Shown piece after piece: positions 1 to 64,000 of a DNA stretch of 64,000 bases (position 1 is its first letter; every line of letters starts with the position of its first letter). The position numbers and the translations under genes are program-made. The stretch comes from Roseomonas sp. CECT 9278 (GTDB taxonomy: Bacteria > Pseudomonadota > Alphaproteobacteria > Acetobacterales > Acetobacteraceae). The DNA lies in assembly GCF_918698155.1 (NCBI RefSeq), contig NZ_CAKKLX010000006.1:62001-126000 (forward strand), given 5' to 3'. The notes below the pieces were generated by a model. The model did no database searches. It was not told the DNA's origin and saw only the letters and a program-made list of their open reading frames with translations.

Positions 1-3
1 GGG

Positions 4-79
4 CCGTGCGCGCAGCCTCTTCCAGCCGTGCAGCGCCTCCTCTATACCGTGCGCGCAGCCTCTTCCAACCGTGCAGCGC
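4..79. repeat. Two-copy 33-bp direct repeat
   Basis: A 33-bp unit at 4-36 recurs at 47-79 with a single difference (G versus A at unit position 22). The copies are separated by CTCCTCTATA, giving a 43-bp period. Each unit starts CCGTGCGCGCAGC and ends CCGTGCAGCGC, itself a degenerate internal duplication. The first copy nearly touches the window edge, so more copies may lie outside. It sits downstream of the minus-strand gene ending at 232. I see nothing else in 80-231. Confidence 0.8.
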
Positions 80-231
80 GCTGGCCTGGGTGCGTGCGGC
101 GGCCCGGGACCCTGCCGTCGCCGGCCTCCTGGGGGTCTCCCGCGGCGCGCGGCGCCCGCCCGCCCCCTCGCCGCCCGGCGACCGGAAAAGGCCGTCCGTC
201 CCCCGTCCCGCGCGAGCGACGACCCCGCCGG

Positions 232-783
232 TCAGAGGCCGACCACCTCCTCCCCCCGGCGCACCTTGCCCCGCAGGACGTTCCCGAGGTTCATCCGGAA
301 CTGGCCGGTCTTGAGGTGCGCCCACCTCCCCGCGTCGATCGCATTCCGCGCCGCGAGGTCTTCCAGGGCTGCCCTCAGTTCCGGCCCGGCGAGGTTCTGG
401 CAAACCCGGCCGAGAGCCAGGGCGACCTCGTCCCCGTTGGACGTGCGACCGGTCTCGTCCTTCACATACCTGGCCCTGAACTTCGCCATCTGACGGGCAA
501 GGGCTGACTGGCCACCCTCCTCCTCCTCGGGTTCCGGGTCTTCCAGGTCGCCGGGCTGCCCGCCCTCGTGTTCGCCGTTCTGCTCAAGGTCCGAGGCGAG
601 GTCGTTGTATTCCTCATAGCCGGCCTCCTCGAGCATGTCGGCCGCCGCTTGCAGCGCGGCCTTCGGGTTCTCCGCGGCCGTGATGATGACGTCCTCGAAA
701 CGGACGACCACCTGCCCGGCCTCCTCGGTCAGGGTCAGGCCGAGACGTGCGGCGCGGGCTGCGGTGGCGTGATGGATGGCCAT
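232..783 (-). CDS. Hypothetical protein of the phage-like element
   Basis: A 183-residue protein I do not recognise. The N-terminal ~60 residues look like a small alpha/beta domain (TLTEEAGQVVVRFEDVIITA). Residues ~62-90 are very acidic with a run of glutamates, and the C-terminal third is basic and helical, ending in RGKVRRGEEVVGL. I chose the start at 783 because AGGAGC lies 7-10 bases upstream; an in-frame extension to 954 would read through the control region and lacks a ribosome site. A TATACT box (823 to 818 on the minus strand) is a possible -10. It is divergent from the tape-measure operon, as an early or regulatory gene might be, but no DNA-binding motif is visible. Confidence 0.7.
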   Translation of the reverse strand: MAIHHATAARAARLGLTLTEEAGQVVVRFEDVIITAAENPKAALQAAADMLEEAGYEEYNDLASDLEQNGEHEGGQPGDLEDPEPEEEEGGQSALARQMAKFRARYVKDETGRTSNGDEVALALGRVCQNLAGPELRAALEDLAARNAIDAGRWAHLKTGQFRMNLGNVLRGKVRRGEEVVGL

Positions 784-879
784 TGGTGTTGCTCCTGGTC
801 GGCGTGATTGCCGTGCCAGTATAAAACCACGCCGGAACCTCCCGCATAAGTTCTCGCACTCAGTGTTACTTGCAGACTG

Positions 880-907
880 ACCTTGCGTTCTGCGCAACCT
901 TGCGTTC
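880..907. promoter_or_regulatory. 11-bp direct repeats in divergent control region
   Basis: ACCTTGCGTTC occurs at 880-890 and 897-907, a spacing of 17 bp, between the divergent genes starting at 783 and 1183. Tandem identical motifs 1.6 helical turns apart could be regulator binding sites. There is no functional evidence beyond position and identity. Confidence 0.45.
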
Positions 908-998
908 GAAACTTGAGGGGGGAATGTTCGAAGCGGTGACCCCCCTATCCCCAAACCACCGGCCCCTAAGACTTGTGTAGGCTGTCACCCGGGGCACT

Positions 999-1012
999 CG
1001 AACTATAGTTCG
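999..1012. promoter_or_regulatory. Perfect 14-bp palindrome, operator-like
   Basis: CGAACTATAGTTCG reads the same on both strands and lies 39 bp upstream of the -35 box at 1051. The half-sites GAAC and GTTC are separated by four bases. This geometry resembles Gram-positive-type LexA sites, but the spacer does not match and alphaproteobacterial LexA uses a different site. A dimeric element-encoded repressor is an equally good guess. Confidence 0.5.
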
Positions 1013-1050
1013 CGTTACTCGACACAACTCGCCCTATTCTGCGCGCCATC

Positions 1051-1079
1051 TTGACACACTCAAAGAACTGTGCTAGACT
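1051..1079 (+). promoter_or_regulatory. Strong sigma70-type promoter
   Basis: TTGACA (1051-1056), a 17-bp spacer, then TAGACT (1074-1079) with TGC just before it, which is an extended -10. The -35 is a consensus match. It points into the operon 1183-4824, with transcription expected to start near 1086. The position also argues that any reading frame starting at 1051 is not translated from there. Confidence 0.75.
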
Positions 1080-1111
1080 GTCATGCCGGTCCCACGGACC
1101 TGCGCGAACAT

Positions 1112-1159
1112 CATCCGGCGGGTGCTTAGTGGCCTCCCTGGCTAAGCGCCCGCCGGATG
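1112..1159 (+). promoter_or_regulatory. 18-bp stem-loop in the 5' untranslated leader
   Basis: Bases 1112-1129 pair with 1142-1159 over 18 bp with only one G-U type mismatch, around a 12-base loop. The structure lies between the predicted transcript start (~1086) and the start codon at 1183. There is no T-run after it, so it does not look like an ordinary terminator. It could control translation or transcript stability, or bind an element protein. Confidence 0.7.
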
Positions 1160-1182
1160 GCCGCAACAGGGAACCCCTCGCA

Positions 1183-1812
1183 ATGTCAGCCTCCCAGACT
1201 GCAACCGCCGCCCCCCGCCCGGCCCCTATCTCGGAGTCGGAATGGTTCTCGAGGCAGGGTTTTCCGCCGCTTGATGCGGATAGCGCCGCGCGCACGGCCG
1301 TCCTGTTCCGCAAGTGCAGCGAAGCCGGGGTCGTGCCGCAGCCCTTGCAGACGGGCGGTGCCCACCATTCCGGCGCAGGCCCCTTGGGCGCTTCGCCCAG
1401 AATTGGAATCATCCTTCCGGCCACCGCCACCCGGCCGCAGACCCCAATTCTGTGCCTGTTCGCCTACCGGACGAACCGGCCCATTCCGGGGAGCAAGGAG
1501 GCGCAGGTGACCTCGGCCGAAGCCTCGATGGTGCTTACGCATATCGACGCGCAGCGCGTCTATGACTTCGATGATGCGTGTGCCCACCTCGACGAGGCAA
1601 TCGCAGCGGGCGCCCGACCGATCGACCTCCCGCCCGTGCCGCGGGGCACCATCCTGTCGGCGCCGGTCACGCCGCCAACCATTATCACGCTGCTGGCCTC
1701 GCTGCTCGAGGAACAGCGTGCCGGCAGCACCCTCCTGCGGCAGGTGCTGGCGCAACTCCAATGGAATGCCGGCGCTCCACAGCCCGGCGACACGGACGAG
1801 GAGTTCAACTGA
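1183..1812 (+). CDS. Hypothetical protein, first gene of tape-measure operon
   Basis: A 209-residue protein with no family I recognise. The N-terminal half is low in structure and rich in Ala and Pro. The C-terminal half is more ordered (residues ~109-209, including DAQRVYDFDDACAHLDEAI and a leucine-rich helix LLASLLEEQRAGSTLLRQVL) and ends acidic in DTDEEFN. The ATG at 1183 has only a weak AGGGAA upstream. An in-frame GTG at 1507 is preceded at five bases by a perfect AAGGAGG (1495-1501), so a 101-residue product is an equally credible, or additional, translation. The stop overlaps the next start by one base (TGATG), indicating coupling. It is the promoter-proximal gene after the leader hairpin. 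Confidence 0.65.
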   Translation: MSASQTATAAPRPAPISESEWFSRQGFPPLDADSAARTAVLFRKCSEAGVVPQPLQTGGAHHSGAGPLGASPRIGIILPATATRPQTPILCLFAYRTNRPIPGSKEAQVTSAEASMVLTHIDAQRVYDFDDACAHLDEAIAAGARPIDLPPVPRGTILSAPVTPPTIITLLASLLEEQRAGSTLLRQVLAQLQWNAGAPQPGDTDEEFN

Positions 1813-2051
1813 TGTCCGACATCTTCCGTGCGCCGGGCAAGGCGAAGCCGCACGTCAAGCACACCTCGGCGCAGGTGCAGCGGTCCGTGTCGTTCACCGA
1901 CCTCGACCGCTTCCGTGATGGCTTCCTTATGTTCCTCAAGCAGATGAACACGGAGAAGGCTGCCCTTGAGCGGGCGCAGCACACCATCATCACGGGCCGG
2001 ATCGCCGCGCTGGAACGCGAGGTCGCAGAACTCAAGGCGAGGAGCAAGTAA
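1812..2051 (+). CDS. Small hypothetical phage-type protein (79 aa)
   Basis: A 79-residue, mostly helical protein; the last ~25 residues (GRIAALEREVAELKARSK) form a short coiled coil. Its ATG shares one base with the upstream stop, so it is probably translated by re-initiation. The size and position just ahead of a tape measure gene fit small tail-assembly or chaperone genes, which are poorly conserved. That role is inference from gene order only; no motif proves it. Confidence 0.7.
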   Translation: MSDIFRAPGKAKPHVKHTSAQVQRSVSFTDLDRFRDGFLMFLKQMNTEKAALERAQHTIITGRIAALEREVAELKARSK

Positions 2052-2053
2052 CG

Positions 2054-2356
2054 ATGACGATGGAATACACGCGCGGTGCGGGGGGTCTGCTCGCGAAGGC
2101 CGCTTCCCTGTTCGCGAAGGAACCGCCCACGCCCACGCCGACCCCGCCGGGTCTTGTGAGCCGTGAGCGCGCCGTGCGCCTCCGTGATGCCGCCGCGATG
2201 AAGGTGGGCAGCATTCGTGAAATGCAGGCCAAGTTCGCCAAGTCGCTGGCCACCGCGGAAGCCGACCTCTGCAACGCGCAGATGCACCTGGACCGGCTGG
2301 ACGAACACGAGGCCGCGGCCCGTGTCACCGCCCGGGCCGTGGTGCCGGCGCCGTGA
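2054..2356 (+). CDS. Small hypothetical phage-type protein (100 aa)
   Basis: A 100-residue protein starting three bases after the previous stop, with AGGAG in the end of the upstream gene. A Pro/Thr-rich linker (PPTPTPTPPG, about residues 24-33) joins a short N-terminal helix to a long alpha-helical C-terminal part (residues ~40-95). A second ATG two codons in could also be used. I do not recognise the family. Its final codons overlap the next gene by four bases, so the four small genes form one translationally coupled unit. Confidence 0.7.
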   Translation: MTMEYTRGAGGLLAKAASLFAKEPPTPTPTPPGLVSRERAVRLRDAAAMKVGSIREMQAKFAKSLATAEADLCNAQMHLDRLDEHEAAARVTARAVVPAP

Positions 2357-2667
2357 CCGACGACCCCGGTGGCACCGACATCGTTGTCGATGTCAGGCCC
2401 ATACTCACGCTGATCACCGAGGGCTTCTTGCGCACCGAGCGCCAGAGCCGTGACGAGGCCGCCGCCGCCACGGCGCACCTGCCCGCGGACGTGCGCGCGG
2501 CCGTCGAGCATCACCGCCGCCAAGTCATGGACGCCATCGTGGCCGACGCCTTCAAGCACGTGGTCAAGGCCCTGGTGACGTTCAGAGAGACCGGCGCCCC
2601 GCCCACGCAGCCCGTGCTGCCCAACCCGCCTATCCCGGACCCGCCGCCCGGCAGTTCCATCAACTGA
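2353..2667 (+). CDS. Small hypothetical phage-type protein (104 aa)
   Basis: A 104-residue protein starting at GTG (2353), overlapping the previous stop as GTGA. The N-terminal ~75 residues are helical and contain a segment (PADVRAAVEHHRRQVMDAIV) with a high positive charge. The tail is proline-rich (NPPIPDPPPGSS). It sits 12 bases before the tape measure gene, where tailed phages often encode tail chaperones, but no frameshift site of the usual slippery type is obvious between it and its neighbours. Function unknown. Confidence 0.7.
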   Translation: MTDDPGGTDIVVDVRPILTLITEGFLRTERQSRDEAAAATAHLPADVRAAVEHHRRQVMDAIVADAFKHVVKALVTFRETGAPPTQPVLPNPPIPDPPPGSSIN

Positions 2668-2679
2668 GGAGCGCGACCT

Positions 2680-4824
2680 ATGGCCACCGCAGACCTCGTC
2701 ATTGCCTTCGACGCCCGCATCGGGAACCTGGAAGCAGCGCTCAAGCGAACCGAGAGCGCGCTGCGTCGCACCGAGCGCACGTCCGAGAACGCCAGCCGCG
2801 CAATCGGCAACAGCATGTCGAGCGCCACCAGCCGTGCGAGCGCCGCGTTGGCCGGCCTGGGTCGCAACCTCCTAGCGGTCACAGCAGGCTACATTGCCCT
2901 CGACAAGGCCATCGGGGCCATCAGCAACGCCATCAGCCAGACCACGGCCCTGGCCAACGCCAGCCAGTCGCTGGGCGTCAGTGCGCGCGATCTGCTAGCC
3001 TTGCAAGGTGCCTTCCAGGCCGTGGGCGCCGACGCCGACAAGGCCACCGATGTGCTAGGCGAATTCCGCCTTGCGGTTGCCGAGGCCAGCCGCGGCGACG
3101 AGGCGAAGAACAACATCTTCGCGACGCTGGGCGTCGCGTTCCGCAACATCGACGGTTCGGCCCGTGACACCTCGCTTATCTTCGACGACCTGTCGTCGGC
3201 ATTTCGCGAAATGTCCAGCGACACCGAGCGCCTGGGCGTGGCGATGCAACTCTTCGGAGAAGACAACGCGCGCGTCGCCATTGCCGCGATGGCGCAACTC
3301 GGAGACACGCTGGCTTCCACGCAGACGAGGTCGGAGAGGTTCGGCGTCTCCCTCGCCACCGATGCCGTGGACAGCGTTCGGCGCCTGAGCCTCGCGTGGG
3401 ACGACCTGGGCTCCGTCATCAACACCGCCATAACGAATGCCATCGCGTTCGTCACGCCCGTGATTGCGACCTTCCTCGACTACATCACGAATGCCATCGC
3501 GTTCGTCATCAACAGAATTGAGGACATCGTCGGCACCTTCCGGTTGGTGGGCCAACTGTTCAACATCATCCCCACCTCGCCACTCGAGGCCGCGACCCGG
3601 CGCGTCACGCAACTCGACAACGCGATGCAGGGCCTGTTGCAGCAGGAACGGCGCCTGCTTGAGGCCCAACAGAACGCCAGCAGGGACCCGGACTCGTTCG
3701 CCGCGCAGCAGAACGCGGTGCTTCTGGCAGACGTCCAGGCCCGTGCGCAGGCCACGACCAACGAACTGGCCACCGCGCGGCGCGAACTCGCCGGGCTGCG
3801 CCGCGACGCCTCCCTGCCCCTACCACCCAACGCGCCGCAGACGCCCACGGCCATCGGCGGAGGCGGAGGTAGCGCGTCGCGCGCCGTGGATGAACTGGCA
3901 GCCGCCGCGCAGCGCCTGTATGACCAGACCAGGAACCCGTTGGAGAACTTTAACGCTTCCATCGCGCGAACCTTCGAACTGTTTAGCAGCGGCCGGCTTT
4001 CGGCCCTCGGCGGCATCGAGACCGTCACCCGGGCCGTGGAAACCTACGCCACGACGCTCAGCACGTCGCTCACGCAGGGTGGCGCCAGCGCCGAGCAGGC
4101 CCGCGCGAAGGTGGATGCCGCCCTGGCCGCGATGGGAGAGAGCCTCGCGGGTAGCGGCCTGTCATTTGAGCAGTGGCAAGCAATCGCGAAGCGCGCCACG
4201 GATGCCGTGGCGAGCGGTGCGCAGTCCACGGCGACCGCGCTGCAGAAGGCGAGCGACAGCGCCGCGGAAGCAATCGACGGGCAGTTCAGCGCCACGCTGG
4301 CCGCACTTGGCACCGGGGCCGTGTCATTCGAAGATGCATGGAAGAAGACCCTCTCAAGCATCCTGAGTTCGGTCATCGACTTCGTCTACAAGATGACCAT
4401 CCAGGCGGCCATCCTACAGACGCTCAAGGCAGCCTTCAATGCGTTCGGTGGGGCCATCGGCACGCCACCGCCGGGCAGCGGGGGCAGCACGGGCCAGGGC
4501 CGCGCCTTCGCGGGCTTCCCTGCGGAGGGTGGCGACGGCGGCGGGGGCGTGGCGCGCGCGCTGTCCTTCGGAAGCGAGGGCGGCACCATCGGGCGCGGGC
4601 TGGTAATCCCGGACCCGCAGGCCCGCGGCGGTGGCGACGTGAACATCGTCGTGAACAACACGGCACCAAACACCAGGGCGACCGCAACCGAGCGGACGAA
4701 CAGCCTGGGGGGCCGCGAGATTGAAATCGCCGTGGTGGCCCTTGTCCAAGATGCGATGGCCAAGGGCCAGATGGACGGCGTCATGCGGCAGTCATTCGGC
4801 GTTGCGCGCCGGGGGGCTATCTAG
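2680..4824 (+). CDS. Phage tail tape measure protein
   Basis: A 714-residue tail tape measure protein. In phages this spans the tail lumen and sets tail length. It begins with long amphipathic helices (residues 1-65) and a GxG-rich hydrophobic stretch. It has a central hydrophobic region in which the octapeptide ITNAIAFV occurs twice (about residues 249 and 268, encoded near 3433 and 3484), and helical heptads at ~310-390. The C-terminal module (about 548-594, DAWKKTLSSILSSVIDFVYK) is typical of tape measure C-terminal domains, followed by a Gly-rich region. AGGAG-like sequence precedes the ATG by ~12 bases. Oddly, no minor tail or fibre genes follow: the integrase is immediately convergent and the two stop codons overlap. 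This implies a truncated or minimal element. Confidence 0.85.
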   Translation: MATADLVIAFDARIGNLEAALKRTESALRRTERTSENASRAIGNSMSSATSRASAALAGLGRNLLAVTAGYIALDKAIGAISNAISQTTALANASQSLGVSARDLLALQGAFQAVGADADKATDVLGEFRLAVAEASRGDEAKNNIFATLGVAFRNIDGSARDTSLIFDDLSSAFREMSSDTERLGVAMQLFGEDNARVAIAAMAQLGDTLASTQTRSERFGVSLATDAVDSVRRLSLAWDDLGSVINTAITNAIAFVTPVIATFLDYITNAIAFVINRIEDIVGTFRLVGQLFNIIPTSPLEAATRRVTQLDNAMQGLLQQERRLLEAQQNASRDPDSFAAQQNAVLLADVQARAQATTNELATARRELAGLRRDASLPLPPNAPQTPTAIGGGGGSASRAVDELAAAAQRLYDQTRNPLENFNASIARTFELFSSGRLSALGGIETVTRAVETYATTLSTSLTQGGASAEQARAKVDAALAAMGESLAGSGLSFEQWQAIAKRATDAVASGAQSTATALQKASDSAAEAIDGQFSATLAALGTGAVSFEDAWKKTLSSILSSVIDFVYKMTIQAAILQTLKAAFNAFGGAIGTPPPGSGGSTGQGRAFAGFPAEGGDGGGGVARALSFGSEGGTIGRGLVIPDPQARGGGDVNIVVNNTAPNTRATATERTNSLGGREIEIAVVALVQDAMAKGQMDGVMRQSFGVARRGAI

Positions 4825-4830
4825 CCCCCC
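4811..4830. terminator. Perfect inverted repeat spanning both convergent stops
   Basis: GGGGGGCTA (4811-4819) is mirrored by TAGCCCCCC (4822-4830) with only TC between. The tape measure stop (4822-4824) and the integrase stop (4821-4823, minus strand) both fall inside it. In RNA, a 7-8 bp very stable hairpin would form on either transcript. Neither side has a T-run, so it may act as a bidirectional barrier rather than a classical intrinsic terminator. Confidence 0.5.
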
Positions 4831-5840
4831 ATCCTCTCCGTGAGCGCGGCCAGCACTTCGGCCTCATTCACCCGGCTATAGACGCGCAGCGTGGTGCTGG
4901 TGTTCCCCGTATGGCCGCTGAACCTCTGCACGACAGGCAGGGGCACCGAATTCATAAGCCATTCCGTGATGACCATGGCGCGCAGGTCATGTGCGGTGTT
5001 CTCAAGCCCGAGCCGATCGAACAGACGCCGGATGCGCATGCTATAGACCAGCGTGCGATGCGGCCATGCCCGGCCCCCGCCCGCGTCGATGCGCCTGTTG
5101 ACCAACTCCGCAAGGTCCAGGCCCCGGATGACGGGCAGGGGGATGATGGCCGCCTTCGGGCCTCGCGGGTCTTTTCTCCGGACCGCCTGCGCGCGGCCGT
5201 CCGGACCGTGCCGCGTCTCCGCCGAAAACTGCAGAGCCTCCCCCATGCGCAGAGGGAGGTGCGCGAGCAGGGTTATCAGGTCCCTTGTCTCGTCGTCCCG
5301 GGCCGCCGCCGCCGCTTCCATAGCCTGCGCGAAGGTTATCCGGGCCGTGCGCACCTTGGACCGACCTATCAGGCCCATCCCGGTTGCCGTGGACCGCGCC
5401 TCCTCGAGGGCGTTCACATTGACAGGTAGGTTGCGGGCGTCCTTCGCCCCGCGCATGGCCGCGGTCAGATAGGACAGGAACGACGCCCGGGTCGCAGGTC
5501 CCCGACCTTCCATGTCCTTCAACCAGGCTATTACCCTGGTCTTGCTCAGGTCGCGCAGCGGAACGAGGCCAATCTCGCGCCGGATGACGGCGAGGGTGTT
5601 CTCCTTATTCTGACCCCATGCCTTGCTGTCCGCGAAGTCTGCAACATAGCCGTCGATGGCGTCTGCCACCGTGCGCGCCGGCCCTGCACGCCCGACAACC
5701 TCACCTCTGCGAATGCCGGCTTCTGTCGCCGTTATCCACGCCTGAGCGTCTGCCTTCGTGCTGAAAGTTCTAAACTGCGACTGCCCGTCGCGGCGCACAG
5801 CCGCGGTCCAGGCCCCCGACCTCTGCCTCAGACTTCCCAT
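4821..5840 (-). CDS. int: Tyrosine recombinase / phage integrase
   Basis: A 339-residue site-specific tyrosine recombinase. An N-terminal arm-binding-like segment (residues 1-60, GSLRQRSGAWTAAVRRDGQ) precedes a SAM-like core-binding domain (~65-165) and the catalytic domain (~180-339). The catalytic set is complete: Arg198 in LRMGE, His284 and Arg287 in HDLRAM, His310 in SGHTGNT and the nucleophile Tyr321 in VYSRV. I chose the start at 5840 because AGGAGGGG lies 7 bases upstream; an open frame reaching 5921 has no such site. It is expected to integrate and excise the element to its left. Its upstream region carries repeated CCGGGCGTGTCA motifs. The chromosomal gene beyond it, nadE, is intact. 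Confidence 0.9.
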   Translation of the reverse strand: MGSLRQRSGAWTAAVRRDGQSQFRTFSTKADAQAWITATEAGIRRGEVVGRAGPARTVADAIDGYVADFADSKAWGQNKENTLAVIRREIGLVPLRDLSKTRVIAWLKDMEGRGPATRASFLSYLTAAMRGAKDARNLPVNVNALEEARSTATGMGLIGRSKVRTARITFAQAMEAAAAARDDETRDLITLLAHLPLRMGEALQFSAETRHGPDGRAQAVRRKDPRGPKAAIIPLPVIRGLDLAELVNRRIDAGGGRAWPHRTLVYSMRIRRLFDRLGLENTAHDLRAMVITEWLMNSVPLPVVQRFSGHTGNTSTTLRVYSRVNEAEVLAALTERMGG

Positions 5841-5877
5841 GCCTTGCCCCTCCTGCCCGGCGCCGACCCCTGTGTCG

Positions 5878-6008
5878 TGACACGCCCCGGACACAAAAGA
5901 CCCGGGCGTGTCAGGGCACAAGTGGGTCAGGCGAGGACGCGTCGGGAGGAGGCGTTACCCCAGCGAGTGTTCGGAAACCCTTGATGGCGGGCCGTGCCGG
6001 GCGTGTCA
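5878..6008. repeat. Inverted and direct copies of CCGGGCGTGTCA near integrase
   Basis: TGACACGCCCCGG (5878-5890) and CCCGGGCGTGTCA (5901-5913) form a 13-bp inverted repeat with one mismatch and a 10-base loop. CCGGGCGTGTCA at 5902-5913 recurs exactly, in the same orientation, at 5997-6008. All copies lie between the integrase start and the end of nadE, where recombination, excisionase or repressor sites of an integrated element would be expected. The element-chromosome junction itself cannot be placed because the other end is outside the window. Confidence 0.5.
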
Positions 6009-6034
6009 AGGCCGCGACGGGCACGGGCAGGAGG

Positions 6035-7705
6035 TCAGCGAACGAGAGCGGTGAAGCCGTTGGTGATCGGATACCGCCGGTCGCGGCCAAACGCGCGTGC
6101 GGTGATCTTCACCCCCGGCGGCGCCTGGCGGCGCTTGTACTCGGCGCGGTCCAGCAGCTTCCACACGCGCAGCACCAACGCGCGGTCATGGCCGTCGGCC
6201 ACCAGCGCATCGACGGATTTCTCGCCCTCGATCAGCCCTTCCAGGATGGCGTCCAGCACCTCATAGGGCGGCAGGCTGTCCTGGTCCTTCTGGTCGGGGC
6301 GCAGTTCGGCGGACGGCGGCTTGGTGATGACGCGATCTGGCATCACCAGCCCGGCGGGGCCAAGCCCGCCTGCCGGCACATGCGCGTTGCGCCAACGGCA
6401 CAGCGCGAAGACCATGGTCTTGTAGACATCCTTCAGCACCGAATAGCCGCCCGCCATGTCGCCATAGATGGTGGCGTAGCCGGTGCTCATCTCGGACTTG
6501 TTGCCGGTGGTCAGCAGCATCGATCCGAACTTGTTCGACAGCGCCATCAGCGTGACGCCGCGGATGCGCGACTGGATGTTTTCCTCGGTGATGTCGGCCG
6601 GACGGTTGCCGAAGGCCGGCGCCAGCATGGCCCCGAAGGCCTCCATCGCCGGGCCGATGCCGATGGTGTCGTAGCGGATGCCGAGCAGGCGGGCGCATTC
6701 CGCCGCGTCCTCCAGGCTGTCGGCGCTGGTATAGGGCGATGGCATCATCACCGCATGGACGCGGTCCGCCCCCAGCGCATCGACCGCCACAGCGGCCGAG
6801 ATGGCAGAATCGATGCCGCCGGACAGCCCCAGCACCACGCCGGGAAAGCCGTTCTTGTTCACATAGTCCCGCAGGCCGAGTGTCATCGCGCCATAGACCT
6901 GCCCGAGGCTATCGGGCGTGCGCGTGATCTCGCCCGGCGTGCAGACCAGGCGATCGCCCTCGCGCCGCCATTCGGTCACTACCACGCGTTCCTCAAACAT
7001 CGGCAGCAGCTGCGCCAGCGACCGGTCGGGGTTCAGCACGAAGGACGCGCCGTCGAACACGATCTCGTCCTGCGCGCCCACCTGGCCGAGGAAGACGAAG
7101 GGCAGCCCGGTCTCGACCACGCGCGAGACCGCCAGCGGCAGGCGCTGGCAGTCGTGCTTGTCGGCTTCGAAGGGGGAACCGTTGACCGAGAGCAGGATCT
7201 CGGCGCCGGTCTCGCACAGCGTCTCCGCCACGGTCGGCAGCCACCAATCCTCGCAGACCATCAGCCCGATCCGGAAGCCTCGGAAGGGAACGGGGCCGGG
7301 CACCGGGCCGGCGTCGAACACACGCTTTTCGTCGAACACGCCGTAGTTGGGCAGTTCGTGCTTGGCGCGGCGCGCGGCGATCCGTCCGCCATCGAGCAGG
7401 AAGGCGGCGTTGAACAGCTTCCCGCCATCCTGCCAGGGGCCGCCGACGATCAGTCCCGGCCCGCCATCCGCGGTCTCGGCGGCCAGTTCGGCGATGACCT
7501 CCGCGCAGGCGGCGACATAGGCCGGCTTGCGGACCAGGTCCTCGGGCAGATACCCGCCCACCGAGAATTCCGGCGTGACCACCAGGTCGGCGCCCAGCCG
7601 CGCCCCCTCGGCCCGCGCGGCGCGGATGCGGTCGGCATTGGCGCGCAGCGCGCCCACATGCGTGGTGTTGATCTGCGCGAGGGCGATCTTCAGCGTGTCG
7701 GCCAT
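6035..7705 (-). CDS. nadE: Glutamine-dependent NAD+ synthetase
   Basis: A 556-residue enzyme that amidates nicotinic acid adenine dinucleotide to NAD using glutamine and ATP, the last step of NAD synthesis. The N-terminal carbon-nitrogen hydrolase (glutaminase) domain covers residues ~1-265, with catalytic Cys in VCEDWW near residue 150 and a conserved KHELPNYGVFDEKR Lys. The C-terminal synthetase domain (~270-556) carries the ATP pyrophosphatase P-loop SGGIDSA near residue 294. The length matches two-domain NadE. The start MADTLKIALAQIN at 7705 lacks a good ribosome site, but the family N-terminus fits. The EamA transporter ends 35 bp upstream on the same strand and pncB lies beyond it, suggesting one NAD-related transcription unit. 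Confidence 0.95.
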   Translation of the reverse strand: MADTLKIALAQINTTHVGALRANADRIRAARAEGARLGADLVVTPEFSVGGYLPEDLVRKPAYVAACAEVIAELAAETADGGPGLIVGGPWQDGGKLFNAAFLLDGGRIAARRAKHELPNYGVFDEKRVFDAGPVPGPVPFRGFRIGLMVCEDWWLPTVAETLCETGAEILLSVNGSPFEADKHDCQRLPLAVSRVVETGLPFVFLGQVGAQDEIVFDGASFVLNPDRSLAQLLPMFEERVVVTEWRREGDRLVCTPGEITRTPDSLGQVYGAMTLGLRDYVNKNGFPGVVLGLSGGIDSAISAAVAVDALGADRVHAVMMPSPYTSADSLEDAAECARLLGIRYDTIGIGPAMEAFGAMLAPAFGNRPADITEENIQSRIRGVTLMALSNKFGSMLLTTGNKSEMSTGYATIYGDMAGGYSVLKDVYKTMVFALCRWRNAHVPAGGLGPAGLVMPDRVITKPPSAELRPDQKDQDSLPPYEVLDAILEGLIEGEKSVDALVADGHDRALVLRVWKLLDRAEYKRRQAPPGVKITARAFGRDRRYPITNGFTALVR

Positions 7706-7740
7706 GATGGCGGATAGATAGAGCAACCCGCGCGCCCGCG

Positions 7741-8571
7741 TCAGGGGGGACGCCGCCCGATCCCCACCAACATGCCGGCCGAGACCATCAGCACCGCCAG
7801 GATGCCGACCGGCGGCAGCACCTCCCCCAGCAGCGGCCAGGCGGTCAGCGCGACCAGGGCGGGCACCGCCGCGCCGATCATGGTCGTCGCGGTCGGCCCC
7901 AGCGCCGCGACCGATCGCGTGTAGAGGATGCCCGCCAGCACCGAGGCCCCTGCCCCCTGGAACGCCGCCTGCGTCAGGATCACCGTCCAGGATGCCTGCG
8001 CCAGGCCCGAGGGCAGGAACAACCACCAGATCGGCAGGAAGATCGGTGCGGCCAGCAGCCCGATCGCGATGGTGGTATCGAGCGCCGGCAATGCCCAGCG
8101 TTGCACGAGCAGCGTATAGACCGCCCAGCTCGACACCGCCGCCAGGAACAGCAGGTCGCCCCGCCAGGCACCCTCCCAGGCGCCGCTCGTGGTCCAGGCC
8201 AGCAACACGCTGCCCAGGCAGATGACGCCGAGCCCCGCCACCCGCCGCAGCGTCAGCCGCGACTGACCGAGCGCGGCGCCGAGCAGCGCGGTGACGGCAG
8301 GCAGGCCAGCCGCCATCACCGTCGCGCCATGCGCTGCCGGCGCCAGCTGGTACCCGGCATAGGCGCAGAGCGGGAAGCCAAAGCCGGCGAAGACCAGCAC
8401 CGCCGGCAGCCGGCGCGGCGCGATCCGCGGCCGGCCATGCAGGGCCAGCAGCGGCAGCACGCAGACGAAGGCGCCGAGGTAGCGCAGCATCGCCACATCC
8501 CAGGGCGTCAGCCCGTCGCGGACGATGAAGCGCGAGACCAGGTGGAAGCTCGCCCAGACCAGCAGCAGCAA
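7741..8571 (-). CDS. EamA/DMT-family inner membrane transporter
   Basis: A ~276-residue polytopic membrane protein of the drug/metabolite transporter superfamily. Ten hydrophobic segments fall into two EamA repeats (~1-125 and ~135-270), the second ending in a typical LLGEVLPPVGILAVLMVSAGMLV helix pair. The only canonical start in the frame is TTG at 8571; an in-frame TGA about 60 bases upstream bounds it, so the N-terminus is uncertain by up to ~20 residues. It lies between pncB and nadE in the same direction. Import or export of a pyridine precursor is therefore an attractive guess, but the family transports many substrates and nothing in the sequence fixes it. Confidence 0.85.
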   Translation of the reverse strand: MLLLVWASFHLVSRFIVRDGLTPWDVAMLRYLGAFVCVLPLLALHGRPRIAPRRLPAVLVFAGFGFPLCAYAGYQLAPAAHGATVMAAGLPAVTALLGAALGQSRLTLRRVAGLGVICLGSVLLAWTTSGAWEGAWRGDLLFLAAVSSWAVYTLLVQRWALPALDTTIAIGLLAAPIFLPIWWLFLPSGLAQASWTVILTQAAFQGAGASVLAGILYTRSVAALGPTATTMIGAAVPALVALTAWPLLGEVLPPVGILAVLMVSAGMLVGIGRRPP

Positions 8572-8705
8572 CCCGGCGCAGAGCCAGCCGATGCGCCGTT
8601 CGCGCGCGCTGTCGGTCTGGCTTGGCGAGGTTCAGCCCTCGACGCGCGGGCCGGCTGGGGCGACGGATGCGCCGCAGGGCGCCGGCCCGGCGCGGCGCAC
8701 CACCC

Positions 8706-9944
8706 TCATGCGTGGCCGCCGTTCTTCCGCCGCGCCTCGCCATGGCGCAGCAGGAACTCGCGGCCGACCTTCACGCGCGCGGCGCCGTCATAGTCGACGA
8801 TGTCGGCGGTGGCGTAGGTCTCGCTCCAGACATCGGGAATGAAGGACCCGGTGCCGACCACGTCGATCGGCGCGCGGGCCTCGTGCATGACGCGGCACTT
8901 GCCCACGCCGAAGCCGGAGGAGGCGACGATCCGCACCTTGGGGAAGCCCGCTTCGTCCAGCGCCTCGCGCATCCGCCACACCGCAGCGGCGGAGACACCG
9001 GTGCCGACCAGGTGCCGCAGCTCCGTCTCGCTGCGGTAGCGGCGGATCGCACCGGGCGCGTGGCGTTCCAGCACGGCGTAGGATTCCGCCGGGTCGAGCC
9101 CTTCCAGGAACCGCCCGCCATGGGTGTCGAGCCGCATCGCGAGCCGGCCTTCCGCGGCGAGCGCGGGAAAACGGTGCGCCACCGCGAGCCCGTCGGTCAC
9201 CTCCCGCCCGAAGTAATCCACCAGCACCGTCAAGGCCTCGGTCGGGAAGGCCTCGTGGAACATCTCGGCGGCCCGCACGGTGGACCCGGCATAGCCGATC
9301 AGCGCATGCGGCATGGTACCGCGCCCGGCATTCTGGCCGAACCAGTGCGCGGTGGCGTCGTTGGCATTGCCGATGAAGCCGCGGGCGCCCTCGGCCTGGG
9401 CCGCGCGGGACCCGACGGCGGCGGCATAGGCCATCATCTCCTGCATCTCGGCGCCGGCGCAGTGCCGCGCCTCCATGGCCAGGAACGCCACGCCCGGCAG
9501 TTCCAGGCACATCTGGTAGGCGTTGTGCGCGGCGACGCAGGCCGCGCCCAGCTTCTGCAGCAGGATGGTCTCGAGGTCCGCCAGCGCCACGAAGGACCCG
9601 GTCACATACAGCAGCGGGTCGCCCGCGCCGACCCACTGCCCTTCCTCGTGCATCAATTCGATGTCGATGTCGGCGCCGCGCGCCTTGGCCACCGCGCGCA
9701 GCCAATCCAGCATCAGCCGTGGTGCGGAGACCACCGGCCGGCGCAGGAACACCGCATAGGTCACGCGCGCATCGCCGAAGCGCTGCACGATCGCCTTGGT
9801 GCGGTTGAAGTAGGAATCGGTCCGCGCGGCGATCACCGCATCGGCGGTATCGGCCGCCGGCGCATCGGGCGCCGCGCGCCGCGGCACCCCGGTGGCCAGC
9901 GCGGCACCGAGCGGGGTGCCGCCCAGCGGTGGCGGCTTGTTCAC
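8706..9944 (-). CDS. pncB: Nicotinate phosphoribosyltransferase
   Basis: A 412-residue type II phosphoribosyltransferase that joins nicotinate to PRPP to give nicotinate mononucleotide (Preiss-Handler salvage). Family features are [11 protein letters not shown] near the N-terminus, the MEARHCAG and [12 protein letters not shown] segments in the middle, the substrate-loop DTHGGRF, and the phosphate-binding [13 protein letters not shown] near residue 340. The start is a GTG at 9944 that overlaps the stop of the upstream DAHP synthase gene (GTGA), so the two are translationally coupled despite unrelated pathways. With nadE downstream it supplies the NAD branch. A nicotinamide variant is less likely given the sequence. 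Confidence 0.85.
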
Positions 9945-11320
9945 TGCGCGGCCTGGGCCGGCGCCGCCTGCCCGGCCGACCTGCGCGCCTTCAATTCCTC
10001 CGCGATCAGGAAGGCCAGTTCCAGCGACTGCTCGGCATTCAGCCGCGGGTCGCAGAAGGTCGCGTAGTTGGCGGACAGGTCGGTCTCGGACAGCCGGTGC
10101 GCACCGCCCAGGCATTCGGTCACGTCGGAGCCGGTCATCTCGACATGCACGCCGCCGGCGATGGTGCCCTCGGCCTCGTGCACGTCGAAGAAGCCGCGCA
10201 CCTCTGCCAGGATGGAATCGAAGACGCGGGTCTTGTAGCCGGCGACCGTCGTGGTGTTGCCGTGCATCGGGTCGCACAGCCAGGTGACGTTGCGCCCGGC
10301 CTTCTGGACCGCGCGCACCAGCGGCGCCAGCTTGGCCTCGACCTTGTCGTGACCCATGCGGGAGATCAGGGTCAGCCGGCCCTTCTCGTTCACCGGGTTC
10401 AGGATTTCGGTCAGGCGCACCAGCTCGTCCGCATCCATGGACGGGCCGACCTTCATGCCGATCGGGTTCTTCACGCCGCGCAGGAATTCCACATGCGCGC
10501 CGTCCGGCTGGCGGGTGCGGTCGCCGATCCACAGGAAGTGGGCCGAACAGGCATAGGCATCGCCGGTGGTGGAATCCACGCGGGTCAGCGCCTGCTCATA
10601 GGGCAGCAGCAGGCTTTCGTGGCTGGTGTAGAAATCCGTCTCGCGCACCTGCGGCAGGTCGGACATGCCACACGCCTGCATGAAGTTCAGCGTCTGGTCG
10701 ATGCGCGTGGCCAGGTCCGCATAGCGGCTGGCCAGCGGGCTGCGCTCGACGAAGCCGAGGTTCCAGCGGTGCACATGGTGCAGGTCCGCATACCCACCCG
10801 TCGCGAAGGCGCGCAGCAGGTTCATCGTGCCGGCCGACTGCATGTAGGCGAATTCCATGCGCGACGGGTCGGGGATGCGCGCCTCGGGCGTGAAGTCGGG
10901 GCCGTTGACGATGTCGCCACGATAGGATGGCAGGGAGACGCCGTTCTGGGTCTCAGTGTCGCTGCTGCGCGGCTTGGCGAACTGCCCCGCCATGCGCCCG
11001 AGCTTCACCACCGGCACCTGGCCGCCGAAGGTCAGCACCACGGCCATCTGCAGCAGCACGCGGAAGGTGTCGCGGATGACGTTGGCGGTGAAGTCGCCGA
11101 AGCTCTCGGCGCAGTCCCCGCCCTGCAGCACGAAGGCCTGTCCATCGCCGGCGCGCGCGAGCGCCGCCCGGAGGCGCCGGGCCTCGCCTGCAAAAACCAG
11201 CGGGGGAAATCGCGCGATCTTCCCTTCCATCGCGGCAAGCGCCGCCTGGTCCGGGTAGTCCGGCACCTGCCGGATCGGCATCGCCCGCCATGATTCGGGG
11301 CTCCAGCCTCGCGCGGTCAT
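9941..11320 (-). CDS. aroG: Class II 3-deoxy-7-phosphoheptulonate synthase
   Basis: A 459-residue plant-like (class II) DAHP synthase that condenses phosphoenolpyruvate and erythrose 4-phosphate, the first step of the shikimate pathway. Class II marks are the [12 protein letters not shown] metal-site motif near residue 65, the RSSDTET loop, [12 protein letters not shown], the KVGPSMD segment and the CDPMHGNT motif near residue 330. GGAGGAGAG 10-18 bases upstream supports the ATG at 11320. It is the first gene of a leftward unit with pncB overlapping its end. The upstream gap to the divergent serine hydrolase (11321-11427) holds no obvious attenuator peptide with repeated Trp, Phe or Tyr codons. 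Confidence 0.92.
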
Positions 11321-11427
11321 TGTCTGGCACTCTCCTCCATGAAAGCCCGCCACCTTAGCCGCGCGGCCGGGGATGGGGGAAGTGCGGCGTCCGTGCGAGG
11401 CTTGCGGGGCCGCCATGAGAGGACGCC

Positions 11428-12594
11428 ATGGACCACAACGACGCTGTCGCAATCCTGATGCAGGGGGCCGTGCAGGCCGGCGAGATCCCGGGGGTGGTGG
11501 TCGCCGCCGGCGGGCGGGACGAAGCGGGCTTCGTCGCCGGGTATGGCCTCCGCCGGCTGGGCACGGACGATGCCATGGCAGGGGATACGGTGTTCTGGAT
11601 CGCCTCCATGACCAAGGCGATCACCGCGACCGCGGCGATGCGCCTGGTCGAGGCCGGGCGGCTGTCGCTCGATGCCCCGGCGGCGGAGGTGCTGCCGGCG
11701 CTCGGCGCCGTGCAGGTGCTGGAGGGCTTCGACGCCGCCGGCCAGCCGGTGCTGCGCGCGCCCCGGCGCCCGGTCACGCTGCGGCACCTGCTGACCCATA
11801 CCTCCGGCTTCGCCTACGACATGTGGAGCGCGGAGATCCTGCGCTTCCGCAAGGCCACCGGCACGCCATCCATGAGCACCTGCCGCAACGCCGCACTGAA
11901 CCTGCCGCTGCTGTTCGACCCCGGCGAGGGCTGGCACTACGGCATCGGCCTCGACTGGGCGGGCAAGATGGTCGAGGCGGTGACCGGCCAGCGGCTCGGC
12001 ACGCATATGGCGGAGACCATCTTTGGCCCGCTCGGCATGACCGACACGGCCTTCAAGCTGCGACCCGACATGCGCGCCCGCCTGGCGGGCATGCATGTGC
12101 GCGCCGCCGATGGCGCCCTGGCGCCGATCCCCTTCGAGACCGAGCAGGACCCGGAATTCGATACCGGCGGCGGCGGGCTGTATTCCACCGCCGCCGACTA
12201 CATGGCCTTCGCGAGGATGATCCTGAATGGCGGGCGGCATGGGCGGGAGCGGTTGCTGAAGGCCACGACGGTCGCCGAGATGGCGCGCGACCAGATCGCG
12301 CCGCTATCGGTGCAGCCCATGGTCAGCGCGCTGCCCGCCGCAACCCATGACGCGGATTTCTTCCCCGGCCTGTCCTGCGGCTGGGGCCTGTCGTTCCTGG
12401 TCAACCGCGCGCAGTCGCCGCAGGGCCGCGCGGCGGGCGGGCTGGCCTGGGCGGGGCTGGGCAATACCTTCTACTGGATCGACCATGGGCGCGGCACGGC
12501 GGGGGTCTTCCTCAGCCAGATCCTGCCCTTCTTCGACGCCAAGGCGGTCGGCCTGTTCCGCGGCTTCGAGGCACGGATCAACGGCCTGGCGTGA
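11428..12594 (+). CDS. Serine hydrolase, class C beta-lactamase fold
   Basis: A 388-residue cytoplasmic-looking serine hydrolase of the beta-lactamase/EstB group. The nucleophile motif is SMTK (Ser60, Lys63), followed by [11 protein letters not shown] near residue 125 and [11 protein letters not shown] around 170, where the class C YxN tyrosine sits. Members are mostly esterases or peptidases, and true beta-lactam hydrolysis is not implied. No signal peptide is visible. It is monocistronic, divergent from the aroG unit and convergent with gor 24 bp away. A second, exported paralogue is at 38656. Confidence 0.85.
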
Positions 12595-12617
12595 GGCGCC
12601 GATGCGGCGGGCGGCGG

Positions 12618-13997
12618 CTACTGCGCCGCCTGAACCACGCCGGCCTCGCGCGTGCGGGTGCGCAGCGTGACGAATTCCTCGGCGGCGGTCGGGTGGATGC
12701 CGATGGTGCGGTCGAAATCCTGCTTCGTCGCGCCCATCGCGATGGCGATGCCGATGCCCTGCATGATCTCGGCGGAATCCTCGCCGAGCATATGTGCGCC
12801 CAGCACCTTCTGCGTGCGCTGGCAGACCACCAGCTTCATCAGCGTGCGCCGTCCTTCCCGCTTGCTGATGGTGTGGCGCATCGGCGTGAAGCGCGTGGCG
12901 TAGATGTCCACCGGGCCGATCCGCGCCGCGTCGGTCTCCGTCAGGCCGACCGTCGCGATGGGGGGCGACATGAACACGGCGGTGGGCACGTTCTCGTAGC
13001 TGGCGCGGCGCGGGTTGTTGCCGAACAGCGTATCGGCCAGGGCGTGGCCGACGGCGGTGGCCATCGGCGTCAGGTTCACCCGGTCGATCACATCGCCGAT
13101 GGCGTAGATGTGCGGCACCGATGTGCGGTGTTCGTCATCCACCGTGACCGCGCCCGCTTCGTTCGTCGCCACGCCGGCGGCGTCCAGGCCAAGCCCCGCG
13201 GTGTTCGGCGCGCGGCCGGTGCAGAAGAACACCGCATCGGCCTCGCGCATGAAGTTGTTGGACATTGACACCATCAGGTGGCCGTCGACCTCGGCGATGC
13301 GCGTCGGCGCGACATCGGGGTTCAGGCGCATGCCCTGCGCGGCCAGCGCCTCGGCGGCCGCGCCGCGGACATCCTCGTCGAAGCCGCGCAGCGGCAGGGG
13401 GGCGCGGTACATCAGGTCCACCTCGGAGCCCAGCCCCTGCAGGATTGTGGCGAATTCCACCGCGATGTAGCCCGCCCCGATGACGATGCTGCGCCTGGGC
13501 AGCGCCTTCAGCGTGAACAGGTCGTCCGAGACCAGGCCGAGCTCCGCGCCCGGGATGTCGAGGCGCAGCGGGGTGCCGCCGGTCGCGATGACGATGCGTT
13601 CCGCCGTGACGCGCTGGCCGCCGACATCGAGCGTGTGTGCGTCGATGAAGGTCGCGCGCGCATCGAAGGAGGTGACGCCCGCGCCCGCCAGCAGCTTGCC
13701 GTAGATGCCCGACAGGCGCGCGACCTCGGCATCGCGCGCGGCGGCAAGCTTGCCCCAGTCGTGGCCGGCGACCGTGATGTCCCAGCCGAAGGCCGCTGCA
13801 TCCTGCGCCCAGGCGCCGTATTCGGCGGCGTTCACCATGATCTTCTTGGGCACGCAGCCGACATTGACGCAGGTGCCGCCCCAGAAGCGTTGCTCGGCCA
13901 CCGCCACGCGCGCCCCGTGCCCCGCGGCAATGCGCCCGCAGCGCACGCCGGCCGAGCCGCCGCCGATGACAAAAAGGTCGAAATCATAGGCGGCCAT
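12618..13997 (-). CDS. gor: Glutathione-disulfide reductase
   Basis: A 459-residue FAD-dependent pyridine nucleotide-disulfide oxidoreductase that reduces oxidised glutathione with NADPH. The FAD Rossmann motif GGGSAG is at residues 12-17. The redox pair Cys43/Cys48 sits in GGTCVNVGCVPKK, the second nucleotide motif is GAGYIAVEF near residue 175, and the C-terminal dimer domain carries the active-site HPTAAEE. CGGAG seven bases upstream fixes the ATG at 13997. Mycothione or trypanothione reductases are related alternatives, but length and motifs fit Gor best. It is monocistronic. Confidence 0.92.
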   Translation of the reverse strand: MAAYDFDLFVIGGGSAGVRCGRIAAGHGARVAVAEQRFWGGTCVNVGCVPKKIMVNAAEYGAWAQDAAAFGWDITVAGHDWGKLAAARDAEVARLSGIYGKLLAGAGVTSFDARATFIDAHTLDVGGQRVTAERIVIATGGTPLRLDIPGAELGLVSDDLFTLKALPRRSIVIGAGYIAVEFATILQGLGSEVDLMYRAPLPLRGFDEDVRGAAAEALAAQGMRLNPDVAPTRIAEVDGHLMVSMSNNFMREADAVFFCTGRAPNTAGLGLDAAGVATNEAGAVTVDDEHRTSVPHIYAIGDVIDRVNLTPMATAVGHALADTLFGNNPRRASYENVPTAVFMSPPIATVGLTETDAARIGPVDIYATRFTPMRHTISKREGRRTLMKLVVCQRTQKVLGAHMLGEDSAEIMQGIGIAIAMGATKQDFDRTIGIHPTAAEEFVTLRTRTREAGVVQAAQ

Positions 13998-14152
13998 GGT
14001 GCGCTCCGTGTCTTGCAGGGCAGGATATCGGCAGGATGGGGCGGAAGGCCAATGGGGCGCCCGGCATGGCTGCCGCGCCAGGCGTGCGGACCGACACATT
14101 CGCGCCACGCCCTTTGGTTCAGACTGGCCCGACCATCGACCGGAGACCCACG

Positions 14153-14479
14153 ATGCGCCGCCTGCCCGCCCTTGCTGCCCTGATGGCCTTTGGCGCCGGG
14201 CCGGCGCTCGCCTGCGCCGTGCCGACCAGCATCGAGATCCGCAACGAGACGCGCCAGCCGGTACACCGCCTCTGGATCAGTGACGACACGCAGGCTGGCT
14301 GGACCGATCCGGGCGGGAACCGCCTTCCCCCGGCCGGGCTGGCGCCGGGGGCCTCGGTGACGCTGGCCATGCCGTCCTGCATGGGGCTCTATGTGCTGAC
14401 CGCCACCTTCGCCGACGGCACGCAGCAGCGCCACCCGGGCCTGGACGCGCGCCGCATCCGCGCGCTGTCGCTGCGCTGA
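14153..14479 (+). CDS. Small secreted protein, unknown function
   Basis: A 108-residue protein with a clear signal peptide (MRRLPALAALMAFGAGPALA, then CAVP). A Cys directly at the likely cleavage site raises a lipoprotein possibility, although the preceding residues (ALA) suit signal peptidase I. The mature part has a beta-rich look (IEIRNETRQPVHRLWIS) and a second Cys (MPSCMGLYV) that may bond with the first. CGGAG lies upstream of the ATG. It is divergent from gor and convergent with the MaoC gene four bases away. I do not recognise the family. Confidence 0.7.
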   Translation: MRRLPALAALMAFGAGPALACAVPTSIEIRNETRQPVHRLWISDDTQAGWTDPGGNRLPPAGLAPGASVTLAMPSCMGLYVLTATFADGTQQRHPGLDARRIRALSLR

Positions 14480-14482
14480 GGA

Positions 14483-14938
14483 TCAGCCGGCGGGCCGGCG
14501 CGGCACCACGATGCGGACGGTGAAGACCTGCACCTCCTCGCCATGCTGGTTCAGGGTGCGGTTGCGCGTCAGCACCGCGCCGCGGTCGGGGCGGGAGCGG
14601 GACGGCAGCACCTCCAGCACCTCGATGTCGACGCTCAGCCGGTCGCCCGGCCGCGTCGGGCGCGGCCATTGCAGGTCACCGCCGCCGCCGATGATGCCGC
14701 CGGCGATGGTGCCCATCGCCTCGGTCACCAGGCGCATGGTCATGGCCGCCGTGTGCCAGCCGCTGGCGGCATGGCCCTGGAACAGCGGATGCGCCTTCGC
14801 GGCCTCGGGATCGGTGTGGAAGGGCTGCGGGTCGTAGCGGCGGGCGAAGTCGATGACCTCGGCCGCGTCCACCGTGACCGGGCCGGCGGTGAAGCGCCGG
14901 CCCGGGGTGAAGTCCTCGAGGTAGAGCGCCTCGTTCAC
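14483..14938 (-). CDS. MaoC-like dehydratase domain protein
   Basis: A 151-residue single hot-dog-fold protein of the MaoC/(R)-enoyl-CoA hydratase group. It shows the motif FARRYDPQPFHTDPEAA (catalytic Asp and His of the hydratase 2 motif, about residues 31-47), then FQGHAASGWHTAAM. Such enzymes hydrate enoyl-CoA thioesters. The start is GTG at 14938, overlapping the gabD stop as GTGA, so it is co-translated with the aldehyde dehydrogenase. Its real substrate is unknown; the pairing suggests degradation of a short acid through a CoA ester or a semialdehyde. Confidence 0.85.
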   Translation of the reverse strand: MNEALYLEDFTPGRRFTAGPVTVDAAEVIDFARRYDPQPFHTDPEAAKAHPLFQGHAASGWHTAAMTMRLVTEAMGTIAGGIIGGGGDLQWPRPTRPGDRLSVDIEVLEVLPSRSRPDRGAVLTRNRTLNQHGEEVQVFTVRIVVPRRPAG

Positions 14939-16413
14939 GTCCCGATGCCACCCAGCGCCAGGTACTTCACCTCGAGATACTCCTCGATGCCCATGTGGCT
15001 GCCCTCGCGCCCGAGGCCGGACTGCTTGAAGCCGCCGAAGGGCACCTCGGCGGTCGAGATGATGCCCTCGTTGATGCCGATGATCCCGTATTCCAGCGCC
15101 TCGGCCACGCGGAAGATGCGGCCCACGTCGCGCGCGTAGAAATACGAAGCCAGCCCGAACTCGGTGTCGTTGGCGAGCTGGATGGCTTCTTCCTCGGTCT
15201 TGAAGCGGAACAGCGGCGCGACCGGGCCGAAGGTTTCTTCCCCGAAGATCTTGGCGCCACGCGGCACGTTCGCCAGCACGGTCGGTTCGAAGAAATTGCC
15301 GCCGCGGGCATGGCGATGGCCGCCGGTCACGATGGTCGCACCCAGCGCCAGCGCATCGGCGATGTGTTCCTCGACCTTCGCCACCGCATCGGCGTTGATC
15401 AGCGGGCCCTGGGTGACGCCGTGCTCCATCCCCGGGCCGACCTTCAGCTGTTCCACCGCGGTCTTCAGCTTCGCGGCGAAGGCATCGTAGACGCCGTCCT
15501 GCACCAGGATGCGATTGGCGCACACACAGGTCTGCCCGGTGTTGCGGTACTTCGACGCCATGGCGCCCAGCACCGCCTGGTCGAGGTCGGCGTCGTCGAA
15601 CACGATGAAGGGCGCATTGCCGCCCAGTTCCATCGAGGTCTTCTTGATCGTCTCGGCGCATTGCGCGAGCAGCACGCGGCCCACTTCCGTCGATCCGGTG
15701 AAGGACAGCTTGCGGATGATGGGGTTGGCGGTGAGCTCGCGGCCGGTCTCGCCCGACGGCCCGGTGATGACGTTGCACACGCCGGCCGGCATGCCCGCGC
15801 GCTCGGCCAGCACGGCGATCGCCAGGGCGGAGAACGGCGTCTGGCTCGCCGGACGGATCACGCCCGTGCAGCCCGCGGCCCAGCCTGGGCCGGCCTTGCG
15901 GGTGATCATCGCACTCGGAAAATTCCACGGCGTGATCGCGGCGAAGACGCCGATCGGTTCCTTCATCACCAGGATGCGGCGGCCCTTGGCGTTCTGCGGG
16001 ATGGTCTCGCCATAGACGCGCCGGCCTTCGTCCGCGAACCACTCGATGAAGGACGCGGCGTAGACCACCTCCCCCTTCGCTTCCGCGAGCGGCTTGCCCT
16101 GTTCGGCCGTCATGATGGCGGCGAGGTCGTCGGCATTGGCATGCATCAGCGCCGCGAGCTTGTGCAGGATGACCGCGCGGTCCTTCGCCAGCATGGCGCG
16201 CCAGGCCGGCCAGGCGGCATTCGCGGCCTCGATGGCGCGGCGCGTCTCGGCGCGGCCCATGGCGGGGACGCTGCCGATCACCTCCCCGCTGGCGGGGTTG
16301 CGCACGGCGATGGTCTTGCCGCTGTCGGCCTGCACCCAGGCGCCGCCGATGTGGTTCGCCTGGCGGAAAAGATCGGGATCCTTCAACGGGATCTTCGCGA
16401 TGGCGTCGAGCAT
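14935..16413 (-). CDS. gabD: NAD(P)-dependent succinate-semialdehyde dehydrogenase
   Basis: A 492-residue aldehyde dehydrogenase that oxidises succinate semialdehyde to succinate. ALDH signatures are complete: NFPSAMITRKAGP, the general-base Glu in MELGGNAPF and the nucleophile Cys in NTGQTCVCANR, with the GabD-like ending PFGGFKQSGLGREGSHMGIEEYLEVKY. GAAGGAGGG six bases before the ATG at 16413 fixes the start. It is upstream of, and overlapping, the MaoC gene, and divergent from the fumarylacetoacetase operon. One shared control region (16414-16530) may serve both. Glutarate semialdehyde dehydrogenase is a possible alternative activity. Confidence 0.9.
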   Translation of the reverse strand: MLDAIAKIPLKDPDLFRQANHIGGAWVQADSGKTIAVRNPASGEVIGSVPAMGRAETRRAIEAANAAWPAWRAMLAKDRAVILHKLAALMHANADDLAAIMTAEQGKPLAEAKGEVVYAASFIEWFADEGRRVYGETIPQNAKGRRILVMKEPIGVFAAITPWNFPSAMITRKAGPGWAAGCTGVIRPASQTPFSALAIAVLAERAGMPAGVCNVITGPSGETGRELTANPIIRKLSFTGSTEVGRVLLAQCAETIKKTSMELGGNAPFIVFDDADLDQAVLGAMASKYRNTGQTCVCANRILVQDGVYDAFAAKLKTAVEQLKVGPGMEHGVTQGPLINADAVAKVEEHIADALALGATIVTGGHRHARGGNFFEPTVLANVPRGAKIFGEETFGPVAPLFRFKTEEEAIQLANDTEFGLASYFYARDVGRIFRVAEALEYGIIGINEGIISTAEVPFGGFKQSGLGREGSHMGIEEYLEVKYLALGGIGT

Positions 16414-16530
16414 GGCTGGCCCTCCTTCGATTGCCCCGAGGATAGGCCGCGCGGGGGGCGGTGTCAGCCTCGCCGCCTTGCGCGCCACGCCGGCGCGGTC
16501 ATGATCGCCGAAATCCAGGAGGAAACGCCG

Positions 16531-17808
16531 ATGGCGGGTCGCGATGCGACACATGATCCCGCACTGCGCAGCTGGGTGGCTTCGGCCCAGGCGCCGGGGA
16601 TCGACTTCCCCATCCAGAACCTGCCGCTCGGCGTGTTCGGCACGGATGGCGGCGCCGCGCGTTGCGGGGTGGCGATCGGCGATGCCATCCTGGACCTGAG
16701 GGCGGCGCATGCGGCGGGGCTCGTCGCCACGCCGGCGGCGGCGGCGGATACGCTGGGCCCGCTGATGCGCGAGGGGCGCGGCGCATCAGCCGCGCTGCGC
16801 GCCGCGGTGTCGGCGCTGCTGCGCGATGGCGCGCCACCGCGCCCCGAACTGCTGGTGCCGATGGCCGCGGTGCGAATGCACCTGCCGACCACGGTGCGCA
16901 ACTTCTCCGACTTCATGGCGAGCTACGACCATTGCGCGCGCCTGGGCGTGCGGCGCGACCCGAAGAACCCGCTGCCGCCGGCCTTCCGGCATTTGCCCGT
17001 GGCGTATCATTCGCGCGCCTCCTCGGTGCGCGTCTCCGGCGAGGACGTGGTCCGCCCGCATGGCCAGTGGCAGCGCCAGGATGGCAGCGTCCATTTCGGA
17101 CCGACCGAGGCGATGGACTACGAACTCGAAATGGCCGTCTGGATCGCCGGGGAGAATGCGCTGGGCGAACCCGTCACGATGGCCGCCGCGCCCGACCGCA
17201 TCTTCGGCTATGGGCTGCTCAACGACTGGTCGGTGCGCGACGTGCAGCGGTGGGAAATGCCGCCGCTCGGCCCGTTCCTCGGCAAGTCGGTGTCCACGTC
17301 GGTGTCGCCCTGGATCGTGACGGCGGAGGCGCTGGCCCCCTTCGAGACCGCCGCGCCCGTGCAGGACCCGCCCGCCCTTCCCTACCTCGACAGCGCGTGG
17401 AACCGGTCGAACGGCGCGCTGTCCGTGCGGATGACGGCGGCGATCGTGACGCCGCGGATGCGTGCCGAGGGCACCGCGCCCTTCATCCTGACCGACACGC
17501 AATTCGCCGCCATGTACTGGACCGCGGCGACCATGGTCGCGCACCACGCGACCAATGGCTGCAACCTTCTGGCCGGCGACCTGCTGGGCAGCGGCACCGT
17601 CTCCGGCCCCGAGGAGACGGCGCGCGCCTGCCTGGCCGAGATCGGCCTGACCGGACCCGTCACGCTGCCGAATGGCGAAACGCGCAAATGGATCCAGGAT
17701 GGCGACGAGATCGTCTTCCGCGCCCGCGCCGAGGCCCCCGGCGCCGTGCCGATCGGCTTCGGCGAATGCCGCGGGATGTTGCTGCCCGCCATCGCCTGGC
17801 CGGCGTAA
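16531..17808 (+). CDS. fahA: Fumarylacetoacetase
   Basis: A 425-residue fumarylacetoacetate hydrolase, which cleaves the last intermediate of tyrosine/homogentisate breakdown into fumarate and acetoacetate. The N-terminal SH3-like domain starts SWVASAQAPGIDFPIQNLP. The catalytic FAH fold has metal ligands in FSDFMASYDH, DYELEMAVW and LLNDWSVRD (~residues 120-240), and the C-terminal GSGTVSGPE motif is present. The ribosome site AGGAGGAAA lies ahead of ATG 16531; an upstream in-frame ATG at 16501 lacks one. It is the first gene of an operon with a cyclase and a Bug protein. Homogentisate dioxygenase and maleylacetoacetate isomerase are not in this window. Confidence 0.92.
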   Translation: MAGRDATHDPALRSWVASAQAPGIDFPIQNLPLGVFGTDGGAARCGVAIGDAILDLRAAHAAGLVATPAAAADTLGPLMREGRGASAALRAAVSALLRDGAPPRPELLVPMAAVRMHLPTTVRNFSDFMASYDHCARLGVRRDPKNPLPPAFRHLPVAYHSRASSVRVSGEDVVRPHGQWQRQDGSVHFGPTEAMDYELEMAVWIAGENALGEPVTMAAAPDRIFGYGLLNDWSVRDVQRWEMPPLGPFLGKSVSTSVSPWIVTAEALAPFETAAPVQDPPALPYLDSAWNRSNGALSVRMTAAIVTPRMRAEGTAPFILTDTQFAAMYWTAATMVAHHATNGCNLLAGDLLGSGTVSGPEETARACLAEIGLTGPVTLPNGETRKWIQDGDEIVFRARAEAPGAVPIGFGECRGMLLPAIAWPA

Positions 17809-17830
17809 TCAACAAAGGGAAACGTCACCC

Positions 17831-18619
17831 ATGGCCCGTGGCATCGTCGACATTTCCGTCGCGCTGAAATCCGGCATCGCATCGGACCCGCCGCGTTCAT
17901 TGCCGGAGATCGAATACCTCGACCACAGGATGACCGCGCCCGGCATGGCGCAGGAATTCGGCATCCGGGAGGACGAGCTGCCCGAAGGCAACTACGCCGC
18001 GGTCGAGAAGGTGAAGCTCAGCACCCACAACGGCACGCACCTCGACGCGCCCTACCACTTCTTCCCGCGCATGAACGAACGCACCGTGCCCGGCGGCGAA
18101 CCATCCTGGCGGATCGACGAGATCCCGCTCGACTGGTGCTTCCAGCCAGGCGTGAAGCTCGACTTCCGGCATTTCGACCACGGCTATGTCGCGACACCCG
18201 GCGACGTGCAGGCGGAATTGAAGCGCATCGGCCACACGCTGGCCCCGCTCGAGATCGTGGTGGTGAACACCGCGGCCGGCGCCCGCTACGGGGAGGATGA
18301 CTACATCCACTCCGGCTGCGGCATGGGCAAGGCGGCCACGCTGTGGCTGCTGGAACAGGGCGTGCGCGTGACGGGCACGGATGGCTGGTCCTGGGATGCG
18401 CCCTTCTCGCTGACGAAGAAGAAGGTGCAGGCCACCGGCGATGCCGGGCTGATCTGGGAAGGCCACCGCGCCGGGCGCGAGATCGGCTATTGCCACATCG
18501 AGAAGCTGTCGAAGCTGGAAACGCTTCCCGCGGACGGCTTCATGATCGCGTGCTTCCCCGTGAAGATCCATCGCGCCTCGGCGGGTTGGACGCGCGCCGT
18601 CGCGATCATCGAGGAGTGA
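17831..18619 (+). CDS. Cyclase family / kynurenine formamidase-like hydrolase
   Basis: A 262-residue metal-dependent hydrolase of the cyclase superfamily. The signature HNGTHLDAPYHF gives the metal ligands His66, His70, Asp72 and His76. A late DGWSWDAPF region and EGHRAGREIGYCHIEKL supply the remaining active-site residues. Relatives include kynurenine formamidase and isatin hydrolase. AAAGGGAAA lies upstream of ATG 17831, 22 bp after fahA. The substrate is unknown. The operon suggests an aromatic amide or lactone whose product feeds toward fumarylacetoacetate-type cleavage, which is inference. Confidence 0.85.
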   Translation: MARGIVDISVALKSGIASDPPRSLPEIEYLDHRMTAPGMAQEFGIREDELPEGNYAAVEKVKLSTHNGTHLDAPYHFFPRMNERTVPGGEPSWRIDEIPLDWCFQPGVKLDFRHFDHGYVATPGDVQAELKRIGHTLAPLEIVVVNTAAGARYGEDDYIHSGCGMGKAATLWLLEQGVRVTGTDGWSWDAPFSLTKKKVQATGDAGLIWEGHRAGREIGYCHIEKLSKLETLPADGFMIACFPVKIHRASAGWTRAVAIIEE

Positions 18620-18624
18620 GAGAC

Positions 18625-19569
18625 ATGCGCCGCAGCCTGCTCGCCCTCGCCCTGCTCGCGCCCTTCGCCGCCGGCGCGCAGACATTCCCGGACCGGCCGA
18701 TCACCATCGTCCTGCCCTATGCGCCCGGCAGCGCGTCGGACGCCTATGGCCGTGCGCTGGGCGAACACTTCACGCGGCTGATGGGCCAGCCGGTGGTGCT
18801 GACCAACCGCGACGGCGCCTCGGGCGTGGTGGGCATGCGCTTCGTCGCGCAGTCGGCGCCGGACGGCCACACGCTGGGCCTCACGCCGGTCACGCCGGTG
18901 GTGGTGCAGCCGCACATGGTGCGCAACCTCGGCATCGGCCCCGACAGTTTCGCGCCGGTCTGCGGCACGAACGAGAACATCATCGGCGCCGTGGTGCGCG
19001 CCGACAGCCCGATCCGAGACCTGGCAGGCCTGGTGGCGGAAGGGCGGCGGCGGTCGCTGACCTTCGGCAGCCCCGGGCCGAATTCGCTGCCGCAGCTGGC
19101 TATGGTGCGCGTGACGCGCGCGACGGGCGTGGAGTTCAGCCATATCCCGTTCCGTGGCGACCCGCCGCACCTGAATGAATTGCTGGCGGGCCGCCTGGAT
19201 TTCTCGGCGGCGGGCGTCGCCTCGGCCAGCGGGCTGATCGAGGGCGACCGGCTGCGGCTGATCGCGGTGTTCTCCGCGCGCCGCCATCCCGACTACCCCA
19301 ACGTGCCGACGGCGCGTGAACAGGGCATCGACGCGCAGCAGCTGAGCCAGGTCGGCATCTATGCGCCGCGCGGCACGCCCGAGCCGGTGATGGCGCGGCT
19401 GGAGGAAGCCTGCCGCACCGGCACGCAGGACGAGGCCTTCCGCCGCGTGGCGGCAACCCGCCGCGTCCCGGTGAACTTCATGTCCCGCGCCGATTTCACC
19501 GCGATGGTGCAGTCGGAATACGAAGCCTATGGCCGCATCCTGCGCGACCTCGGCGTCCAGCCCGAGTAA
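18625..19569 (+). CDS. TctC/Bug-family periplasmic binding protein (1)
   Basis: A 314-residue tripartite tricarboxylate transporter substrate-binding protein. A signal peptide (MRRSLLALALLAPFAAGAQ) is followed by the family start FPDRPITIVLPYAPGSASD. The VLTNRDGASGVVG and FGSPGPNSLPQ segments line the ligand cleft, and PFRGDPPHLNELLAGRLDF is the family's C-lobe motif. It starts five bases after the cyclase stop, so it is the operon's last gene and probably captures that pathway's substrate. No TctA or TctB membrane partners lie in the window. A bidirectional terminator follows at once. Confidence 0.9.
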   Translation: MRRSLLALALLAPFAAGAQTFPDRPITIVLPYAPGSASDAYGRALGEHFTRLMGQPVVLTNRDGASGVVGMRFVAQSAPDGHTLGLTPVTPVVVQPHMVRNLGIGPDSFAPVCGTNENIIGAVVRADSPIRDLAGLVAEGRRRSLTFGSPGPNSLPQLAMVRVTRATGVEFSHIPFRGDPPHLNELLAGRLDFSAAGVASASGLIEGDRLRLIAVFSARRHPDYPNVPTAREQGIDAQQLSQVGIYAPRGTPEPVMARLEEACRTGTQDEAFRRVAATRRVPVNFMSRADFTAMVQSEYEAYGRILRDLGVQPE

Positions 19570-19576
19570 CGGCGAA

Positions 19577-19625
19577 AAATAGAAGGGGGTCCGGGGGAAT
19601 TCACTTTCCCCCGGCCTTTCCATTT

Positions 19626-19630
<5 letters not shown>
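19577..19630. terminator. Bidirectional intrinsic terminator
   Basis: CCGGGGGAA (19591-19599) pairs perfectly with TTCCCCCGG (19606-19614) around a six-base loop. Outer bases AATAGAA (19578-19584) and TTCTATT (19624-19630) extend the fold. Pyrimidine-rich CCTTTCCATTTCTATT follows on the plus strand, and a T-rich tract follows on the minus strand. It lies exactly between the convergent Bug gene and glmS. Confidence 0.85.
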
Positions 19631-21448
<1,818 letters not shown>

Positions 21449-21449
<1 letters not shown>

Positions 21450-22813
21450 CAGTTCTGCTCCTTCGCCGCCGCGGTCCGCTCCGCACCGTCGCTGCGTTCA
21501 TCCGGCCGCGCCGGCCCCTTGCCCTTGAACCCGCGCCCCGCGAACACCGCCTGCCGGCCGCGTGCGATCGCCAGCGCATCGTCAGGCACGTTCGAGGTGA
21601 TGACGCTGCCCGCACCCACCAGCGCGCGCGCGCCGACCTTCACGGGTGCGACCAGCGCGGTGTCGGAGCCGATGAAGGCACCCTCGCCGATCTCGGTGCG
21701 GTGCTTGTTCACGCCGTCGTAGTTGCAGGTGATGGTGCCGGCGCCGATGTTCGCCCCGGCGCCGATCGTCGCGTCGCCCAGATAGGCCAGGTGGTTCGCC
21801 TTCGCGCCCGCGCCGAGCGTGGTCGCCTTCAGCTCCACGAAGTTGCCGACATGGGCGCCGGGTTCCACCACCGTGCCCGGGCGCAGCCGCGCATAGGGGC
21901 CGATGACGGCGTCGCGCCGCACCACGCAGCCTTCCAGGTGGCTGAAGGCGCGGATGACCGCGCCGTCCTCGATGCTCACGCCGGGGCCGAAGACGACGTG
22001 CGGTTCCAGCGTCACGTCCGGGCCGAAGCGGGTGTCGTGCGAAAGGAACACCGTCTCGGGCGCCATCATCGTCACGCCGGCGTCCATCGCCGCGGCGCGC
22101 AGCCGCGCCTGCAGGGTCGCCTCGGCGGCGGCGAGTTCGGCGCGGCTGTTGATGCCGCGCAGCTCGGCTTCCGGGGCCTCGACGGCACGCACGCGCTTGC
22201 CCTCGGCGCGCGCCAGGGCGATCACGTCGGTCAGGTAGTATTCGCCCTTGGCATTGTCGGGACGCACGGCCGCCAGCCAGCGCGCCATGTCGGCCGCTGC
22301 GGCGCAGACCACGCCCGCGTTGCACAGGCCGATGGCGCGCTCGGCCTCGGTCGCATCGGCCCATTCGACGATGCGTTCCACCATGCCGTCGGCGCGCGTC
22401 ACGACCCGGCCGTAGCGCCCTGGGTCGGTGGGGCGCATGCCCAGCAGCACCAGTTCGGCCTCGGCACGCGCCGCCAGCAGGCGGCCCAGCGTCGCCGCGC
22501 TGACCAGCGGATTGTCGCCATACAGCACCGCGACATCGCCATCATGCCCGTCCAGCAGCGGCACGGCCTGCAGGGCGGCATGCGCGGTGCCCAGGCGTTC
22601 GCGCTGCACCGCCACGCCATGCGGCGCGACCGCGGCCTCGAGATCGGGCATCTGGGGCCCGACCACCACCACGACGCGCCCGAAGCGCGCCTCGACCGCC
22701 GCCAGCAGGTGGCGGATCATCGGCCGCCCGCCCAGCGGATGCATGACCTTCGGGCGGCTGGAGCGCATCCGGGTCCCGAGACCCGCGGCGAGGATGATGG
22801 CGGCGGCAGTCAT
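21449..22813 (-). CDS. glmU: Bifunctional GlcNAc-1-P uridyltransferase / GlcN-1-P acetyltransferase
   Basis: A 454-residue enzyme that acetylates glucosamine 1-phosphate and then transfers UMP to give UDP-GlcNAc. The N-terminal pyrophosphorylase domain starts AAAIILAAGLGTRMRSSRPKVMHPLGG and includes the VLYGDNPLVS motif. From about residue 250 the protein becomes a left-handed beta-helix of hexapeptide repeats (for example GATIGAGANIGAGTITCNYDG). The last ~25 residues are a charged tail. It is the first gene of a two-gene leftward unit with glmS, giving the cell-wall precursor pathway. The phosphoglucosamine mutase gene glmM is not in the window. Confidence 0.97.
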
Positions 22814-22928
22814 GCCCCTCCGGTAACGCGTCGCGCCGCGCCGCGTCCAGCGCCGCGGCGGTCAACATGCTTTGCCGCATGTGTCCGGGGCGGTTCCCAG
22901 CGCGCCCATTCGGCGCTACGCCCGGCCC

Positions 22929-23576
22929 ATGACGAAGATCGCCGTGTTCGACCTCGATGGCACGCTGGTGGACAGCGCCGCCGACATCCATGCCGCGCTG
23001 GACCGGCTGGTGGCCGCGCGCGGACTGCCGGGCTTCACCCGCCCCGATGTGATCGGGATGATCGGCGATGGCGTGCGCGTGCTGGTCACGCGGGCGCTGG
23101 CGGCGCGCGGCCAGGCCTTCGAGGAAGCGGCGCTGGCCAGCTTCATGGCCGACTACGAGGCCGAGGCCGCCGTGCTGACCAGGCCCTTCGAGGGCATCCC
23201 GGCGGTGCTCGATTCGCTCGCCGCCGACGGCTGGCGCCTCGCGGTCTGCACCAACAAGCCGGAGGCCGCGGCGCGCAGGCTGCTCGATGCGCTGGACCTG
23301 TCAGCCCGCTTCGCCGCGCTGGGCGGGGGCGATTCCTTCCCGGTCCGCAAGCCGGACCCGGGGCACCTGCGCGCCACCCTGGCCGCTGCCGGCGCCGGGC
23401 ACGACCGCGCCGTGATGATCGGTGACCACCACAACGATGTCCGTGCCGCCGCGGGCTGCGGCGTGCCCTGCATCTTCGCCGGCTGGGGCTACGGCGCCGC
23501 CCACATGGCCGAAGGCGCGCCCGTCGCGGCCACGCCCGCCGACCTGCCCGCGATCATGGCGACCTTGGCGCGCTGA
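22929..23576 (+). CDS. gph: HAD hydrolase, phosphoglycolate phosphatase type
   Basis: A 215-residue haloacid dehalogenase-superfamily phosphatase. Motif I is DLDGTLVDS (Asp nucleophile near residue 8), motif II is CTNKPEAAAR with the conserved Thr, and motif III/IV are KPDPGHL and GDHHNDVRAA. The helical cap between motifs I and II fits the Gph subfamily, which dephosphorylates 2-phosphoglycolate. The ATG at 22929 is the first that aligns with motif I; an open frame upstream to 22872 is not needed. It is divergent from glmU. The last 23 bases overlap the convergent DUF3108 gene. Confidence 0.82.
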   Translation: MTKIAVFDLDGTLVDSAADIHAALDRLVAARGLPGFTRPDVIGMIGDGVRVLVTRALAARGQAFEEAALASFMADYEAEAAVLTRPFEGIPAVLDSLAADGWRLAVCTNKPEAAARRLLDALDLSARFAALGGGDSFPVRKPDPGHLRATLAAAGAGHDRAVMIGDHHNDVRAAAGCGVPCIFAGWGYGAAHMAEGAPVAATPADLPAIMATLAR

Positions 23577-24369
23577 CCCGGTCCGGCACCGGCGCGGGCA
23601 CCACGGCACCGACGCGCTGCAGGTCGAGCCGAAACGCGCCGAGGAAGGTCGAGGGGAATTCGACCCGCAGCGGCAGCGGCGGCTGGCCCGCGCCGAGCAC
23701 GGCCAGCCAGGCCTCCGCCTGCCGCGGCCGGCCCGCCGAGGCGGGATCGTCGCCGCGGCGGAACCCCGCCACCAGGCGGCTTTCCAGCGCGCAGTGCAGT
23801 GCCTCGCCGGAAATGCCGCGCATCGGCGGCGCGGCCACGCCGATGGTGCGCGAGGTCCATTCCAGCTTGCGCCGCCCATCGAAGATCGCGCCCTGGATGT
23901 CGCAGCGCCCGGTTGCCGCCACGTCGCGCGACAGCCGCAGCAGCGCCGACAGGCCGTCGATCGTGCCGGCGGCCTGTTCGGCGCTGACGGCGATCCGGTC
24001 GGGGCCCTCGGGGGGTTCCAGCAGCGCCAGGCGCGGCGTCCCGGCCAGGTATTCCATGACCGTGCGGCGCGGCGTGCCGCGCCATTCGCCATCGGTGCGA
24101 TAGCGGGCGGGCAGCACCTGCGGGCCGCGCAGCCCGCCCTCGGCCTCGGCGATCTGCTCGCGCGGCAGGAACAGCCGCCCGATGCCGCGCGCGCGCGACA
24201 CCGCGGCCAACCGATACCGGTCGCCCGCCTGGTCGATGGTGATGCGGATGTCCATCACCGGCACGCCCATCTGGCTGACGACGTAGTCCGCCGCGATCGG
24301 ATTCGCGCGTGCCGGTGCAGCGACCGGCACCAGCCCGGCAAGGACAGCGAGGATGAGTTTGCGGACCAT
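23554..24369 (-). CDS. DUF3108 family exported protein
   Basis: A 271-residue protein with a signal peptide (MVRKLILAVLAGLVPVAAPARA). The mature sequence has the beta-rich pattern of DUF3108: an N-terminal YVVSQMGVPVMDIRITIDQ stretch, then RYRTDGEWRGTPRRTVMEY and, later, ALHCALESRLVAG. These proteins are envelope-associated and poorly characterised. The start at 24369 places the hydrophobic signal at the N-terminus; an extension to 24420 would bury it. The 3' end overlaps gph by 23 bases. No operon partner is visible. Confidence 0.75.
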   Translation of the reverse strand: MVRKLILAVLAGLVPVAAPARANPIAADYVVSQMGVPVMDIRITIDQAGDRYRLAAVSRARGIGRLFLPREQIAEAEGGLRGPQVLPARYRTDGEWRGTPRRTVMEYLAGTPRLALLEPPEGPDRIAVSAEQAAGTIDGLSALLRLSRDVAATGRCDIQGAIFDGRRKLEWTSRTIGVAAPPMRGISGEALHCALESRLVAGFRRGDDPASAGRPRQAEAWLAVLGAGQPPLPLRVEFPSTFLGAFRLDLQRVGAVVPAPVPDRVSAPRSP

Positions 24370-24456
24370 GCCGGGAGATTGGCGTGCGCGGCGCGCCAGG
24401 CAAGGGCCTGCGCTTGACACCCGCCCCCCTGCGCCCCTATTCCGCGCTCCCCGGTC

Positions 24457-24531
24457 GGGCGCGTAGCTCAGCGGTAGAGCATTCGCTTCACACGCGAAGG
24501 GTCACAGGTTCAATCCCTGTCGCGCCCACCA
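24457..24531 (+). tRNA. tRNA-Val (anticodon CAC)
   Basis: A 75-nt tRNA with encoded CCA. The acceptor stem GGGCGCG (24457-24463) pairs with CGCGCCC (24521-24527), followed by discriminator A and CCA at 24529-24531. D arm GCTCAGCGGTAGAGC, anticodon stem TTCGC/GCGAA with loop TTCACAC giving anticodon CAC, and T arm ACAGGTTCAATCCCTGT are all canonical. A structured repeat begins seven bases after its 3' end. Confidence 0.97.
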
Positions 24532-24537
24532 ACTTTC

Positions 24538-24716
24538 CTTGTTCCCTCAGACGCCGGGCGGCCCGCATCCGCGGGGGTATGGCTTGTTCCCTCAGGCGCC
24601 GGGCGGCCCGCATCCGCGGGCCTTGGCTTCGCGCCGCTTGATGGCGTATGGGCGGCGACTGGTGGGTTGGGCGCGGTCGCGCCGTGCGCTCCCGGCCCGA
24701 GGCAGGCCTCGGGCCG
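24538..24716 (+). repeat. Structured dispersed repeat, copy A
   Basis: First of three related intergenic elements (others at 52754-52886 and 59251-59393). Module 1 is duplicated here in tandem (24538-24575 and 24583-24620, 45-bp period): a CCCTC box, then a hairpin with loop ATCC (second unit stem GGCCCGC/GCGGGCC). The conserved core GGGCGCGGTCGCGC (24669-24682), two variable bases and TGCGCTCCCGG follows. The last CGG opens a perfect 10-bp hairpin (24693-24702 with 24707-24716, loop CAGG). It lies between tRNA-Val and the convergent EF-hand gene. Confidence 0.8.
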
Positions 24717-24753
24717 CTGGGGTTTCGGCGCGCGCACGTCCCTTCCCACAACA

Positions 24754-24780
24754 CACGGCCCGGGACAGGCCCGGGCCGTG
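24754..24780. terminator. 11-bp hairpin downstream of EF-hand gene
   Basis: CACGGCCCGGG (24754-24764) pairs perfectly with CCCGGGCCGTG (24770-24780), loop ACAGG. It begins 26 bp beyond the stop of the leftward EF-hand gene and has no T-run on either side. It is a likely transcript-end hairpin shared with rightward readthrough from tRNA-Val. Confidence 0.5.
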
Positions 24781-24806
24781 GTAGATCTCCGCGGTGCCGT
24801 GCGGCG

Positions 24807-25412
24807 TCAGCGCGCGGGCTGGGCCGGGGCGCCGGGCTGGCCGGGCTGGCCGGGCATCGGGCGGTCGCCGCGGCCTTCCGGGCCGGAACGGCGCAGCTCG
24901 TTCCGCTCCAGCGCGCCGTCGGCGTTGCGGTCGGCGGCGCGGAAGGCGGCCTCGGCCATCGGGCGCAGTTCCTCGAAGGTGACGCGGCCATCGCCGTTCA
25001 CATCGATGAAGCGGAACATCGCCGCGCCGCGTTCCTGCATGCGCTCGCGCATGGCCTCGGGCGGGCCACGGCGGCCGGCCGGCCGCTGCGCCTCGTAATA
25101 GGCGCGCACCTCCTCGATCGTGACGCCGCCATCGCGGTTGGCGTCCATCTCGGTGAAGCGGGCCTGCAGCCAGATCACGCCTTCCTCGCGCGTCACGCGG
25201 CCATCGGCATTGGTGTCGGCGCGGGCGAAGGCCTCGCCCATCGCGAAGCCGCCGCCGCGCGGGCCGCGATGATGATGGCCGGGGCCGCCATCGCGCCCCA
25301 CGCCCGGGCCGCCGGGGGGCGGGCCACCGGGGGCCGGCTGCGCCATGGAGACACCCGCCGTGCCGGCGGCCAGCGCCGCGGCCAGGGCCATCATCGTCGT
25401 CGTCTTGCGCAT
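24807..25412 (-). CDS. Secreted EF-hand calcium-binding protein
   Basis: A 201-residue exported protein with a signal peptide (about residues 1-25, ending SMAQ) and a Gly/Pro/His-rich linker (to ~55). Four EF-hand loops follow in two pairs: DTNADGRVTREE, DANRDGGVTIEE, DVNGDGRVTFEE and DRNADGALERNE. All have Asp at positions 1 and 3 and a Gly at 6; the last has a less canonical end. The C-terminus is a GQPGQPGAPAQP-type tail. It probably binds calcium in the periplasm or outside the cell; the role is unknown. GAGAGGAAC upstream supports ATG 25412, and a frame reaching 25463 would hide the signal. It is monocistronic. Confidence 0.82.
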   Translation of the reverse strand: MRKTTTMMALAAALAAGTAGVSMAQPAPGGPPPGGPGVGRDGGPGHHHRGPRGGGFAMGEAFARADTNADGRVTREEGVIWLQARFTEMDANRDGGVTIEEVRAYYEAQRPAGRRGPPEAMRERMQERGAAMFRFIDVNGDGRVTFEELRPMAEAAFRAADRNADGALERNELRRSGPEGRGDRPMPGQPGQPGAPAQPAR

Positions 25413-25488
25413 GATCTGCGTTCCTCTCGTTCCACGCGGCCAGTCGCCGCTGAGGGGGAACATGCGCGGTTACTGTAACAGCGGCATT

Positions 25489-25509
25489 GCCCCCCGGGTC
25501 GCGGGGGGT
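25489..25509 (-). terminator. GC hairpin after M20 peptidase gene
   Basis: GCCCCCC (25489-25495) and GGGGGGT (25503-25509) face each other around GGGTCGC, 26 bp past the stop of the leftward peptidase gene. No clear T-run follows. A short palindrome, GTTACTGTAAC at 25469-25479, lies just beyond and upstream of the EF-hand gene; it could be a regulator site. Confidence 0.45.
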
Positions 25510-25534
25510 GAGGAAGAGTAACGCCCCCTGCCCG

Positions 25535-26923
25535 CTACGGCGTGCCGGCGTCGCCCAGATCCCACCACATGCCGGCGAAGGCCAGGATGCCCTCGCGCGC
25601 CGGGGCGATCAGCAGGTGTTCGTCCGGCCCGTGCTGCTTGCAGCCATTGTAGGAATGCGGGACCCAGACCAGCGGCACGCCGAGGTGATCCACGAACACA
25701 TCCCCCGGCAGCCCGCCCGAGGCATTCGGGATGATCTGCACAGGCTTGCCGAGCGTCCGTGCCATCGACGCCTGCGCCCAGCGCACCCAGGGATGGTCCG
25801 GATCGGTGCGCGAGGCCGACATGCGCGTGAAGCTGGTCTCGACCGCGACATCCTGGAAGCCGTGTGCGTCCAGGTGGTCGCGCACCGCCTGCGCGAAGGT
25901 GAAGGGGTCGCTGTCCACGGTGTAGCGGATCTGGCAATGCGCGCGCGCATCGGGCGCCACCGCATTCACCGGGTTCTCCGGCCGGCCCGAGATCATGGAC
26001 AGCACGATCAGGCTGTTCCAGCCGTAGATCTTCTCCGCGCTGGTCAGACCGGGTTCGCCCCAGCCTTCGTCGATGGTGGCGGCGTCGCCGCCGCCGCCGA
26101 CCGGGCAGCCGGCCAGCACCGCGCGCACCGAATTCGGCATCGTCGGCGGCAGGATGCCGCGCACCAGCACGCGCCCGTTGCGATCCATCATGGAGGTCAG
26201 CGCATGCGCCAGGATGATCGCCGGGTCGCGCGTGAGCCCGCCCCAATGCCCGGAATGCACCCCGCCCGGCCGCAGCTTGATCACCAGGTCGAAATGGAAG
26301 GTGCCGCGTGTGCCGGTGGCGATGGTCGGCACGCCAGGCTCCACGCGCGGACCGTCGGAGGCGATCAGCACGTCGGCGGCCAGTTCATCGGCATGCGCGG
26401 CGACGAAATCACGCAGGCCCTTCGACCCACGCTCCTCCGCCATCTCCAGCACCACCTTCACGTTGAAGCCGAGCCTGCCGCCGCGTTCGGCGATCACCGC
26501 TTCAAGTGCTGCGATGTTCAGCGCGTGCTGCCCCTTGTTGTCGGCGGTGCCGCGGCCGTACCACTGGCCGTCCTCCTCGGTCAGCACCCAGGGCGTGAGG
26601 CCGGCGCGCCACTGGTCCTCCAGCCCGCGCACCGTGTCGCCATGCCCGTACAGCAGCACGGTCGGGCGCGAGGGATCCTCGATGCGCGTGGCGGTCAGGA
26701 TCGGGCCGAAGCCCTCCAGCGGGTTCGGCCGCACCTGGACGGCGAAGCCGAGGCGTTCGAGCCAGGGCCCGATCGCGCCATTGAGGTAGCGGTCGAGATC
26801 GGCGGCGTGCTTGTCCTCCTGCGCGGTGGAGGGGATCGCGACCAGGTCGGTCAGCAGGGCCTTGAAGCCGCCATTGTCGAAGAAGGTGGCGGCGCGCGAC
26901 AGGGCGCCTTCGCGGGTGGGCAT
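25535..26923 (-). CDS. M20-family metallopeptidase
   Basis: A 462-residue zinc-dependent hydrolase of the M20/ArgE-DapE-CNDP group. Metal ligands and the catalytic pair appear in order: YGHGDTV near residue 95, GRGTADNKGQ near 125, the Glu pair in EMAEERGSKG near 160, and the late His in KQHGPDEH near 435. A dimerisation (lid) domain spans ~200-320. The long form with two-domain layout fits dipeptidases rather than DapE. The substrate is unknown. It starts 13 bp after the hydroxyacid dehydrogenase stop in the same direction, forming a two-gene unit that may process an N-acyl or peptide-like acid. Confidence 0.88.
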   Translation of the reverse strand: MPTREGALSRAATFFDNGGFKALLTDLVAIPSTAQEDKHAADLDRYLNGAIGPWLERLGFAVQVRPNPLEGFGPILTATRIEDPSRPTVLLYGHGDTVRGLEDQWRAGLTPWVLTEEDGQWYGRGTADNKGQHALNIAALEAVIAERGGRLGFNVKVVLEMAEERGSKGLRDFVAAHADELAADVLIASDGPRVEPGVPTIATGTRGTFHFDLVIKLRPGGVHSGHWGGLTRDPAIILAHALTSMMDRNGRVLVRGILPPTMPNSVRAVLAGCPVGGGGDAATIDEGWGEPGLTSAEKIYGWNSLIVLSMISGRPENPVNAVAPDARAHCQIRYTVDSDPFTFAQAVRDHLDAHGFQDVAVETSFTRMSASRTDPDHPWVRWAQASMARTLGKPVQIIPNASGGLPGDVFVDHLGVPLVWVPHSYNGCKQHGPDEHLLIAPAREGILAFAGMWWDLGDAGTP

Positions 26924-26935
26924 GGGGCGGCTTCC

Positions 26936-27904
26936 TCAGACGATCTGGTTCACCAGCGCGCTCTCGCCGCGCTGCAGCCGGGCGATGTTCTCGACCATGA
27001 AGTCGAGCACATTGTCCTCGTACATATGCGTCTCGCCGCCGGTATGCGGCGTGACCAGCACGTTCGGCATGGCCCAGAGCGGGCTGTCGGGCGGCAGCGG
27101 CTCGTCCGCCGTCACGTCCAGCGCGGCGCCGACGATCCGGCCTGCCTGCAAGGCCGCGATCAGCGCCGGTTCGTCCACCACGCGCCCGCGCGCCACGTTG
27201 ATCACCTGCGCGGTGGGCTTCATCGCCGCCAGCGCGCCGGCATCCACCAGCCCGCGCGTCTCCTCGGTCAGCGGGCAGGCCAGGATCAGGAAATCCGCGC
27301 GCGGCAGCAGGCCCTTCAGATCGCGGAAGGAATGCACCTCGTCGGCGCCCTCGGCGCCGCCCGCGACATTCTGCCGCACGCCGATCACCTTCATCCCGAA
27401 GGCCTTGCACAGCCGCGCGATGCGCCCGCCGATGCGCCCCAGCCCGACCACCACCACGGTCTTGCCGCCGGCCTCGTCCTCGCGCTTGGCGAAATCGCCC
27501 TGCATGCCGCGCCAGATGCGCTTCGCCTGGTTGTCGCGCGCCTCCGGGATGCGCCGCAGCAGCGCCAGCATCAACGCGACGGCGTGTTCGGACACCGCAT
27601 TGGCATTGATGCCCTGCCCGCTCGCGAGGCGAATGCCGGCCGCCTTCAGCACCTCGCGGTCATACTGGTCGGTGCCGGCCGAGCAGGACTGCACGAAGCG
27701 AAGCCTAGGCGCGATCGTCGGCAGGTCGTTGCGCCACATGCCCGAACACACCAGCACGTCGGCCTGCGCGATGGTGGCGTCCAGTTCGTCTCGCGAGCGT
27801 GCCTCGATGAAGCGGATACCCGTGTTGCGCGGCGCGAAGCGGTCCCCGAAGCGATAGGCGACATGGGCGAAGCAGACGGTCAGTTGGTCGCTCGGCGGCA
27901 GCAT
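26936..27904 (-). CDS. D-2-hydroxyacid dehydrogenase (1)
   Basis: A 322-residue NAD(P)-dependent oxidoreductase of the D-isomer 2-hydroxyacid family. The Rossmann motif is VGLGRIGGRIARL (about 150-162). Catalytic Arg in NVARGRVVDE, Glu in DVTADEPLP and His in TPHTGGET are all present. The substrate could be a 2-ketoacid such as glyoxylate or hydroxypyruvate, but the sequence does not decide. It is upstream of the M20 peptidase with a 13-bp gap. A second family member is at 46248 in a different context. Confidence 0.88.
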   Translation of the reverse strand: MLPPSDQLTVCFAHVAYRFGDRFAPRNTGIRFIEARSRDELDATIAQADVLVCSGMWRNDLPTIAPRLRFVQSCSAGTDQYDREVLKAAGIRLASGQGINANAVSEHAVALMLALLRRIPEARDNQAKRIWRGMQGDFAKREDEAGGKTVVVVGLGRIGGRIARLCKAFGMKVIGVRQNVAGGAEGADEVHSFRDLKGLLPRADFLILACPLTEETRGLVDAGALAAMKPTAQVINVARGRVVDEPALIAALQAGRIVGAALDVTADEPLPPDSPLWAMPNVLVTPHTGGETHMYEDNVLDFMVENIARLQRGESALVNQIV

Positions 27905-27985
27905 CTCGGCGGGTCTCCCGGGGGTCGTGGTCGGGCGCGACCCTGACCCCGGGCGGGATGCGGCGCAAGGGGCCGGCGGCGTGGC

Positions 27986-28318
27986 TCAGCGCGTCCGGCT
28001 GGTGGCCGCCGTGGTCGATCCGCCGCCGCTGCCCCCGCCGCCCGATCCACCCCCCAGCACGACGGCCAGCGCCGCCGCGCCGGCCAGCCCGACCGCGGCG
28101 GCGATGCTCGGCCCGGTCAGCGTATCGCCCTGCGGGGTCGCGACGACGAAGCGCTGCTGCGGGCGCGCCGGCGGCGCCAGGGTCGATCGCGGTATTGCCT
28201 GGCTGCGCGGGCCGATCACCACGCCCGACCCGCCCGGCACCACCACGGTCTGGGTCTGCGCCGCCACGGGAAGGGGCGCGAGGAGCATCAGGCCGAGCGG
28301 GGGTGCGTATCGCCACAT
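27986..28318 (-). CDS. Small exported Gly/Ser-rich hypothetical protein
   Basis: A 110-residue protein with a signal peptide (MWRYAPPLGLMLLAPLPVAA, then QTQTVVVPGG). A mature beta-like half is followed by one hydrophobic helix (SIAAAVGLAGAAALAVVLGG) and a flexible Gly/Ser tail. This anchor-plus-linker form suggests an inner-membrane or surface-associated small protein; I recognise no family. ATGs at 28357 and 28339 are alternatives; 28318 puts the signal at the N-terminus but has no strong ribosome site. It lies 48 bp downstream of the LysR gene stop, in the same direction. Confidence 0.55.
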   Translation of the reverse strand: MWRYAPPLGLMLLAPLPVAAQTQTVVVPGGSGVVIGPRSQAIPRSTLAPPARPQQRFVVATPQGDTLTGPSIAAAVGLAGAAALAVVLGGGSGGGGSGGGSTTAATSRTR

Positions 28319-28366
28319 GGTTGAAAAACAGTAAAGCATCACGCGCGATCGGCGCAATGGCGTCGG

Positions 28367-29296
28367 TCAGCTGCTCCGCGGAAAGGCGTGCCACACCCCT
28401 TCGCGGGCGCGGTCGGCCACTTCCTGCGCCAGCAGGCCGAGCACCGCTTCGGTCGCCCGGCCGGGCGCACGGTCCGGTGGCAGCGCGAGCACGACCTGGC
28501 GGCGGATACCCGGCCGTACCAGCGGCGCCACGGCGATGCGCCCTTCCCGTTCCTCCCGCGCGATCGCCGAGCGCGGCAGGATCGCGAAGCCCAGGCCGCA
28601 TTCCACCAGGTCCTTCAGCACCAGGAAGGAATCGGCCTCGTGCCGCAGGTTGAGCGGGATGCGCGCGCGGGTCGCCGCGGCCTCGACGATGGCGCGCAGC
28701 CCATGCGGGCGGGAGGGCAGCACCAGAGGCCGCCGCGCCGCCGCCGCCAGCCCGACCGGCGTGTCGGGCGCCAGCCCGCTGCCCGGCGGGCCCGCCAGCA
28801 CCAGCGATTCCACGAAAAGGTCGCGCACCGGCAGGTGCAGGTCCGCCGCGGTGCCGTACAGCAGCGTCGCATCCGTGGCACCGCGCTGCACCCATTCGAT
28901 GAGGTGGCCGGTATAGCCCTCGACGATGCGCAGCGAGACCTCGGGATGCGCTTGGGCGACGCGGCGCGTCAGCGGGCCCGCCAGCACCGCCGCGACCGTC
29001 GGCATCATGCCGAGCGCGACCTGCCCCGCCACCGCGCCGGACAGCGCGCGCAGCTCGCCGATCGCGCGTTCGAGCTGTCGCATCGGCCCGCCAATGCGCG
29101 CGAGCAGCTCACGCCCCGCCTCCGTGAGGTCCATGCCGCGGCCATGGCGGGTGAACAGCGCGAGGCCCGCCTCGGCCTCCAGCAGCCGGATCTGTCGCGA
29201 CAGGGCGGGCTGGGCCAGGCGCAGGCGGTCGGCGGCGCGGCTGAGCGAGCCGGCCTCGGCGATCTCCCGGAAGGACCGCAACTGCCGCAGATCCAT
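28367..29296 (-). CDS. LysR-family transcriptional regulator
   Basis: A 309-residue LysR-type regulator. The N-terminal winged helix-turn-helix (residues 1-60) has the typical SLSRAADRLRLAQPALSRQIRLLEAEAG. A linker helix and the periplasmic-binding-protein-like effector domain (~90-300) follow. ATG 29296 is six bases after GGGGG; ATG 29299 immediately before it is possible. It is divergent from the two-subunit TPP enzyme (start 29409) across 112 bp, the classic arrangement for a LysR activator and its target, so it probably senses that pathway's substrate. It is the only recognisable LysR gene in the window. Confidence 0.92.
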   Translation of the reverse strand: MDLRQLRSFREIAEAGSLSRAADRLRLAQPALSRQIRLLEAEAGLALFTRHGRGMDLTEAGRELLARIGGPMRQLERAIGELRALSGAVAGQVALGMMPTVAAVLAGPLTRRVAQAHPEVSLRIVEGYTGHLIEWVQRGATDATLLYGTAADLHLPVRDLFVESLVLAGPPGSGLAPDTPVGLAAAARRPLVLPSRPHGLRAIVEAAATRARIPLNLRHEADSFLVLKDLVECGLGFAILPRSAIAREEREGRIAVAPLVRPGIRRQVVLALPPDRAPGRATEAVLGLLAQEVADRAREGVWHAFPRSS

Positions 29297-29408
29297 CATC
29301 GTCCCCCTTCGCAGATTGCGATGGATGCTATCGCCGCTTGCGAATTCCGCGAAGGCCATCGCGCTGCCACAACCCAGGCCATCGAAGCGGGCGGGAGGAG
29401 GAATTTCC

Positions 29409-29939
29409 ATGGATGGCGACACCGCGGCGGGTCTGGTGGCCTGGCCGGATGCGATCTTCGCGGAGCTGCGCCGCTGGCAGGTGCGCCAGGTGGCCTATGT
29501 GCCCGATGGCGGCCATGCCCGGCTGATCCGCGCCGTGCATGCGGACCCAGCCATGCGCGCCATCCCGCTGACCACCGAGGAGGAAGGCATCGCCGTGCTG
29601 GCCGGCGCGGCGCTCGGCGGCGATCGCGGCGTGCTGCTGATGCAGTCCTCCGGCGTCGGCAACTGCGTGAACATGCTCTCGCTGGTGAAGCAGTGCCGCT
29701 TCCCGCTGCTGGCGCTGGTGACGATGCGCGGCGAATGGGGCGAGTTCAACCCGTGGCAAGTGCCCATGGGATCGACCACCGAGGCGGCCCTGCGGTTGAT
29801 GGATGTCGAAGTCCGCCGCGCCGACCGCGCGGAGGAGGTGGCCGAGACGGTCGCCGCCGCGGCGCGGATGGTCTTCGAGGGCGGCAGCGCGGTGGCGGTG
29901 CTGCTCGGCCAGCGGCTGGTCGGCGCGAAGGTATTCTGA
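29409..29939 (+). CDS. TPP-dependent decarboxylase-like, alpha (PYR-domain) subunit
   Basis: A 176-residue stand-alone PYR domain of a thiamine-diphosphate enzyme, like the alpha subunit of sulfopyruvate or phosphonopyruvate decarboxylases. It contains the activating Glu region (PLTTEEEGIAVLAGAALGG, near residues 52-70) and the GVLLMQSSGVGNCVNML segment that contacts the cofactor. GGGAGGAGG nine bases before the ATG fixes the start. The partner PP-domain gene begins 12 bp after it. The substrate is probably a 2-oxoacid; the actual one is unknown because the substrate-binding residues cannot be read by eye. Confidence 0.82.
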   Translation: MDGDTAAGLVAWPDAIFAELRRWQVRQVAYVPDGGHARLIRAVHADPAMRAIPLTTEEEGIAVLAGAALGGDRGVLLMQSSGVGNCVNMLSLVKQCRFPLLALVTMRGEWGEFNPWQVPMGSTTEAALRLMDVEVRRADRAEEVAETVAAAARMVFEGGSAVAVLLGQRLVGAKVF

Positions 29940-29950
29940 GGGAGATGACG

Positions 29951-30523
29951 ATGCTCGACAGGCGGGATGTGGTGGCGCGGCTGCTGGCCGATCGTGGCGC
30001 GGCGCTGGTGGTGACCGGGCTCGGCGCCGCGACCTATGACGTGGCGGCGGCGGGCGATGATGCGCGCAATTTCTACCTCTGGGGCGCGATGGGTGGTGCG
30101 GCGCTGGTGGGGCTTGGCCTGGCCTGCGCGCAGCCGGATCGGCCGGTGGTGGTGGTGACCGGGGATGGCGAGCAGCTGATGGGCCTTGGCGCCTTCGCGA
30201 CCATCGCCGTGCAGGCGCCGGCGAACCTGACCGTCGTGGTGCTGGACAACGGGCTCTATGGCGAGACCGGCGGGCAGCGGAGCCATACCGGGCGCGGCGC
30301 CGACCTGGTGGCCGTGGCGCGCGGCTGCGGCATCGCTGACGCGACGCGCATCGACGACATGGCGGGCGTCGAGGCCCTAGCCGCCGCGATCCGGGCCGTT
30401 GGTGCGGCGCCGCGCGTCGCGGTGATCGGCATCGACCCGGCCGAGGCGCCGCGCGTGCTGCCGACGCGCGACGGCGGGCTGCTGCGCACGCGCATGCAGG
30501 CGGCGCTCGGCGTCGCCGCCTGA
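29951..30523 (+). CDS. TPP-dependent decarboxylase-like, beta (PP-domain) subunit
   Basis: A 190-residue PP domain with the thiamine-diphosphate/Mg motif GDGEQLMGLGAFATIAV running to VVLDN about 30 residues later (~residues 74-102). It completes the active site with the alpha subunit upstream. ATG 29951 has AGGGAG at six bases, whereas ATG 29945 would leave no spacing. The pair resembles ComD/ComE-type sulfopyruvate decarboxylase but lies beside an acyl-CoA dehydrogenase, a HAD phosphatase and a CoA transferase instead of coenzyme M genes. A catabolic 2-oxoacid or phosphonate role is more likely. Confidence 0.82.
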   Translation: MLDRRDVVARLLADRGAALVVTGLGAATYDVAAAGDDARNFYLWGAMGGAALVGLGLACAQPDRPVVVVTGDGEQLMGLGAFATIAVQAPANLTVVVLDNGLYGETGGQRSHTGRGADLVAVARGCGIADATRIDDMAGVEALAAAIRAVGAAPRVAVIGIDPAEAPRVLPTRDGGLLRTRMQAALGVAA

Positions 30524-30578
30524 GCGCCTTGCAAGGCGGGCGACCGAAGCCTAATCCCTCGGAGACGGGAGAGAACCC

Positions 30579-31745
30579 ATGGACATGCACATGCCGACCG
30601 ACGATCACGCCGAGATCCGCGAGGAGGTGCGCAAGCTCTGCAGCCGCTTCCCCGGCGAATACTGGCGTGAGCTCGATGCCCGGCGCGGCTACCCCACCGA
30701 ATTCGTGCAGGCGCTGACCGAGGCCGGCTGGCTCTCGGCGCTGATCCCCGAGGAATATGGCGGCTCCGGCCTGCCGCTCTCGGCCGCCGCCGCGATCCTC
30801 GAGGAAATCCACGCGGCCGGCTGCAACGCCGCCGCCTGCCACGCGCAGATGTACATCATGGGCACCATCCTCAAGCACGGCAGCGCCGAGCAGAAGGCGA
30901 AGTACCTGCCGCGCATCGCCACCGGCGAGCTGCGCCTGCAGGCCTTCGGCGTGACGGAACCCACGTCTGGCACCGACACCACCTCGCTGCGCACCTTCGC
31001 CAAGCGCGAAGGCGACAAGTACATCGTCAACGGCCAGAAGATCTGGACCTCGCGCGCCGAGCACTCCGACCTGATGCTGCTGCTGGCCCGCACCACGCCC
31101 AAGGACCAGGTGGCCAAGCGCACCGAGGGCCTGTCCACCTTCATCGTCGACATGAAGGCCGCGCTGGGCAACGGGCTCACCATCCGGCCGATCCGCACGA
31201 TGATGAACCACAATTCCTGCGAGGTCTTCTTCGACAACATGGAAGTGCCGGCCGAGAACCTGGTCGGCGTCGAGGGCAAGGGCTTCCGCTACATCCTCGA
31301 TGGCATGAACGCAGAGCGCCTGCTGATCGCGAGCGAAAGCATCGGCGACGCCAAGTGGTTCATCAACAAGTCGGTGGAATACTCCAAGCAGCGCGTGCTG
31401 TTCGGCCGCCCGATCGGCCAGAACCAGGGCGTGCAGTTCCCCATCGCCAAGGCCTATGCCCAGATGCGCGCCGCCGAGGCGCTGATCCAGAAAGGCCTGC
31501 AGAAGTTCGAGGCGCACCTGCCCTGCGGCGAGGAAGCCAACATGGGCAAGATGCTCGGCGCCGATGCGGCCTGGGCGGCGGCGGAAGCCTGCGTGCAGAC
31601 CCATGGCGGCTTCGGCTTCGCCGAGGAATACGACGTCGAGCGCAAGTTCCGCGAGGCACGGCTGTACCAGGTGGCGCCGATCAGCACGAACCTGGTGCTG
31701 TCTTACATCGGCGAGCACGTGCTGGGGATGCCCAGGAGCTACTGA
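30579..31745 (+). CDS. Acyl-CoA dehydrogenase
   Basis: A 388-residue FAD-dependent acyl-CoA dehydrogenase. The three domains are an N-terminal helical bundle (1-120), a beta domain with FGVTEPTSGTDTTSL (~125-140) and KIWTSRAEHSD, and a C-terminal helical bundle with QMRAAEALIQKGLQ and the catalytic loop THGGFGFAEEYDVERKFREA (~340-360). It ends YIGEHVLGMPRSY. GGGAGA precedes the ATG. It is followed two bases later by a HAD hydrolase and then by a CoA transferase, so it likely oxidises the CoA thioester made by that transferase. Confidence 0.9.
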   Translation: MDMHMPTDDHAEIREEVRKLCSRFPGEYWRELDARRGYPTEFVQALTEAGWLSALIPEEYGGSGLPLSAAAAILEEIHAAGCNAAACHAQMYIMGTILKHGSAEQKAKYLPRIATGELRLQAFGVTEPTSGTDTTSLRTFAKREGDKYIVNGQKIWTSRAEHSDLMLLLARTTPKDQVAKRTEGLSTFIVDMKAALGNGLTIRPIRTMMNHNSCEVFFDNMEVPAENLVGVEGKGFRYILDGMNAERLLIASESIGDAKWFINKSVEYSKQRVLFGRPIGQNQGVQFPIAKAYAQMRAAEALIQKGLQKFEAHLPCGEEANMGKMLGADAAWAAAEACVQTHGGFGFAEEYDVERKFREARLYQVAPISTNLVLSYIGEHVLGMPRSY

Positions 31746-31746
31746 G

Positions 31747-32571
31747 ATGGCGGGCCTGCCCGTCGCCATCGCCTACGATTTCGACGGCACGCTGGCGCCG
31801 GGGAACATGCAGGAGCACGTCTTCCTGCCGCAGCTCGGCCTCGACAAGCGCGCCTTCTGGGCGCGCGCCAACGCGCTGGCCGAGGAGCAGCAGGGCGACC
31901 CGATCCTGACCTACATGCACCGCATGCTGGTCGAGGCGAATGCCCATGACATCCCGATGCGGCGCGCGGACTGGGCGGCGCATGGCGCGGGCATCACGCT
32001 GTTCCCCGGCGTCGAGACCTGGTTCGATCGGGTGAACGCCGCCGGTGCGGCGCGCGGGCTGGCGGTCGAGCACTACGTGGTCTCCTCCGGCCTGCGCGAG
32101 CTGGTGGACGGCACGGCGATCCGCCGGCATTTCCGCGCGGTCTTCGCCTCGGGCTTCCTCTATTCCGCCTCGGGCGTGGCGGTCGCGCCGGCCATCGCGG
32201 TGAACTACACCACCAAGACGCAGTACCTGTTCCGCATCAACAAGGATGCGCTGGACCTTGCCGACAATGCGGCGGTGAATGCCTTCGTGCCGCAGGGCCA
32301 GCGTCGCGTGCCCTTCCCGAACATGATCTTCGTCGGCGATGGCGACACCGACATCCCCTGCTTCCGCACGGTGAAGGAACAGGGCGGGCATTCGATCGCG
32401 GTGTTCCCCGAAGGCGATGACGGCCGCGCAGCACGCACGCGCAAGCTGATCGACGAAGGGCGCGTGCACTGCGCGGTGCCGGCGGACTACCGCGAGGGCG
32501 GGGACCTTGAGCGGCGAGTCCTCGCCGTGCTCGACCTGCTGGCCGCGCGCGAGCGGGTGCGCGGGGCATGA
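31747..32571 (+). CDS. HAD-superfamily phosphatase
   Basis: A 274-residue haloacid dehalogenase-superfamily hydrolase. Motif I is YDFDGTLAPG near residue 10, motif II the Ser in VVSSGLRELV, and motif IV FVGDGDTDIPCFRTVK near 195. The cap lies between motifs I and II as in subclass I, and the length exceeds simple phosphoserine phosphatases. The start is two bases after the acyl-CoA dehydrogenase stop (TGAGATG), so they are coupled. It is a probable small-molecule phosphatase, substrate unknown. Confidence 0.8.
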   Translation: MAGLPVAIAYDFDGTLAPGNMQEHVFLPQLGLDKRAFWARANALAEEQQGDPILTYMHRMLVEANAHDIPMRRADWAAHGAGITLFPGVETWFDRVNAAGAARGLAVEHYVVSSGLRELVDGTAIRRHFRAVFASGFLYSASGVAVAPAIAVNYTTKTQYLFRINKDALDLADNAAVNAFVPQGQRRVPFPNMIFVGDGDTDIPCFRTVKEQGGHSIAVFPEGDDGRAARTRKLIDEGRVHCAVPADYREGGDLERRVLAVLDLLAARERVRGA

Positions 32572-32824
32572 TGCGCGCCGCGCCGGCGCCGGCCGCGCCC
32601 GCCCGCGCGCAGGATTGCGCCAGGGCACCGGCCGCTGCCGAGGCGCATCGCAGCATCGCGGCCGCCGGCACGCGCGCCCCGGCGCCGTCTCCGCGCGGCA
32701 CTCCGGCCCGCGCGGCGCGCCGCGTCACCGACCCTGGCGATACCTTTCCCCATCCCTGGCCCGACACGCTGCTGCCGCTGGCCGCCGCCCGCGAGGGCAC
32801 CTGCCCCACAGAGAGCCAACGCCC

Positions 32825-33955
32825 ATGACCGCCAACCTGCCCCTCAAGGGCCTCCTCGTCGTCGCCATGGACCAGGCCGTGGCCGCGCCGTATTGCGCCT
32901 CGCGCCTGGCGGATGCCGGCGCGCGGGTCATCAAGATCGAACGGCCCGAGGGCGATTTCGCCCGCGGCTACGACAGCGTGGCGAATGGGCTGTCCTCCTA
33001 TTTCGTCTGGCTGAATCGCGGCAAGGAAAGTGTGTGCCTCGACATCAAGGCGCCCGACGACAAGGCGCTGCTGGAACGGCTGATCGGCAAGGCGGATGTG
33101 TTCATCCAGAACCTCGCCCCCGGGGCGATGAAGCGCGCGGGCTTCGGCAGCGCGGAATTGCGCGCGAAGCATCCGCGCCTGATCACCGTCGACATCTCCG
33201 GCTATGGCGAGGAAGGCGACTACGCCAGCATGAAGGCCTACGACCTGCTGGTGCAGGCGGAATCCGGGCTGGCCTTCGTCACCGGCCGCGCCGAGGGGCC
33301 GGGCCGCGTCGGCGTCTCGGCCTGCGACATCGCCTGCGGCATGCATGCCTATTCCGCCGTGCTCGAGGCGCTGCTGTCGCGCGCCATCACCGGCCAGGGG
33401 CGCGGCATCGCCGTCTCCCTGTTCGATGGCATGGCGGATTGGATGTCGGTGCCGCTGCTGCAATACGAGGGCACCGGCCGCAACCCGCCGCGCATCGGCC
33501 TGGCACACCCTTCCATCTGCCCCTACGGCGCCTTCACGACGAAGGACGGGCACGAGGTGCTGATCGCCATCCAGAACGAGCGCGAATGGGCGTCCTTCTG
33601 CGCGAACTTCCTCGACGAACCCGACCTGCCCAAGACCCCCGGCTTCACGGTAAACAACGACCGCGTGGCGCATCGCCCGATGGTGGACGCGCATATCGCG
33701 CGGATGTTCGCCGGCCTGACGCGCGACGAATGCGCGGCCAAGCTGCGGCGGGCGAATACCGCCTATGGCTTCGTGAATGATTGCGGTGGCCTGCAGAAGC
33801 ACCCCGCGTTGCAGCGCGCCCCGGTGCAGACCGAAAAGGGCCCGGTGCAGATCGCCCTGCCGCCGGCGCGGCTGTCGGATGGCGCGCGGCCGCTCGGCGC
33901 CGTCCCGTCGCTCGGCCAGCACACCGCGGCGGTGCGGGCCGAATTCGCCGCCTGA
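32825..33955 (+). CDS. Class III CoA transferase (CaiB/BaiF type)
   Basis: A 376-residue family III CoA transferase, which moves CoA between carboxylates by a ping-pong mechanism through an Asp. Family marks are LVVAMDQAVAAPYCASRLADAGARVIKIERPEGDFAR in the N-terminal nucleotide-like fold, LNRGKESVCLDIK, and the catalytic Asp in AYDLLVQAESGL near residue 140. It starts at ATG 32825 with only a weak ribosome site. The 253-bp gap before it (32572-32824) is very GC-rich; I see no credible gene or terminator there. It abuts the convergent transglycosylase with no spacing. Confidence 0.88.
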   Translation: MTANLPLKGLLVVAMDQAVAAPYCASRLADAGARVIKIERPEGDFARGYDSVANGLSSYFVWLNRGKESVCLDIKAPDDKALLERLIGKADVFIQNLAPGAMKRAGFGSAELRAKHPRLITVDISGYGEEGDYASMKAYDLLVQAESGLAFVTGRAEGPGRVGVSACDIACGMHAYSAVLEALLSRAITGQGRGIAVSLFDGMADWMSVPLLQYEGTGRNPPRIGLAHPSICPYGAFTTKDGHEVLIAIQNEREWASFCANFLDEPDLPKTPGFTVNNDRVAHRPMVDAHIARMFAGLTRDECAAKLRRANTAYGFVNDCGGLQKHPALQRAPVQTEKGPVQIALPPARLSDGARPLGAVPSLGQHTAAVRAEFAA

Positions 33956-34864
33956 TCAGCCCGATCGCCGGAAGAAGGCGAAGGGGCCGCGCGGCGGCGG
34001 GATGTTCACCGCCGGCTGCGGCGCCGGCGCCGGGGCGACCGGCCGCCCGACCATGATGATCGGCGCCTGGCGATAGGCGTCGAGCCCACGCCCCTGCCCT
34101 GCCCCCCCGCCACCCGCCGGCAGCGGGATGATGCGCGCGCGGTCGCCGCCATTCGCCAGGCCGGTCGCGCCGCGCGCGGCGGTCAGCGCGGCCAGGGCCA
34201 TGGCCTCGGCCGCCGGGTCGCCGCCGGGGCCCCGCTGTTCCTGCGCCCAGGCGGCCAGGACGCGGGCGCGATAGGGCTCGGCGCGCTCCGGCGTCTGGGA
34301 ATGATAGTGCCCGGCGGCGCGCGCCCAATCCTGCCGGGTCGCTTGAAGTTCGCCCAGGAAGCGGGCGGCATAGCGGGCATTGGTCACGGGATCGAAGGCC
34401 TGTTCCAGGCTGGGAAAGGCGTTCGGGTGGTGGTGCAGGTTCACCTGCATGCAGCCGACATCGATGATCCGCACGCCGCGGGACTGGAGTTGCCGCACCT
34501 CGGCAATCGCTGCCTCGCGCGTGGGGAAATACATGCCGCGGCCCTCGGCGTTGATGGTCCAGGGCCAGGGGGCGTAGCGGCCGGTGACCGGGTCGCGGCG
34601 GCCGGATTCCACGCGGCCGATGGCCTGGAGCAGCCCGGCGGGGATGCCGGCCTCGCGTTCCGCCACGCCGATCGCGGCGCGGCAGGCCAGGCCCGGGTCC
34701 GGCGCGACGGCGGGGTTCGCGGCAGCCGTCGCCGGCGCCAGCAGCATGGCGGCCGCCGCGATGCGGCGCAGCGCGGCACGAATGCGGCACCGGCCGCGCG
34801 CCCCGGGCAGGTCGATGAATCGGGTGGTGGCAGGGCTTCCGGCAGGCGGCTGGGGGCGACGCAT
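33956..34864 (-). CDS. Lytic transglycosylase (SLT domain)
   Basis: A ~302-residue exported peptidoglycan lytic transglycosylase. A hydrophobic export segment (IAAAAMLLAPATAAA, residues 35-49) is preceded by a long basic N-terminus, so the true start may be internal. The SLT domain has catalytic Glu86 in GRVESGRRDP, the VGCMQVNLHHHP motif and YAARFLGELQ, then AAGHYHSQTPERAEPYR. The Pro/Gly-rich C-terminus is probably disordered. It cleaves glycan strands, perhaps to let envelope machinery through; the motor genes motB-motA lie 1.2 kb away. The stop codon abuts the convergent CoA transferase. Confidence 0.85.
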   Translation of the reverse strand: MRRPQPPAGSPATTRFIDLPGARGRCRIRAALRRIAAAAMLLAPATAAANPAVAPDPGLACRAAIGVAEREAGIPAGLLQAIGRVESGRRDPVTGRYAPWPWTINAEGRGMYFPTREAAIAEVRQLQSRGVRIIDVGCMQVNLHHHPNAFPSLEQAFDPVTNARYAARFLGELQATRQDWARAAGHYHSQTPERAEPYRARVLAAWAQEQRGPGGDPAAEAMALAALTAARGATGLANGGDRARIIPLPAGGGGAGQGRGLDAYRQAPIIMVGRPVAPAPAPQPAVNIPPPRGPFAFFRRSG

Positions 34865-34951
34865 GGATGCGGTAGGGCAATGGGCGTGCCACGCAACAAA
34901 CATGCGTGGGCATAGGCTGGATCGCTTTTATGCTGCGCTGCAAAAAACCTC

Positions 34952-34980
34952 TTGCGGCGCCTCCGGCGCCCACCTATTTT
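34952..34980 (+). promoter_or_regulatory. Promoter of the AbcR-like small RNA
   Basis: TTGCGG (34952-34957), 17 bp, then TATTTT (34975-34980). This predicts a transcript start near 34986, just ahead of the conserved small RNA body. A GGCGCC-TCC-GGCGCC hairpin lies within the spacer (34956-34970). The match is moderate, as is usual for alphaproteobacterial promoters. Confidence 0.55.
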
Positions 34981-34985
34981 CCCTG

Positions 34986-35075
34986 AGGCAGCGGTGAGGC
35001 CTTGCCTCCCTCTGCTTTTCTTGGACGTTTCCTCCCTAAACTTGGCGGTGCCTTCGGGCACCGCCTTCTTTTTTT
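34986..35075 (+). ncRNA. AbcR / alpha-r15-type small regulatory RNA
   Basis: A ~90-nt candidate trans-acting small RNA in an otherwise empty gap. It contains CTTGGACGTTTCCTCCCT (35020-35037), which I recall as the signature of alphaproteobacterial AbcR (alpha-r15) RNAs. The anti-Shine-Dalgarno heptamer CCTCCCT occurs twice (35005-35011 and 35031-35037). The second is presented in a hairpin loop closed by GTTT/AAAC, and a perfect intrinsic terminator ends the transcript. AbcR RNAs bind Hfq and repress mRNAs of solute-binding proteins by masking their ribosome sites. The four Bug-type binding proteins in this window are conceivable targets. Family membership rests on motif memory; the promoter-terminator layout is seen directly. 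Confidence 0.75.
35044..35075 (+). terminator. Intrinsic terminator of the small RNA
   Basis: GGCGGTGCC (35044-35052), tetraloop TTCG and GGCACCGCC (35057-35065) form a perfect 9-bp stem followed by TTCTTTTTTT. It is the clearest rho-independent terminator in the window, yet no plus-strand protein gene precedes it; this is what reveals the small RNA. A further hairpin GCATGGG/CCCATGC (35089-35110) serves the opposite-strand gene ending at 35120. Confidence 0.92.
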
Positions 35076-35119
35076 CCGGGTCATGGGAGCATGGGTTTCT
35101 CCGCCCATGCTGCACTGCA

Positions 35120-35992
35120 TCACGGACGCAGGAAGGCCCAGTCCGTCTTCGCCAGCGCCCCGATCAGGCCGGTCATGTTGCGCGTGAGGGGCATCAGCCC
35201 GGCGGCGCGCTCGATCCGTCCCTCATCCATGTAGAGCGCGCGGGCGATCTCGATCTGCAGGGCGTGCGTGCCCTCGCGCGGGCGGCCGTAGTGGCGTGTG
35301 ACATACCCGCCGGCATAGGGATCGTTGCGCCGCACCCGATAGCCGAGCCCGCCCAGGATTTCCTCCACCAGGCGGGTCGCGCGCGGGGCGCAGGCGGTGC
35401 CATGCGCGTCGCCCAGCACCATGTCGGGCGGGTTCGCCGCCTGGGCCGGGTGGGCGGGCATGGAATGGCAATCGACCAGCAGGCAGACGCCGAACCGCGC
35501 GCGGGTCTCGGCGATCAGGGCGCCCAGCGCGGCGTGATAGGGCTCCCAGCAGGCGCGGATGCGGGCCTCGGCCTCGGCGAAGGACAGGCGGCGGCGATAC
35601 ACCGTCTCCCCGGTCGCGACGATGCGCGGGATCGTGCCGAGCCCGGCGCCGACCCGCGGGCTGGACGTGTTCACCCAGGGCGGCAGCGGCCCGTCGAACA
35701 TGCCGGGGTCGAGCTCCCAGGGTTCGCGGTTCACGTCGCACCAGACGCGCGGGAAGGTCGCGGCGATCAGCGGCGCGCCATGGGCGGGGGCCGCGGCGAA
35801 CAGCTCATCGACGAAACTGTCCTCGCTGCGGCGCAGCGCCAGCGGCGCCAGGCGCGCCTCCGCCACCAGCTGCGCCGGGTAGTCCTGGCCCGAATGCGGG
35901 GAGGCGAAGACCACAGGCATCGTCTGCCGCGCCGGGCGGGTGATGACGATCGGCTCCGGCGCGGGGGACAGGGTCTGGGCAGGCAGGTCCAT
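35120..35992 (-). CDS. N-formylglutamate amidohydrolase
   Basis: A 290-residue zinc amidohydrolase of the HutG/N-formylglutamate deformylase family, which releases formate and glutamate in histidine breakdown. Family motifs are ASPHSGQDYP near residue 30, TFPRVWCDVNREPWELDPGMF, the late DCHSMPAHPAQ and GDAHGT metal-site motifs, and NDPYAGGYVTRHYGRP. GGAAG lies just before ATG 35992; an upstream frame to 36037 is possible. No other hut gene is nearby, so the physiological substrate could be another N-acyl amino acid. It is convergent with the small RNA. Confidence 0.85.
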   Translation of the reverse strand: MDLPAQTLSPAPEPIVITRPARQTMPVVFASPHSGQDYPAQLVAEARLAPLALRRSEDSFVDELFAAAPAHGAPLIAATFPRVWCDVNREPWELDPGMFDGPLPPWVNTSSPRVGAGLGTIPRIVATGETVYRRRLSFAEAEARIRACWEPYHAALGALIAETRARFGVCLLVDCHSMPAHPAQAANPPDMVLGDAHGTACAPRATRLVEEILGGLGYRVRRNDPYAGGYVTRHYGRPREGTHALQIEIARALYMDEGRIERAAGLMPLTRNMTGLIGALAKTDWAFLRP

Positions 35993-36100
35993 CGGCTTCC
36001 GACCAAACCATAGCGCCCGCGCCGTGTCACGCGGCACGCGCCGGGGGCGCCCCCGGCGGGGTTAGCGAAATAGTCAGCAGCGCCTGCCACCTTGCGCGCG

Positions 36101-37156
36101 ATGTCCGGCAAGACACGAGGCGGAAAGGGCGGCGGCACGATCGTGATCCGCCGCGAGGAAAGCGGCGAGGGCGGTCACCATGGTGGCGCCTGGAAGGTCG
36201 CCTATGCCGACTTCGTCACGGCCATGATGGCGTTCTTCCTGCTGATGTGGCTGCTCAACGCCACCACCGAGGAACAGCGCCGGGGCCTCGCGGATTATTT
36301 CGCGCCGACCAACCTGCTGGCGCGGTCGGTCTCGGGTTCCGGCCAGCCCTTCGGCGGGCAGACCCCCAATGACAGCGGCAACGTCACCTCGACCACCGGC
36401 GCCACCACGCTGCAGCCAGGCCAGGTGCCCGTGGTGATGGACATCGAGGAAGACGACACCGACACGCCCGCCCGCCCCATGCCGCGGCGCGAAGGCCCCG
36501 AGGCGCGCGAGGATGCCGAGGACCCGCGCCTGGTGGTGCAGACGCCGCCCGGCGCCCATGCCGGCCCCGAACAGCCGCGCGGTGGCCCCGCCGAGACGCC
36601 CGCCCCCGAAGCCCGCCCGGAATCGGTGGGCGAGGCCGAACTGCGCCGCGAACTCGCGAGGCGCGAACGCGAAGCCTTCGAACAGGCCGCCGAGCAGATC
36701 CGCGAGGCGATCGCCGCCGACCCTGCCCTGGCCGACCTCGCGCGGCAGATGCTGGTCGAACAGACCCCCGAAGGGCTGCGGATCCAGCTGGTCGATGCCG
36801 AGCGCCAGCCGATGTTCGCGCTGGGCGGTGCCGCGCCGAACGACCGTGCGCGGGCGCTGCTGGCCCGCGTCGCGCAGGTCGCCGCGCGGCTGCCCAACCC
36901 GATCGCCGTCGCCGGCCATACCGACGCCACGCCCTTCCGCGGCGGGGGCGAGCGCAGCAACTGGGACCTCTCGGCCGAACGCGCCAATACCACGCGCAGG
37001 CTGCTGCTCGATGGCGGGCTGCCCGAAGCGCGGATCCGCTCCGTCACCGGCAATGCCGACCGCGACCTGCTGCTGCCCGACCAGCCCAACGCCGCGGCCA
37101 ATCGCCGCGTCTCCATCACCCTGCTGCGCCTGAACCGGGAAGAACCCGCACGATGA
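36101..37156 (+). CDS. motB: Flagellar motor stator protein MotB
   Basis: A 351-residue stator subunit that anchors the motor to peptidoglycan. A basic N-terminus leads into one transmembrane helix, AYADFVTAMMAFFLLMWLL, with the proton-carrying Asp37. A long Pro/Glu-rich periplasmic linker follows (~90-190), then the OmpA-like domain (~215-345) with the signature AGHTDATPFRGG and AANRRVSITLL. I chose ATG 36101 over an in-frame TTG at 36092; neither has a clear ribosome site. It overlaps motA by four bases (ATGA). The order motB-motA is the reverse of the usual one. Confidence 0.92.
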   Translation: MSGKTRGGKGGGTIVIRREESGEGGHHGGAWKVAYADFVTAMMAFFLLMWLLNATTEEQRRGLADYFAPTNLLARSVSGSGQPFGGQTPNDSGNVTSTTGATTLQPGQVPVVMDIEEDDTDTPARPMPRREGPEAREDAEDPRLVVQTPPGAHAGPEQPRGGPAETPAPEARPESVGEAELRRELARREREAFEQAAEQIREAIAADPALADLARQMLVEQTPEGLRIQLVDAERQPMFALGGAAPNDRARALLARVAQVAARLPNPIAVAGHTDATPFRGGGERSNWDLSAERANTTRRLLLDGGLPEARIRSVTGNADRDLLLPDQPNAAANRRVSITLLRLNREEPAR

Positions 37157-38019
37157 CAACCATCATCGGCATCGTCGTGCTCTTCGTCATGGTGTTCGGC
37201 GGCTACCTGCTGGCCGGCGGAAAGTTCGACATCATCATCAAGGCGCTGCCCTTCGAGATGATGATGATCGGCGGCGCGGCGGTGGGTGCCTTCCTGTCGT
37301 CGAACTCGATGCACGACGTGAAGCACACGGTCGGCGGCTTCGGGAAAATCATCAAGGGCGCGCGCTTCCACAAATCCGACTACGCCGAGATCCTGTCGCT
37401 GCTCTATTTCCTGGTCCGCCTGGCGCAGACCAAGGGGCCGATGGCGCTGGAGCCGCATATCGAAAAGCCCGAGGAAAGCGCCGCCTTCCAGAAATTCCCC
37501 AAGATCGCGGCCAACCATCATGTGGTGATGATGATCTGCGACTACCTGCGCATGGTCGGCATGAACGCCGACGACCCCCACCAGATCGAGGATGTGATGG
37601 GCCGTGAGCTGAAGAAGGTGAAGGAGGAGGAGATGCACCCCTCCCACGCCTTGCAGGGGGTGGCGGATGCGCTGCCGGCGCTGGGCATCGTCGCGGCCGT
37701 GCTCGGCGTCATCAAGACCATGGCGTCGATCAGCGAACCGCCGGCGGTGCTGGGCAAGATGATCGGCGGCGCGCTGGTCGGCACCTTCCTCGGCGTCTTC
37801 CTGGCCTATGGCATCGTCGGGCCGATGGCCACGCGCCTGAAGGGCGTGGTGGACGAGGAAGCCCGCTACTTCGACGTCATCAAGGCGGTGATCGTGGCGC
37901 ATCTGCACGGCAATGCGCCGCAGGTGGCGGTCGAGACGGGGCGCAAGCTGGTGCCCTCCGCCTATATGCCGACCTTCCAGGAACTGGAGCAGTCGCTGCA
38001 GGAACTCCAGATCGCCTGA
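37153..38019 (+). CDS. motA: Flagellar motor stator protein MotA
   Basis: A 288-residue inner membrane proton-channel subunit with four transmembrane segments (about 1-20, 34-50, 170-190 and 200-222) and a large cytoplasmic loop between the second and third. That loop carries the charged residues that contact FliG. Family motifs are GKFDIIIKALPFEMMMIGGAAVGAFL and the fourth helix with the FLAYGIVGPMA proline. With MotB it forms the torque-generating stator. It overlaps motB by four bases and ends four bases before the convergent oxidase-like gene. No other flagellar genes are visible. Confidence 0.95.
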   Translation: MTTIIGIVVLFVMVFGGYLLAGGKFDIIIKALPFEMMMIGGAAVGAFLSSNSMHDVKHTVGGFGKIIKGARFHKSDYAEILSLLYFLVRLAQTKGPMALEPHIEKPEESAAFQKFPKIAANHHVVMMICDYLRMVGMNADDPHQIEDVMGRELKKVKEEEMHPSHALQGVADALPALGIVAAVLGVIKTMASISEPPAVLGKMIGGALVGTFLGVFLAYGIVGPMATRLKGVVDEEARYFDVIKAVIVAHLHGNAPQVAVETGRKLVPSAYMPTFQELEQSLQELQIA

Positions 38020-38022
38020 GGA

Positions 38023-38508
38023 TCAGCGTAGCGGCACCTCGGCCGTCTTGTCGGCGTGGTCCTGCTGCGGGTCGATGCCGAGCAGCATCTTCACGCCGGC
38101 AAAGACGTTGTTCTCGTTCAGCCAGATCTCCGCGCGCTCGGCATCGAGGCGCAGCAGCACCAGGTTCGGGTCGTCCTTGCCGCCTTCGAACCAGGCGGCG
38201 ATGAAGCGGTTCCACAGCCGGTCGATCACCGCCCGGTCGTTGTCGACCGCCAGGCTGCCATGCACCGTCGCGAACAGGTCATGGCCCTTCGACACGAAGG
38301 TCGCGATCGCGCGGTCGCCGCGGCCCAGCGCCTGCACAACGCCGTTATCCTTCGACGCGAAGAACCAGATCGGCCCCTGCGGGCCTTCGATCTGCGCGGT
38401 CATGGGGCGCGCATGCCCGTCCTCGACGCCATCGAGGCCGATCATCATCGTCATGTCGGAACCGAGGCTGTCCCAGAACTTGGCGCGAAGCTCGGCAGGG
38501 GTGGGCAT
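38023..38508 (-). CDS. Pyridoxamine 5'-phosphate oxidase-like stress protein
   Basis: A 161-residue split-barrel flavin-binding protein of the general stress protein 26 type. It begins TPAELRAKFWDSLGSDMTMMIG and continues with the HARPMTAQ and IWFFASKDNGVVQAL strands that bind FMN or F420-like cofactors, then WNRFIAAWFEGGKDDPNLVLLRLDAE and the terminal IWLNENN. The cofactor and substrate of this group are largely unknown. ATG 38508 matches the family start. It is convergent with motA and divergent from a serine hydrolase. Confidence 0.8.
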   Translation of the reverse strand: MPTPAELRAKFWDSLGSDMTMMIGLDGVEDGHARPMTAQIEGPQGPIWFFASKDNGVVQALGRGDRAIATFVSKGHDLFATVHGSLAVDNDRAVIDRLWNRFIAAWFEGGKDDPNLVLLRLDAERAEIWLNENNVFAGVKMLLGIDPQQDHADKTAEVPLR

Positions 38509-38655
38509 GGGCGCGGTCTCCGGATTGTGTGGGGCTGAAACACGCCGGGCAGGGCCAAAGTTGCGCGCCCCCACGACAACCCGGGGTTGCGGAATGCCGC
38601 GCGGGGCGTAGCCTCGCCCGCGCAGGCGGAATGCCGCCGCAGATCGGAGGAAACG

Positions 38656-39981
38656 ATGTCAGGACCCATCCCGACCCGCCGCGCGGCCGTCGCCGCGGGG
38701 CTTTCGCTGGCTGCGCTCGTCACCCCCGCCGCGGCGCAGCCTGCCGCGCGCGCCGCCGCCCCCGCGCAGCGCCGCCCCGCCGGGCCGGACCTGGTGCGCG
38801 GCTTCTCCCGCGCCCGCCTCGCCGCCTTCAACGAGGCGCTGCTGGCCGAGGGGCAACGGGGCTCCTACCCCGGCTGCGTCGCCGCCATCAGCCGCAATGG
38901 GGAGATCATCCACCTCGAGGCCTATGGCCACCTGGATGCCGCGCGCACCAGGCCGATGACGCGCGACGCGATCTTCCTCCAGGCGTCGATGACCAAGCCG
39001 ATCACCTCGGTCGCCGCGATGATGCTGGTCGAGCAGGGGAGGATGAAGCTGTCCGACCCGGTCGCGATGTTCCTGCCGGAGCTCGCGAACGTGAAGGTGG
39101 AATTGCGCCGCGAGGGTCAGCCGAACGAGGAAGTGGCGCCCACGCGCCCGATGACCGTGCAGGACCTGCTGCGCCATTCCGCCGGCTTCGTGTACCCCGA
39201 CAGCGCGACATCGCCCCGCATGCGGGAGATGTACACCGAGGGCAACATCACCGCCTCCAGCGGCCCGATCACCGGCGACGAGATGCTGCGCCGGCTCGGC
39301 ACCATCCCGCTGGCGCACCAGCCGGGCACCATGTTCCTCTATTCCATCGCGACCGACGTGCTGGGGCTGGTGGTGGAACGCGTGGCCGGCCAGCCGCTCG
39401 ACCGCGTGTTCGTGGAGCGCATCACCGGGCCGCTGGGGATGCGCGACACCACCTGGTTCGTCGATGCCGCGCGGCGCCCGCGCATCGCCGAGGCGCTGGA
39501 CAGCGACCCGCTCAAGGCCGGCATGTGGCGGTCGTACCGCATCCTGGAGAACGAAGCCGGTCGGTCGTATTTCAAGGGCGGCGCCGGGCTGGTCTCGACC
39601 GCGGCGGACTACATCCGGTTCTCGACCATGCTGGCGAATGGCGGCGTGTTCGAAGGGCGGCGGTATCTCTCCGCGCCGGTGGTGAACTACATGATGTCGA
39701 ACCACATCCAGGGCATGGGCGGATCGCCGACGGCCTCCACCGGGCCGGGCTACGGCTTCGGCCTGGGCTTCGGCGTGCGGCTGCAGGATGGCGTGGGCGT
39801 CGCGCCCGGCAGCACGGGGGATGCGATGTGGGCCGGCGCCTGGGGCACGTCGTTTACCATCGACCGGGCGGAGGGGTTGGCCGCGGTGTTCATGGCGCAG
39901 GGCCCGTCGCGGCGCGGCCAGACGCGGATGCTGTTCAAGAACCTGGTCTATGGGGCGATGGTCGAGAGCCAGCGCCGGTAG
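38656..39981 (+). CDS. Exported serine hydrolase, class C beta-lactamase fold
   Basis: A 441-residue beta-lactamase-fold serine hydrolase with a Tat-like signal (TRRAAVAAGLSLAALVTPAAAQ, residues 7-28). The active site is SMTK (Ser111, Lys114), followed by LLRHSAGFVYP and FLYSIATDVLG, where the tyrosine of the YxN motif lies, and a late KGGAGLVSTAADYIRF. It is likely a periplasmic esterase or D-aminoacyl-peptidase; the motifs do not establish beta-lactamase activity. GGAGGAAAC nine bases upstream supports the ATG. It is a paralogue of the cytoplasmic enzyme at 11428 and is followed by a strong terminator. Confidence 0.87.
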   Translation: MSGPIPTRRAAVAAGLSLAALVTPAAAQPAARAAAPAQRRPAGPDLVRGFSRARLAAFNEALLAEGQRGSYPGCVAAISRNGEIIHLEAYGHLDAARTRPMTRDAIFLQASMTKPITSVAAMMLVEQGRMKLSDPVAMFLPELANVKVELRREGQPNEEVAPTRPMTVQDLLRHSAGFVYPDSATSPRMREMYTEGNITASSGPITGDEMLRRLGTIPLAHQPGTMFLYSIATDVLGLVVERVAGQPLDRVFVERITGPLGMRDTTWFVDAARRPRIAEALDSDPLKAGMWRSYRILENEAGRSYFKGGAGLVSTAADYIRFSTMLANGGVFEGRRYLSAPVVNYMMSNHIQGMGGSPTASTGPGYGFGLGFGVRLQDGVGVAPGSTGDAMWAGAWGTSFTIDRAEGLAAVFMAQGPSRRGQTRMLFKNLVYGAMVESQRR

Positions 39982-39988
39982 CGCGCGC

Positions 39989-40026
39989 GGCGGGGAGGGT
40001 TCGCGCCCTCCCCGCCTGTTTCATTT
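39989..40026 (+). terminator. Intrinsic terminator of serine hydrolase gene
   Basis: GGCGGGGAGGG (39989-39999) pairs perfectly with CCCTCCCCGCC (40006-40016), loop TTCGCG, followed by TGTTTCATTT. The stem starts eight bases after the serine hydrolase stop and reaches the stop of the convergent hyuB gene. Confidence 0.85.
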
Positions 40027-41688
40027 CACGCCGTAGACGGTGCGCGCGGCCTCGGGGCTGACCAGCCCGTCCTCGACATCGCGCTGCACCAGCGCGGGGT
40101 CGCGGTCCTGCGGGCGGCCCATGCCGCCGCCGCCGGGCAGCTTCAGCAGCAGGCGCCGACCCTTCGGGATGACCTGGAAGCCCTTGGTGCGCAGCACCGT
40201 GCCGTTGGCGTCGTTCATGCCGACCCAGCCGGCCGCGCCCTCGCCGCCGCCCTCGCGGCCCTTGGGCGCATTCGCGACGCGGTCGAAGATGGCGTTCACG
40301 GCGAATTCGGCATCGCCCTTCGCACCGATCTCCATCACCTGGCCAAAGCCGCCGCGCGTGCGGCCGGCGCCGGCCGAATCAGGGCGCAGCTGCTTCTGCC
40401 AGAAGATCACCGGCGCGACATTCTCGGTCGCCTCCACCGGCATGGTCCGCACGCCCGAGGGGAAGGCCGTGCCGTCCAGCCCGTCCTTGCCCGGCCGCGC
40501 GCCGGTACCGCCGGAATTGAAGGTGATGATCTCGAAATCCTCGGTCTCCGCCGCCTGGCCGGAGACCTGCGAACCCCCGCGCAAAGGCGGGTTCCACAGC
40601 GCGGAGGAGCCTTCCGCATTCACCCGCCCCGGCACCGCCTGGTGCAGGCAGCCCATCATCAGGTCGGGCAGCAGCTGGCCCACCACATGCCGCACGCTGA
40701 CCGGATAGGGCCGCGGCGCGTTCAGGATGCAGCCTTCCGGGATGATCATGTGGAAGGGCGAGAGCGAAGCCCAGTTGTTCGGGATCTCGGGCGCGACCAC
40801 GCACTTGATCCCGAAGCAGGAATAGGCGCGGCAATAGGCCGGCGGGACATTGATGCCGCGGTTCGACAGGCCGGATGTGCCGGCGTAGTCGACCTCGATC
40901 CGGTCGGCGTGGATGGTCATCGCGGCCTGCAGCGTGACCGGCGCCTCGTAGCCGTCGGACTTGATCGACCCGCTGAAGGTGCCGCGCGGCAGCTTGGCGA
41001 TCTCCGCCAGCGTCGCGCGCAGGCTGGCATCGAAGATGTACTGCGCCAGGTCATCGAGCGTGGACATCTCATACTCGTCCATCATCTCGACCAGCCGCTT
41101 CGCCCCCGCGTCGTTGCAGGCGCACAGGGAGTAGATGTCGCCTTCCAGTTCCACCGGCGTGCGCGAGCCCGCGCGGATGAAATCGAAGAAGGTCTCGTTC
41201 GGCACGTTGCGGTCGAAGCACTTCACGATGGGGATATAGAGGCCTTCCTCGAAGACCGACCGCCCCTCCGGCCCCATGCCGAGCCCGCCGATGTCGATGA
41301 TATGCGCCGTGTTCGCGAACAGCCCGACGATCTTGCCCTTGCGGAAGGCGGGCGTGACGACCGTGAGGTCATGCAGGTGCCCGGTGCCGAGCCACGGGTC
41401 GTTGGTGATGTAGTGGTCGCCCGGCTGCATGGTGTGCGCGGGGAACTTCGCGAGGAAGTGACCCACGCTTTCCATCATGGAGTTCACATGGCCGGGCGTG
41501 CCGGTCACCGCCTGCGCCAGCATCCGCCCCTGCAGGTCGAAGATGCCGGCCGACAGGTCGCCCGCCTCGCGCACCGTGGTGCTGAAGGCGGTGCGGATCA
41601 TGGTCTGCGCCTGTTCCTCGACCACGGCGATCAGGCGGTTCCACTGGATCTGCCGCTGGATCTGCGCCAGCGCGCCGGTTTCCTTCAT
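40021..41688 (-). CDS. hyuB: Hydantoinase B / oxoprolinase family protein
   Basis: A 555-residue beta subunit of the hydantoinase/oxoprolinase family, which with HyuA performs ATP-dependent opening of hydantoin- or 5-oxoproline-like rings. The family shows TMIRTAFSTTVREAGDLSAGIFD near residue 30, GHVNSMMESVGHFL, GDHYITNDPWLGTGHLHDL near 90, RTRGGFGQVMEIG near 450, and LLKLPGGGGMGRPQDRDP near the end. ATG 41688 overlaps the hyuA stop by four bases. The last gene of a leftward operon with hyuC and hyuA. Acetone carboxylase subunits are relatives but pair with a third, small subunit of distinct sequence. Confidence 0.9.
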   Translation of the reverse strand: MKETGALAQIQRQIQWNRLIAVVEEQAQTMIRTAFSTTVREAGDLSAGIFDLQGRMLAQAVTGTPGHVNSMMESVGHFLAKFPAHTMQPGDHYITNDPWLGTGHLHDLTVVTPAFRKGKIVGLFANTAHIIDIGGLGMGPEGRSVFEEGLYIPIVKCFDRNVPNETFFDFIRAGSRTPVELEGDIYSLCACNDAGAKRLVEMMDEYEMSTLDDLAQYIFDASLRATLAEIAKLPRGTFSGSIKSDGYEAPVTLQAAMTIHADRIEVDYAGTSGLSNRGINVPPAYCRAYSCFGIKCVVAPEIPNNWASLSPFHMIIPEGCILNAPRPYPVSVRHVVGQLLPDLMMGCLHQAVPGRVNAEGSSALWNPPLRGGSQVSGQAAETEDFEIITFNSGGTGARPGKDGLDGTAFPSGVRTMPVEATENVAPVIFWQKQLRPDSAGAGRTRGGFGQVMEIGAKGDAEFAVNAIFDRVANAPKGREGGGEGAAGWVGMNDANGTVLRTKGFQVIPKGRRLLLKLPGGGGMGRPQDRDPALVQRDVEDGLVSPEAARTVYGVK

Positions 41689-43775
41689 CGTGCGATCTCC
41701 TGCGTCAGTTCCAGGTAGCCCAGCCCGTCCATCCGGCAATTCCAGCCAGGCCCGACCAGCGTGCTGGTCTCGGCCTCGGCCACGATCGCCGGGCCATGGA
41801 TGGCCGACCCCGGGACGAAGCCGTCGCGATCATAGACCGGCCATTCCGCCACTTCGCCGGTCGCGGTGTCGCGCACCGTGTGATGGCGCACGGGCTTCGG
41901 CGCGGGTGCCGACTGCACCGGCGCGGCGGGTTCGACGGCGGCTTCCACCGTGCGGACGGTGACCGCGAAGGACAGGATCTCGACATCCGATCCCGGCACC
42001 GGGCGGTCGTAGAAGCGGGTGTATTCCGCATCGTAATGCGCGCGGATCTCCGCCACGTCGTCATGCGTCAGCGCGCGCGTGGGCAACGGGACGGAAATCT
42101 CGTGGCCCTGGCCGACGTAGCGCATGTAGGCCAGGCGCGTTTCCTCGATGGCCGCACCGTAGGAGCCCTTCGCGACCACCTCCGTCGCCTCCGCCGACAT
42201 CGACGACAGCAGCCCGTTCACCGCCGCGACATCGAAGGTCCCGAAGCGCTGATACAGCGACTTCACCACCTCATAGGCCACCGGCGCGCGCAGGAAGCCG
42301 ATGGCGGAGCCGACGCCGGCGCCAGAAGGCACCAGCATGCGCTTCACGCCGACCTTCTCCGCCACGCGATAGCCATGCACCGGCCCGCCGCCGCCGAAGG
42401 CGATGATGACGCGGCCCTCATAGCCCTTGCCGCTCTCGATGGCATGGACGCGGGCGGCATTGGCCATGTTCTCGTCGACCATCTCGACCACGCCGAGCGC
42501 CGCCATGTCGGCCGACAGGCCCAACTTGCCGCCGACATGTTCGGCAAGTGCGGCGCGCGACTGCACCGGATGCAGGCGCAGGGAGCCACCGGCGAACAGG
42601 TCCGGCTCATAGCGGCCGAGCGCGAGGTTGGCATCGGTCACCGCCGGATGCGTGCCGCCGCGGCCATAGCAGGCCGGCCCCGGATCGGCGCCGGCGGATT
42701 CCGGCCCGACCTGGATGCGGCCCATGCTGTCGACCTGCGCGATCGACCCGCCACCGGCGCCGATCTCCACCATCTCGATCACCGGGATGCGCAGCGGCAG
42801 GCCCGAGCCCTTCTTGAAGCGGCCGACGCGCGCGACCTCGAAGGTGCGCGATGCCTGGGGTTCGAATTCGTCGATCAGGCAGACCTTGGCGGTGGTGCCG
42901 CCCATGTCGAAGGAAAGCACCTTGTCGAAGCCGCGCTGCTTGGCGACGAAGGCCGAGAAGATGGCGCCACCCGCCGGCCCGGATTCCACCAGGCGGATCG
43001 GGAAGCGCGACGCGGTCTCGATGGTGGTGAGCCCGCCGCCCGACAGCATCAGGAACAGCGGACAGGCCACGCCCGCCGCACGCAGCCCGGTCTCGAGCCG
43101 GCCGAGATAGGTCGCCATCAGCGGCTGCACATAGGCATTGGCCACGGTGGTGCTGAACCGTTCCCATTCGCGCATCTCGGGCGAAACCTCGGAGGACAGC
43201 GAGACCGCCATGCCCGGCCACATCTCGCGCACGATCTCGGCGGCGCGGCGTTCATGCGCCGGGTTCACGAAGGCATGGAGGAAGCCGATCGCCAGGCTCT
43301 CGATCCCCTCGCCCCTCAGGAATTCCACCTGCGCGCGCAACGCGGCCTCGTCCAACGGCACCAGCACCTTGCCGGTATTGTCGAGCCGCTCCGGCACGCC
43401 CACGCGCCAGCGCCGGCGCACCAGGGGCTGCGGCAGGTCGATGTTGAGGTCGTACTGGTCGTAGCGCGCCTCATTCGCCAGCGCGAGCACGTCGCGGAAA
43501 CCATCCGTCGTCAGAAGCGCGGTGCGGGCACCCTTGCGCTCGATGATGGCGTTGGTCGCGAGCGTCGTGCCGTGGATGACCAGCGAGAGATCCGCCGGCG
43601 CCATGCCGGCCTTGGCCAGCACCTGGGCGACGCCTTCCAGCACGCCCTTCTCGGGTGCCGCGGGCGTGGTCAGCACCTTGGTGGTCCAGCGCTGGTCGCC
43701 GAGTTCGATCGCGAGGTCGGTGAAGGTGCCGCCGATATCGACGGCCAGGCGTGCTTTGGACATGTCGGAGGTCAT
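41685..43775 (-). CDS. hyuA: Hydantoinase A / oxoprolinase family protein
   Basis: A 696-residue alpha subunit carrying the ATPase (actin/Hsp70-like) fold. The phosphate loop VDIGGTFTDLAIE is at residues 12-24, followed by HGTTLATNAIIERKGA and, centrally, LSFDMGGTTAKVCLI and EIGAGGGSIAQVD. A C-terminal beta-rich domain follows. It partners HyuB to hydrolyse a cyclic amide using ATP. ATG 43775 has AGGAAGC close upstream; ATG 43763 is an alternative. It lies 232 bp downstream of hyuC on the same strand; that gap contains a possible small cysteine-rich reading frame. Confidence 0.92.
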   Translation of the reverse strand: MTSDMSKARLAVDIGGTFTDLAIELGDQRWTTKVLTTPAAPEKGVLEGVAQVLAKAGMAPADLSLVIHGTTLATNAIIERKGARTALLTTDGFRDVLALANEARYDQYDLNIDLPQPLVRRRWRVGVPERLDNTGKVLVPLDEAALRAQVEFLRGEGIESLAIGFLHAFVNPAHERRAAEIVREMWPGMAVSLSSEVSPEMREWERFSTTVANAYVQPLMATYLGRLETGLRAAGVACPLFLMLSGGGLTTIETASRFPIRLVESGPAGGAIFSAFVAKQRGFDKVLSFDMGGTTAKVCLIDEFEPQASRTFEVARVGRFKKGSGLPLRIPVIEMVEIGAGGGSIAQVDSMGRIQVGPESAGADPGPACYGRGGTHPAVTDANLALGRYEPDLFAGGSLRLHPVQSRAALAEHVGGKLGLSADMAALGVVEMVDENMANAARVHAIESGKGYEGRVIIAFGGGGPVHGYRVAEKVGVKRMLVPSGAGVGSAIGFLRAPVAYEVVKSLYQRFGTFDVAAVNGLLSSMSAEATEVVAKGSYGAAIEETRLAYMRYVGQGHEISVPLPTRALTHDDVAEIRAHYDAEYTRFYDRPVPGSDVEILSFAVTVRTVEAAVEPAAPVQSAPAPKPVRHHTVRDTATGEVAEWPVYDRDGFVPGSAIHGPAIVAEAETSTLVGPGWNCRMDGLGYLELTQEIAR

Positions 43776-43826
43776 GCTTCCTGAGAAAGGGCCTGCGCGC
43801 CATGCACGGCGCGCGCCAAGGGAGGT

Positions 43827-43985
43827 TCAGACGAGGCGGACCGGCAGGTCGGTCAGCAGCATGCAGCGCGGCGCATGGGTCATGCAAAGGGCGGCATCGT
43901 CACCGCTGCAACGGCCTGGGGCGGGGCAGGCCGAGGACAGTGGCGGCTCGTCCCCGGCGACCGCGACGACGCCGCAGGCCTGCAC
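43827..43985 (-). CDS. Possible 52-residue cysteine-rich protein
   Basis: An open frame from GTG 43985 to TGA 43827 in the gap between hyuC and hyuA encodes 52 residues with five cysteines, including GRCSGDDAALCMTHAPRCM. About seven in eight codons end in G or C, like neighbouring real genes, and it runs in the operon direction. Against it: the GTG has no ribosome site, the frame is also open upstream into hyuC, and I know no relative. It could be a metal-binding accessory peptide or chance. Confidence 0.25.
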   Translation of the reverse strand: MQACGVVAVAGDEPPLSSACPAPGRCSGDDAALCMTHAPRCMLLTDLPVRLV

Positions 43986-44007
43986 CCATCGGAAGCCGCG
44001 GGCGATG

Positions 44008-45273
44008 CTACTGCGCGGCCTGCGCCGCCCACTTCTGCACCACGGCGCAGGCGGCCGCGAAATCCTCCATGCGCATATCCTCCTTCGGGTTGTGGCTGCC
44101 GTGCTGGTTGCGCACGAAGATCATGCTCGACGGCACGCGCGCCTCGGCAAAGGCGGCCGCGTCGTGGCCGGCGCCCGAGCCGATGTCCAGGTGGCGGATG
44201 CCCAGGCCATCGGCCGCGCGCTTCAGCCCGGCGCGGATGCCCTCGTCCATGATGGCGGCGCGCGAGCCGGTCTCTTGGCCACAGTCGAAGCGCACGCCGT
44301 GGCGCGCCTCGATCTCGGCGATGAAGCGGTGCAGCGCCTCGAACATCAGGTCGCAGGCGCGCGGGCTGACGCTGCGCACATCCAGCGAGAAGGTCGCCTC
44401 GCCGGCGATCTTGGTGAAGCCGGCCTCGGCCGTGGTGGCCATGGTGCAGAAGGTGCAGACCAGCACATGGCCGAGCGCGTCGAGCCGGCACCATTCCTCA
44501 TCCATGCGGTGCACGAGTTCCGCCAGGGCGGCGGCGGCGTCGCGGCGGTATTTCCGCGGCGTGGCGCCCGAATGGTTGTATTCGCCGACCACCCGCGCGG
44601 CGCGCAGCCGGCGGCTGCCGGGAATGCCGGTGACGATGCCGATCGGCACCTGCTCGGTATCGAGCACCGGCCCCTGTTCGATATGCAGTTCCAGGAAGGC
44701 GGCGACGTTGTGCGGGCCGATCGCGTGCTCGCCGCGCGCCACCGCATCGGGGTCGAAGCCTTCCTCGCGCATGTGGTCGGCGAGCGACCGCCCGGAATCC
44801 TGCCGCGCGATCGCCAGGCCATCCGGCTTCATCAGCCCCAGCGACATGCGCGACCCGGGATAGGAGACCGGGAACCAGGCGCCCGCTTCCTCCGCGCGGA
44901 TCGCCATGACCGTGATGTCGCGCCCGGGGGTGAAGCCCGCGCGCTTCATCCCCGCCACCGTCGCCATGCCCGCCAGCACGCCCGCCGCGCCATCGTAGTT
45001 GCCGCCCTGGCGCACGGAATCGAGGTGACTGCCGATGATGACGCGCTTGGCGGCGCGATCCGCGCCCGGCAGCGTCATGTACATGTTGCCCGCGACATCG
45101 ACGCTGCTCTCGAGCCCGATGCGGTCGGCCGCCGCGCGCACCAGCGCATGGGCCATGCGCTCGCCGGGGCCATAGGCCTCGCGCGTCACGCCCTCCCCGT
45201 CGCGGCTGCCGGCGCGCAGGCCGTCGAACAGCTCGGCGGCCAGGTCCATGTCGGGGGTCAGGTTCGGCAGCAT
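44008..45273 (-). CDS. hyuC: M20-family N-carbamoyl-amino-acid / ureidoglycolate-type amidohydrolase
   Basis: A 421-residue zinc-dependent amidohydrolase of the HyuC/AllC/beta-ureidopropionase group. The group motif is SHLDSVRQGGNYDGAAGV near residue 90. Metal ligands continue in AIRAEEAGAWFPVSYPGSR and LELHIEQGPVLD, and the dimer-domain EYNHSGATPRKYRRDA and GAGHDAAAFA complete the site. These enzymes remove a carbamoyl or ureido group, which is the step after hydantoin ring opening and fits the downstream hyuA-hyuB genes. Which amino acid it makes is not evident. The gene starts 58 bp after the SDR stop, with a perfect hairpin between. Confidence 0.87.
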   Translation of the reverse strand: MLPNLTPDMDLAAELFDGLRAGSRDGEGVTREAYGPGERMAHALVRAAADRIGLESSVDVAGNMYMTLPGADRAAKRVIIGSHLDSVRQGGNYDGAAGVLAGMATVAGMKRAGFTPGRDITVMAIRAEEAGAWFPVSYPGSRMSLGLMKPDGLAIARQDSGRSLADHMREEGFDPDAVARGEHAIGPHNVAAFLELHIEQGPVLDTEQVPIGIVTGIPGSRRLRAARVVGEYNHSGATPRKYRRDAAAALAELVHRMDEEWCRLDALGHVLVCTFCTMATTAEAGFTKIAGEATFSLDVRSVSPRACDLMFEALHRFIAEIEARHGVRFDCGQETGSRAAIMDEGIRAGLKRAADGLGIRHLDIGSGAGHDAAAFAEARVPSSMIFVRNQHGSHNPKEDMRMEDFAAACAVVQKWAAQAAQ

Positions 45274-45295
45274 CGGGATCACCCTTCGCAGGAAA

Positions 45296-45320
45296 GCCGT
45301 GCGCGACGGTCGCGCACGGC
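45296..45320 (-). terminator. Perfect 11-bp hairpin between SDR and hyuC
   Basis: GCCGTGCGCGA (45296-45306) pairs without mismatch with TCGCGCACGGC (45310-45320), loop CGG. In the leftward direction it follows the SDR stop by 11 bp and is followed by TTTCC. The T-run is short, so partial termination or mRNA processing between SDR and hyuC is as likely as full termination. Confidence 0.6.
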
Positions 45321-45331
45321 CGGCCGGACTC

Positions 45332-46123
45332 TCAGAGCATGCTCCGCACGCGCCCGCCATCCACGCGCACCATCGTGCCGGTGATGTAGGCACCCGTGGT
45401 GCCGGCCAGGAAGGCTCCCATCGGGCCGTATTCGCCGGGTTCGCCGACGCGCCCGATCGGCACTTCCTTGCCCGCGCGCGCGATCTCGGCATCGACCGAG
45501 GTGCCGGCCTTCTCGGCGCGCACCGCGGCGGTCTGGGTGATGCGGTCGGTGCGGATCGACCCGGGTGCGAGGATGTTCATCGTCACGCCATCCGCCGCCA
45601 CTTCGGCCGACAGCGTCTTGAGCCAGGCCCAGATCGACGCGCGCAGCGTGTTCGACAGCGCCAGCGTCGGGATCGGGTGATGCATGCCCGACGACCCCAC
45701 CACGATCACGCGGCCGAACTTCTGCGCGCGCATCGCCGGCATCAGCTTCATGGTGATGCGGATCGGCGAGACGACGATGTTCTGGAACCACTTGACCAGG
45801 TTCTCCTCCGTCATTTCGGAGGCGGTGCAGACCGGCGGGCCGCCATGGTTCAGCACCAGGATGTCGACGCCGCCCATCGCCTTCACGGCGGCATCGGCCA
45901 GCTTGTCCATCTCGGCGCTGGAGGACACATCGGCGGCGACCGTCATCACGCCCTGCGCGCCCAGTGCCTTGAGCTCGCCGGCGGCTTTCTCCATCGCCGC
46001 CACGTCGCGCCCGCTGATGGTCAGCACCGCGCCCTCGGCCGCGAGCGCATCCGCGATCGACCGCCCGAGGCCCTTGGCCCCGCCCATCACCAATGCGCGC
46101 TTGCCCTTCAGACCAAGATCCAT
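45332..46123 (-). CDS. Atypical short-chain dehydrogenase/reductase
   Basis: A 263-residue classical-length SDR with the cofactor motif GGAKGLGRSIA (residues 14-24), VAADVSSSAEMDK and the NHGG segment in place of NNAG. Where the catalytic Ser-Tyr-Lys set should be, I read VGSSGMHHPIPTLALSNTLRAS. The serine is present, but Tyr aligns to Leu and the Lys four residues on to Leu/Arg. This marks a divergent subgroup that may lack ordinary dehydrogenase activity or use other residues. AGGAAAC supports ATG 46123. It heads the leftward hyuC-hyuA-hyuB group, and the gene at 46248 is divergent. Confidence 0.85.
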   Translation of the reverse strand: MDLGLKGKRALVMGGAKGLGRSIADALAAEGAVLTISGRDVAAMEKAAGELKALGAQGVMTVAADVSSSAEMDKLADAAVKAMGGVDILVLNHGGPPVCTASEMTEENLVKWFQNIVVSPIRITMKLMPAMRAQKFGRVIVVGSSGMHHPIPTLALSNTLRASIWAWLKTLSAEVAADGVTMNILAPGSIRTDRITQTAAVRAEKAGTSVDAEIARAGKEVPIGRVGEPGEYGPMGAFLAGTTGAYITGTMVRVDGGRVRSML

Positions 46124-46247
46124 CTGCCCGTTTCCTCAATTGCCGTGGAACCGGGCCGGACCCTGCCCCCTCGGTCGCCCCCTGGCAAGACGCGGCGGGC
46201 CGCGCTACCACCGCCCGGCCCCAACGAGATCATGCAGGAAGCGTTCC

Positions 46248-47225
46248 ATGGCAAAGCCGGTCGTCCTCGTCACCCGCAAGCTGCCCGATGAGATCGAGGC
46301 GCGCCTGGCATCGCTGTTCGATGCGCGGCTGAACACGGCCGACGACCCGTGGTTCCGCGACGGCGCCGAGATCGCGCGCCGCGCGACGGAAGCGGGCGCC
46401 GCCGGCGTGCTCTGCGCCGCCGGCGACCCGATTAATCCGACCACCATCGCCGCGCTGCCCGACAGCGTGAAGATCGTCACGACCTTCTCCGTCGGCACCG
46501 ACCACATCGCGCTGGATGCGTGCAAGGCGCGCGGCATCGCCGTGACCCACACGCCCGAGGTGCTGTCCTTCGCCACCGCCGAGACCGCCTTCACGCTCAT
46601 GCTCATGGCTGCGCGCCGCGCCGGCGAGGGCGAGCGCATGGTGCGCGCCGGGAAGTGGGAGGGCTGGGCGCCCACGCAGCTCATGGGCGTGACCTTGCAG
46701 GGCAAGACGCTCGGCGTGCTGGGCTTCGGGCGCATCGGGCGCGAGCTGGCCGACATGGCGCGCGGCATGCAGATGACCATCCACTACCATGACGTCCAGC
46801 GCGCCGCGCCCGAACTGGAAAAGGGCGCGACCTTCCACGCGAGCGAGGACAGCTTCCTGCCGGCGATCGACGTCATCTCCATGCACGTCCCGGGCGGCGA
46901 GGCCACGCGCAAATGGCTGAACGCCGCGCGCATCGCCAAGATGAAGAAGGGGGCCATCGTCATCAACACTGGCCGCGGGCCGTCGGTGGATGACGAGGCG
47001 CTGGTCGCGGCACTGACGTCCGGCCACATCCGCGCCGCCGGCCTCGATGTCTATACTGCCGAACCCAAGGTCGATCCCGGCTACTTCGCCCTGGAGAACG
47101 TGGCGCTGCTGCCGCATCTCGGCTCCGCCACCATCGAGACGCGCGCCGCCATGGGCGAACGCTGCATCGTCAACCTCGACGCCTTGCTCAACAAGGGCAC
47201 CAACCCGCCGCACCGCGCCGCCTGA
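46248..47225 (+). CDS. D-2-hydroxyacid dehydrogenase (2)
   Basis: A 325-residue NAD(P)-dependent 2-hydroxyacid dehydrogenase close to glyoxylate/hydroxypyruvate reductases. The Rossmann motif is LGFGRIGRELADMARG (~155-170). Catalytic Arg lies in NTGRGPSVDDE, Glu in DVYTAEPKVDP, and His in LPHLGSATIETR. The substrate-loop segment GTDHIALDACKARGI and VLSFATAETAF are typical of the glyoxylate reductase subgroup. AGGAAGC lies seven bases before the ATG. It begins a rightward unit with a flavin reductase 14 bp later, and is divergent from the SDR. Confidence 0.9.
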   Translation: MAKPVVLVTRKLPDEIEARLASLFDARLNTADDPWFRDGAEIARRATEAGAAGVLCAAGDPINPTTIAALPDSVKIVTTFSVGTDHIALDACKARGIAVTHTPEVLSFATAETAFTLMLMAARRAGEGERMVRAGKWEGWAPTQLMGVTLQGKTLGVLGFGRIGRELADMARGMQMTIHYHDVQRAAPELEKGATFHASEDSFLPAIDVISMHVPGGEATRKWLNAARIAKMKKGAIVINTGRGPSVDDEALVAALTSGHIRAAGLDVYTAEPKVDPGYFALENVALLPHLGSATIETRAAMGERCIVNLDALLNKGTNPPHRAA

Positions 47226-47239
47226 AGGACAACGCCACC

Positions 47240-47878
47240 ATGCTGTTCGACTTCGACAAGATCCCGCACGACCAGGCCTACAAGCTGTGCGTCGCCTCGG
47301 TCGTGCCGCGCCCGGTCGCCTGGGTGGTCAGCCAGGACCGCGACGGCGTGGTCAACGCCGCGCCCTATTCCTTCTTCAACGTCTTCTCCGACAACCCGGT
47401 GGTGGTGGCGATCGGCTGCGCCGCGCGCAAGCCTGGCACGCCCAAGGACACGCTCGCGAACATCGAGGCGACCGGGCAGTTCGTGGTGAACCTGGTCTCG
47501 GCCGCCACGGTCGATGCCATGAACATCACCGCGGTGGATTTCCCCCCCGGCATCAGCGAGATCACGGAAGCGGGCCTCACCGCCGTGCCCTCGACGCGCG
47601 TGGCCGTGCCGCGCATCGCCGAAAGCCCGATCGCGCTGGAATGCGAGATCTTTCAGTTCGTCCCCACGCGCGGCCACACCATCGTGCTCGGCCGCGTGCT
47701 GGCCATGGATATCCGCGACGACTGCGTGCTGGATGCCGCGAAGTACTACGTGGACACGCCGAAGCTCGACCTGGTGGGCCGCATGCATGGCCGCGGCTGG
47801 TACGCCCGCACCACCGACCGCATCGAGGTGCCGCGCATGTCCGAGGCGGAGTGGGCGGCGAGGAAGGCCGCGCGGTAG
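47240..47878 (+). CDS. Flavin reductase domain protein
   Basis: A 212-residue split-barrel flavoprotein of the flavin reductase-like family. It has the FMN-binding start DQAYKLCVASVVPRPVAWVVSQDRDGVVNAAPYSFFNVFSDNPVVVAIG and the NIEATGQFVVNLVS strand. Such proteins reduce FMN with NAD(P)H for a partner monooxygenase or act as oxidoreductases themselves. It is 14 bp behind the hydroxyacid dehydrogenase, so co-transcribed. A candidate FAD monooxygenase lies at 52899 but is distant and in the opposite direction. The following 208 bp (47879-48086) hold nothing I can identify. Confidence 0.87.
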   Translation: MLFDFDKIPHDQAYKLCVASVVPRPVAWVVSQDRDGVVNAAPYSFFNVFSDNPVVVAIGCAARKPGTPKDTLANIEATGQFVVNLVSAATVDAMNITAVDFPPGISEITEAGLTAVPSTRVAVPRIAESPIALECEIFQFVPTRGHTIVLGRVLAMDIRDDCVLDAAKYYVDTPKLDLVGRMHGRGWYARTTDRIEVPRMSEAEWAARKAAR

Positions 47879-48086
47879 CGCTGTCGCCGCGCGCCCCTTC
47901 GCCCGACCGGCTGCGCCCAGCCGATCGGGACCTGCCCTGGACCAGGTCGGCGCCGGCGGCACCCTGCGGGGCTGGGGCGGTGTGGCGCGTCATCTGCCGG
48001 CAGGGCTGGACAGCCCCGCCCGTCGCCGCCAGCCTGCCGGCCAATGCGCCGCGCCGGGACGCGACGGCGCCACGAAGGGAACGTCC

Positions 48087-49064
48087 ATGACCCAGTTCCG
48101 CCCCGGCCGCCGGGCCGTCCTCGCGCTCGCCGCCGTCCTGCCGCTGCCCGCCCTGGCCCAGGCCTTCCCAGACCGCCCGCTGCGCCTGGTCATCCCGTGG
48201 CCGCCGGGCGGCACGAACGACATCGTCGGGCGCCTCATCGCCGAGGGCATGGGCCAGCGGCTGGGCCAATCCGTGGTCATCGAGAATCGCGGCGGCGCCG
48301 GCGGCGCGCTGGGCGCCGAGGTCGTCGCGAAGGCCACGCCCGATGGCTATACGCTGCTGCTGGGCGGCTCCGGCAGCCTGACCATCAACCAGCTGGTCCG
48401 CCGCCGCCTGCCCTACGACCCCGCCACCGCCTTCGCGCCGATCGGCATGGTCGGCAGCGGCGCGAATGTCATCATCGTGCATCCGTCCGTGCAGGCGACG
48501 AACCTGCGCGAATTGCAGGCGGTGGCGAAGGCCGCCAACCCGCCGCTGAACTACGCCTCGCCGGGCGTCGGCAGCACCGGGCATGCCGCCGGCGCGCTGA
48601 TCACGCAGGTGCTGGGCGCCGAGATGGAGCACGTCCCCTATCGCGGCACCGGCCCCGCCATGAACGACGTGGTGGCCGGGCGCATCCAGGTCTTCACCAA
48701 TGCGCTGGCCCCGATGCAGCCGCAGATCCAGGCCGGCACGGTGCGTGCGCTGGCCATCGCCGGGCCGCGCCGCAACGCCGCGATACCGCACCTGCCGACC
48801 ACGACTGAGGCCGGCTTCCCCGACATCCAGGCCGCCACCTGGTACGCCATCCTGACCACCGGCGGCACGCCGCCCGACCGCGTGCAGCGGCTGTTCGCCG
48901 CGCTGACGGCCGCGATCAACGACCCGACCATCCGCGGGCGCCTGGAAGCCGGTGGCCTCGATGTCGAACCGAGCGAAAGCCCCGCCGCCTTCGCCCGCTT
49001 CGTGGCCGAGGACGCGGCGCGCTGGGCACCCGTGGTGCGCCGCGCCGGGGTCAGCGTGGAATAG
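48087..49064 (+). CDS. TctC/Bug-family periplasmic binding protein (2)
   Basis: A 325-residue Bug protein. A Tat-like signal (FRPGRRAVLALAAVLPLPALAQ) is followed by AFPDRPLRLVIPWPPGGTNDIVGRL. The VIENRGGAGGALGAEVVAKATPDGYTLLLG segment and NYASPGVGSTGHAAG line the ligand cleft, with PYRGTGPAMNDVVAGRIQVFTN in the second lobe. AAGGGAACG precedes the ATG. It is followed by another Bug gene 174 bp on and a ThDP enzyme, so this cluster probably imports an organic acid and modifies it. The substrate cannot be read from sequence. Confidence 0.92.
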   Translation: MTQFRPGRRAVLALAAVLPLPALAQAFPDRPLRLVIPWPPGGTNDIVGRLIAEGMGQRLGQSVVIENRGGAGGALGAEVVAKATPDGYTLLLGGSGSLTINQLVRRRLPYDPATAFAPIGMVGSGANVIIVHPSVQATNLRELQAVAKAANPPLNYASPGVGSTGHAAGALITQVLGAEMEHVPYRGTGPAMNDVVAGRIQVFTNALAPMQPQIQAGTVRALAIAGPRRNAAIPHLPTTTEAGFPDIQAATWYAILTTGGTPPDRVQRLFAALTAAINDPTIRGRLEAGGLDVEPSESPAAFARFVAEDAARWAPVVRRAGVSVE

Positions 49065-49191
49065 CGTACGGCACCACCGCGCGGGCGGCCCCGGCGCCTG
49101 GCGACCTGGTGAACCGGCGCCGACCATCGCACCGCCTTGCGGCGGTCGGCCGTTGCGCCAGGATGGCCGGCAGGGAATGAGGACCACGTCC

Positions 49192-49242
49192 ATGATCGAA
49201 CGCCGCCACCGCGCCTCGGCATGCCGCAGACCCGCCGCATGA
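49192..49242 (+). CDS. Possible 16-residue leader peptide
   Basis: A short frame of 16 Arg/Ala-rich residues starting at ATG 49192. It has a GGGAATGAGGA-type ribosome site upstream, better than that of the Bug gene itself. Its stop overlaps the ATG at 49239 of the Bug gene as ATGA, so ribosomes ending here could re-initiate on the Bug gene. Either a real coupling leader or a coincidence; a frameshifted former signal-sequence start is a third option. Confidence 0.35.
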   Translation: MIERRHRASACRRPAA

Positions 49243-50192
49243 AGCGCCGCACCGCCTTCGCGCTGGGCCTGCTGCCGCTGGCCGCGCGCGCGCAGGGCGC
49301 CTGGCCCACGCGCCCCATCCGCCTGGTGGTGCCCTTCGCCCCCGGCGGCACCACCGACGTGGTCGGGCGCATCGTGGCGGAACGGCTCGGCGCACGGCTC
49401 GGCCAGCCGGTGGTGGTGGAGAACCGCGCGGGGGCGGGGGCCACCCTCGGCGCGCAGCAGGTCGCGCGGGCGGAACCGGATGGCTATGCGCTCGTGGTGT
49501 CGTCCTCCACCTCGCATGGCGTCTCGCCGGCGCTCTATCCGAACATTCCCTATGACGCGCTGCGCGACTTCACGCATGTCGCGATGATCGCGCGCTCGCC
49601 CTCGGTGCTGCTGGTCAACCCGAACAGCGCGGTGCGCACGCTGGCCGATTTCTCGGCGGCCGCGCACGCGGCGGGGGAAATCCGCTTCGCCGTCGCCGGC
49701 ATCGGGACATCGTCGCACCTGGCCGGCGTGCGGCTCGCGGCCGCGCTCGGCGTGCGGACCGAGAGCATCCCCTATCGCGGCGCCGGACCCGCGCTGACCG
49801 ACCTGATCGGTGGCGTGGTGCCGGCCATGCTCGACAGCCTGCCCTCCGCCGGGGCGCATGTGCGTGCGGGTGCGCTGCGCGCGCTGGCCGTCAGCGGCGC
49901 CGAACGCGCGGCCGGCTTCCCCGACCTGCCGACACTGCGCGAGGGCGGGCTCGATGTCGTCTCCTACGCCTGGTTCGGCATCTCCGGCCCCGCCGGCCTG
50001 CCCGCAGCCATCACGGACCGCCTGTCGCGCGAGATCCGCGCGGTGCTGACCGACCCCGCGACACGCGCACGGCTGGAAGACCTCGGCGGCGCGCCGCCCG
50101 ACACCACGCCCGAATCCTACACCGCCTTCGTGCGCGACGAACTCGCCGCCTTCGCCCCGCTGGTGCGCGCCGCCGGCCTTCAACCGCAATAG
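49239..50192 (+). CDS. TctC/Bug-family periplasmic binding protein (3)
   Basis: A 317-residue Bug protein with a short signal (MKRRTAFALGLLPLAARAQ), then AWPTRPIRLVVPFAPGGTTDVVGRI. Cleft motifs VVENRAGAGATLGAQQVARAEPDGYALVV and AVAGIGTSSHLAG are intact, with PYRGAGPALTDLIGGVVPAML in the second lobe. ATG 49239 has no ribosome site of its own and overlaps a 16-codon frame; ATG 49221, six codons earlier, is an alternative. It ends 11 bp before the ThDP enzyme, so the two are co-transcribed and probably handle the same compound. Confidence 0.88.
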   Translation: MKRRTAFALGLLPLAARAQGAWPTRPIRLVVPFAPGGTTDVVGRIVAERLGARLGQPVVVENRAGAGATLGAQQVARAEPDGYALVVSSSTSHGVSPALYPNIPYDALRDFTHVAMIARSPSVLLVNPNSAVRTLADFSAAAHAAGEIRFAVAGIGTSSHLAGVRLAAALGVRTESIPYRGAGPALTDLIGGVVPAMLDSLPSAGAHVRAGALRALAVSGAERAAGFPDLPTLREGGLDVVSYAWFGISGPAGLPAAITDRLSREIRAVLTDPATRARLEDLGGAPPDTTPESYTAFVRDELAAFAPLVRAAGLQPQ

Positions 50193-50203
50193 GAAACGCC
50201 CCC

Positions 50204-51880
50204 ATGACCCGCACCGTCGGCCACCTGCTGGCTGAAAGCCTCGCCGCGCACGACGTCGATCTCATCTATTGCGTGCCGGGCGAATCCTACCTCGGCCTGA
50301 CCGATGCGCTGACCGAATTCCCGCAGATCCGCCTGGTGGTGTGCCGGCACGAAGGGGGTGCGGGCTTCATGGCCGCCGCGGATGGGCGCATGCGCGACGG
50401 GCGCGCCGGCGTCGCGCTGGTCTCGCGCGGGCCGGGTGTGACCAACGCGATGATCTCGCTGCACACGGCCTATCACGACGCCACGCCCTTGGTGATCCTG
50501 ATCGGCCATGTGGAACGCAAGGATGTCGGCCGCCTGGCGCTGCAGGAACAGAACTATTCCCGCCTGCTGTCGGACGTGACCAAGGCGGTCTTCGAAGTCA
50601 TCCAGCCGATCCAGGCCAGCGAAGTCATCGCCCGCGCCTTCCACCTGGCGCAGACCGGCACGCCCGGCCCCGTGGCTGTCATCCTGCCCGAGGACATCTT
50701 CGACGAACCCGCCGAAGGCCCCGTGGTCGCCCCGCGCATCCAGCCCAAGCCCGGCCCGCGCGCCGAGGACCTCGACCAGCTGGCGGAGATGATCGCCAAT
50801 GCCGAGCGCCCGCTGGTGCTGGTGGGTGGTGCCATGGCCGCGACCGGCGAGCAGGGCCTGGCCGACCTCAAGCGCCTGGCCGAGGCCTGGTCCCTGCCGA
50901 TCAGCCCGACCCATCGCCGCCCGCATCTGTTCGACGCCGACCATCAGAACTACGGCGGCTACATGGGCATCCGCGTGCCCAAGCCGCTGCTCGACGAGAT
51001 GAAGAAGTCCGACCTGATGATCTGCCTGGGCGAACGCCTGTCGGACAGCATCAGCCAGTCCTACACCTTCCCCGCCGCGCCCGACCCGCAACTGCCGCTG
51101 GTGCAGGTCTGGCCGGATGCCAACGAGATCGGCCGCGTCTGGCGCGTGGACCTGCCGATCGCCGCCGACCCGCATGCCGTCATCCGCGGCCTGCTGGCGC
51201 GCAATGCGCCGGAGGCCAGTGCCGCGCGCAAGGCCTGGGTGAAGGGGCTCAACACCATCCATCGCGGCCTGCTGGCGCCGGAATGGGACGCGACGCCGGA
51301 TGGGGTGAATTTCGCGGCCGTCTGCGCCGCCATGGCGCGGCACATTCCGGCCGATGCGGCGGTGACCTCGGATGCGGGGAACTTCTCATCGTTCCTGCAC
51401 CGCTACTTCCCGTTCAAGCAGACGCACATGTTCCTTGCCTCGAACGTGGGCGCGATGGGGGCGGCGGTGCCCATGGCGGTGGCAGCCGCGCTGCGCCGGC
51501 CCGGCAAGCGCGCGGTCGCCTTCGTGGGCGATGGCGGCATCCTGATGACCGGCAACGAGATCGCCACCGCCATGCGCGAAGGCGTCGCCCCGGTCATCAT
51601 CCTGTCGGACAATGCCGGCTACGGCACGATCGGCATGCATCACGAAGGCCGCTACCCCGGCCGCCCCTATGACCAGGCCACCAGCCTGGTGAACCCGGAC
51701 TTCGTCGCCTGGGCGCGGGCCTTCGGTGCCGCCGGCCTGTCCATCACCGCCGAGGACCAGATCGATGCCGTGCTGGCCGAGGCCTTCGCCATCACCGACC
51801 GGCCGGTGCTGGTGCATGTGAAGTCCTCGGCGATCCAGGCCTCGGCCTGGAAGAAGCGGACCATGCCCCTGCCGGCCTGA
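50204..51880 (+). CDS. Acetolactate synthase-like ThDP enzyme
   Basis: A 558-residue thiamine-diphosphate enzyme of the acetolactate synthase/benzoylformate decarboxylase family. The PYR domain begins TVGHLLAESLAAHDVDLIYCVPGESYLGL with activating Glu50 in RHEGGAGFMAA. A central Rossmann domain (~190-330) follows, and the PP domain has the Mg/ThDP motif GDGGILMTGNEIATA running to ILSDN (~442-470). No regulatory ilvN-type subunit is adjacent, which argues against a biosynthetic acetolactate synthase. A catabolic 2-oxoacid or carboligase role linked to the preceding Bug transport protein is likely. It starts 11 bp after that gene. Confidence 0.9.
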   Translation: MTRTVGHLLAESLAAHDVDLIYCVPGESYLGLTDALTEFPQIRLVVCRHEGGAGFMAAADGRMRDGRAGVALVSRGPGVTNAMISLHTAYHDATPLVILIGHVERKDVGRLALQEQNYSRLLSDVTKAVFEVIQPIQASEVIARAFHLAQTGTPGPVAVILPEDIFDEPAEGPVVAPRIQPKPGPRAEDLDQLAEMIANAERPLVLVGGAMAATGEQGLADLKRLAEAWSLPISPTHRRPHLFDADHQNYGGYMGIRVPKPLLDEMKKSDLMICLGERLSDSISQSYTFPAAPDPQLPLVQVWPDANEIGRVWRVDLPIAADPHAVIRGLLARNAPEASAARKAWVKGLNTIHRGLLAPEWDATPDGVNFAAVCAAMARHIPADAAVTSDAGNFSSFLHRYFPFKQTHMFLASNVGAMGAAVPMAVAAALRRPGKRAVAFVGDGGILMTGNEIATAMREGVAPVIILSDNAGYGTIGMHHEGRYPGRPYDQATSLVNPDFVAWARAFGAAGLSITAEDQIDAVLAEAFAITDRPVLVHVKSSAIQASAWKKRTMPLPA

Positions 51881-51889
51881 TCCGCCACC

Positions 51890-51918
51890 CCCGTGCCGTG
51901 ACAGTTTCGCGGCACGGG
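51890..51918 (+). terminator. Hairpin after ThDP enzyme gene
   Basis: CCCGTGCCG (51890-51898) pairs with CGGCACGGG (51910-51918) over nine perfect base pairs, 9 bp after the stop, loop TGACAGTTTCG. It is followed by AGTTGCTG without a T-run, so termination may be Rho-assisted. It separates this gene from the porin gene at 52016. Confidence 0.55.
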
Positions 51919-52015
51919 AGTTGCTGTGCCCCTGATCCAACGGAAGCCGTCCGGGACCGGCGACCGCCCATGGCCGCGCAGCCGCCGGCCCAGGATCAGG
52001 ATCGGACACGCACGC

Positions 52016-52753
52016 ATGCTGAAGAAGATCGCCGGTTTCGCCCTCGGCCTCGGATTGCTCGCCGCGCCTGCCACCGCGCAGGTCGAACTCGGCAGCGGCT
52101 TCACCGCCACCGGGACAGTCATCGGCACCACCGACTACGTGTTCCGCAACATCAGCCAGACGCGCAGCCGGCCGGCCGTGCAGGGTTCGGTCGAGCTCTC
52201 GCACGAGATCGGCCTGTATGTCGGCGCCTTCGCGAGCAACGTCACCTTCCCCAACACCAATGCGCGCCAGGAAGTCGACGGCATCGTCGGCTATCGCCGC
52301 ACGATCGGCGCCTTCACCTTCGACATCAGCGGCGTCTACTACGGCTATCCGGGCTACAGCGCGCAGCCGGGCCAGTATGACATCGACTTCGCCGAGGCCG
52401 TGCTCAAGCTGAAATACGACCTGGACCCGGTCACCATCGTCGGCACGGCGGCCTGGTCGCCGGACTATTTCGGGTCCTCCGGCAACAGCGTGTGGCTGGA
52501 AGCCGGGATCGACTGGAAGACCCCGGTGCTCGACGCCGTGGTGTCGGGGCGCATCGGCTACCAGTGGATCGACAACAACGCCCGCTTCGGCGCGCCGGAC
52601 TACCTCGCCTACAGCATCTACCTGACGGTGCCGATCCGCTACGGCTTCTCGGTCGGCGGCGGCTTCTACGGCACCGACATCAGCCAGAGCCAGTGCGGCG
52701 GGCTGAAGGTCTGCGACAACCGCTTCATCGCCTTCGCGAGCTGGACTTTTTAG
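52016..52753 (+). CDS. TorF-family putative outer membrane porin
   Basis: A 245-residue outer membrane beta-barrel of the TorF type. A signal peptide (MLKKIAGFALGLGLLAAPATAQ) precedes a barrel of alternating hydrophobic strands, beginning GFTATGTVIGTTDYVFRNISQTRSRPAVQGSVEL, typical of the family. Two cysteines (CGGLKVC) lie near the C-terminus, which ends in ASWTF with the terminal aromatic residue required for Bam insertion. It probably forms a diffusion channel, a reasonable outer-membrane partner for the nearby Bug proteins, although that pairing is inference. The in-frame extension to 51926 is not needed. The repeat element begins right after its stop. Confidence 0.87.
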   Translation: MLKKIAGFALGLGLLAAPATAQVELGSGFTATGTVIGTTDYVFRNISQTRSRPAVQGSVELSHEIGLYVGAFASNVTFPNTNARQEVDGIVGYRRTIGAFTFDISGVYYGYPGYSAQPGQYDIDFAEAVLKLKYDLDPVTIVGTAAWSPDYFGSSGNSVWLEAGIDWKTPVLDAVVSGRIGYQWIDNNARFGAPDYLAYSIYLTVPIRYGFSVGGGFYGTDISQSQCGGLKVCDNRFIAFASWTF

Positions 52754-52886
52754 TTTGACCCTCAAGCGGCGGGCGGCGGGCATCCGCCCGCCTTGCCTGC
52801 GCGCCACGCACTGCTGCGCCGGGGTCGACTGACGGTCTGGGCGCGGTCGCGCCTTGCGCTCCCGGATCGCGCCGTCGCGCGATCCG
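52754..52886 (+). repeat. Structured dispersed repeat, copy B
   Basis: Starts at the base after the porin stop. Module 1 has the CCCTC box and a perfect 7-bp hairpin GGCGGGC/GCCCGCC with loop ATCC. The middle contains CGCA-CTGC-TGCG. The core GGGCGCGGTCGCGC is at 52839-52852, then two variable bases and TGCGCTCCCGG (52855-52865). The final perfect 10-bp hairpin is CGGATCGCGC (52863-52872) with GCGCGATCCG (52877-52886), loop CGTC. It lies between the porin and the convergent flavin monooxygenase gene. Confidence 0.85.
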
Positions 52887-52898
52887 AAAGGCGGATCT

Positions 52899-54329
52899 CT
52901 ATTCCGCGGCGACGCGCGTCAGGTCGAGCACCACCTGCGGGATCGCATAGGCTTCCAGTTCCGCGTGCAGCCTGGGCAGGTCCGCTTCGAACAGCCCACG
53001 CGTGACGCCGGCGGCAAGCCTCGGGGCGGCGATGCTCATGGCATTGATCGACGACCCCGCCGGGCCGAAGGACATGCTGGTGCCGATGCCGAACAGGTGG
53101 ATGTCGCGCACCCAGGGCGTCTCGCCCGGCCGCTTCTCCACGAAGGACGAATCGGGCGCGAGGTAGGGAAACGCCGCCAGCCTTTCGTTCGCCTCCTCGG
53201 TCGGCGGTGCATAGCGGTCGCGCCACAGCGCGATGTTGTCCGCGCAGCTCGCCAGTTCCGGCACCAGCGCCGGGTCCATCCGCACCCCTGTGCCACAGAT
53301 CGCGAAATCCGCGGCGAAGTCGCCCCGCGCCGTCTCCAGCACCACCCGCCCATGCTCCATCCGCGCCCCGGTCCACGGCCGACCGATATGCATGGTGAAG
53401 TTCGGATGCGCGTTGGCGCGGTCGTAGGTGTCCTGCGCGAAGCCCTCCCGCATACCCAGGATCTTCGCCATGAAACGCCAGCGCCAAGCGTCAGGCATCT
53501 CGTGCAGGTGGCGCAGGAAGCCGGCGAAGGTCAGCCAGCGATACGGCTGCACGATCATCGGTTCGGCGCGCCGGCAGAACAGGTGGACCTCCGCCGCGCC
53601 GGCCTCCAGCGCCACCGCGGCATTGTCGAAGGCCGAGGCCCCCGCCCCCAGCACCGCCACCACGCGCCCGCGCAGCGCGGCGAAAACGATCTCGTCCCAG
53701 GCATGGGCGCGCAGCGCCGGCGGCAGGTCGCGCACGAAATCCGGCATCCAGGTGCCGCCCACGCCCTGCTGCCCGGTCGCCATCACCACCTTGCGCGCCA
53801 GCCTCGGGCCGTCGCTGGTCTCGACCGAAAGGCAGGGCAGGCCATCATCGGTGCGCGCGGGGGCGATGCGCCCGGCCGTGACACCATTGCGCACCGGCAC
53901 GCCGGTGACGCGGCGGAACCACAGCAGGTAGTCGTTCCACAATTCCTTCGGGATCCAGCGCATGGCGGTGAAATGCGCGGCGCCGAACTGCGCCTCGTGC
54001 CAGGCCTGGTAGGTCAGCGCCGGGATGCGAAGGTCCGGCCCGGTCTGGTCCTTCAGGGACCGCAGGTTGTGCATCCGCGCATAGGTCACCCAGGGCCCTT
54101 CGCGGCCGTGATGGGCGCGGTCCAGCACCAGGATATTGTCCACCCTGTCCCGCTTCAGCGCGAAGGCCACCGCGACGCCGCATTGCCCGCCGCCGATCAC
54201 CAGGCAGTCCAGCACCGGCCTGCCGCCGCTGGTCTTGGCCTCGAGCCAGGGCGCGCGCGGATGCGCTGTCAGTTCCAGGTCGCGACGGACATCGGCTTCG
54301 AGCTCAGGCAGGGTGCGCGGTGCGGACAT
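52899..54329 (-). CDS. FAD-dependent monooxygenase / NAD(P)-binding oxidoreductase
   Basis: A 476-residue flavoprotein resembling flavin-containing and Baeyer-Villiger monooxygenases. The N-terminal FAD motif is VIGGGQCGVAVAFAL (~43-57), then the PWVTYARMHNLRSLKDQTGPDL substrate/FAD segment and MATGQQGVGG. The second nucleotide motif is VLGAGASAFDNAAVALE (~210), and CGTGVRMDPALVPEL follows. A clear family fingerprint FxGxxxHxxxW is not evident, so the oxygenation type is open. The start at 54329 aligns with the FAD motif spacing; no strong ribosome site precedes it. It is monocistronic and convergent with the porin across repeat B. Confidence 0.82.
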   Translation of the reverse strand: MSAPRTLPELEADVRRDLELTAHPRAPWLEAKTSGGRPVLDCLVIGGGQCGVAVAFALKRDRVDNILVLDRAHHGREGPWVTYARMHNLRSLKDQTGPDLRIPALTYQAWHEAQFGAAHFTAMRWIPKELWNDYLLWFRRVTGVPVRNGVTAGRIAPARTDDGLPCLSVETSDGPRLARKVVMATGQQGVGGTWMPDFVRDLPPALRAHAWDEIVFAALRGRVVAVLGAGASAFDNAAVALEAGAAEVHLFCRRAEPMIVQPYRWLTFAGFLRHLHEMPDAWRWRFMAKILGMREGFAQDTYDRANAHPNFTMHIGRPWTGARMEHGRVVLETARGDFAADFAICGTGVRMDPALVPELASCADNIALWRDRYAPPTEEANERLAAFPYLAPDSSFVEKRPGETPWVRDIHLFGIGTSMSFGPAGSSINAMSIAAPRLAAGVTRGLFEADLPRLHAELEAYAIPQVVLDLTRVAAE

Positions 54330-54482
54330 GGGGGTGAGGATAGTGCCGCTTCGCCCCGCGGCAATCCGTGCGCCGACTGGGCAAGGCGAAGGCAGGATGC
54401 CGCATCGCGCAGCACCGCGCCGCACGAGCGCGGCGCCACCCCGGCCACCGCCGCGGTCCGCCACCCGCCGGCAGCCCCACCA

Positions 54483-54509
54483 CGCCGGCGCGCACACTGC
54501 GCGCCGGCG
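54483..54509. other. Perfect 11-bp hairpin upstream of Bug gene (4)
   Basis: CGCCGGCGCGC (54483-54493) and GCGCGCCGGCG (54499-54509) pair fully around ACACT. It lies in the 248-bp gap (54330-54577) between the divergent monooxygenase and Bug genes, 68 bp before the Bug start codon. It could sit in the Bug mRNA leader or be a cruciform-type operator. Nothing else is evident in this gap. Confidence 0.5.
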
Positions 54510-54577
54510 CCACATCACGGGCGTTCCCGTCGCCGGCCCGCCTGATCTACGATTGTTCCAACGAAAGGGAGGACATC

Positions 54578-55543
54578 ATGATCGATCGCAGGACGCTGCT
54601 CGGCCTTGGGGGCGCCATGGCGCTGGCACGGCCGGGAATCGCGCAGTCCTGGCCGGACCGCCCGATTCGCTGGATCGTGCCCTTCCCGCCCGGCGGGTCG
54701 ACCGACCTGTGGGCGCGGCTGGTGGCGGAACCCATGGCGGCGGATCTCGGCCAGTCGATCGTGATCGACAATCGCGGCGGCGCCGGCGGGCTGATCGGCA
54801 CCGAGGCCGCGGCGCGCGCCACGCCCGATGGCCACACGATGCTGTTCACCATCACCACGCATGTGACCTCGCCCGTGGTCCTGCGGCGCTTCCCCTACGA
54901 CCCGGTCGCGGATTTCGCCCCGATCGGCAAGCTGGGCGTGACGCCGCTGGTGCTCTGCGCCTCGCCCTCCACGCAGGGCAATACGGTGCAGGACTTCGCG
55001 GCCTGGGCGCGCGGCAAGGATCTCTCCTACGCCTCCTACGCGCCGGGGTCGTCGGGGCATGCCTATGGGCAGATGTTCTCCGACGAGGCGCGGCTGAACA
55101 TGACGCATGTCGCCTATCGCGGCGAAGGGCCCATGCTGCAGGACATGCTGGCCGGCAACGTCGCCTGCGCCTTCCATTCCATGGCGGCGAGCGGCGGGGC
55201 GATCCGCGCCGGGCGCATCCGCCCGCTGGCGTTGTCGGGCACGCTGCGCCTGCCGTCATTGCCGCAGGTGCCGCTGATGCGCGAGAGCGGCTTCTCCGAA
55301 CGCTTCGCCTTCGCCGGCTTCATCGGGCTGCTCGCCCCTGCCCGCGTGCCGCAGCCGATCCTGGACCGCGCCGTGGCGTCCTTCCGCAAGGTGATGGAGA
55401 CCCCCGCGACGCTCCAGCGCCTGAACGAGATCGACACCATCCCGCAATACCTCGGCCCCGACGCCTTCCGCGCGGACATCGCCCGTGCGCTGCGCGACTG
55501 GACGGCGCTGGCGACCGAGCTGAACCTCCAGGTCACCGGTTGA
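54578..55543 (+). CDS. TctC/Bug-family periplasmic binding protein (4)
   Basis: A 321-residue Bug protein with a Tat-like signal (MIDRRTLLGLGGAMALARPGIAQ), then SWPDRPIRWIVPFPPGGSTDLWARL. Cleft motifs IVIDNRGGAGGLIGTEAAARATPDGHTMLF and SYAPGSSGHAYGQ are intact, and the second-lobe AYRGEGPMLQDMLAGNVACAF is present. AAGGGAGG is ideally placed before the ATG; this exposed purine-rich site is the type an anti-Shine-Dalgarno small RNA would pair with. It is a single gene, divergent from the monooxygenase. No membrane components are in the window. Confidence 0.92.
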   Translation: MIDRRTLLGLGGAMALARPGIAQSWPDRPIRWIVPFPPGGSTDLWARLVAEPMAADLGQSIVIDNRGGAGGLIGTEAAARATPDGHTMLFTITTHVTSPVVLRRFPYDPVADFAPIGKLGVTPLVLCASPSTQGNTVQDFAAWARGKDLSYASYAPGSSGHAYGQMFSDEARLNMTHVAYRGEGPMLQDMLAGNVACAFHSMAASGGAIRAGRIRPLALSGTLRLPSLPQVPLMRESGFSERFAFAGFIGLLAPARVPQPILDRAVASFRKVMETPATLQRLNEIDTIPQYLGPDAFRADIARALRDWTALATELNLQVTG

Positions 55544-55626
55544 CCGCAACTCCGCCTTGATTTGGCCCGCCGCGTGCTGTTCCTGGCAGGCGACGGGCGG
55601 TGGCCGCCCGCCGCCCGGAACCCCCC

Positions 55627-56634
55627 ATGACCGACGCCCCTGCCCTGTCCATCGTCGTGCCTGCCTATAACGAGCAGGAGGTCCTGCCCGAATTCCATCG
55701 CCGCCTGGCGGCGGCGCTGGCCGGGATCGGGCTGTCCTGGGAGGTCGTCTATGTGAATGACGGCTCCCGCGACACCACGCTGGAGGTCATGTCCGGCCTG
55801 CAGCGCGACGACCCGCGCGCCGCCGTCGTCAACCTGTCGCGCAATTTCGGCAAGGAGATCGCGCTGACCGCCGGGCTCGACCATGCCCGCGGCACCGACG
55901 CCGTGGTGGTGATCGACGCCGACCTGCAGGACCCGCCGGAGGTCATCCCGGAGCTGGTCGCCGCCTGGCGGGAAGGCTTCGACGTGGTCTATGCCCAGCG
56001 CAACACGCGGCAGGGCGAGACCTGGGTGAAGAAGGCCACCGCCGCCGGCTTCTACCGGGTCATGCAGCGCCTGGGCGGCAAGGTGCAGTTGCCCCCTGAC
56101 ACCGGTGATTTCCGGCTGATGAGCCGCCGCGCCACCGATGCGCTGCTGAAGCTGCGCGAACACCACCGCTTCATGAAGGGGCTGTTCGCCTGGGTCGGCT
56201 TTCCCTCGCGCGCGGTGCGCTACGACCGCGCCCCGCGCGCCGCCGGCGAGACCAAGTGGAACTACTGGAAGCTGTGGAATTTCTCGCTGGAGGGCATCAC
56301 CTCCTTCACCGTGGCACCGCTCAAGGTCGCGACGTATTTCGGCTTCGCCATCGCGGTGCTGGCGTCGTGCTACCTCGCCTTCATCGTCGGCGGCACGCTG
56401 CTGCACGGCAATCCAGTGGCGGGCTATCCGTCGCTGCTGGCGGTCACGCTGTTCCTGGGCGGCGTGCAGATGATGATGCTGGGGATCATCGGCGAATACC
56501 TCGGGCGCATCTTCAACGAGACCAAGCAGCGCCCGCTGTATTTCACCGAACGCTATTCGCCGAGCCGGCAGGCCATCAGGTCGCCGAGCGGCGCGCAGAG
56601 CGACGCGAACCCCGGCATCAGCGCCGCCGCCTGA
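55627..56634 (+). CDS. GtrB-like family 2 glycosyltransferase
   Basis: A 335-residue membrane-anchored GT2 enzyme like GtrB/DPM1, which moves a sugar from a nucleotide donor to a polyprenyl phosphate on the cytoplasmic face. GT-A motifs are VVPAYNEQEVLPEF, VNDGSRDTT and the metal-binding DADLQDPPE (~residue 100). The acceptor-site TGDFRLMSRRA and GETKWNYWKLW follow, then two C-terminal transmembrane helices (~235-300). It is convergent with the polytopic protein at 56553, overlapping it by 82 bases at the 3' ends. Together they resemble a lipid-linked sugar donor and user pair. Confidence 0.87.
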   Translation: MTDAPALSIVVPAYNEQEVLPEFHRRLAAALAGIGLSWEVVYVNDGSRDTTLEVMSGLQRDDPRAAVVNLSRNFGKEIALTAGLDHARGTDAVVVIDADLQDPPEVIPELVAAWREGFDVVYAQRNTRQGETWVKKATAAGFYRVMQRLGGKVQLPPDTGDFRLMSRRATDALLKLREHHRFMKGLFAWVGFPSRAVRYDRAPRAAGETKWNYWKLWNFSLEGITSFTVAPLKVATYFGFAIAVLASCYLAFIVGGTLLHGNPVAGYPSLLAVTLFLGGVQMMMLGIIGEYLGRIFNETKQRPLYFTERYSPSRQAIRSPSGAQSDANPGISAAA

Positions 56635-58187
56635 TCCCGCGCGCCGGGCAGGATCACGCGCAGCTCGCCGCGCGCCAGCGGCGTGGTGAGCCTCGTTGCA
56701 TCCGTGCAGACCGGCCGTTCGCGCCAGCGCGCCACGTACATGGTGTTGGCCGGCACCGGGCGTTCCGCCGCCAGCGACAGCACCTGCAACTGGCGCGCAT
56801 GGTCGCCGAGCGGATCGCGCGGCGGCACGCAGGGCCAGCTCGGCAGCAGCGTCAGTGTTTCGGCGCGCGCCAACATCCCGCGCAGCGCCGGCGCATCCAC
56901 CACCCAGCTTGGCCGTTCGCCCGCCCAGGCCGCGATCGCCCGCCGATTCGGCGTGGCATCCGCGAATTGCACCAGGCCCAGCGCCAGCACCGCCAGCGAC
57001 CCGATATGCGGCGCCCGCGCCAGCAGCGCCGCGACGCCCACCAGCAGCGCGCAGCCCACCGGCCAGAAGAACCGGCCCGAGGCGCGGAACTGCTCGAGGA
57101 AGCCCGGCGCGGGCCCGAGGTCGACCAGCAGCGTGCTGCCCGCGCCGACGCGGAAGGACAGCGCCAGCAGCGTCAGCCCCAGCAGCGCCATCGCCAGCCC
57201 GCCATGGTGGCGCAGCGCCGCCATCGTCGCGCGGGGCCGCAGCGCCAGCACCGCCACCAGCCCCAGCAACAGCCCCAGCCCGAGCCAGTTGTAGCCTTCC
57301 CACCCGCCATGCCCGGTGGCGTCGATCTCGCGCGGCGCCAGGCCGCCCAGCGCCCATGACCGGTAGGGCCAGAAGGGCGAGAGCAGGTTCAGCGCGAATT
57401 GCCCGAAGCCGCCATCGCCCTGCGCGCCGATGTAGCCGAAGGCCAGCATCACGCCGCCCACCAGCGCGATCGTCGCCGCCATCCCGGCCGCGGCGCCGAC
57501 CCAGCGCCCATCGCCGCGCAGCAGCAGCGTCAGCGGCGCGGCCGCCAGCACCGCCAGCGCCATCGCCGCCAGATACGGATGCACCAGCAGCGTCGCGACC
57601 ATCGCCAGCGCCGCCGCCGCCCACAGCCCGGCCGAGGGCGCGCGCACCAGCCGCAGGTAGAAGCCGAGCGCGATGAACAAGGCGAACTGCCCGGTCAGCG
57701 CCGCATGGCCGTAGCGGTTGATGAAGGCGGGCATCGAGACGGCGGCGAGCGCGATGCCGATGGCCGGCAGCAGCCGCGTCTCGCCCGCCGCGCGCAGGCA
57801 CCACACCGCCGCGACCGGCTGCGCCACCCAGGCGACCGCGTACCACAGCCCGATGCCGTGGAAGCCCGCGGGCAGCCAGGCGCGCAGCGCCTTCAGCAGC
57901 ATCGCCTGCAAGGGGATGCCGTCGGAGAAGGCGATGTTCAGCCCCTCCGGCGGGATCAGGTTGCGCGCGACCAGCGGCGGCCAGCGCCAGGCATCGCCGA
58001 TGAAGTACCGCTGCGCGATGGCGTGCTGCGCCGCATCGCCCTGCGGCGCCCAGCCCTGGCCGGCGCGCGGCACCAGGAACTCGACAGGGAAGATGGTGCC
58101 CGCCAGCGCCAGGCCGATCGCCAGCGCGAAAAAATAGGGCAGGACCGTGGACAGCCTGGACGACAGGGCGCGCACTCCGCGGGACAC
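56553..58187 (-). CDS. Polytopic membrane protein, DUF6311/GT-C-like
   Basis: A 544-residue inner membrane protein with about ten to twelve hydrophobic helices, starting PYFFALAIGLALAGTIFPVEFLVP. The large first periplasmic loop (GDAAQHAIAQRYFIGDAWRWPPLVARNLIPPEGLN) holds acidic and aromatic residues where GT-C enzymes keep catalytic Asp. A soluble C-terminal region (~430-544) has several cysteines. The layout fits GT-C-fold sugar transferases that use polyprenyl-phosphate sugars. Its 3' end overlaps the convergent GT2 gene by 82 bp, so the two mRNAs are antisense there. The start lies at 58187; no clear ribosome site. Confidence 0.72.
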   Translation of the reverse strand: MSRGVRALSSRLSTVLPYFFALAIGLALAGTIFPVEFLVPRAGQGWAPQGDAAQHAIAQRYFIGDAWRWPPLVARNLIPPEGLNIAFSDGIPLQAMLLKALRAWLPAGFHGIGLWYAVAWVAQPVAAVWCLRAAGETRLLPAIGIALAAVSMPAFINRYGHAALTGQFALFIALGFYLRLVRAPSAGLWAAAALAMVATLLVHPYLAAMALAVLAAAPLTLLLRGDGRWVGAAAGMAATIALVGGVMLAFGYIGAQGDGGFGQFALNLLSPFWPYRSWALGGLAPREIDATGHGGWEGYNWLGLGLLLGLVAVLALRPRATMAALRHHGGLAMALLGLTLLALSFRVGAGSTLLVDLGPAPGFLEQFRASGRFFWPVGCALLVGVAALLARAPHIGSLAVLALGLVQFADATPNRRAIAAWAGERPSWVVDAPALRGMLARAETLTLLPSWPCVPPRDPLGDHARQLQVLSLAAERPVPANTMYVARWRERPVCTDATRLTTPLARGELRVILPGARDQAAALMPGFASLCAPLGDLMACRLGE

Positions 58188-58506
58188 CCGCGTCTAGACC
58201 AGGATCCGGCCGGGTGAAATGGGCTGTTCGCGCTTCTTGATGCGGCGCCTCAACTGCGGGGCCCGTGCGGTGCGGGGAATTCGCCGTTCGGCCGGGCAGC
58301 GATGCGCAATCGTAATGCTGCGCCGCCACAATCCCGCCGCAAGCCGGTCCCACATCCGCCCACGCCAAGGGTCATTGATGCGTTCACCCGAGGATCGGGT
58401 CGCCCCCGGCCGCAATCGCGGCGAGGGCCTCACGTTCCAAAGGGACCCCCCTGGCCGCCGCCGGCCCCCCGCCGGCAGCGGTACACCCAGAAGGCCGAAC
58501 TCGCTC
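58188..58506 (+). other. Leader region of sugar transferase gene
   Basis: A 319-bp region between divergent starts. I see no tRNA, repeat or obvious -10/-35 pair. The sugar transferase frame stays open upstream to ATG 58378, which has AAGGG seven bases ahead of it; the extra 43 residues would be Arg/Pro-rich and unlike the family N-terminus. Either a long translated extension or an untranslated leader is possible. Confidence 0.4.
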
Positions 58507-59220
58507 ATGTCCAGCGTTCCGGTTGGTCCCCTTCCCCCGCAGGATGCGGCGTCGCGCGCGATCGCCGCGCTGTCGGGCTTCCTTGGTTCCGCCGACCGTG
58601 CCGCGGCGCGGCTGCCGATGGCCAAGCGCGCGGCCGACATCGCGATCGCCGGCACCGCGCTGCTGCTGGCCGCGCCCTTCTTCCTGGTGGTCGCGCTGCT
58701 GGTGCGCGCCGATGGCGGCGCGGTGTTCTACGCGCATCCGCGCGTCGGCCGGTTCGGGCGCATCTTCGGCTGCCTCAAGTTCCGCTCGATGGTGATGGAC
58801 AGCCAGGCGCGGCTCGATGCGCTGCTGGCCGCCGACCCCGCGGCGCGCGCCGAATGGGACGCCACCCGCAAGCTGAAGAACGACCCGCGCGTGACCCGCA
58901 TCGGCGCCTTCCTGCGCGCCACCTCGCTCGATGAGCTGCCGCAGCTGATCAACGTGCTGCGCGGGGAGATGAGCATCGTCGGCCCGCGCCCGGTCACCCA
59001 GGCCGAGCTCGACCGTCACTACGGCGCGGCGGCGGCGCATTACGTCACGGTGCGCCCGGGCATCACCGGCCTGTGGCAGGTCAGCGGGCGGTCCGAGACG
59101 ACCTACGACCAGCGCGTGGCGCTCGACGTGGCCTATGTCTCGCAGCCCTCGATGATGGCGGATGTCCGCATCCTGCTGAAGACGCCGTTGGCCGTGCTGT
59201 CGCGCCGCGGCGCGCACTGA
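58507..59220 (+). CDS. Undecaprenyl-phosphate sugar-1-phosphate transferase
   Basis: A 237-residue bacterial sugar transferase (ExoY/WcaJ catalytic-core type) that loads the first sugar phosphate onto undecaprenyl phosphate to start polysaccharide synthesis. The signature order is KRAADIAIAGTALLLAAPFFLVVALLVRADGG (membrane hairpin), FYAHPRVGRFGRIFGCLKFRSMVMDS, TSLDELPQLINVLRGEMSIVGPRPV (catalytic Asp-Glu) and RPGITGLWQVSGRSETTYDQRVALDVAYV. ATG 58507 is preferred; see the upstream region for a longer option. It heads the rightward surface polysaccharide locus. Confidence 0.93.
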   Translation: MSSVPVGPLPPQDAASRAIAALSGFLGSADRAAARLPMAKRAADIAIAGTALLLAAPFFLVVALLVRADGGAVFYAHPRVGRFGRIFGCLKFRSMVMDSQARLDALLAADPAARAEWDATRKLKNDPRVTRIGAFLRATSLDELPQLINVLRGEMSIVGPRPVTQAELDRHYGAAAAHYVTVRPGITGLWQVSGRSETTYDQRVALDVAYVSQPSMMADVRILLKTPLAVLSRRGAH

Positions 59221-59224
59221 GCTT

Positions 59225-59243
59225 CGGCCTGCAAGGCAGGCCG
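59225..59243 (+). terminator. Hairpin after sugar transferase gene
   Basis: CGGCCTGC (59225-59232) pairs with GCAGGCCG (59236-59243), loop AAG, four bases after the stop. ACGCCCAGTTTGATTCTT follows, only weakly T-rich. It is likely a transcript-end hairpin just ahead of repeat copy C. Confidence 0.5.
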
Positions 59244-59250
59244 ACGCCCA

Positions 59251-59393
59251 GTTTGATTCTTCATGACCCTCGGATGGCGGGCGGGCGGCATCCGCCGGCC
59301 TTGCCTTCGCGCCGCGCACTGGTGCGCTGGGGGCAACGGACGGTCTGGGCGCGGTCGCGCTGTGCGCTCCCGGATCGCGCCTGGCGCGATCCG
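59251..59393 (+). repeat. Structured dispersed repeat, copy C
   Basis: Contains the CCCTC box, module 1 hairpin with the same ATCC loop (six of seven pairs kept), and a middle palindrome GCGCAC-TG-GTGCGC. The core GGGCGCGGTCGCGC is at 59347-59360, then two variable bases and TGCGCTCCCGG (59363-59373). The final hairpin is CGGATCGCGC (59371-59380) with GCGCGATCCG (59384-59393), loop CTG. Relative to copy B it carries ~10 extra bases (ATTCTTCATG) before the CCCTC box. It sits in the 311-bp gap between the sugar transferase and the flippase. Confidence 0.85.
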
Positions 59394-59531
59394 CAGGGCC
59401 TGCTGGTTGCGAGTGTCGTCGCGGATCGGCAGGGCGAGGCTCGCCTCCGCGCTCCCTGAAGCCTCGCAGCGCCATCGGGCCTAGTGTCTGCCTCCCATGA
59501 TCTTCCCCGCGCCCCGATTCGGACCCACCCC

Positions 59532-61043
59532 ATGACAGCCACGGCGCCCCGTAGCGCGGAGGAGCGCGCAGACGAGCGAACGGGCGGCCGCAGGCTCGTC
59601 TCCGGCGTGCTGTGGAACGCGGTCGGGCGCGGCGTGCCGCTGCTGCTGGCGCTCGCGCTGACGCCGGTGCTGGTCCACCTGATGGGGACGGATCGCTGGG
59701 GGTTGTTCACCCTGGCGCTGGCGCTGGTGGGCATTTTCGGGGTGTTCGACCTCGGCCTCGGCATGGCGCTGACGCGCGCGGTGTCGGAGCGCATCGGCGA
59801 AGGCCGCGGCGCCGAGGCGCCGGCGCTGGTCGGCGCCACGCTGTGGTCGCTGCTGGGCGTGTCCATCGTGATGGCGGCGCTGGCCTGGGCTGTCATGCCG
59901 CTGCTGATCGGCCGCGTGCTGCTGGTGCCCCCCGCCCTGGAAGCCGAGGCGCTGGCCGCCTTCCGCGTGCTGGCGGCGGCCGCGCCGCTGGTGGTCATCA
60001 ACGCCGCGCTGTGGGGCGTGCTGGCGGCCTGGCAGCGCTTCCGCGCGGCCAACCTGGTGAACATGCCGGTCAGCGTTTTCTACTACCTCGGCCCGGTGAT
60101 CGCCCTGCTGGCCTTCGACAGCCTGGTCGCGGTGATGGTGGCGCTGGTGTTGGTGCGGCTGGTGAGCGGCATCGCCTATGCCGCGCTGGCCTGGCGCGAC
60201 GTGCCGGGGCTGGGGCTGGCGCGGCCGGGCTTCGGCCTGCTGCGGCCGCTGCTGCGCCAGGGCGGGTGGATGTCGCTGTCGGGCGCGCTGACGCAGGTGC
60301 TGTTGTATGCCGACCGCTTCCTGGTCGGCGCGCTGATCGGGCTGACGGCGGTGGCCTTCTATGCGACACCGCTCGACTTGGTGATGCGCATGTGGATCCT
60401 GCCGGTGGCGGTGGCGCAGGCGCTGCTGCCGGCCATCGCTTCCTCGTTCAGGTCCGCGCCGGAGCGCACCGCGCTGCTGCTGCGCCGCGGCGCCTTGATC
60501 GTGGCGGGGCTGGTGCTGCCGGCCTGCCTGGTGATCGTGGCCGGCGCCGAATGGCTGCTGTGGCTGTGGCTGGGGCAGGACTTCGCGCAGGGCGGCGGGA
60601 TGGTGCTGCGCATCCTGGGCGTGGGGATCTTCTTCTCCTGCCTGGCCTTCGTGCCGGGGGTGCTGCTGGATGCGATCGGCCGGCCCGAGGTGGTGGCGAC
60701 CTTCTCCCTGGTGCAGGCGGCGGTATTCCTGCCGTTGGGCGCGGCGCTGCTGGTGCTGATGGGAATCGAGGGTGCCGCGATCGCCTGGGCCGCACGCGCC
60801 GCCACGGATTGCGCCGGGCGCTTCCTGCTGGCGGCGCGCTTCTTCCCGCCGGCGAAGGATGCCGGGCGCGCGCTGCTGCCGCTGCTGGGCGCGGCGGGCG
60901 TCGGGCTGGCGCTGATGGTGCCGCTGGGGTTGGGCTGGGCTGTCGCGATCGGCGCGGTGACGCTCGGCGTGGTGGTCGCGCTGGGCTGGCGCATCGCGCC
61001 CATGGAGGACCGCGCCATGCTGCTGCGGCGTGTGCGCGCATGA
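59532..61043 (+). CDS. Polysaccharide flippase (Wzx/MOP-type)
   Basis: A 503-residue polytopic membrane protein of the MATE/MOP exporter superfamily, with about 14 hydrophobic helices, probably flipping lipid-linked oligosaccharide across the inner membrane. Typical features are LVSGVLWNAVGRGVPLLLALALTPVLVHLMG at the start, FDLGLGMALTRAVSERIG after helix 2, and the mid-protein AVAFYATPLDLVMRMW. No ribosome site is strong at ATG 59532; the frame is open to 59484. It overlaps the next glycosyltransferase by four bases (ATGA) and opens a coupled operon running to the window end. Confidence 0.88.
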   Translation: MTATAPRSAEERADERTGGRRLVSGVLWNAVGRGVPLLLALALTPVLVHLMGTDRWGLFTLALALVGIFGVFDLGLGMALTRAVSERIGEGRGAEAPALVGATLWSLLGVSIVMAALAWAVMPLLIGRVLLVPPALEAEALAAFRVLAAAAPLVVINAALWGVLAAWQRFRAANLVNMPVSVFYYLGPVIALLAFDSLVAVMVALVLVRLVSGIAYAALAWRDVPGLGLARPGFGLLRPLLRQGGWMSLSGALTQVLLYADRFLVGALIGLTAVAFYATPLDLVMRMWILPVAVAQALLPAIASSFRSAPERTALLLRRGALIVAGLVLPACLVIVAGAEWLLWLWLGQDFAQGGGMVLRILGVGIFFSCLAFVPGVLLDAIGRPEVVATFSLVQAAVFLPLGAALLVLMGIEGAAIAWAARAATDCAGRFLLAARFFPPAKDAGRALLPLLGAAGVGLALMVPLGLGWAVAIGAVTLGVVVALGWRIAPMEDRAMLLRRVRA

Positions 61044-62116
61044 CCGGCATTGCGATCAATGGGCGCTTCCTCACGCAGGGGATGACCGGCGTGCAGCGCT
61101 TCGCCACCGAGATCACCGCCGCCGCCGATGCGCTGGCCGCGCGCGGCGAATGGCCGGCGGCGCGCGTGCTGCACCCGCCCGGCGCGCGCGATGCCGGGCT
61201 TCGCGCCTGGCGTGCCGAGACGGTGGGTTCGCGCGGCGGCCAGGCCTGGGAGCAGGTCGATCTGCCGCGCGCGCTGCGTGGCGATCTGCTGGTGAACCTG
61301 GGCAATACCGCGCCGATCCTGGCCGGCGCCCGGCAGGCCGTGGTGATCCACGACGCCGGCGCCTTCGACACGCCCGAGAGCTACTCCTTCGCCTTTCGCA
61401 GCTGGTACCGGCTGCTGCAGCGCCTGCTGGCGCGGCGTGGCGCGCGCATCCTGACGGTGTCGGACTTCTCGCGCGGGCGGATCGCGGCCGCGCTCGGCAT
61501 CGATGCCGCGACCATCGGCGTGCTGCCCGAAGGCGGCGAGCATGTGCTGCGCGCGCCCGCCGATGGCAGCGTGCTGGGCCGGCATGGGCTGGCGCCGGCG
61601 CGCTACGCGCTGGTGGTGGGCAATCCGGCGGCGCACAAGAACCTCGCGGCACTGACCGCGGCGGCCGAGGTGCTCGGGCGTCACGGGCTGACGCTGGCGG
61701 TGGCGGGCGCCGCCGACCCCGCCGTATTCCGCGCCGGCGGCGGCGTGGCGGCGGACGCCGCGCGCGTGCTGGGCCGCGTCAGCGATGCCGAGCTGCGCGC
61801 GCTGTACGAGAACGCGCTCTGCCTGGTATTCCCCTCGCGCTACGAGGGCTTCGGCCTGCCGCCGCTGGAGGCCATGACCTGCGGCTGCGCGGTGGTGGCG
61901 GCCCATGCCGGCGCGGTGCCGGAGGTCTGCGGCAGCGCCGCGCTGTATTTCGACCCGGCGCAACCCGCCACGCTGGCCGAGTCGCTGGATCGCCTGGTCA
62001 CCGAGGACGGTCTGCGCGACGGGTTGCGCGACGCCGGGCTCGCGCGCGCCGCCACCTTCACCTGGGAAGGCGCCGCGCGCGCATTGCTGGCGCTGCTGAA
62101 GGACCGCATCGCATGA
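61040..62116 (+). CDS. Glycosyltransferase family 4 (1)
   Basis: A 358-residue GT-B glycosyltransferase. The N-terminal acceptor domain begins IAINGRFLTQGMTGVQRFATEI, and VIHDAGAFDTPESYSFAFRSWYRLLQ follows. The C-terminal donor domain has YALVVGNPAAHKNL and the nucleotide-sugar motif FPSRYEGFGLPPLEAMTCGC (about 265-284) with the E-x7-E retaining pattern. It is cytoplasmic and probably adds a hexose such as mannose to the growing lipid-linked unit. It overlaps the flippase and the next transferase by four bases each, so all are one translation-coupled operon. Confidence 0.92.
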   Translation: MTGIAINGRFLTQGMTGVQRFATEITAAADALAARGEWPAARVLHPPGARDAGLRAWRAETVGSRGGQAWEQVDLPRALRGDLLVNLGNTAPILAGARQAVVIHDAGAFDTPESYSFAFRSWYRLLQRLLARRGARILTVSDFSRGRIAAALGIDAATIGVLPEGGEHVLRAPADGSVLGRHGLAPARYALVVGNPAAHKNLAALTAAAEVLGRHGLTLAVAGAADPAVFRAGGGVAADAARVLGRVSDAELRALYENALCLVFPSRYEGFGLPPLEAMTCGCAVVAAHAGAVPEVCGSAALYFDPAQPATLAESLDRLVTEDGLRDGLRDAGLARAATFTWEGAARALLALLKDRIA

Positions 62117-63210
62117 AGGTCGCCATCGTCCATGAATGGCTGGACAGCTTCGCGGGATCGGAGCGCGTGGTGGAACAGTTGCTCGCCGAATGGCCCGAGG
62201 CCGACCTGCACGTGCTGGTGGATTTCATGCCCGAGGCCGAGCGCGGCTGGCTGCGCGGGCGGACGGTGCGGACCAGCTTCCTCCAGCGCCTGCCCTTCGC
62301 GCGCCGGCACTTCCGCAAGTATCTCGGGCTGATGCCGCTGGCGGTCGAGCAGTTCGACATGACCGGCTATGATCTGGTGCTGTCGTCGTCGCATGCCGTG
62401 GCCAAGGGCGTGATCACCGGGCCGGGGCAGTTGCACGTGTCCTACGTCCACAGCCCCATGCGGTATGCGTGGGATTTGCAGCACCAGTACCTGCGGGAAT
62501 CCGGCATGGAGCGCGGGCTGAAGGGCCTCTATGCGCGCCGCCTGCTGCACCGGCTGCGGCAATGGGACCGCAGTTCCGCCGCCAGCCCGGACGTGGTGGT
62601 GGCGAATTCCACCTACATCGCGCAGCGCATCGCCAAGGCCTGGCGGCGCGAGAGCATCGTGGTGCATCCGCCGGTCGATGTGGAGCGCTTCACCTTGCAG
62701 GAGATGAAGCAGGACCACTACCTGACCGCCTCGCGCATGGTGCCCTACAAGCGCATCGAGGTGATCGCCGCCGCCTTCGCGCGCATGCCCGCCCGCCGCC
62801 TGGTGATCGTGGGCGACGGCACCAACGAGGCCCGCGTGCGCGAAGCCGCCGCCGGCGCGCCGAACATCGAATTCCGTGGCCGTGTCGGCACGCCGGAGCT
62901 GGTGGCGCTGACGCAATCCGCCCGCGCCTGCGTCTTTGCCGCCGAGGAGGACTTTGGCATTGCTACGGTCGAAGCGCTGGCCTGCGGCACGCCGGTCATC
63001 GCCTATGGCCGCGGCGGCGCGCGGGACATCGTGACGCCCGACACCGGCCTGTTCTTCGACACCCAAACGCCCGAGGCGATCATCGCCGCCGTGGAGCACT
63101 TCGAGACGCTGATGATCAGCCCCGCCGCCTGCCGCGCGCAGGCCGAGCGCTTCTCCCGCGCCGCCTTCCGGTCAGCGATGCGCCGCGTGGTCGAGGAGGC
63201 GCGGCGATGA
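62113..63210 (+). CDS. Glycosyltransferase family 4 (2)
   Basis: A 365-residue GT-B glycosyltransferase. The N-terminal domain opens KVAIVHEWLDSFAGSERVVEQLL and contains HVSYVHSPMRYAWDLQHQYL, as in WbaZ-like enzymes. The donor domain has VVANSTYIAQRI, LTASRMVPYKRI with the phosphate-binding Arg/Lys, and AEEDFGIATVEALACGTPVIAYGRGG (about 278-303). It probably adds the next sugar after the preceding enzyme. Four-base overlaps (ATGA) join it to both neighbours. Confidence 0.93.
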   Translation: MKVAIVHEWLDSFAGSERVVEQLLAEWPEADLHVLVDFMPEAERGWLRGRTVRTSFLQRLPFARRHFRKYLGLMPLAVEQFDMTGYDLVLSSSHAVAKGVITGPGQLHVSYVHSPMRYAWDLQHQYLRESGMERGLKGLYARRLLHRLRQWDRSSAASPDVVVANSTYIAQRIAKAWRRESIVVHPPVDVERFTLQEMKQDHYLTASRMVPYKRIEVIAAAFARMPARRLVIVGDGTNEARVREAAAGAPNIEFRGRVGTPELVALTQSARACVFAAEEDFGIATVEALACGTPVIAYGRGGARDIVTPDTGLFFDTQTPEAIIAAVEHFETLMISPAACRAQAERFSRAAFRSAMRRVVEEARR

Positions 63211-64000
63211 GATTCTCGCTGGTGGTCGCGACACTCGGGCGCGATGCGGAAGTCGGCGAACTGCTCGACAGCCTGCTCGCGCAGGGGCGCTCCGACTTCG
63301 AGGTCATCATCGTCGACCAGAACGACGACGACCGCCTCGGCGCGATCGAGGCCGCCTATGCGCCGCGCATCGCGCTGCGGCGGCTGCGGTCTTCCGTGCA
63401 CAACGCGAACCACGCGCGCAACCTCGGCCTGCGCCACGCGCGCGGGGCGATCGTGACCTTCCCGGATGATGACTGCCTCTATCCGCCCGGCGTGCTGGAT
63501 CGCGTGGATGCGGCCTTCATGGGCGATGCAACGCTGGCGGTGCTGACCGGGCCGGCGGCCTCGCCCGATGGCGGGCTGGGGTCGGGGCGCTGGCGCGATG
63601 CGTCAGGGCCGATCGACCTCGTGACCGTCTGGACCAGCGTGATCGAGTTCAACATCTTCCTGCGCCGCGACGCCGCGCTCGCGCTCGGCGGCTTCGACGA
63701 GGGCATGGGGCCGGGCAGCCCCTTCGGCTCGGCCGAGGGCAACGACCTGGTGTGCCGCGCCATGGCGCGCGGGCTGCGCGCGCAGTACGACCATGCGCTG
63801 CGGATCATCCATCCCGACAAGCGACTGTCGGATGTCGCGATCGAGCGCGCGGAACGCTACGGGCGTGGGCTTGGCTTCGCGCTGCGGCGCAATGGCGCGC
63901 CGCTGTCCATGCGCATGACCTTCCTGGTGCGTCCGCTTGGCGGCGTCGCGGCCAGCCTGCTGCGCGGGCGGATGCACGATGCCGGCTACTACGGGATGAC
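63207..64000 (+). CDS. Family 2 glycosyltransferase, partial at window end
   Basis: At least 264 residues, cut by the window end. The GT-A fold has RFSLVVATLGRDAEV, VIIVDQNDDD, NANHARNLGLRHARGAIVTFPDDDCLYP (DxD-like metal motif) and FDEGMGPGSPFGSAEGNDLV with the acidic catalytic region. It belongs to the rhamnosyl/galactosyl-type GT2 enzymes. ATG 63207 overlaps the previous stop by four bases, so the operon continues beyond the window. The C-terminus and the sugar specificity are unknown. Confidence 0.9.
   Translation, partial: MRFSLVVATLGRDAEVGELLDSLLAQGRSDFEVIIVDQNDDDRLGAIEAAYAPRIALRRLRSSVHNANHARNLGLRHARGAIVTFPDDDCLYPPGVLDRVDAAFMGDATLAVLTGPAASPDGGLGSGRWRDASGPIDLVTVWTSVIEFNIFLRRDAALALGGFDEGMGPGSPFGSAEGNDLVCRAMARGLRAQYDHALRIIHPDKRLSDVAIERAERYGRGLGFALRRNGAPLSMRMTFLVRPLGGVAASLLRGRMHDAGYYGM

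Follow-up and report, generated by a model that had tools for sequence, protein, structure and literature searches.

Short multi-hairpin DNA elements of a single family are dispersed between the genes of Roseomonas sp. CECT 9278 and its relatives. Three copies lie in a 64,000-nucleotide stretch of this genome (hereafter the window), but the family extends well beyond these three, its stems covary and its copies are enriched at gene ends. Because the copies are numerous, intergenic and either present or absent at orthologous sites, they can be classed as a non-autonomous dispersed repeat. With moderate confidence, we propose that these DNA elements are mobile still or were until recently, that they depend on a trans-acting enzyme, that they occupy gene borders where they do little harm, and that their GAGG motif could act as a ribosome-binding site. 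A preliminary description of this DNA had offered a REP/BIME-like element, a transcript-end element or a non-autonomous mobile element as options. The last is the best supported, given the dispersal of the copies, their presence or absence at orthologous sites and their arrays.

The repeat unit and its distribution

A 27-base core (GGGCGCGGTCGCGCNNTGCGCTCCCGG) matches exactly at three plus-strand sites and nowhere else in the window when up to three mismatches are allowed, and 100 shuffles gave no match. The three copies that had been noted are therefore real, and their CCCTC box, their hairpin with an ATCC loop, and their final stems that differ yet remain paired were all found as described. 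The copies and associated features are as follows.

24544-24579, plus strand: truncated left half copy (CCCTC box and first hairpin), immediately upstream of full copy A
24589-24716, plus strand: full copy A (CCCTC 24589-24593; core 24669-24695; terminal hairpin 24693-24716)
36022-36061, minus strand: probable empty site with a terminator-like hairpin; the element is present at the orthologous locus (L128) of Neoroseomonas alba
52747-52758, plus strand: T-rich leader of copy B, overlapping the TAG stop (52751-52753) of predicted gene 52016-52753
52759-52886, plus strand: copy B (CCCTC 52759-52763; hairpin I 52775-52792; core 52839-52865; hairpin III 52849-52859; terminal hairpin 52863-52886)
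59267-59393, plus strand: copy C (CCCTC 59267-59271; hairpin I 59283-59300, with one G.G mismatch; core 59347-59373; terminal hairpin 59371-59393)

Some details of the preliminary description needed revision. Copy A had been given as 24538-24716, but the full copy occupies only the 3' part of this interval and the 5' part is the separate half copy. This left-half fragment is perhaps the leftover of an earlier array. The claim that all stems are perfectly paired holds for the final stems but not for the first stem of copy C. Two core positions had been called variable bases, and we now assign them to the three-base loop of a short hairpin, GCGC-NNT-GCGC, as its two N positions. All three copies share one orientation, as claimed, but they do not all lie just 3' of a plus-strand gene: copy A follows tRNA-Val (24457-24531), and the closest protein gene predicted upstream of this copy runs on the minus strand. 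The gene whose stop codon marks the start of copy B has a Gcw_chp match. A hairpin and a T-rich stretch precede copy C, behind the stop of predicted gene 58618-59220, which has a bacterial sugar transferase match. A long-range pairing in copy B (52800-52804 with 52841-52845) is derived from the alignment only, is nearly invariant, and is absent from the minimum-energy fold.

Each unit is approximately 140 bp long and begins with a T-rich leader (about 10 nt), followed by a CCTC box and a chain of short hairpins, the last of which is the terminal hairpin. Across the 5.44-Mb genome (113 contigs), the exact core occurs 66 times (39 forward and 27 reverse), with none for a reversed-pattern control. 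The covariance-model search of this genome and its relatives that had been proposed was run with a model built from 96 copies. In the own genome, the model matched 149 of 150 scored candidates, and the resulting count of at least 149 copies is a lower bound because only 150 candidates were scored. In almost every scored copy, short hairpins follow one another in a chain, and their stems keep Watson-Crick pairing although they vary. On contigs C27, C34, C79 and C100 (also C47 and C51) of this genome (G000), element copies lie about 200 bases or less from a contig end. Copy numbers may be underestimates, because arrays may break the assembly and leave copies near contig ends.

Of 59 searched genomes, 16 contain the exact core; they include our genome and all belong to one genus. 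Model matches number 12 to at least 94 in each of these 16 element-rich genomes, compared with 0 to 6 in the remaining 19 congeners (35 genomes in all). Among the matches listed, most named records that carry the core are from species or MAGs of Neoroseomonas and Roseomonas, while Rhodovarius lipocyclicus and a Roseomonas mucosa MAG contribute a single record apiece. Across the order, the full model matched 80 of 395 genomes, which represent 17 of 84 genera, at E <= 0.001 (the E-values are rough), and a strict left-module pattern (CCTCARNCGCCGGCG, a stretch with TCCG, and CTTGGCT) matched 51 of these genomes and 8 genera, with 0 matches for the control. The weak matches elsewhere in the genus represent a related element about 100 nt long whose left module is similar (congener loci L257-L283), often with a CGGATCG/CGATCCG hairpin directly before the CCTC box.

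In genera g29, g73 and g79, 31 units from 29 stretches were chosen by the left module only, using a pattern that does not demand the first stem. This stem is nonetheless perfect, with at least four pairs, in 27 of the 31; a third hairpin with the tetraloop [AG]T[TC][CT] is found in 26, and a terminal hairpin follows it in 21. The predicted architecture is common to at least these three genera, though the stems differ. Copy B had no match in plasmid and phage collections. No Rfam family matched the element in the window at its gathering threshold; the best match around copy B (E = 0.32) is far below the gathering score.

Covariation of the stems

The preliminary description argued that compensatory changes in the stems point to a selected structure. 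In an alignment of 96 copies, 98.0% of cells are paired and 233 cells carry double changes, compared with a shuffled mean of 80 and with 17 to 29 in slid controls, and the covariation score is 0.291 versus 0.078. Covariation across the family is therefore real and strong. The signal sits in hairpin I and the terminal hairpin, and the two inner helices are uninformative because they hardly vary, partly since the copies were chosen by their core. The outer pair beside hairpin I also covaries: among 141 distinct pattern-fitting sequences, it is C-G in 88, G-C in 51 and mismatched in 2. The further step from covariation to selection is weaker, as both arms of a stem seem to change together.

Structured RNA is expected to prefer G.U to A.C pairs. 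Among 3,907 stem pairs from 246 non-redundant copies, 3,824 are Watson-Crick, 14 are G.T and 22 are A.C. These pairs come from the 231 terminal and 241 first hairpins above a pairing threshold (15 and 5 of 246 were left out), which raises the Watson-Crick share but acts equally on G.T and A.C. A small control of nine tRNA genes from the same loci has six G.T and no A.C among 108 pairs. Between orthologous copies, terminal-stem pairs show 128 changes on both sides with pairing kept versus 36 that are one-sided or unpaired (103 comparisons at flank identities of 84-97%, with some locus pairs counted both ways and badly paired hairpins excluded); replacement of a whole copy by another would likewise yield changes on both sides. 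Because G.T is no commoner than A.C and both arms change together, we do not regard the covariation as proving that RNA structure is selected. The stem changes are at least equally compatible with palindromes at the DNA level or with template-switch repair. When folded as single-stranded DNA, copy B is clearly better than its shuffles (0 of 200 were as good), and the effect is weaker for copies C (5 of 200) and A (7 of 200).

Placement beside genes and occupancy of orthologous sites

From 250 distinct copies, three without flanks were left out. Nineteen of the 247 others have no recognized CCCTC box; these were given a default offset for placement and were excluded from the empty-site, identity and orthologous-stem comparisons. 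Merging yielded 187 places, which hold one unit (143), two units (31), three units (10) or four units (3), and 44 of the 187 are thus arrays. Genes were called with our own codon-model script, and only 1 of the 187 places falls within a predicted gene. Ten places that lie inside a gene or lack two usable neighbors were dropped.

The remaining 177 places are strongly biased with respect to the orientation of their neighbors: 4 are divergent, 55 convergent and 118 codirectional, compared with 91, 58 and 225, respectively, among 374 background gaps longer than 60 nt. Both the deficit between divergent genes (p = 8e-13) and the excess between convergent genes (p = 4e-5) should be conservative, because the background gaps were taken from the window and from loci of at least 7 kb that were mostly chosen for holding the element, and element-bearing gaps remain among them. 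In codirectional contexts, 80 of the 118 copies are in the sense orientation and 38 are antisense (p = 1e-4). Position behind a same-strand gene, which had been described for all copies, is a family-wide bias (135 of 177 placed copies) but not a rule, since 42 of the 177 have no such gene.

Sequence at the left end of the unit was compared for 156 copies, after 21 of the 177 without CCTC in the expected stretch were dropped. In the 116 sense copies, positions 3 to 10 before the CCTC box are 46-76% T, with a sharp edge. In the sense orientation, 59 of 135 copies have a stop codon whose end falls in the interval from 11 nt ahead of the element start to 12 nt within the element. Antisense copies instead turn GAGG, the reverse complement of CCTC, toward the start codon of the neighboring gene. 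Twenty of 40 antisense copies have CAT (ATG on the complementary strand) at a distance of 5-11 nt from CCTC, compared with 6 of 116 in the sense orientation (p = 1.5e-9). The borders of called genes fall at a distance of 6-9 nt in 22 of 42 antisense versus 14 of 135 sense copies (p = 4e-8). Judged from sequence, this spacing fits a Shine-Dalgarno function that is selected for spacing, and from it we infer that GAGG may serve as a ribosome-binding site. A leader of fixed length that abuts genes could also create the spacing, although the wider spread at stop codons makes this seem less likely.

Loci B and C were compared against whole genomes. At locus C, the element is present in 6 of the 16 element-rich genomes and absent from the other 10, and it is absent from 14 loci of other congeners. 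For locus B, 25 loci with both flanks were found, and the element occurs in 8 of these, all from element-rich genomes (8 of 10, with G001 and G004 lacking it) and in none of the other 15. Those 15 element-free sites carry a GC hairpin followed by a T-run, like an ordinary terminator.

A broader comparison began with 124 single copies that have clean flanks, 62 of which have an orthologous site among the compared loci. Among 189 pairs of orthologous sites (repeats of one place included), 152 are occupied on both sides and at most 37 are not, the latter being an upper figure because at least one of them holds the element in the opposite orientation. This case (L065 versus L306 and L038) was scored as empty by our script; the occurrence of opposite orientations at one site in two species suggests independent insertions. 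Locus L085 is ambiguous. The empty and filled pairs defined no exact insertion joint, and the clear empty sites differ from filled ones by extra DNA on both sides. In the clearest pairs (L183/L135, L128/window and L099/L138), extra bases flank the hairpin-defined unit on each side, which suggests a weak G/T-rich tail of about 25 nt beyond it.

Orthologous copies diverge fast. Their median identity is 0.86 for 21 pairs with approximately 91% flank identity and 0.80 for 12 pairs at approximately 82% flank identity, the latter being near the 0.79 of random pairs. The best match of a copy at another locus of its own genome reaches at most 0.93 (median 0.90; n = 74), and a recent burst is not seen because own-genome copies are not near-identical. 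Copies are slightly nearer to those of their own genome than to those of other species (45 of 72, with 4 ties; medians 0.867 versus 0.853).

Candidate mechanisms and relation to known repeats

We infer that an enzyme drives mobility and recognizes folded DNA. A trans-acting activity would recognize the folded strand and copy or move the element, and the enzyme is probably neither a Y1 or Y2 HUH transposase nor a reverse transcriptase. Tandem arrays would arise afterwards through duplication. Insertions would survive where harm is small, that is, just after stop codons, tRNA ends and terminators, and antisense insertions would survive directly before a start codon, where the GAGG of the element may replace the ribosome-binding site. 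A bolder version, which we regard as doubtful, is that the family represents a new kind of mobile element: a folded multi-hairpin DNA strand that would operate without terminal inverted repeats, target duplication, or an HUH transposase or reverse transcriptase in the host. Its left end would double as a T-rich stop or terminator tail in one orientation and as a ribosome-binding site in the other, so that the element could sit flush with genes and inside operons without silencing them.

Enzyme searches covered Y1 and Y2 transposases and reverse transcriptases. They bear first on mobilization of a REP/REPIN by a RAYT (Y1) transposase, a reading that would suit the high copy number, palindromes and intergenic positions but that we consider very improbable. 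The check for a REP-associated transposase (TnpA-REP/RAYT) gave no Y1 match (PF01797) in the 16 element-rich genomes, 15 of which are drafts that might lack a repeated gene (the exception, G010, consists of one contig), and the sole match among the 35 genomes of the genus is in element-poor G027. Furthermore, neither of the motifs GTAG and CGTC occurs in the 25-nt stretch at the foot of the terminal hairpin in any of 120 copies (elsewhere in the element, GTAG is found in 4 of 120 and CGTC in 36 of 120), a test that concerns the terminal hairpin only and a stretch largely fixed by the core used for choosing copies. The unit, at about 140 bp with several hairpins, also argues against the REP/BIME-like option in its RAYT sense.

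Several other mobilizers and classes were likewise unsupported. A Y2 (IS91-like) transposase (PF04986) was found in none of the 16 element-rich genomes and in 1 of the 35 genomes of the genus (G023), this match being the only gauge of sensitivity, as 14 control genomes gave 0. Reverse transcriptase (PF00078), as expected for a retro-element such as a group II intron or retron, is present in 3 of the 16 (G012, G014 and G028) and not in our genome. A MITE with terminal repeats and target duplication finds no support: the 5' end shares an 8-mer with the reverse complement of the 3' end in just 7 of 120 copies, and the best fixed offset for a target-site duplication applies to 4 of 120, compared with maxima of 2-4 in 20 runs with shuffled partners, although a short or shifting duplication could escape because the element ends are uncertain. 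Within these enzyme classes, no mobilizing gene was found, nor was an autonomous full-length relative.

Upkeep by mutation and recombination would dispense with dedicated transposition. Template switching would perfect the palindromes, and gene conversion and unequal crossing-over would both disperse and amplify the copies. The joint change of both arms in the orthologous terminal stems (128 versus 36) is what this explanation predicts, such simultaneous change being a documented outcome of template switching (PMC8794818), and the slightly higher resemblance within a genome (45 of 72) also agrees with it. We nonetheless consider it rather unlikely, because it leaves the colonized sites between unrelated genes unexplained and because the third and terminal hairpins shared across three genera (26 and 21 of 31) suggest a constrained unit. 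The family might instead be a host-functional 3'-end or terminator module, kept by selection because it ends or stabilizes transcripts as RNA. In addition to the same-strand upstream gene of 135 of the 177 copies, 31 of 115 sense copies and 1 of 37 antisense copies have a perfect hairpin of at least seven pairs immediately ahead of the leader (four more copies were too close to a locus end for this test), compared with 3 and 6 of 115 in sense controls; at least five of these 31 hairpins are terminal hairpins of the element type, left over from earlier units. A tRNA gene lies within 140 nt upstream of 7 of the 156 tested copies, and six of these genes end 9-17 nt before CCTC. Within arrays, a terminal hairpin precedes the T-rich leader of the next unit, and the RNA fold of copy B is better than that of all 200 shuffles. 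However, no T-run follows the terminal hairpin on average (T is at most 0.33 at every right-flank position of 156 copies), G.U is not enriched over A.C, 38 of the 118 codirectional copies are antisense, and occupancy of a given locus is patchy between related species. A terminator module thus seems unlikely, and the earlier transcript-end option survives as a possible side effect.

The preferred reading, a mobile non-autonomous DNA element, can be set beside known repeats. Integron attC sites also lie just after genes in the same orientation, are conserved in structure more than in sequence, and act as folded single strands. Their core sites are RYYYAAC and GTTRRRY; the former is found in 0 and the latter in 24 of 120 copies of the Roseomonas element, and no cassettes were seen, an outcome that does not support this class. 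Whereas BOX repeats an inner module, the Roseomonas family repeats whole units, lacks terminal inverted repeats, and has an antisense end that matches a ribosome-binding site. BOX of Streptococcus pneumoniae is nevertheless similar in being a structured small repeat that is over-represented between convergent genes and that supplies the stop codon of the upstream gene in 36 cases, which makes it a precedent for stop codons contributed by a repeat; its terminal inverted repeats resemble those of an insertion sequence (PMC3049150). REP/REPIN sequences with RAYT share high-copy intergenic palindromes that are possibly recognized as folded DNA, and the CGTC repeats, mostly alphaproteobacterial palindromes without a known transposase, pose a comparable puzzle but are reported as missing from Acetobacteraceae in the closest account that we found (PMC3733652). 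The Roseomonas family differs from the former in the enzyme, motif and unit described above, and from the latter in lacking CGTC around the foot of the terminal hairpin. CIR (Caulobacter) and ERIC (enterobacteria) are similar in size to the Roseomonas element; we know of no match between them and this family. They too are intergenic repeats, and the mobility of CIR is unclear (PMC2229807).

The accessible parts of the literature on repeats in Roseomonas, Acetobacteraceae and Rhodospirillales contained no account of this family, which is undescribed as far as we have seen. We class it as a variant of the known non-autonomous small repeats because the usual marks of mobilization are absent and its ends lie at gene borders. 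The family is abundant and, with model matches in 17 of the 84 genera of the order, may sit unannotated beside many genes. It provides a natural test of how small elements spread without a recognizable transposase, and of whether covarying DNA stems come from selection or from template switching. Carrying a ribosome-binding site would be one way in which insertions inside operons could be tolerated.

The window also includes a weak phage-integrase match, just below the Pfam cut-off (4821-5669, minus strand), that adjoins a long open reading frame without a Pfam match (2680-4824, plus strand). Together, they suggest a putative integrated island. A separate Rfam match to the suhB/mmgR small RNA lies at 35007-35080 (plus strand, 59.8 bits).
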